NCBI GenBank assembly: GCA_024681175.1
Contig: JAILBI010000057.1
Span: 1 to 14,879 of the forward strand
Direction: 5' to 3'
DNA from: Acholeplasmatales bacterium
GTDB lineage: Bacteria; Bacillota_I; Bacilli_A; Acholeplasmatales; Anaeroplasmataceae
DNA length: 14,879 nucleotides
The position numbers and the translations under genes were made by a program. Under the pieces are notes generated by a model. The model was not told the origin of the DNA and did no database searches. It worked only from the letters and a program-made list of their open reading frames with translations. Within the stretch, counting starts at the first letter, position 1, and every line of letters begins with the position of its first letter. Of this stretch, positions 1 through 14,879 are shown one piece after another.

Positions 1-99
1 AGCTTCTTCAGGTTTTTCTTCTAATGGTTTTTCTTCATTATTAACTTTTTCTTCGCTAGATAAATCTTCATTTAGATCTTTTTCTTTATTATCTTCCAT
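1..99 (-). CDS. secE: Probable SecE N-terminus (preprotein translocase subunit), partial at window edge
   Basis: Only the first 33 codons lie in the window; the gene continues past position 1. The visible part (starts [18 protein letters not shown]) is highly charged and Glu/Lys-rich with no membrane segment yet, so sequence alone does not identify it. The call rests on position: rpmG-secE-nusG is a very conserved order in Firmicutes, and several lineages carry an acidic N-terminal extension before the single SecE membrane helix. SecE would be the essential small membrane subunit of the SecYEG protein-export channel. The ATG overlaps the rpmG stop as TAATG, so it is translationally coupled to rpmG and transcribed from the same promoter. 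Another small charged protein cannot be excluded. Confidence 0.6.
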   Translation of the reverse strand, partial: MEDNKEKDLNEDLSSEEKVNNEEKPLEEKPEEA

Positions 100-248
100 T
101 ATCTTGTTTCCTTATGTATAGTATATTTATTACAATATTTGCAGAATTTTTTAAATTCTAGTCTTTCGCCCTTTTGTTGAGCTGATTTAGTTGTCGTATA
201 ATTACGATTTAAGCATTCCTGACAAACAAGTATAACCTTATCTCTCAT
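99..248 (-). CDS. rpmG: Ribosomal protein L33 (bL33), zinc-binding type
   Basis: A 49-residue protein, the usual length for L33 of the large ribosomal subunit. It starts [20 protein letters not shown] and ends with the family signature around [20 protein letters not shown]. The two CxxC pairs (C9/C12 and C36/C39) form the zinc ribbon of the zinc-containing L33 paralogue; zinc-independent paralogues lack them. The start is fixed by a strong Shine-Dalgarno (GGAGG at 256-260 on the complement) about seven bases upstream. It is the first gene after the promoter at 307-335 and overlaps the next gene (probable secE) by one base, as expected for the rpmG-secE-nusG operon. Confidence 0.95.
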
Positions 249-277
249 AAAAAAGACCTCCTTCTGCAAAGCAAAAT

Positions 278-350
278 AAAAAAGCTAATATTCCAAGCTT
301 TGATTTATTTTAAATCACTTTGACTCTTATGTCAATGGAAAATTAGCTTT
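278..350 (-). terminator. Intrinsic terminator of the rlmB-sigma factor transcript, long-loop hairpin
   Basis: The arms at 336-350 (AAAGCTAATTTTCCA on the minus strand) and 281-295 (TGGAATATTAGCTTT) pair over 15 positions with one mismatch. On the minus strand they are followed by a run of six T (283-278) and then ATTTT. The first arm is the last codons of the sigma-factor gene (K-L-I-F-H). The loop of about 40 bases is unusually long and holds the next operon's promoter. No other gene enters this hairpin from upstream. Confidence 0.75.
307..335 (-). promoter_or_regulatory. Consensus sigma-A promoter for rpmG-secE
   Basis: On the minus strand, TTGACA (335-330) is separated by exactly 17 bases from TAAAAT (312-307), a perfect -35 box and a 5/6 -10 box. 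Transcription should begin near 299-301, about 50 bases before the rpmG ATG at 248. The -35 box overlaps the sigma-factor stop codon TGA (334-332). The whole promoter lies in the loop of the upstream gene's terminator. Confidence 0.85.
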
Positions 351-844
351 AAGTAGCTAATAATATCATTATATTTCTTCTTAACAATATAATATGAAAC
401 ATTATAATATTTAGAATATTCTAAAATAGACATATTACCTATAACACATTCATTATATATATTTTGTAATAATTTATCTTCAAATAATCTTTCACCCTTA
501 TATAAATTATATGAAGGAGTATCATCTTCAAAATAAGATTCTTCTTCTAATATGTATTCTTTGTAATAGCTTCTTTTTAATTCACGATTAATAGTCCTTC
601 TTAAGCTTATCGCAAAATAAGTAAAGAAAGATACATCCATACTATTATCATAAAAATCAATACATTTTAATAATGTTAATAAGCATTCTATAAATAAATC
701 ATCCTTTTTATTACTATAAGGAATAAAATAATTAATATTCTTTTTAATATAGGGAGTATATTTTTTTAACATAAAATCCCTAGCATAATAATTATTTTCT
801 TCCTTAAAATAATATAAGAGTGCATAATCATTAAATATTATCAA
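332..844 (-). CDS. Sigma-70 family RNA polymerase sigma factor, SigH-like, divergent
   Basis: About 170 residues, somewhat shorter than typical SigH (about 210), and rich in Tyr, Asn and Lys. An N-terminal sigma region 2 is visible: DYALLYYFKEENNYYARDFM, then KYTPYIKKNINYF, then KKDDLFIECLLTLLKCIDFYD and FFTYFAISLRRTINRELKR. A C-terminal helix-turn-helix of region 4 type spans MSILEYSKYYNVSYYIVKKK. Its place between rlmB and rpmG is where sigH sits in Firmicutes, where SigH serves transition-state, competence or sporulation genes. The start chosen is TTG at 844-842, overlapping the rlmB stop as TTGA, because homology to region 2 begins right after it. A longer frame from TTG at 874 and a shorter one from ATG at 772 (weak AGGG upstream) are possible. 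No good Shine-Dalgarno precedes 844, so translation probably depends on coupling to rlmB. Its target genes cannot be inferred. Confidence 0.8.
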   Translation of the reverse strand: MIIFNDYALLYYFKEENNYYARDFMLKKYTPYIKKNINYFIPYSNKKDDLFIECLLTLLKCIDFYDNSMDVSFFTYFAISLRRTINRELKRSYYKEYILEEESYFEDDTPSYNLYKGERLFEDKLLQNIYNECVIGNMSILEYSKYYNVSYYIVKKKYNDIISYLKLIFH

Positions 845-1539
845 TTCATTAATTCGTAAAGTACAATTCCACAAGATACAGAAGCATTTAAGCTATTAAC
901 ATGGCCCTTCATTGGTATTTGTAATATATAATCAGATTCATTTCTAACAGTCTTAGAAATACCTTTTCCCTCATTACCAATTACAATTGCTAAAGAGGTA
1001 TCCTTTTTAATATCAGAAAATCTTGATGTACCATTCATATCAGTTGATACAATCCAATATCCAATATCCTTTAAAATCTTTAAAGCATTTTGAAGACTAT
1101 TAACATACATAATCTTAATATGCTCAACTGCGCCTTCAGATACATGAACTACAGTTTCTGATAAAGGACAAGATCTATTATTAGGTAATATAACTAAATC
1201 ATATCCAAAGCATTCAGCAGATCTTAATATTGCACCATAATTATGAGGATCTATAACACCATCTAAAATAACAACTCTACCTAAATCCTTTTTAAATGAT
1301 GTTAAATCTTCAATATTATATGTTTTATAATCTTCTCTATATGCAATATAGCCTTGAGAATTCTTTTCATTATTAAAAAAAGAATTAGGCTTTATTTCAT
1401 ATTTATAGCCATTATCTTTAATTAATTCTATAATCTTATTATCTTTTTTTAATACAGTATCACTTAAAATAATATTCTTAATAGGGGCTTTATATCTAAC
1501 AGCCTCATACAAAGAATTTCTACCATATATTTTTATCAT
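841..1539 (-). CDS. rlmB: 23S rRNA (guanosine-2'-O)-methyltransferase RlmB / TrmH family
   Basis: A 232-residue SpoU-class SPOUT methyltransferase that uses S-adenosylmethionine to 2'-O-methylate an rRNA guanosine. An N-terminal L30e-like substrate-binding region (about 1-75; note YGRNSLYEAV near the start) precedes the knotted catalytic domain. Motif 1 is ILDGVIDPHNYGAILRSAE (91-109), motif 2 is VIGNEGKGIS (186-195, with E190) and motif 3 is IPMKGHVNSLNASVSCGI (208-225, with S216 and N218). The start is ATG at 1539. A longer open frame to 1563 begins at the -10 box of the promoter, so it cannot be transcribed from it. GGTG lies six bases before the ATG. It shares four bases with the sigma-factor gene downstream. 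RlmB and other TrmH-family members are hard to separate by sequence; the genomic position favours RlmB. Confidence 0.92.
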   Translation of the reverse strand: MIKIYGRNSLYEAVRYKAPIKNIILSDTVLKKDNKIIELIKDNGYKYEIKPNSFFNNEKNSQGYIAYREDYKTYNIEDLTSFKKDLGRVVILDGVIDPHNYGAILRSAECFGYDLVILPNNRSCPLSETVVHVSEGAVEHIKIMYVNSLQNALKILKDIGYWIVSTDMNGTSRFSDIKKDTSLAIVIGNEGKGISKTVRNESDYILQIPMKGHVNSLNASVSCGIVLYELMN

Positions 1540-1565
1540 GCTATTCACCAATCCAGTACACAATT

Positions 1566-1594
1566 ATTATAAACATAAAACATGTTAAAAACAA
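1566..1594 (-). promoter_or_regulatory. Promoter for rlmB-sigma factor
   Basis: On the minus strand, TTGTTT (1594-1589), a 17-base spacer and a perfect TATAAT (1571-1566). The predicted start of transcription near 1559 leaves a leader of about 20 bases before the ATG at 1539. The -35 box matches consensus at only three positions. The spacer contains the 8-base palindrome AACATGTT, which could be chance in such AT-rich sequence. Confidence 0.7.
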
Positions 1595-1633
1595 TAATTT
1601 ATAATTGAGAAAAAAAGACTGAATTTAACAATT

Positions 1634-1668
1634 AAAAAAGTGAGATGATATTAAACCATCATCTCACT
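1634..1668 (-). terminator. Intrinsic terminator after the small lipoprotein gene
   Basis: The perfect 11-base arms AGTGAGATGAT (1668-1658 on the minus strand) and ATCATCTCACT (1649-1639) enclose an 8-base loop and run into six T (1639-1634). It begins 7 bases after a tandem stop (TAATAA, 1680-1675) that ends the third, out-of-frame segment of the lipoprotein gene. This supports 1678 as the original gene end. Confidence 0.9.
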
Positions 1669-1677
1669 GATTAATTA

Positions 1678-1937
1678 TTACATATTTGGTTCTGGCTCGC
1701 CATGTTGATGATCAACATCAACAAATACATTTTTTACAATTTTGTATATTGATCATAAGAAATAATATTACCATCAGTATCAGTTGATTTAACATCTGAA
1801 ATAGAAATTGAAGCATCACCAGCTGTAACTGTTGCATCAATAGATGCTACTGTTGGAACACTATTTTCTTCATAAATTTCAAATGATACGAAATTAATTG
1901 TATATCCTCCACCATATTCACTATGATAAGTTATAAA
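1678..1937 (-). pseudogene. Out-of-frame remainder of the InlB-repeat lipoprotein gene (two frameshifts)
   Basis: Coding sequence continues past the stop at 1931-1933 but in the -1 frame (about 1736-1937): ITYHSEYGGGYTINFVSFEI, then on to ISYDQYTKL and a stop at 1734-1736. A second -1 shift gives KIVKNVFVDVDHQHGEPEPN, then Met and TAATAA at 1680-1675, just before the terminator. One extra T at the TTT of 1935-1937 (minus strand) would read VKTYFITYHSEYG, which aligns residue for residue with VETYTVTYHSDHG in the first repeat. One extra A at the AAAA of 1740-1743 would join YTK to IVKNVF. The likely intact product had about 227 residues. Real decay, a lineage-specific polymorphism and sequencing or assembly indels are all possible. 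Confidence 0.7.
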
Positions 1938-2359
1938 TATGTCTTTACTGCCCAAACTGCATATAAATCAATATTAGATGAAATAGCCATACCATCATCA
2001 ACAGTTTCAATTCCACCTTCAGTTTCTGACCAACCTACAAAATCATAATCAGAATCAGTTAATATAGGTAATGGATTAGGTAATTTTGTTACACCTGTTA
2101 AAGGTTGAGGTAGGGTACCATGATCTGAATGATAAGTTACAGTATATGTTTCAACAGTAGATGTTGATGTAGATGTTTCTGTAGATGTACTTGTTTGTGC
2201 ACTAGTAGAAGTTGAAACTTCAGTAGATGTTGAAACTTCAGCTGAAGTTTCAACTGTTTTAGTATCTCTTTTATCTTCTTTTTCTTTACCACAAGATGCA
2301 AGTGTGACTGCGGCAGTTGCAACTAAAAATAATCCTAAAATTATCTTTCTTTTTTTCAT
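1931..2359 (-). CDS. Small lipoprotein with Ser/Thr-rich linker and InlB-type repeat, apparently truncated by frameshift
   Basis: The 142-residue open frame begins with a lipoprotein signal peptide: MKKRK, a hydrophobic core and the lipobox L20-A-S-C23. The mature protein would be lipid-anchored on the outer face of the membrane. Residues 33-70 are a low-complexity Thr/Ser/Glu/Val linker, a typical wall-spanning spacer. Residues 71-137 resemble a Listeria-Bacteroides (InlB B / Flg_new) repeat, with YTVTYHSDHG at the start, YDFVGWSETEGG in the middle and IDLYAVWA at the end. The frame stops at KTYL, just where a second unit starting TYHSEYG continues in the -1 frame, so this is probably the N-terminal two thirds of a longer gene. 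GAAAGGA precedes the ATG. It has its own promoter and terminator. A surface-display or adhesion role is inference only. Confidence 0.75.
   Translation of the reverse strand: MKKRKIILGLFLVATAAVTLASCGKEKEDKRDTKTVETSAEVSTSTEVSTSTSAQTSTSTETSTSTSTVETYTVTYHSDHGTLPQPLTGVTKLPNPLPILTDSDYDFVGWSETEGGIETVDDGMAISSNIDLYAVWAVKTYL
2229..2254. repeat. Perfect 26-base palindrome within a repeated linker
   Basis: GTTGAAACTTCAG (2229-2241) is followed directly by its exact reverse complement CTGAAGTTTCAAC (2242-2254). The same 13-mer also occurs as a direct repeat at 2211-2223. It lies in the Ser/Thr/Glu/Val linker of the small lipoprotein (V-E-T-S-A-E-V-S-T), so it may simply result from repeated Val-Glu-Thr-Ser codons. 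Confidence 0.8.
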
Positions 2360-2391
2360 AATAATCCTTTCTTTATTAAAAAAATAAAATA

Positions 2392-2420
2392 TAAATATAT
2401 TCTATATGATTTTCAGTCAA
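2392..2420 (-). promoter_or_regulatory. Promoter for the small lipoprotein gene
   Basis: On the minus strand, TTGACT (2420-2415), a 17-base spacer and TATTTA (2397-2392); TATATT two bases upstream is an alternative -10. The leader to the ATG at 2359 is about 25 bases and contains GAAAGGA as the ribosome binding site. The -35 box begins inside the T-tract of the preceding ATPase terminator. Confidence 0.6.
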
Positions 2421-2447
2421 AAATAATGCCTATTTCTAGGCATTATT
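2419..2447 (-). terminator. Intrinsic terminator after the P-type ATPase gene
   Basis: On the minus strand, AATAATGCCTA (2447-2437), loop GAAA and TAGGCATTATT (2432-2422): a perfect 11-base stem with a GNRA-type tetraloop, ending in five T (2423-2419). It begins one base after the ATPase stop codon (TAG, 2451-2449). Confidence 0.92.
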
Positions 2448-2448
2448 C

Positions 2449-5400
2449 CTACTTTCCACCAATTGTTGGATTAATTTTAATTAAATATTCTCTTAATGAC
2501 TTAAATCCTTTAACAATCCATGGGATTAAATTTGTAAATAATTTAATTAATGGAGATGCAAGTAAGCATAGCATTAATACAAATATTTTACTTGAAATTG
2601 ATAATTCTCTTATAGTGCCACCCTTTGTTACAACTACGGCATTTTGATCAAATTTATAATTAGTTTTTAAATTACCAATGACTAAATAATAATCATCTGC
2701 AGTAACATCACTTCTTAAATTTAATAAATTATCAATATAATTTTCATTTGCACTATAATCTGTATAATAATCATCAATTATATAATGATCTTTTGTTGTA
2801 TGCTTTATTTCAGGGCCATAGAATTTATCATCAAGTGAGCATGATGTAACAATACTATTTAATCTATCTCCAGTATTAACAGAGAATTTATCATTTTCAA
2901 CTAATGTTGTTCCATCATATTTACCAACACTTAATTCAACTTTTTCTGCAGTAAATACTGTATCAGTTGTAGATCTATATGAAGCATAATTATTTGTTGG
3001 GAAATTTGCAAATGCAAAGGCGTCAAGTAATTCTTCTCCATTATAGAATTGCTTTTCATTTTTATTATATGTTAATAAATTATCACTAGAATCATAGAAA
3101 TTATAACCTATTACATTTCCAGGTAAGCTAACCTTTTCACCAAATAATTCTGCAATATTTAATCCTGTTTCTTTAGCTTCAATATGCATTTTATCAGTTC
3201 CTGATTCAGATAATGCTTTAGAAATCTTTGGAATAACAATTAAATATTCTTCATCTTCTCTTGATGGATCATTATATGTTCTTTTAACCTGAACACCATT
3301 AATCCAAAGCTCATATACACCTTGCATATTATCGCCTGTTTCAGGATTCTTATGGGCTTTAATTTCAGGTTCAATATCACTTTTTAATGCATCATTGATA
3401 AATTTATCAGGAACCTTATATTTATATTCTTGTGAATTATCACCATTAATAATATAATTGCTTCCTTTAATTTCAATAGTAGGCATTAAAGAATATGTCT
3501 TAATATGGCTATTACCAGATGTTTCTTTTCCATATGGAGTATAATATCCATAATATGAATTTTCTCTTGTTAAAGAGATTTTTACATAATTTTTTTGGTT
3601 TTTATAATACATACGTCCACTTGAATCTAGATATAAATTATCTTCAAAATTATCTTCATAATTGAAATTGTCAATTTTATAACCAGACACATATATTAAA
3701 CCATTTTCATCAAATGATAAATCAGGTAAATCTAATTTGCGATTAGTTATTTTGCCATTAATTGCATAATATAATGTATTAGATGTTGAAGAATTCATAT
3801 AATTTGCAGTTAATGTATCAGTTGTATTGTTGTTATCAACCTTTAAGCTTACTGCATTAGATGAATATGTTCCATCTACATTCTTTGGATAATAATAAAC
3901 TATCTTACCATCCATTACATATGTATAATCATCTGATATGTTAATTGATGGGTAATTTTTAATTGATACTATTTTTGCATCACTAGAATAATATTCTGAA
4001 TATGATGTTAATGGTCTTAATTCAAATAATTTTGGAATTAAGAATATACATATTAAGAATAATGTATAGCATACTGTAACTAATATACGATGTAATTTAT
4101 TCCATGGCTTACAAATCTTAAATAGAACCATCATACATGTATGAGTTGCAGAAATGACAATTATTGTAGTTCTTGTAACATCATCAAAATATAATGATTT
4201 AGTTAACGCAAATACAATAATTGAAATAATTAATACAGTGAAGGCACCCGGTAGTGCTTCTTTCATGACGTTGACAATAAATTTACCTTTAAATGGACTA
4301 TTATTTGGTTCCATTACTAAGAATAATGATGGTAAACCAATACAGAATAAATCAATCATGAAGAATTGATTTGCAGATAAAGGATAAACTCCTGTCATTA
4401 ATCCTTGAATTGCTAAAAATAATGAGAAGAATGTCTTAGTTAAGAATAATGCAGAAACTTTAGTTATATTATTAATAACTCTTCTACCTTCTGCAACAAC
4501 ATAAGGCATTGAATCAAAATTTGAATCTACTAATACTAAGTGTGAGCAATTTCTTGCAGCATCTGAGCCAGATGCCATAGCAATTGAGCAATCAGCTTCC
4601 TTTAAGGCTAAAATATCGTTGATACCATCACCTGTCATAGCAACTGTCTTGCCCATTTTCTTTAATGTTTGAACTAATAATTTCTTTTGATGTGGTGTAA
4701 CACGACCAAATACATTATATCTTGCAGCTGATAGGATAACCTCGTTATCTGTCATACCATCTAAAGATACATATTTATCATAATTTAATACACCAGCTCT
4801 TTCAGCTATTTTAGATACTGTAACTGGGTTATCACCTGAAATAACCTTAACCTCTACTCCTGATTCAATGAAATATTCAATAGTCTTTCTTGCATCAGGA
4901 CGAATATTATCTTCAATTAATATTAATGATAATAATTCCATTTTAGAATTAGGAAGTGTATTGTTATCAACAATATCACCATCCATTCTTACAAGTGATA
5001 ATACACGATATCCAAGCTTTGCATATCTTTCAATTTCTTTTTGATACTTTTTATATCCTTCTTGTAATACAAATTCAGGAGCACCTAAAATAAATGTGCC
5101 ATATTTTTCAAAGCTTGCGGCTTCATATTTAATTTTTGAATTAAATACGATAACACCTGTTTCCTTTAGTGTAAATTCATTACCATATCTTGATTTTAAT
5201 GCTTTAGATGTAAAGTTATTATCCTTTGTAGCATTTAAAAGTGCGGATATTATATCGCCTGTTTTAAGCTCATATTCCTTATTATAATTAATTTCATTAC
5301 GAACCTTCATTGTACCATCAGTAATTGTACCTGTCTTATCTAGACATATACAATTAACTCTTGCAAGCATTTCGATACAATATAATTCCTGAACTAATAC

Positions 5401-6510
5401 ATTTTTCTGACCAAGATTTAATACACCTACTGTTAATGCTATAGATGCCATTAGGAATAATCCTGATGGAATCATACCAATTACAGCACCACACATCTTT
5501 CTAACTGAATATGTGAATGTTTGATCCTGTCTAAAATACATAATAATAAATAATAATGTACCAAGTACAATGACAGGAACAGTCATAACCTTAATAATTA
5601 AATTTAATGATCCAAGCAAATCACTTTTTGGCTTTTTATAAGCTTTAGCTTGATTAGATAATTTTTCAATATAATTATCTTGACCAACATGCTCAACTCT
5701 TGCATAGCATGTTCCTGATGCAACAAATGAGCCTGATAATAAATTATCTCCAGGATGCTTAACAATTGGCTCAGATTCACCTGTTAATAATGATTCATTA
5801 ACTTCAATGTCGCCTTCTACAACAATTGAGTCGGCAGGAATTTGATTACCACTTCTTAAGACAATAATATCATCTATTACGATATCAGCAGTAGATATTT
5901 CATGCTCTTCACCATCTCTTACAACTGATGCAGTAGGTGATGTCATTAATGATAATTTATCAATCATATTCTTTGCTCTTATTTCTTGAATAATACCAAT
6001 TATGATATTACATACTGCAATAAGTAAGAATGTTAAATCTAAATATGCATTAACAAATATTAATAAAGCTGCTAAAAAGAAAATTAAGAAGTTAAAGAAT
6101 GTACAAATATTAGAAACAAATATTTTACCTAAGGATTTAGAAGTCTTTTTCTTTGTTCTATTACATAAATTTAAAGACATTCTTTCTTCAAATTCTTCAT
6201 TTGTTAAGCCTTTATCATAAGGAGCTTCTACTCTTTTAATTTCAATATTGTTTTTAATAGCTTCTTTTCTATTTTTCTTTCTTTGCTTTAAAAGCTCTCT
6301 ATCATTTTTTCTTTGAACCTTTAATTCAGCTTGTCTTTGACGTTTTTCTTCTCTAGATAATTCTTTAGTATCTTCGATATCCTTTATCTCAATAATTGAA
6401 GAAGAATCATCGTCATCAATATTCACTTTTTCTTCTTCAGGGAATGATGATTCATCTAAAGCCTTCTTTAGTTCATCATCAGACATATTATCAAGATTAA
6501 AGTCTTTCAT
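2449..6510 (-). CDS. P-type cation ATPase (CtpE-like) with a large extracytoplasmic domain between the last two membrane helices
   Basis: A 1353-residue ATP-driven cation transporter, far longer than the usual 800-900. Residues 1-125 are cytoplasmic and very charged, with a Lys/Arg-rich probable coiled coil (50-90). Core marks are M1/M2 (134-175), actuator motif LTGES (242-246), M4 with MIPSGL (346-351), the phosphorylation motif DKTGT with D391, LGAPE in the nucleotide domain, and TGDGIND (626-632, hinge D628/D632). M6 reads MIDLFCIGLPSLFLVMEPN. M4 and M6 resemble CtpE-type ATPases, of which the mycobacterial member is reported to move Ca2+; the substrate here is inference. M9 ends near 829. 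Then come about 475 Tyr/Asn/Asp-rich polar residues predicted to lie outside, and M10 at about 1307-1335. M4 has Ser349 where CtpE, as I recall it, has Glu. The ATG overlaps mrnC by 14 bases, with GGAG seven bases upstream. Confidence 0.9.
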   Translation of the reverse strand: MKDFNLDNMSDDELKKALDESSFPEEEKVNIDDDDSSSIIEIKDIEDTKELSREEKRQRQAELKVQRKNDRELLKQRKKNRKEAIKNNIEIKRVEAPYDKGLTNEEFEERMSLNLCNRTKKKTSKSLGKIFVSNICTFFNFLIFFLAALLIFVNAYLDLTFLLIAVCNIIIGIIQEIRAKNMIDKLSLMTSPTASVVRDGEEHEISTADIVIDDIIVLRSGNQIPADSIVVEGDIEVNESLLTGESEPIVKHPGDNLLSGSFVASGTCYARVEHVGQDNYIEKLSNQAKAYKKPKSDLLGSLNLIIKVMTVPVIVLGTLLFIIMYFRQDQTFTYSVRKMCGAVIGMIPSGLFLMASIALTVGVLNLGQKNVLVQELYCIEMLARVNCICLDKTGTITDGTMKVRNEINYNKEYELKTGDIISALLNATKDNNFTSKALKSRYGNEFTLKETGVIVFNSKIKYEAASFEKYGTFILGAPEFVLQEGYKKYQKEIERYAKLGYRVLSLVRMDGDIVDNNTLPNSKMELLSLILIEDNIRPDARKTIEYFIESGVEVKVISGDNPVTVSKIAERAGVLNYDKYVSLDGMTDNEVILSAARYNVFGRVTPHQKKLLVQTLKKMGKTVAMTGDGINDILALKEADCSIAMASGSDAARNCSHLVLVDSNFDSMPYVVAEGRRVINNITKVSALFLTKTFFSLFLAIQGLMTGVYPLSANQFFMIDLFCIGLPSLFLVMEPNNSPFKGKFIVNVMKEALPGAFTVLIISIIVFALTKSLYFDDVTRTTIIVISATHTCMMVLFKICKPWNKLHRILVTVCYTLFLICIFLIPKLFELRPLTSYSEYYSSDAKIVSIKNYPSINISDDYTYVMDGKIVYYYPKNVDGTYSSNAVSLKVDNNNTTDTLTANYMNSSTSNTLYYAINGKITNRKLDLPDLSFDENGLIYVSGYKIDNFNYEDNFEDNLYLDSSGRMYYKNQKNYVKISLTRENSYYGYYTPYGKETSGNSHIKTYSLMPTIEIKGSNYIINGDNSQEYKYKVPDKFINDALKSDIEPEIKAHKNPETGDNMQGVYELWINGVQVKRTYNDPSREDEEYLIVIPKISKALSESGTDKMHIEAKETGLNIAELFGEKVSLPGNVIGYNFYDSSDNLLTYNKNEKQFYNGEELLDAFAFANFPTNNYASYRSTTDTVFTAEKVELSVGKYDGTTLVENDKFSVNTGDRLNSIVTSCSLDDKFYGPEIKHTTKDHYIIDDYYTDYSANENYIDNLLNLRSDVTADDYYLVIGNLKTNYKFDQNAVVVTKGGTIRELSISSKIFVLMLCLLASPLIKLFTNLIPWIVKGFKSLREYLIKINPTIGGK

Positions 6511-6904
6511 CTTTTTCTCCTAATTTAAAAATTAAATTTATTAATTCTTCTAATCTAGAAATATTATTTTGTAAATATAAATAACCAATTAATGCTTCAA
6601 ATCCAGTAGCCTCTAAATATGTTTTAACATCCATATTTGCTCTACGTGAATGAATATGTGAGTTTCTACCTCTTTTATATATTTCGATTTCATCTTCTTT
6701 AAGTATATCATTATTTAATAAATAATGCACATAAAATGATTGTCTCTCGCCCTTAGTATATATTTGCTGAAGGTTATGTAAATCATTTACTTTGCTATAT
6801 CCTTTAAAAATGAAATGCTTTCTTACATATATTTCGTAAACACAATCCCCAATATATGCTAAAGATAAACCATTTAATAATTTAGGATCTATAGTATGTT
6901 CCAT
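6497..6904 (-). CDS. mrnC: Mini-ribonuclease III (Mini-III)
   Basis: A 135-residue RNase III catalytic domain without the double-stranded RNA-binding domain, matching the usual Mini-III length. In Bacillus this dimeric enzyme matures both ends of 23S rRNA. LSLAYIGDCVYEIYVRKH carries the metal-binding Asp (D20). RGRNSHIHSRRANMDVKTYL is the conserved central signature, and ATGFEALIGYLYL carries the second acidic residue (E103). The ATG at 6904 lies inside the end of cysS (16-base overlap), and its own end overlaps the ATPase gene, so the three are probably translationally coupled. The cysS-mrnC pair is standard in Firmicutes; what follows it here is not. Confidence 0.95.
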   Translation of the reverse strand: MEHTIDPKLLNGLSLAYIGDCVYEIYVRKHFIFKGYSKVNDLHNLQQIYTKGERQSFYVHYLLNNDILKEDEIEIYKRGRNSHIHSRRANMDVKTYLEATGFEALIGYLYLQNNISRLEELINLIFKLGEKDERL

Positions 6905-8217
6905 GATATTAATTCATTACGATATAAATCAGCTTTTTCAAAATCTTTATTATTTCTTGCATCCATCCATTTACGATATGTATCAAGCTGTTTATCGTTC
7001 ATTCTTTCAATAAATAAATTAATTCCTAAAACATCTAAAATAGTTTTAAATGTATTAGTTTTTACTGCAAGCTCATCATAATCTTTATTTCTTAAAGATA
7101 CATTAATTGCTTTTTGAATATCATTTAATAATGTTAAAACATTTTGAACATTAAAATCATCATCCATAGCTTCTTTAAATTTATTAATATCATCTTCATT
7201 TAAATTAGCTGTTTCTTTATTTAAATACATCAATGTATATAATGAATTCTTGTAGCATCTTTGCCATTTTTCATATTCTTTTTTATATTGATCTTTTAAT
7301 TCATCAGTATATGAAATAATACTTCTATATGGTGAAAATAAAATTAATGAACGTAAAATCATACCCTCTTCTTTAGTATTAATGTCTTTTACATAAATAA
7401 CATTACCTAAAGATTTACTCATCTTTTCACCCTTAAGGTCTAATCTTCCTACATGAATCCAATATTTAGCTAAATGATGATGATATAATGCTTCACATTG
7501 GGCAATTTCATTTTCATGATGTGGGAATTTAAGATCCATTCCACCACCATGAATATCAAGTGTATCACCAAATAAACGATGATTCATACATACACATTCA
7601 GTATGCCAGCCTGGTCTTCCTAGGCCAAATGGTGATTCAAATTTAATACCTTTATCTGTCTTTTTCCATAATGCAAAATCAAGTGGACTTTCTTTCTTAT
7701 CATTAATATCAATTCTTGCACCTGATTCTAAATCCTCTTTAACCTGATTTGAAAGACAGCCATAATCTTCAATTTTAGATACACGGAAGAAAACATCTCC
7801 ATCAATTTCATATGCATATCCTTTTTTAATTAATTCATCAATGAAATTAACCATATCTGGAATATATTCAGTTGCATGTGGAATTAATTTAGGCTTTTGT
7901 GAACCAACTGTTTGGCAATCTTTAAAATATTGATTTTCAAAAAATGTTGATATTTCTTTTTCAGTTTTATTTTCTTCAATTGCTTTATTGATAATTTTGT
8001 CATCAATATCAGTGATATTTGATGCATAATTTACTTCATATCCACAAAATTCTAAATATCTTCTTAGCATATCATAAAAAATAACTGGTCTTGCGTTACC
8101 TATATGTATATAGTTATAAACTGTAGGCCCACATACATACATATTAACTTTATTTTTATTTTGAGGAATAAATTCTTCCATTTTATTTGTTAATGAATTA
8201 TAAATTCTAAGTGCCAT
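6889..8217 (-). CDS. cysS: Cysteinyl-tRNA synthetase
   Basis: A 442-residue class I aminoacyl-tRNA synthetase that charges tRNA-Cys with cysteine. VCGPTVYNYIHIGNARPV (from 28) holds the zinc ligand C29 and the HIGH-type motif HIGN. GRPGWHTECVCMNH supplies the second zinc Cys, and FPHHENEIAQCEA the His and Glu ligands. KMSKS is at 265-269. An alpha-helical anticodon-binding region follows. The C-terminus stops at NELISWNIL, about a dozen residues before the usual end that carries a DT-x-x-G-T-x-W signature; the 3' end overlaps the mrnC start. The ATG at 8217 is preceded by GGGG. A terminator-like hairpin ends only about 20 bases upstream of the ATG, leaving no space for a promoter between them, and there is no T-box leader. 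Confidence 0.97.
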   Translation of the reverse strand: MALRIYNSLTNKMEEFIPQNKNKVNMYVCGPTVYNYIHIGNARPVIFYDMLRRYLEFCGYEVNYASNITDIDDKIINKAIEENKTEKEISTFFENQYFKDCQTVGSQKPKLIPHATEYIPDMVNFIDELIKKGYAYEIDGDVFFRVSKIEDYGCLSNQVKEDLESGARIDINDKKESPLDFALWKKTDKGIKFESPFGLGRPGWHTECVCMNHRLFGDTLDIHGGGMDLKFPHHENEIAQCEALYHHHLAKYWIHVGRLDLKGEKMSKSLGNVIYVKDINTKEEGMILRSLILFSPYRSIISYTDELKDQYKKEYEKWQRCYKNSLYTLMYLNKETANLNEDDINKFKEAMDDDFNVQNVLTLLNDIQKAINVSLRNKDYDELAVKTNTFKTILDVLGINLFIERMNDKQLDTYRKWMDARNNKDFEKADLYRNELISWNIL

Positions 8218-8237
8218 AATGATAACCCCTTTTAGAG

Positions 8238-8261
8238 AAAAAGAGCGATGACGCTCTTTTT
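8238..8261 (-). terminator. Terminator or attenuator between the large lipoprotein gene and cysS
   Basis: On the minus strand, AAAAAGAGCG (8261-8252), loop TCAT and CGCTCTTTTT (8247-8238): a perfect 10-base stem whose second arm ends in five T. It starts six bases after the lipoprotein stop (8270-8268) and ends 20 bases before the cysS ATG. Because A-runs flank both sides it could act in either orientation, but no plus-strand gene enters it. Since cysS has no visible promoter downstream of it, partial read-through is a real possibility. Confidence 0.85.
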
Positions 8262-8267
8262 TAATTT

Positions 8268-10205
8268 TTATAATAAATAATTGTCAGTTAAATAAGCTTT
8301 AATATCAGCATTAAGATGCTCATATGTTGCACCATTATTTGATGTTTGACATTCAATAAATTTTGAGCTTCCTTCTGGAGATGCAAAATCAACTACATAA
8401 ATCTTTCTTGTACCTTTAGTGTAATAATTTGAGAATGTCTTTTCTGTAACATCTTCAGCTAAAGTAAATTCTTCACCATCTTCTGTTTCATAATAATCTT
8501 TATTTGAATTAAAGCTTGTAGCCTTATTTAATAAATAATATGTTACACCATCTTCAAATTCAGTAATATTCACTTTAGTTAATGTATTTTCTTCTGCTAG
8601 AATATAATAATTCTTTTCTGAAGAATATTCTGCTGTATTAACTTCTGGTAAATAATAATTTGAAAAATTAGATTCAGTTACATCTGTTTTTTCAACATAT
8701 GTATCAGATACTAATTCGTAATATGTTTCATCTGCACTATAACTTGTAGCCTTTGAATATTCATCATTAGCTAGCATATTAACAAATGTTTCATCCTTAT
8801 AATATACATAAGACTCTGAAATTTTATTAAATGGATCATATGCTAATCCTAAGAAGCCTGAAACATTTACTTTATTTTTAGAAATTTTATAATCAGAATA
8901 ATTTGCAACAATTGCGGCATCTTCTGCAATAGGACCTGCATGTAATTCCATTGAAGTAATTGCTAAACAATTTTCAATATCAATTGAACCTGATCCTCTA
9001 GCGTTAGTTCCTGCAAAGCCACCAACTGCTAAAGTGAAATTATTATATGATGTATTTGTTGACATTGTATATTTTGAAATTACAATTTCATTATCTGAAT
9101 AACAATCTTTAATTGCTGATGGAGTACCAACGTTTCCTACAAAGCCTCCAACATAATTAATACCTTGTGTTGATGTTTCATAATTTAATGCAGCCTTAAT
9201 TGTTCCAATTGCGCTTGAATTTGAAATGATTGAAGGTGCCTCTTCGCCTGGTTTACCTAAAGCTTCACCTGTAATTTCACCAACATATAAGCCACAAATA
9301 ACATTTAATGATGATTTAGTTAATTTTAAATTGAAATTCTCAACTTTATTATTTGTAAATAAGCCACCATCTGCATAGCCTACTAAGCCACCTAAACGAT
9401 ATGCTGTTGATGCAAGATCGCATTCAACTGTCATGTTAGAATCTTTAATTGTAACATTATCAACAATAGTCTTAGATGCTTCACCAATTAAGATACCACC
9501 ATCAAAGCCTGATCTTGAAGCACTAACTGTTGCATTTTCAATTGTTAAATTCTTAATTGTTGCGCCATCAGTAAATCTAAATAAGCCAATATCTGTATTT
9601 GATTCTAATACAAAATTTTTAATTGTTTTACCATTACCATCAAATGTACCTTTAAATTTATTTGTAGCATTGAATGGTAAAGTTACTGTACTACCAGCAA
9701 AATCAATATCATTTTCTAAAGTATAATATCCTTCTTGTTGAATGCTATTTAAGAAATCTTCTGCATTCTTAATTGATATTGCATCATCTTCTGTATTATT
9801 TGAAGATGTTTTAAATTTATCATTTCTTAAAACTGATGTATCTCCATCAAATGTTAAATATAATTCAAATCTATATTCAGTTGCTGAATCTAGATTGTTA
9901 AATGTTAATTCATAGCTTGTGATAACTGATTTACCAGAGAAATCTAAATCCTTATAGCTCTTATAATCATCATTATCATCTTCATCTTCTGTAACTAAAT
10001 AATATTTAACAGATAATTTTGCAGTTCCTTTTTTAATATTTTCATTTGTAGGGAATGTATATTTTAATGTGATTGATGATGTTGTAGTAGTTGCTTTTAC
10101 ATCAATATTATCACCACTTAAGCCTGAGCCTTCCTTTTTACATGCCATAAGTGTAATCATCAATAACATTAATAAAGCTGTTAATATAGCGAAACGTTTT
10201 TTCAT
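8268..10205 (-). CDS. Large lipoprotein: Fn3-like domain, GLUG-type beta-helix region and C-terminal tandem Tyr-Tyr repeats
   Basis: A 645-residue protein with a lipoprotein signal peptide (MKKRFAIL, hydrophobic core, lipobox L19-M-A-C22), so probably anchored on the outer membrane face. Residues about 33-135 resemble a fibronectin-III-like fold (SSITLKYTFP, ATEYRFELYLTF). Residues about 140-480 contain short recurring units of GLUG or beta-helix type: FKGTFDGNGKTIKNF, GGLVGYADGGLFTNNKVENF, VGGFVGN...IKDCYSDNEI, VGGFAGT...IDIENCLAIT and VSGFLGLA. Residues 486-598 are three imperfect repeats of 37-39 residues, each with two YY pairs. Such architectures occur in surface adhesins and glycan-binding proteins; no catalytic motif is visible and no substrate can be named. 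GAGGT lies eight bases before the ATG. It has its own promoter (10251-10279) and terminator, so it looks monocistronic, apart from possible read-through into cysS. Confidence 0.88.
   Translation of the reverse strand: MKKRFAILTALLMLLMITLMACKKEGSGLSGDNIDVKATTTTSSITLKYTFPTNENIKKGTAKLSVKYYLVTEDEDDNDDYKSYKDLDFSGKSVITSYELTFNNLDSATEYRFELYLTFDGDTSVLRNDKFKTSSNNTEDDAISIKNAEDFLNSIQQEGYYTLENDIDFAGSTVTLPFNATNKFKGTFDGNGKTIKNFVLESNTDIGLFRFTDGATIKNLTIENATVSASRSGFDGGILIGEASKTIVDNVTIKDSNMTVECDLASTAYRLGGLVGYADGGLFTNNKVENFNLKLTKSSLNVICGLYVGEITGEALGKPGEEAPSIISNSSAIGTIKAALNYETSTQGINYVGGFVGNVGTPSAIKDCYSDNEIVISKYTMSTNTSYNNFTLAVGGFAGTNARGSGSIDIENCLAITSMELHAGPIAEDAAIVANYSDYKISKNKVNVSGFLGLAYDPFNKISESYVYYKDETFVNMLANDEYSKATSYSADETYYELVSDTYVEKTDVTESNFSNYYLPEVNTAEYSSEKNYYILAEENTLTKVNITEFEDGVTYYLLNKATSFNSNKDYYETEDGEEFTLAEDVTEKTFSNYYTKGTRKIYVVDFASPEGSSKFIECQTSNNGATYEHLNADIKAYLTDNYLL
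8412..8750 (-). repeat. Three tandem ~37-residue coding repeats in the large lipoprotein
   Basis: Residues 486-522 (starting ATSYSADETYYEL), 523-561 (NTAEYSSEKNYYIL) and 562-598 (ATSFNSNKDYYETE), 37, 39 and 37 residues long. Each has a YY pair near position 11, a V/I-T-E motif near position 25 and a closing YY. Units 1 and 3 are closest (both ATS at the start and FSNYY near the end) and share the DNA word GGCTACAAG at their start; unit 2 has diverged. Confidence 0.8.
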
Positions 10206-10250
10206 TATGATACCTCTTTATTTATGGACGAAATTTTCCATTATGCTCTA

Positions 10251-10279
10251 ATTATACATTAAAGCTTTATTTGATACAA
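10251..10279 (-). promoter_or_regulatory. Promoter for the large lipoprotein gene
   Basis: On the minus strand, TTGTAT (10279-10274), a 17-base spacer and a perfect TATAAT (10256-10251). The -35 box is weak (three matches). The leader to the ATG at 10205 is about 40 bases and contains AAAGAGGT. It diverges from the plus-strand promoter at 10333-10361, with about 54 AT-rich bases between the two -35 boxes. Confidence 0.65.
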
Positions 10280-10332
10280 CAAAAAAAATGAATGTTTATT
10301 TTATAAATAAAAAGTAAAATAATTTAACCATT

Positions 10333-10361
10333 TTGACTTTTTATGCTATAATGCTTATAAT
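10333..10361 (+). promoter_or_regulatory. Strong sigma-A promoter for the activase operon
   Basis: TTGACT (10333-10338), a 17-base spacer and a perfect TATAAT (10356-10361). Transcription should start near 10368, giving a leader of about 25 bases that contains AAGAGGTGG as the ribosome binding site for the ATG at 10394. The promoter is near consensus. I found no clear Fnr-type half-site pair (TTGAT-N4-ATCAA) around it, although the third gene of the operon is a Crp/Fnr protein. Confidence 0.85.
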
Positions 10362-10393
10362 GTTTCTATATTTTTTTAAGAGGTGGCACATTA

Positions 10394-13333
10394 ATGTTTA
10401 AAATTGGATTAGATGTAGGCTCTACAACAATAAAAACAATTGTTCTAGACGAAAACGAAAACATTATTTATAAAGACTATAAAAGACACTACTCTCATAT
10501 TAAAGATAATATTATTTTAAAGCTCAGCGAGCTTATAAAAGAAAATATTGTACCTGATGAGGTTAATTTAGCCATTTCAGGAAGTGCCGGCATGGGTATT
10601 GCCGAAGGACTTGGAATTCAATTCGTTCAAGAGGTTTATTCAACAAGAATTGCCGCAAATAAGCTAATTCCTGGTACTGATTGTATTATTGAGCTTGGTG
10701 GTGAGGATGCTAAAATTTTATTCTTAACCGATGGTCTTGAGGTTAGAATGAATGGTTCTTGTGCTGGTGGAACTGGCGCATTTATTGACCAAATGGCAAC
10801 ATTATTAAATGTTGATATTACTGAAATAAATGGTCTTGCAAGTGAACACCAAAAGCTTTATTCTATCGCTTCAAGATGTGGTGTTTTTGCAAAAAGTGAT
10901 ATTCAACCACTTTTAAACCAAGGAGCATCTAAACAAGATATTGCTGCTTCTATTTTTTATGCTGTAGTTAACCAAACAATTGGTGGTCTTGCACAAGGAA
11001 GAGAAATTAAAGGTAAGGTTGCATATTTAGGTGGGCCTTTAACATTCTTATCAGAATTAAAGGTTGCATTTGATAAGGTATTAAATACTAATGGTATTTC
11101 ACCTGAAAATTCACTATATTATGTTGCACTTGGTGCTGCATATTGTGCAAAAGAAAAAATATCAATTAAAAAGACTTTAGAAAATTTAGAAATATTTACT
11201 AATAAGTCTACTTATGCTTATAATTCACCATTATTTAATGATGAAAAGGAATATCAAGAATTTTTAGAGAGACATGATAAGGATAGAGTTGAAACTCTTC
11301 CTTTGGATAATTATACAAAGCCTTTATATTTAGGTATTGATTCAGGTTCAACAACATTAAAATTCGTTCTTGTTGATGAGGATGGAAATATAAGATTTGC
11401 ATCATATAATCCTAATAAAGGTAATCCTGTATCAGTTATTAAGGATATATTTGATGATTTATATAAAAAATATCCTAATATGAATATTGTTTCTTCAGCT
11501 GCAACAGGTTATGGTGAGGATTTAGTTAAAAATGCATTTATGCTAGATGGTGGTATTGTTGAAACAATGGCTCACTACATGGCTGCATCTAAATTCATGC
11601 CTAATGTTGATTTTATTATCGACATTGGAGGACAAGACATTAAATGCTTCAAAATAGAAAATAAAGCTATCGCAAATATTTTCTTAAATGAAGCTTGTTC
11701 TTCTGGCTGTGGATCATTTTTACAAACTTTTGCAAATGCATTAGGATATAAAATTGAAGATTTTGCTAAATTAGGCTTAATGGCTAAAAAGCCAGTAGAT
11801 CTTGGCTCAAGATGTACAGTATTTATGAATTCTTCTGTTAAGCAAGCTCAAAAAGATGGTGCAACAATGGACAATATTTCTGCAGGCTTATCAATTTCAG
11901 TTGTTAAAAATGCATTATATAAGGTTATAAGAGTTGCATCTAAGGAAGAGCTTGGTAAAAACATTGTTGTACAAGGTGGTACATTCTTAAATAAAGCTGT
12001 ATTAAGAGCCTTTGAAAAGGAATTAGGAATTGATGTAGTATGTCCTAATATCGCAGGCTTAATGGGTGCCTATGGTGCAGCATTATATGCAAAATCATTA
12101 AAAGTTGAACATACTTCTACTATTAGTAAGGAACAATTAAAATCATTTAAGCATGATGTAATTAATATTAATTGTAATGGTTGTTCAAACCATTGCTTAT
12201 TAACAATTAATACATTTAATGATAATCCAAATAAATTCATATCAGGAAATAGATGTGAAAAGCCACTTGGTATTAAAGCTGATTCTAAGGGTGAAAATTT
12301 ATATGAATTTATGAGAGAAAGATTATCATCATATAATCAGGTTGCAGATGCAAAGCGTGGCACTATCGCAATTCCTTTATGCTTAAATATGTATGAGCTA
12401 TTTCCATTTTGGTATACATTCTTTAAAAATATGGGATTTAATGTAGTATCATCAGGATTTTCTAATGCAGAAATATTTAGATTAGGTGTTCATACTATCC
12501 CATCAGATACAGTATGCTACCCTGCTAAATTAGTTCATGGACATATTGAAAAATTAATGAATGAAGGATATAAAAATATCTTCTATCCTTCTATGACATA
12601 TAATATTGATGAAAATGGTCATAAGGGTATAGGTGATAACCATTATAATTGCCCTATTGTTGCATATTACCCAGAAAATATTATTAATAATGTTGATGCA
12701 ATAAAGAATATTAATTTCATTAGTGATTTTATTACCCTAGATGATCCTAAGGTATTAAAAACTAAAATGAAAGAAATATTATCTAAATATTTTAGTGGTA
12801 TAAAACAAAAGGATGTTAATAAATCAATTGATTTAGCTTTTGAAGAATATAAAAATTATTTAACTGATATTAGAAATAAAGCTAAAGAATTTGTTTCTAA
12901 TGCTAGAGAAAAAGGAAGACAAATAATAGTTCTTGCAGGAAGACCTTATCATACAGATCCTGAGGTTAACCATGGTATTGATAAGCTTATCGCATCACTT
13001 GGTGCAACAGTTATTACTGAAGAAAGTGTATCTTACCTAGAAGATAAATTCCCAGTAAGAATATTAAATCAATGGACTTATCACCAAAGATTATTCCAGG
13101 CTGCAAGATATTGTACACATGAAAAGGATATGAATTTAGTTCAATTAGTATCATTTGGATGTGGACTTGACGCTGTTACAACAGATGAATGTAAATCAAT
13201 ACTTGAAGCAAAGGATAAGATTTATACACAAATCAAAATTGATGAAATTACAAATTTAGGTGCAGTAAAGATTCGTTTAAGAAGTCTTTTCGCAGCCTTA
13301 AAACAAAGGGAGGATAAAAATGGAGAAAGATAA
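10394..13333 (+). CDS. Tandem acyl-CoA dehydratase activase (ASKHA) with COG3580/DUF2229-type domain
   Basis: A 979-residue cytosolic protein. Two BcrA/BadF/HgdC-type ASKHA ATPase modules lie in tandem: about 1-255 (IGLDVGSTTIK; GSCAGGTGAF with C123; SRCGVFAKSD with C162) and about 312-562 (LGIDSGSTTLKF; EACSSGCGSF with C435; GSRCTVFMNSS with C474). In HgdC one such Cys pair per subunit of a homodimer holds a bridging [4Fe-4S] cluster, and ATP drives electron transfer to a partner. Here both pairs are 39 residues apart, so one chain could form an internal dimer. A Cys cluster follows (C594-x2-C597-x3-C601-x19-C621), then a COG3580-like region (IAIPLCLNMYELFPFWYTFF, VCYPAKLVHGHIEKL, AGRPYHTDPEVNHG). 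Homologues are usually fused to a COG3581 domain, here a separate gene overlapping by 14 bases. The reaction is unknown to me; ATP-dependent low-potential reduction is inference. Confidence 0.9.
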   Translation: MFKIGLDVGSTTIKTIVLDENENIIYKDYKRHYSHIKDNIILKLSELIKENIVPDEVNLAISGSAGMGIAEGLGIQFVQEVYSTRIAANKLIPGTDCIIELGGEDAKILFLTDGLEVRMNGSCAGGTGAFIDQMATLLNVDITEINGLASEHQKLYSIASRCGVFAKSDIQPLLNQGASKQDIAASIFYAVVNQTIGGLAQGREIKGKVAYLGGPLTFLSELKVAFDKVLNTNGISPENSLYYVALGAAYCAKEKISIKKTLENLEIFTNKSTYAYNSPLFNDEKEYQEFLERHDKDRVETLPLDNYTKPLYLGIDSGSTTLKFVLVDEDGNIRFASYNPNKGNPVSVIKDIFDDLYKKYPNMNIVSSAATGYGEDLVKNAFMLDGGIVETMAHYMAASKFMPNVDFIIDIGGQDIKCFKIENKAIANIFLNEACSSGCGSFLQTFANALGYKIEDFAKLGLMAKKPVDLGSRCTVFMNSSVKQAQKDGATMDNISAGLSISVVKNALYKVIRVASKEELGKNIVVQGGTFLNKAVLRAFEKELGIDVVCPNIAGLMGAYGAALYAKSLKVEHTSTISKEQLKSFKHDVININCNGCSNHCLLTINTFNDNPNKFISGNRCEKPLGIKADSKGENLYEFMRERLSSYNQVADAKRGTIAIPLCLNMYELFPFWYTFFKNMGFNVVSSGFSNAEIFRLGVHTIPSDTVCYPAKLVHGHIEKLMNEGYKNIFYPSMTYNIDENGHKGIGDNHYNCPIVAYYPENIINNVDAIKNINFISDFITLDDPKVLKTKMKEILSKYFSGIKQKDVNKSIDLAFEEYKNYLTDIRNKAKEFVSNAREKGRQIIVLAGRPYHTDPEVNHGIDKLIASLGATVITEESVSYLEDKFPVRILNQWTYHQRLFQAARYCTHEKDMNLVQLVSFGCGLDAVTTDECKSILEAKDKIYTQIKIDEITNLGAVKIRLRSLFAALKQREDKNGER

Positions 13334-14624
13334 ATCTCTTGAACCATATATTGATGATAATTATCAATTCCCTAAATTTAATCGTTCAATGGTTAAAGAC
13401 CATACAATTTTAATCCCTTCTATGCTTGATATACATATGGCTTTATTTGAAGGCGTATTAACACAGGCAGGATATAAGGTTGAAATATGTAGAAATGAAG
13501 GAAAAGATGTAGTTGAAACAGGATTGAAATATGTTCACAATGATACCTGCTTCCCTGCACTATTAGTTATTGGTCAATTTATTGATAATTTAAATCATAG
13601 AACTGATCATGATAAATTAGTATTATTAATAACTCAAACAGGTGGAGGCTGTAGAGCTTCTAATTATATCCACCTTTTAAGAAAAGCTTTAATTAAAGCT
13701 GGCTATGGCTTTATACCTGTATTATCATTAAATGCTGCAAACCTTGAAAAGGATGCAGGATTAGATATTACATTTAATTTAATTAAAAAGGTTGTTGCAG
13801 CCATGACATATGGCGACCATTTAATGTATTTAAGAAATAAAACAAGATCTTATGAAAAAAATATAGGAGATACTAAAAATTTAGTAGATTCTTGGGTTAA
13901 AAAATTATTAGATCAATTTAAGATTAATAAAGGTATTTCTTATAGAGCATTAAAGAAAAATTTAAATTTAATTGCTAAAGATTTTGGCAATCTAGATTTA
14001 GATTTATCACATGCAAAGCCAAAGGTTGGTATTGTAGGTGAAATATATATTAAATATGCAGCACTTGGTAATAACCACCTAGAAGATTTCTTAGTATCAG
14101 AAAATGCTGAAGCAATGGTTCCAGGACTATTTGGTTTCGTCTTCTACACATTATATAATGGTATTTATGATCATTTATTATATGCAAGAAGTAAAAAAGC
14201 CGCAATAATTAATAAATTCATTATTTGGTATTTACATAGAAGAGAAAAAATGATGGTTAAAGCCATTAAGAAAAATACTAATATTACACCTATGAAATAT
14301 TTTAAATATACAAAGGACATGTCAGAAGGTGTCCTAGACCATGGTGTAAAAATGGGTGAAGGCTGGTTACTTACAGCTGAAATGATGGAGCTTTGTGAAA
14401 CAAATTATGATAATATCATCTGTGTTCAACCATTCTCATGCCTTCCAAATCATATTTGTGGTAAGGGCGTAATGAAGAAAATTAGAAAAACATTTGAAAA
14501 TGCCAATATTATCGCAATAGACTATGACCCATCACAAACTAAGGTTAACCAAGAAAATAGAATTAAATTAATGCTTTCAATTGCTCGTGAAAGAATTAGT
14601 GATGATGAAAAGGCAAAATTATAA
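13320..14624 (+). CDS. COG3581-type partner of the activase (2-hydroxyacyl-CoA dehydratase-related)
   Basis: 434 residues that resemble the C-terminal third of the fused activase-related proteins. Sequence marks are TILIPSMLDIHMALFEGVL near the start, HNDTCFPALLVIGQ (C77), LLITQTGGGCRASNYIHLLR (C111), KPKVGIVGEIYIKY in the middle, and QPFSCLPNHICGKGV (C374, C380) followed by IIAIDYDPSQTKVNQENR near the end. These Cys residues are candidates for Fe-S ligands or for contact with the activase, as in the HgdA/HgdB dehydratase folds, but no ligand set is proven. The ATG lies inside the last codons of the activase gene (14-base overlap) with a strong GGGAGG before it, so equimolar, coupled synthesis is likely. 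Its stop overlaps the next start as TAATG. The two genes total 1413 codons, matching the one-chain homologues. Function unknown. Confidence 0.88.
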   Translation: MEKDKSLEPYIDDNYQFPKFNRSMVKDHTILIPSMLDIHMALFEGVLTQAGYKVEICRNEGKDVVETGLKYVHNDTCFPALLVIGQFIDNLNHRTDHDKLVLLITQTGGGCRASNYIHLLRKALIKAGYGFIPVLSLNAANLEKDAGLDITFNLIKKVVAAMTYGDHLMYLRNKTRSYEKNIGDTKNLVDSWVKKLLDQFKINKGISYRALKKNLNLIAKDFGNLDLDLSHAKPKVGIVGEIYIKYAALGNNHLEDFLVSENAEAMVPGLFGFVFYTLYNGIYDHLLYARSKKAAIINKFIIWYLHRREKMMVKAIKKNTNITPMKYFKYTKDMSEGVLDHGVKMGEGWLLTAEMMELCETNYDNIICVQPFSCLPNHICGKGVMKKIRKTFENANIIAIDYDPSQTKVNQENRIKLMLSIARERISDDEKAKL

Positions 14625-14879
14625 TGGATATATTTGAAAATATCAAAGATAAAGATCTTCTTCTATCACAAATTAAATTAATAACTAAAAAATATAAAAA
14701 AGGAGATATCATTTTTAACGAAAATGATATCTGCTTTTATCTATCTTATGTTAAAAAAGGCCATATTACAGCTAAATTATCATTACCTAAAGGTAAAGAT
14801 TGTATTGTAAGAGTCTTAAATGAAGGTGAATATATAGGTATTAATTTATTATTTTCATCTAATCCAAAATATAAAGCAT
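14624..14879 (+). CDS. Crp/Fnr-family transcriptional regulator, N-terminal part (cut by window edge)
   Basis: The first 85 codons show the beta-roll of a cyclic-nucleotide-binding-like sensor domain: KKYKKGDIIFNENDICFYLS, then VKKGHITAKLSLPKGKDCIV, then LNEGEYIGINLLFSSNPKYK. The GDIIF.E.D and G..L..NLLFS pattern is typical of the Crp/Fnr superfamily; the DNA-binding helix-turn-helix would lie beyond the edge. The ligand is unknown. C37 (NDIC) and C57 (GKDC) do not by themselves form an Fnr-type Fe-S motif. The ATG overlaps the preceding stop (TAATG), so it is the third gene of the operon and a plausible regulator of it. Confidence 0.85.
   Translation, partial: MDIFENIKDKDLLLSQIKLITKKYKKGDIIFNENDICFYLSYVKKGHITAKLSLPKGKDCIVRVLNEGEYIGINLLFSSNPKYKA
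14704..14732. repeat. Perfect intragenic inverted repeat near the start of the Crp/Fnr gene
   Basis: The arms AGATATCATTTT (14704-14715) and AAAATGATATCT (14721-14732) are exact reverse complements around TAACG. They encode G-D-I-I-F-N-E-N-D-I-C. A GCTTTTAT follows, too weak a T-tract for a confident terminator. Confidence 0.75.

Follow-up and report, generated by a model that had tools for sequence, protein, structure and literature searches.

A P6-like P-type ATPase with a large extracytoplasmic domain between M9 and M10 in Acholeplasmatales-type bacteria

We analysed a 14,879-nt stretch of DNA (the window) from an Acholeplasmatales bacterium and found that it encodes a P-type ATPase carrying a domain of about 470 residues between its last two membrane helices. 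The domain-bearing pump is real, is spread through one lineage and is undescribed in the literature searched, the available parts of which contain no description of a P-type ATPase with such a domain and no experimental study of any domain-carrying member (most subscription journals lie outside this scope). That the domain sits in the M9-M10 loop of a ten-helix P-type ATPase is, in our judgement, practically certain. Its function is a matter of likelihoods, and we tentatively favour a role as a built-in subunit of the pump.

Architecture, topology and genomic setting

The main features of the gene are as follows.

2449-6510, minus strand: P6-like P-type ATPase with M9-M10 ectodomain, a single ATG-initiated open reading frame of 1353 aa
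6133-6510, minus strand: charged cytoplasmic N-terminal extension until M1 (residues 1-126)
5458-5469, minus strand: M4 motif PSGL (residues 348-351), replacing the PEGL of CtpE (PMC10654040)
5326-5340, minus strand: phosphorylation motif DKTGT (residues 391-395)
4015-4452, minus strand: M5-M9 (residues 687-832), with K692 and T693 in M5, D720 and I724 in M6 and H790 in M8
2599-4014, minus strand: extracytoplasmic, mostly beta domain in the M9-M10 loop (residues 833-1304)
2506-2598, minus strand: M10 (residues 1305-1335)

Consistent with an earlier sequence-only reading, which had reported a full set of P-type catalytic motifs, TGES is present at residue 243, DKTGT at 391 and TGDGIND at 626. 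Pfam assigns PF00122 (E1-E2 ATPase, 155 bits) and PF00702 (HAD hydrolase, 76.1 bits) and finds no domain in the last third of the protein, and the general P-type ATPase model TIGR01494 is the sole NCBIfam model to exceed its cut-off; motifs and domains both place the protein in the P-type ATPase superfamily. Hydropathy in a 19-residue window gives helices at residues 127-180 (M1-M2), 297-329 (M3), 339-368 (M4), 687-705 (M5), 714-735 (M6), 744-778 (M7), 781-801 (M8), 805-835 (M9) and 1299-1333 (M10), with no membrane segment between M9 and M10. The earlier reading had counted nine helices up to about residue 829 and a last one at about 1307-1335; this count holds, with M9 extending to about 832 and M10 starting from about 1300 by hydropathy and at about 1305 in the AlphaFold model. 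The insert thus measures 468-472 residues (833-1300/1304), close to the roughly 475 proposed, and it is indeed rich in Tyr, Asn and Asp (10.3, 10.5 and 8.5%, against 3.4, 5.8 and 4.7% in the core). Its proposed location outside the cell is borne out by topology and by superposition of M5-M10, which together rule out a cytoplasmic placement. The interval 2449..4023 to which the feature had been assigned lies within the ATPase reading frame, but is only its 3' part, from residue 830 to the stop codon. The charged extension preceding M1 is common to the six full-length members that we aligned.

The ATPase start codon is preceded by AGGAG and overlaps by 14 bases the 3' end of a 135-aa RNase III-domain gene (6497-6904, minus), which its size and order suggest to be mrnC, encoding Mini-III; cysS (6889-8217, minus) lies upstream of it. 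A hairpin with a T run directly 3' of the ATPase stop codon (2419-2447, minus), recognised by eye and absent from the list of the consensus scan, is likely a terminator, and a cysS-mrnC-ATPase unit appears to end with the ATPase gene. The usual cluster order in Bacilli is cysS-mrnC-rlmB. Here the ATPase and a lipoprotein gene lie between cysS-mrnC and a SpoU-type methylase gene (841-1563, minus), as though both had been inserted into such a cluster. That next gene after the ATPase (1931-2359, minus) encodes a 142-aa lipoprotein-like product that has PF09479, a Listeria-Bacteroides repeat, and a stretch rich in Ser and Thr. The gene at 8268-10205 (minus) also has a lipoprotein-like product, of 645 aa, which contains a GLUG motif and, towards its end, repeated 'YY' stretches, and two overlapping genes of the CoA enzyme activase kind (979 and 434 aa; BcrAD_BadFG, DUF2229) run divergently from the ATPase unit at 10394-14624 (plus).

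Pump class and transport site

On its sequence, the window protein is a P6-like, CtpE-related cation pump. CtpE is described as a 791-aa Ca2+ uptake pump of Mycobacterium smegmatis (PMC5615198) and as the founder of the proposed P6 class, whose mark is the replacement of an M6 aspartate of Ca2+ exporters by isoleucine (PMC10654040, available part). By sequence, the window ATPase is related to solved pumps for Ca2+ and for other cations. The closest full-length relatives that we found without the insert are open frames of 780-950 residues; a scan of genome contigs gave three Saccharibacteria loci at 40-41% identity, and relatives from Monoglobus, Enterococcus, Collinsella and actinobacteria are 35-43% identical over the core. 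The two actinobacterial relatives used are about as long as CtpE and show PEGL. With these two standing in for CtpE in a quick tree with long branches, the window ATPase grouped with the CtpE-like proteins and apart from three P2 rows (SH-aLRT 100).

Ten helices and the catalytic motifs are common to the window ATPase and the P6 ATPases (CtpE of Mycobacterium; family 23 of bacterial P-type ATPases), as is the M6 isoleucine, which is Ile724 in the window protein and Ile in 118 of 120 relatives; the core is 40-43% identical to the Saccharibacteria, Monoglobus, Enterococcus and Collinsella pumps. However, PEGL in M4 is replaced by PSGL in the window ATPase and in all 119 readable relatives, and where P6 pumps have about 790 aa and no large outer loop, the window protein has 1353 aa and a 470-residue M9-M10 loop, as well as an N-terminal extension that P6 ATPases lack. 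It is because of PSGL that we call the protein P6-like and not a CtpE-type Ca2+ pump.

The departures extend to the transport site. Residue 720 in M6 is Asp or Glu in 120/120 carriers of the domain and residue 790 in M8 is His in 119/120, whereas in seven insert-free relatives residue 349 is E, K or Q, residue 720 is S, A, N or D, and His790 occurs in none; residues 349, 720 and 790 presumably correspond to SERCA ligands, least surely in M8. An acid at 720 is otherwise found only in the two Enterococcus relatives, both of which have Asp there and Glu, not Ile, at 724. Judged from these alignments, ion sites vary within the P6-type class. Ca2+ uptake as in CtpE would be the default guess for the transported cation, and it is weakened by the changed site; a search of the window for a riboswitch that might indicate the ion found nothing in Rfam at gathering score. 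The domain-bearing relatives retain the catalytic motifs, with DKTGT in 119 of 119 readable sequences, TGDG in 120 of 120 and TGES in 113 of 119 (the rest being three TGEA and three SGES).

Two observations concern the insert-free pumps. The M4 glutamate is replaced by Lys or Gln (PKGL, PQGL) in both Enterococcus relatives (L032, L034) and in that from Collinsella (L033). In a Saccharibacteria locus (L001) the P6-type gene (34-2661, minus) and a P2-type ATPase gene (2708-5080, plus) stand head to head, and two ATPase matches in G002 are arranged alike.

Fold and distribution of the ectodomain

AlphaFold predicts the ectodomain to be mostly beta, with high confidence both alone (pLDDT 91.4, pTM 0.88) and together with M5-M10 (pLDDT 91.7, pTM 0.81). 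In the latter model M5-M10 superpose on solved pumps, the matched stretch being at most about 265 residues in the 50 entries listed against about 653 here; the solved P2-type Ca2+ pumps (ACA8 8qmp, PMCA 6a69, SPCA1 8iwp, LMCA1 9evc) lack a large M9-M10 domain, with a matched stretch of about 205-215 residues. The ectodomain has no significant fold match in the PDB or among viral models, which is no proof of a new fold. At the sequence level, the window insert gave no Pfam match up to E 1, an alignment of inserts gave stray Pfam matches only (E 0.072-0.76, each in one of five members), PHROGs gave nothing better than E 0.097, and PDB sequences gave nothing at E up to 1.

The ectodomain contains five copies of a hairpin motif; a windowed comparison with overlapping windows, which served as the blind control, did report a repeat.

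3895-3954, minus strand: hairpin motif copy A (residues 853-872)
3673-3729, minus strand: hairpin motif copy B (residues 928-946)
3433-3486, minus strand: hairpin motif copy C (residues 1009-1026)
3163-3234, minus strand: hairpin motif copy D (residues 1093-1116), matching B clearly, C moderately, and A and E weakly
2755-2817, minus strand: hairpin motif copy E (residues 1232-1252)

The segments were picked by eye and not every pair matched (A-D 3%, A-B 16%, B-C 37%, D-E 46%), and self-comparison of the whole insert reported no repeat; the alignments used here leave out P0001, a near-copy of the window ATPase, and the partial P0003. P0001 is also excluded from the counts of motifs, charge, conserved positions, gaps and conservation. 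All 120 inserts carry a net negative charge (-8 to -42). Pro, Gly and Tyr make up most of the conserved positions, His or Cys reaches 40% of members in no column, and an acid is present in at least 70% of members at six positions, which are scattered in sequence and not clustered. This make-up is more like that of a scaffold than of an enzyme or a tight metal site. In 33 of the 120 members (those with inserts under 410 aa), about two thirds of the stretch 1113-1192 is gapped.

A search with residues 825-1310 alone recovered seven proteins of the same architecture, including one from Anaeroplasma and one from Acholeplasmatales; excluding a near-copy, the remaining six share 25-33% identity with the insert, along its full length in five cases and over 42% of it in P0007. 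A profile search widened this to 7991 matched proteins, the best 120 of which are 1246-1425 aa long, and an M9-M10 loop of 362-509 residues is present in 121/121 retrieved proteins (these best 120 and the partial P0003). Since the profile includes the insert, carriers rank first, so that these figures describe the spread of the domain and not an absence of close relatives without it. With the same architecture on many contigs, an artefact of assembly or gene joining can be dismissed almost entirely as the source of the insert. The seven named carriers (P0002, P0003, P0010, P0026, P0053, P0113 and P0114) are from Anaeroplasma, Anaeroplasmataceae or Acholeplasmatales, within the Mollicutes.

In nine of nine P6-type relatives that lack the domain (three being near-identical Saccharibacteria), the M9-M10 loop has 3-23 residues, taken as those that align between positions 833 and 1304 of the window ATPase; a Kovacikia locus (L037) with no single frame containing both motifs was set aside. 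Across 59 genomes of the Saccharibacteria phylum, the matches listed fall in open frames no longer than 1048 aa, with no carrier among them. Searches of phages and plasmids (tblastn) and of IMG/VR did not find the ectodomain outside these pumps. A search of 6566 candidates for a free-standing copy gave one match, a fragment of 249 aa with 98% identity to the window ATPase, which we rejected as a fragment of the same gene. In a tree containing the window ATPase and every third of 119 other carriers (P0001 and P0003 left out), all 41 carrier rows fall on one side of one branch (SH-aLRT 100), in what is a quick tree with long branches, where L040 gave no row and the very long branch of G041hit is possibly no P6 pump. 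The domain was thus apparently gained once.

Possible roles of the domain

The earlier reading was right that a large domain lies outside the cell; the ion binding, ligand capture and gating that it proposed are taken up here as rival or inferred roles. The architecture is seen in sequence and prediction; mechanism and ion are deduced, and any mechanism is a reasoned guess. The one that we favour, at somewhat less than an even chance, is that the domain would act as an extracytoplasmic subunit, covalently built into the pump that it stabilises and tunes. Its ends, anchored beside M9 and M10, would pack onto the pump's outer face, where the packed domain would hold outward-facing states of the pump and shape ion access or affinity, with its variable stretches pointing to the surroundings. 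This picture of a base fixed on the pump and variable parts outward derives from the conservation of the insert, in which the mean majority-residue frequency is highest at the ends (0.57 in 833-872 and 0.53 in 1233-1304) and lowest in 873-912 (0.20) and 1033-1232 (0.32). A finer count weakens the built-in-subunit reading, since 913-1032 (0.50) comes close to the ends, giving a weaker gradient; the blocks are sequence stretches chosen after seeing the data, and the pattern is uneven, with no smooth gradient. Beta subunits, moreover, touch mainly M7 and M10 and not the M9-M10 loop, which counts against likeness to them.

The mode of action would resemble that of the Na,K-ATPase beta subunit, of CDC50 in lipid flippases and of KdpC in Kdp, and external subunits do recur among P-type pumps (PMC10654040). 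Like the window domain, the beta subunit of Na,K-ATPase and H,K-ATPase is a large folded extracytoplasmic part beside a P-type pump, and KdpC (Kdp K+ pump) and CDC50 (P4 flippases) are extracytoplasmic accessory parts (PMC10654040). However, the beta subunit is a separate polypeptide with its own helix, KdpC and CDC50 are separate subunits, and KdpB has seven helices, whereas here the domain lies within the reading frame of a single ten-helix chain. The likeness to the subunits of P2C, P4A and P1A pumps would lie in mode of action only. A bolder version, which we consider rather unlikely, would make these proteins a distinct P-type ATPase subclass of wall-less bacteria, with a new beta-rich ectodomain as an obligatory internal beta subunit and an ion site that Ser in M4, an acid in M6 and His in M8 have rewired to suit a cation or a direction unlike that of CtpE.

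The main rival to the built-in subunit is surface display, in which the domain would serve a wall-less cell as receptor, adhesin or shield and the pump would be mainly its membrane anchor. Hairpin repeats rich in Tyr and Asn are a frequent feature of surface proteins, the domain has stretches of strongly variable sequence and length, and two genes for lipoprotein-like products are nearby. The orders of the named carriers (Anaeroplasma/Acholeplasmatales-type) are described as wall-less (PMC10470597, available part), which would leave an outer loop bare to the surroundings. An anchor, however, needs no ATPase, yet the phosphorylation and TGDG motifs are kept throughout, and searches of phages, plasmids, IMG/VR and the candidate set turned up the domain in no other protein; we regard this role as doubtful. 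Less probable again is a cation antenna, whose diffuse negative charge would gather Ca2+, or some other cation, where an uptake pump admits it. The acidity of every insert and Ca2+ import by CtpE (PMC5615198) speak for it, but few acidic positions are conserved and these are scattered, and CtpE's M4 glutamate is missing. Acidity is in any case common in outer domains. The size and confident predicted folding of the domain would also suit an enzyme, or a chaperone acting on secreted proteins, but with no conserved His, Cys or catalytic-type set of acids, and nothing meaningful among the Pfam, PHROGs, PDB-sequence and fold matches, we rate such a function as highly improbable.

CtpE orthologues are recorded in Tenericutes, and the available part of that source mentions no added domain (PMC5615198). 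The P6 class was named recently, with CtpE as its sole functionally studied member described and the basis of ion direction posed as a question (available parts of the literature); the carrier family offers this class a natural set of transport-site changes. The ectodomain itself may be a fold without a solved relative. Finally, where P-type pumps have an extracytoplasmic accessory part, it is described as a separate subunit (PMC10654040). With the accessory part within one chain, the effect of an outer domain on its pump becomes testable by excision from a single gene.
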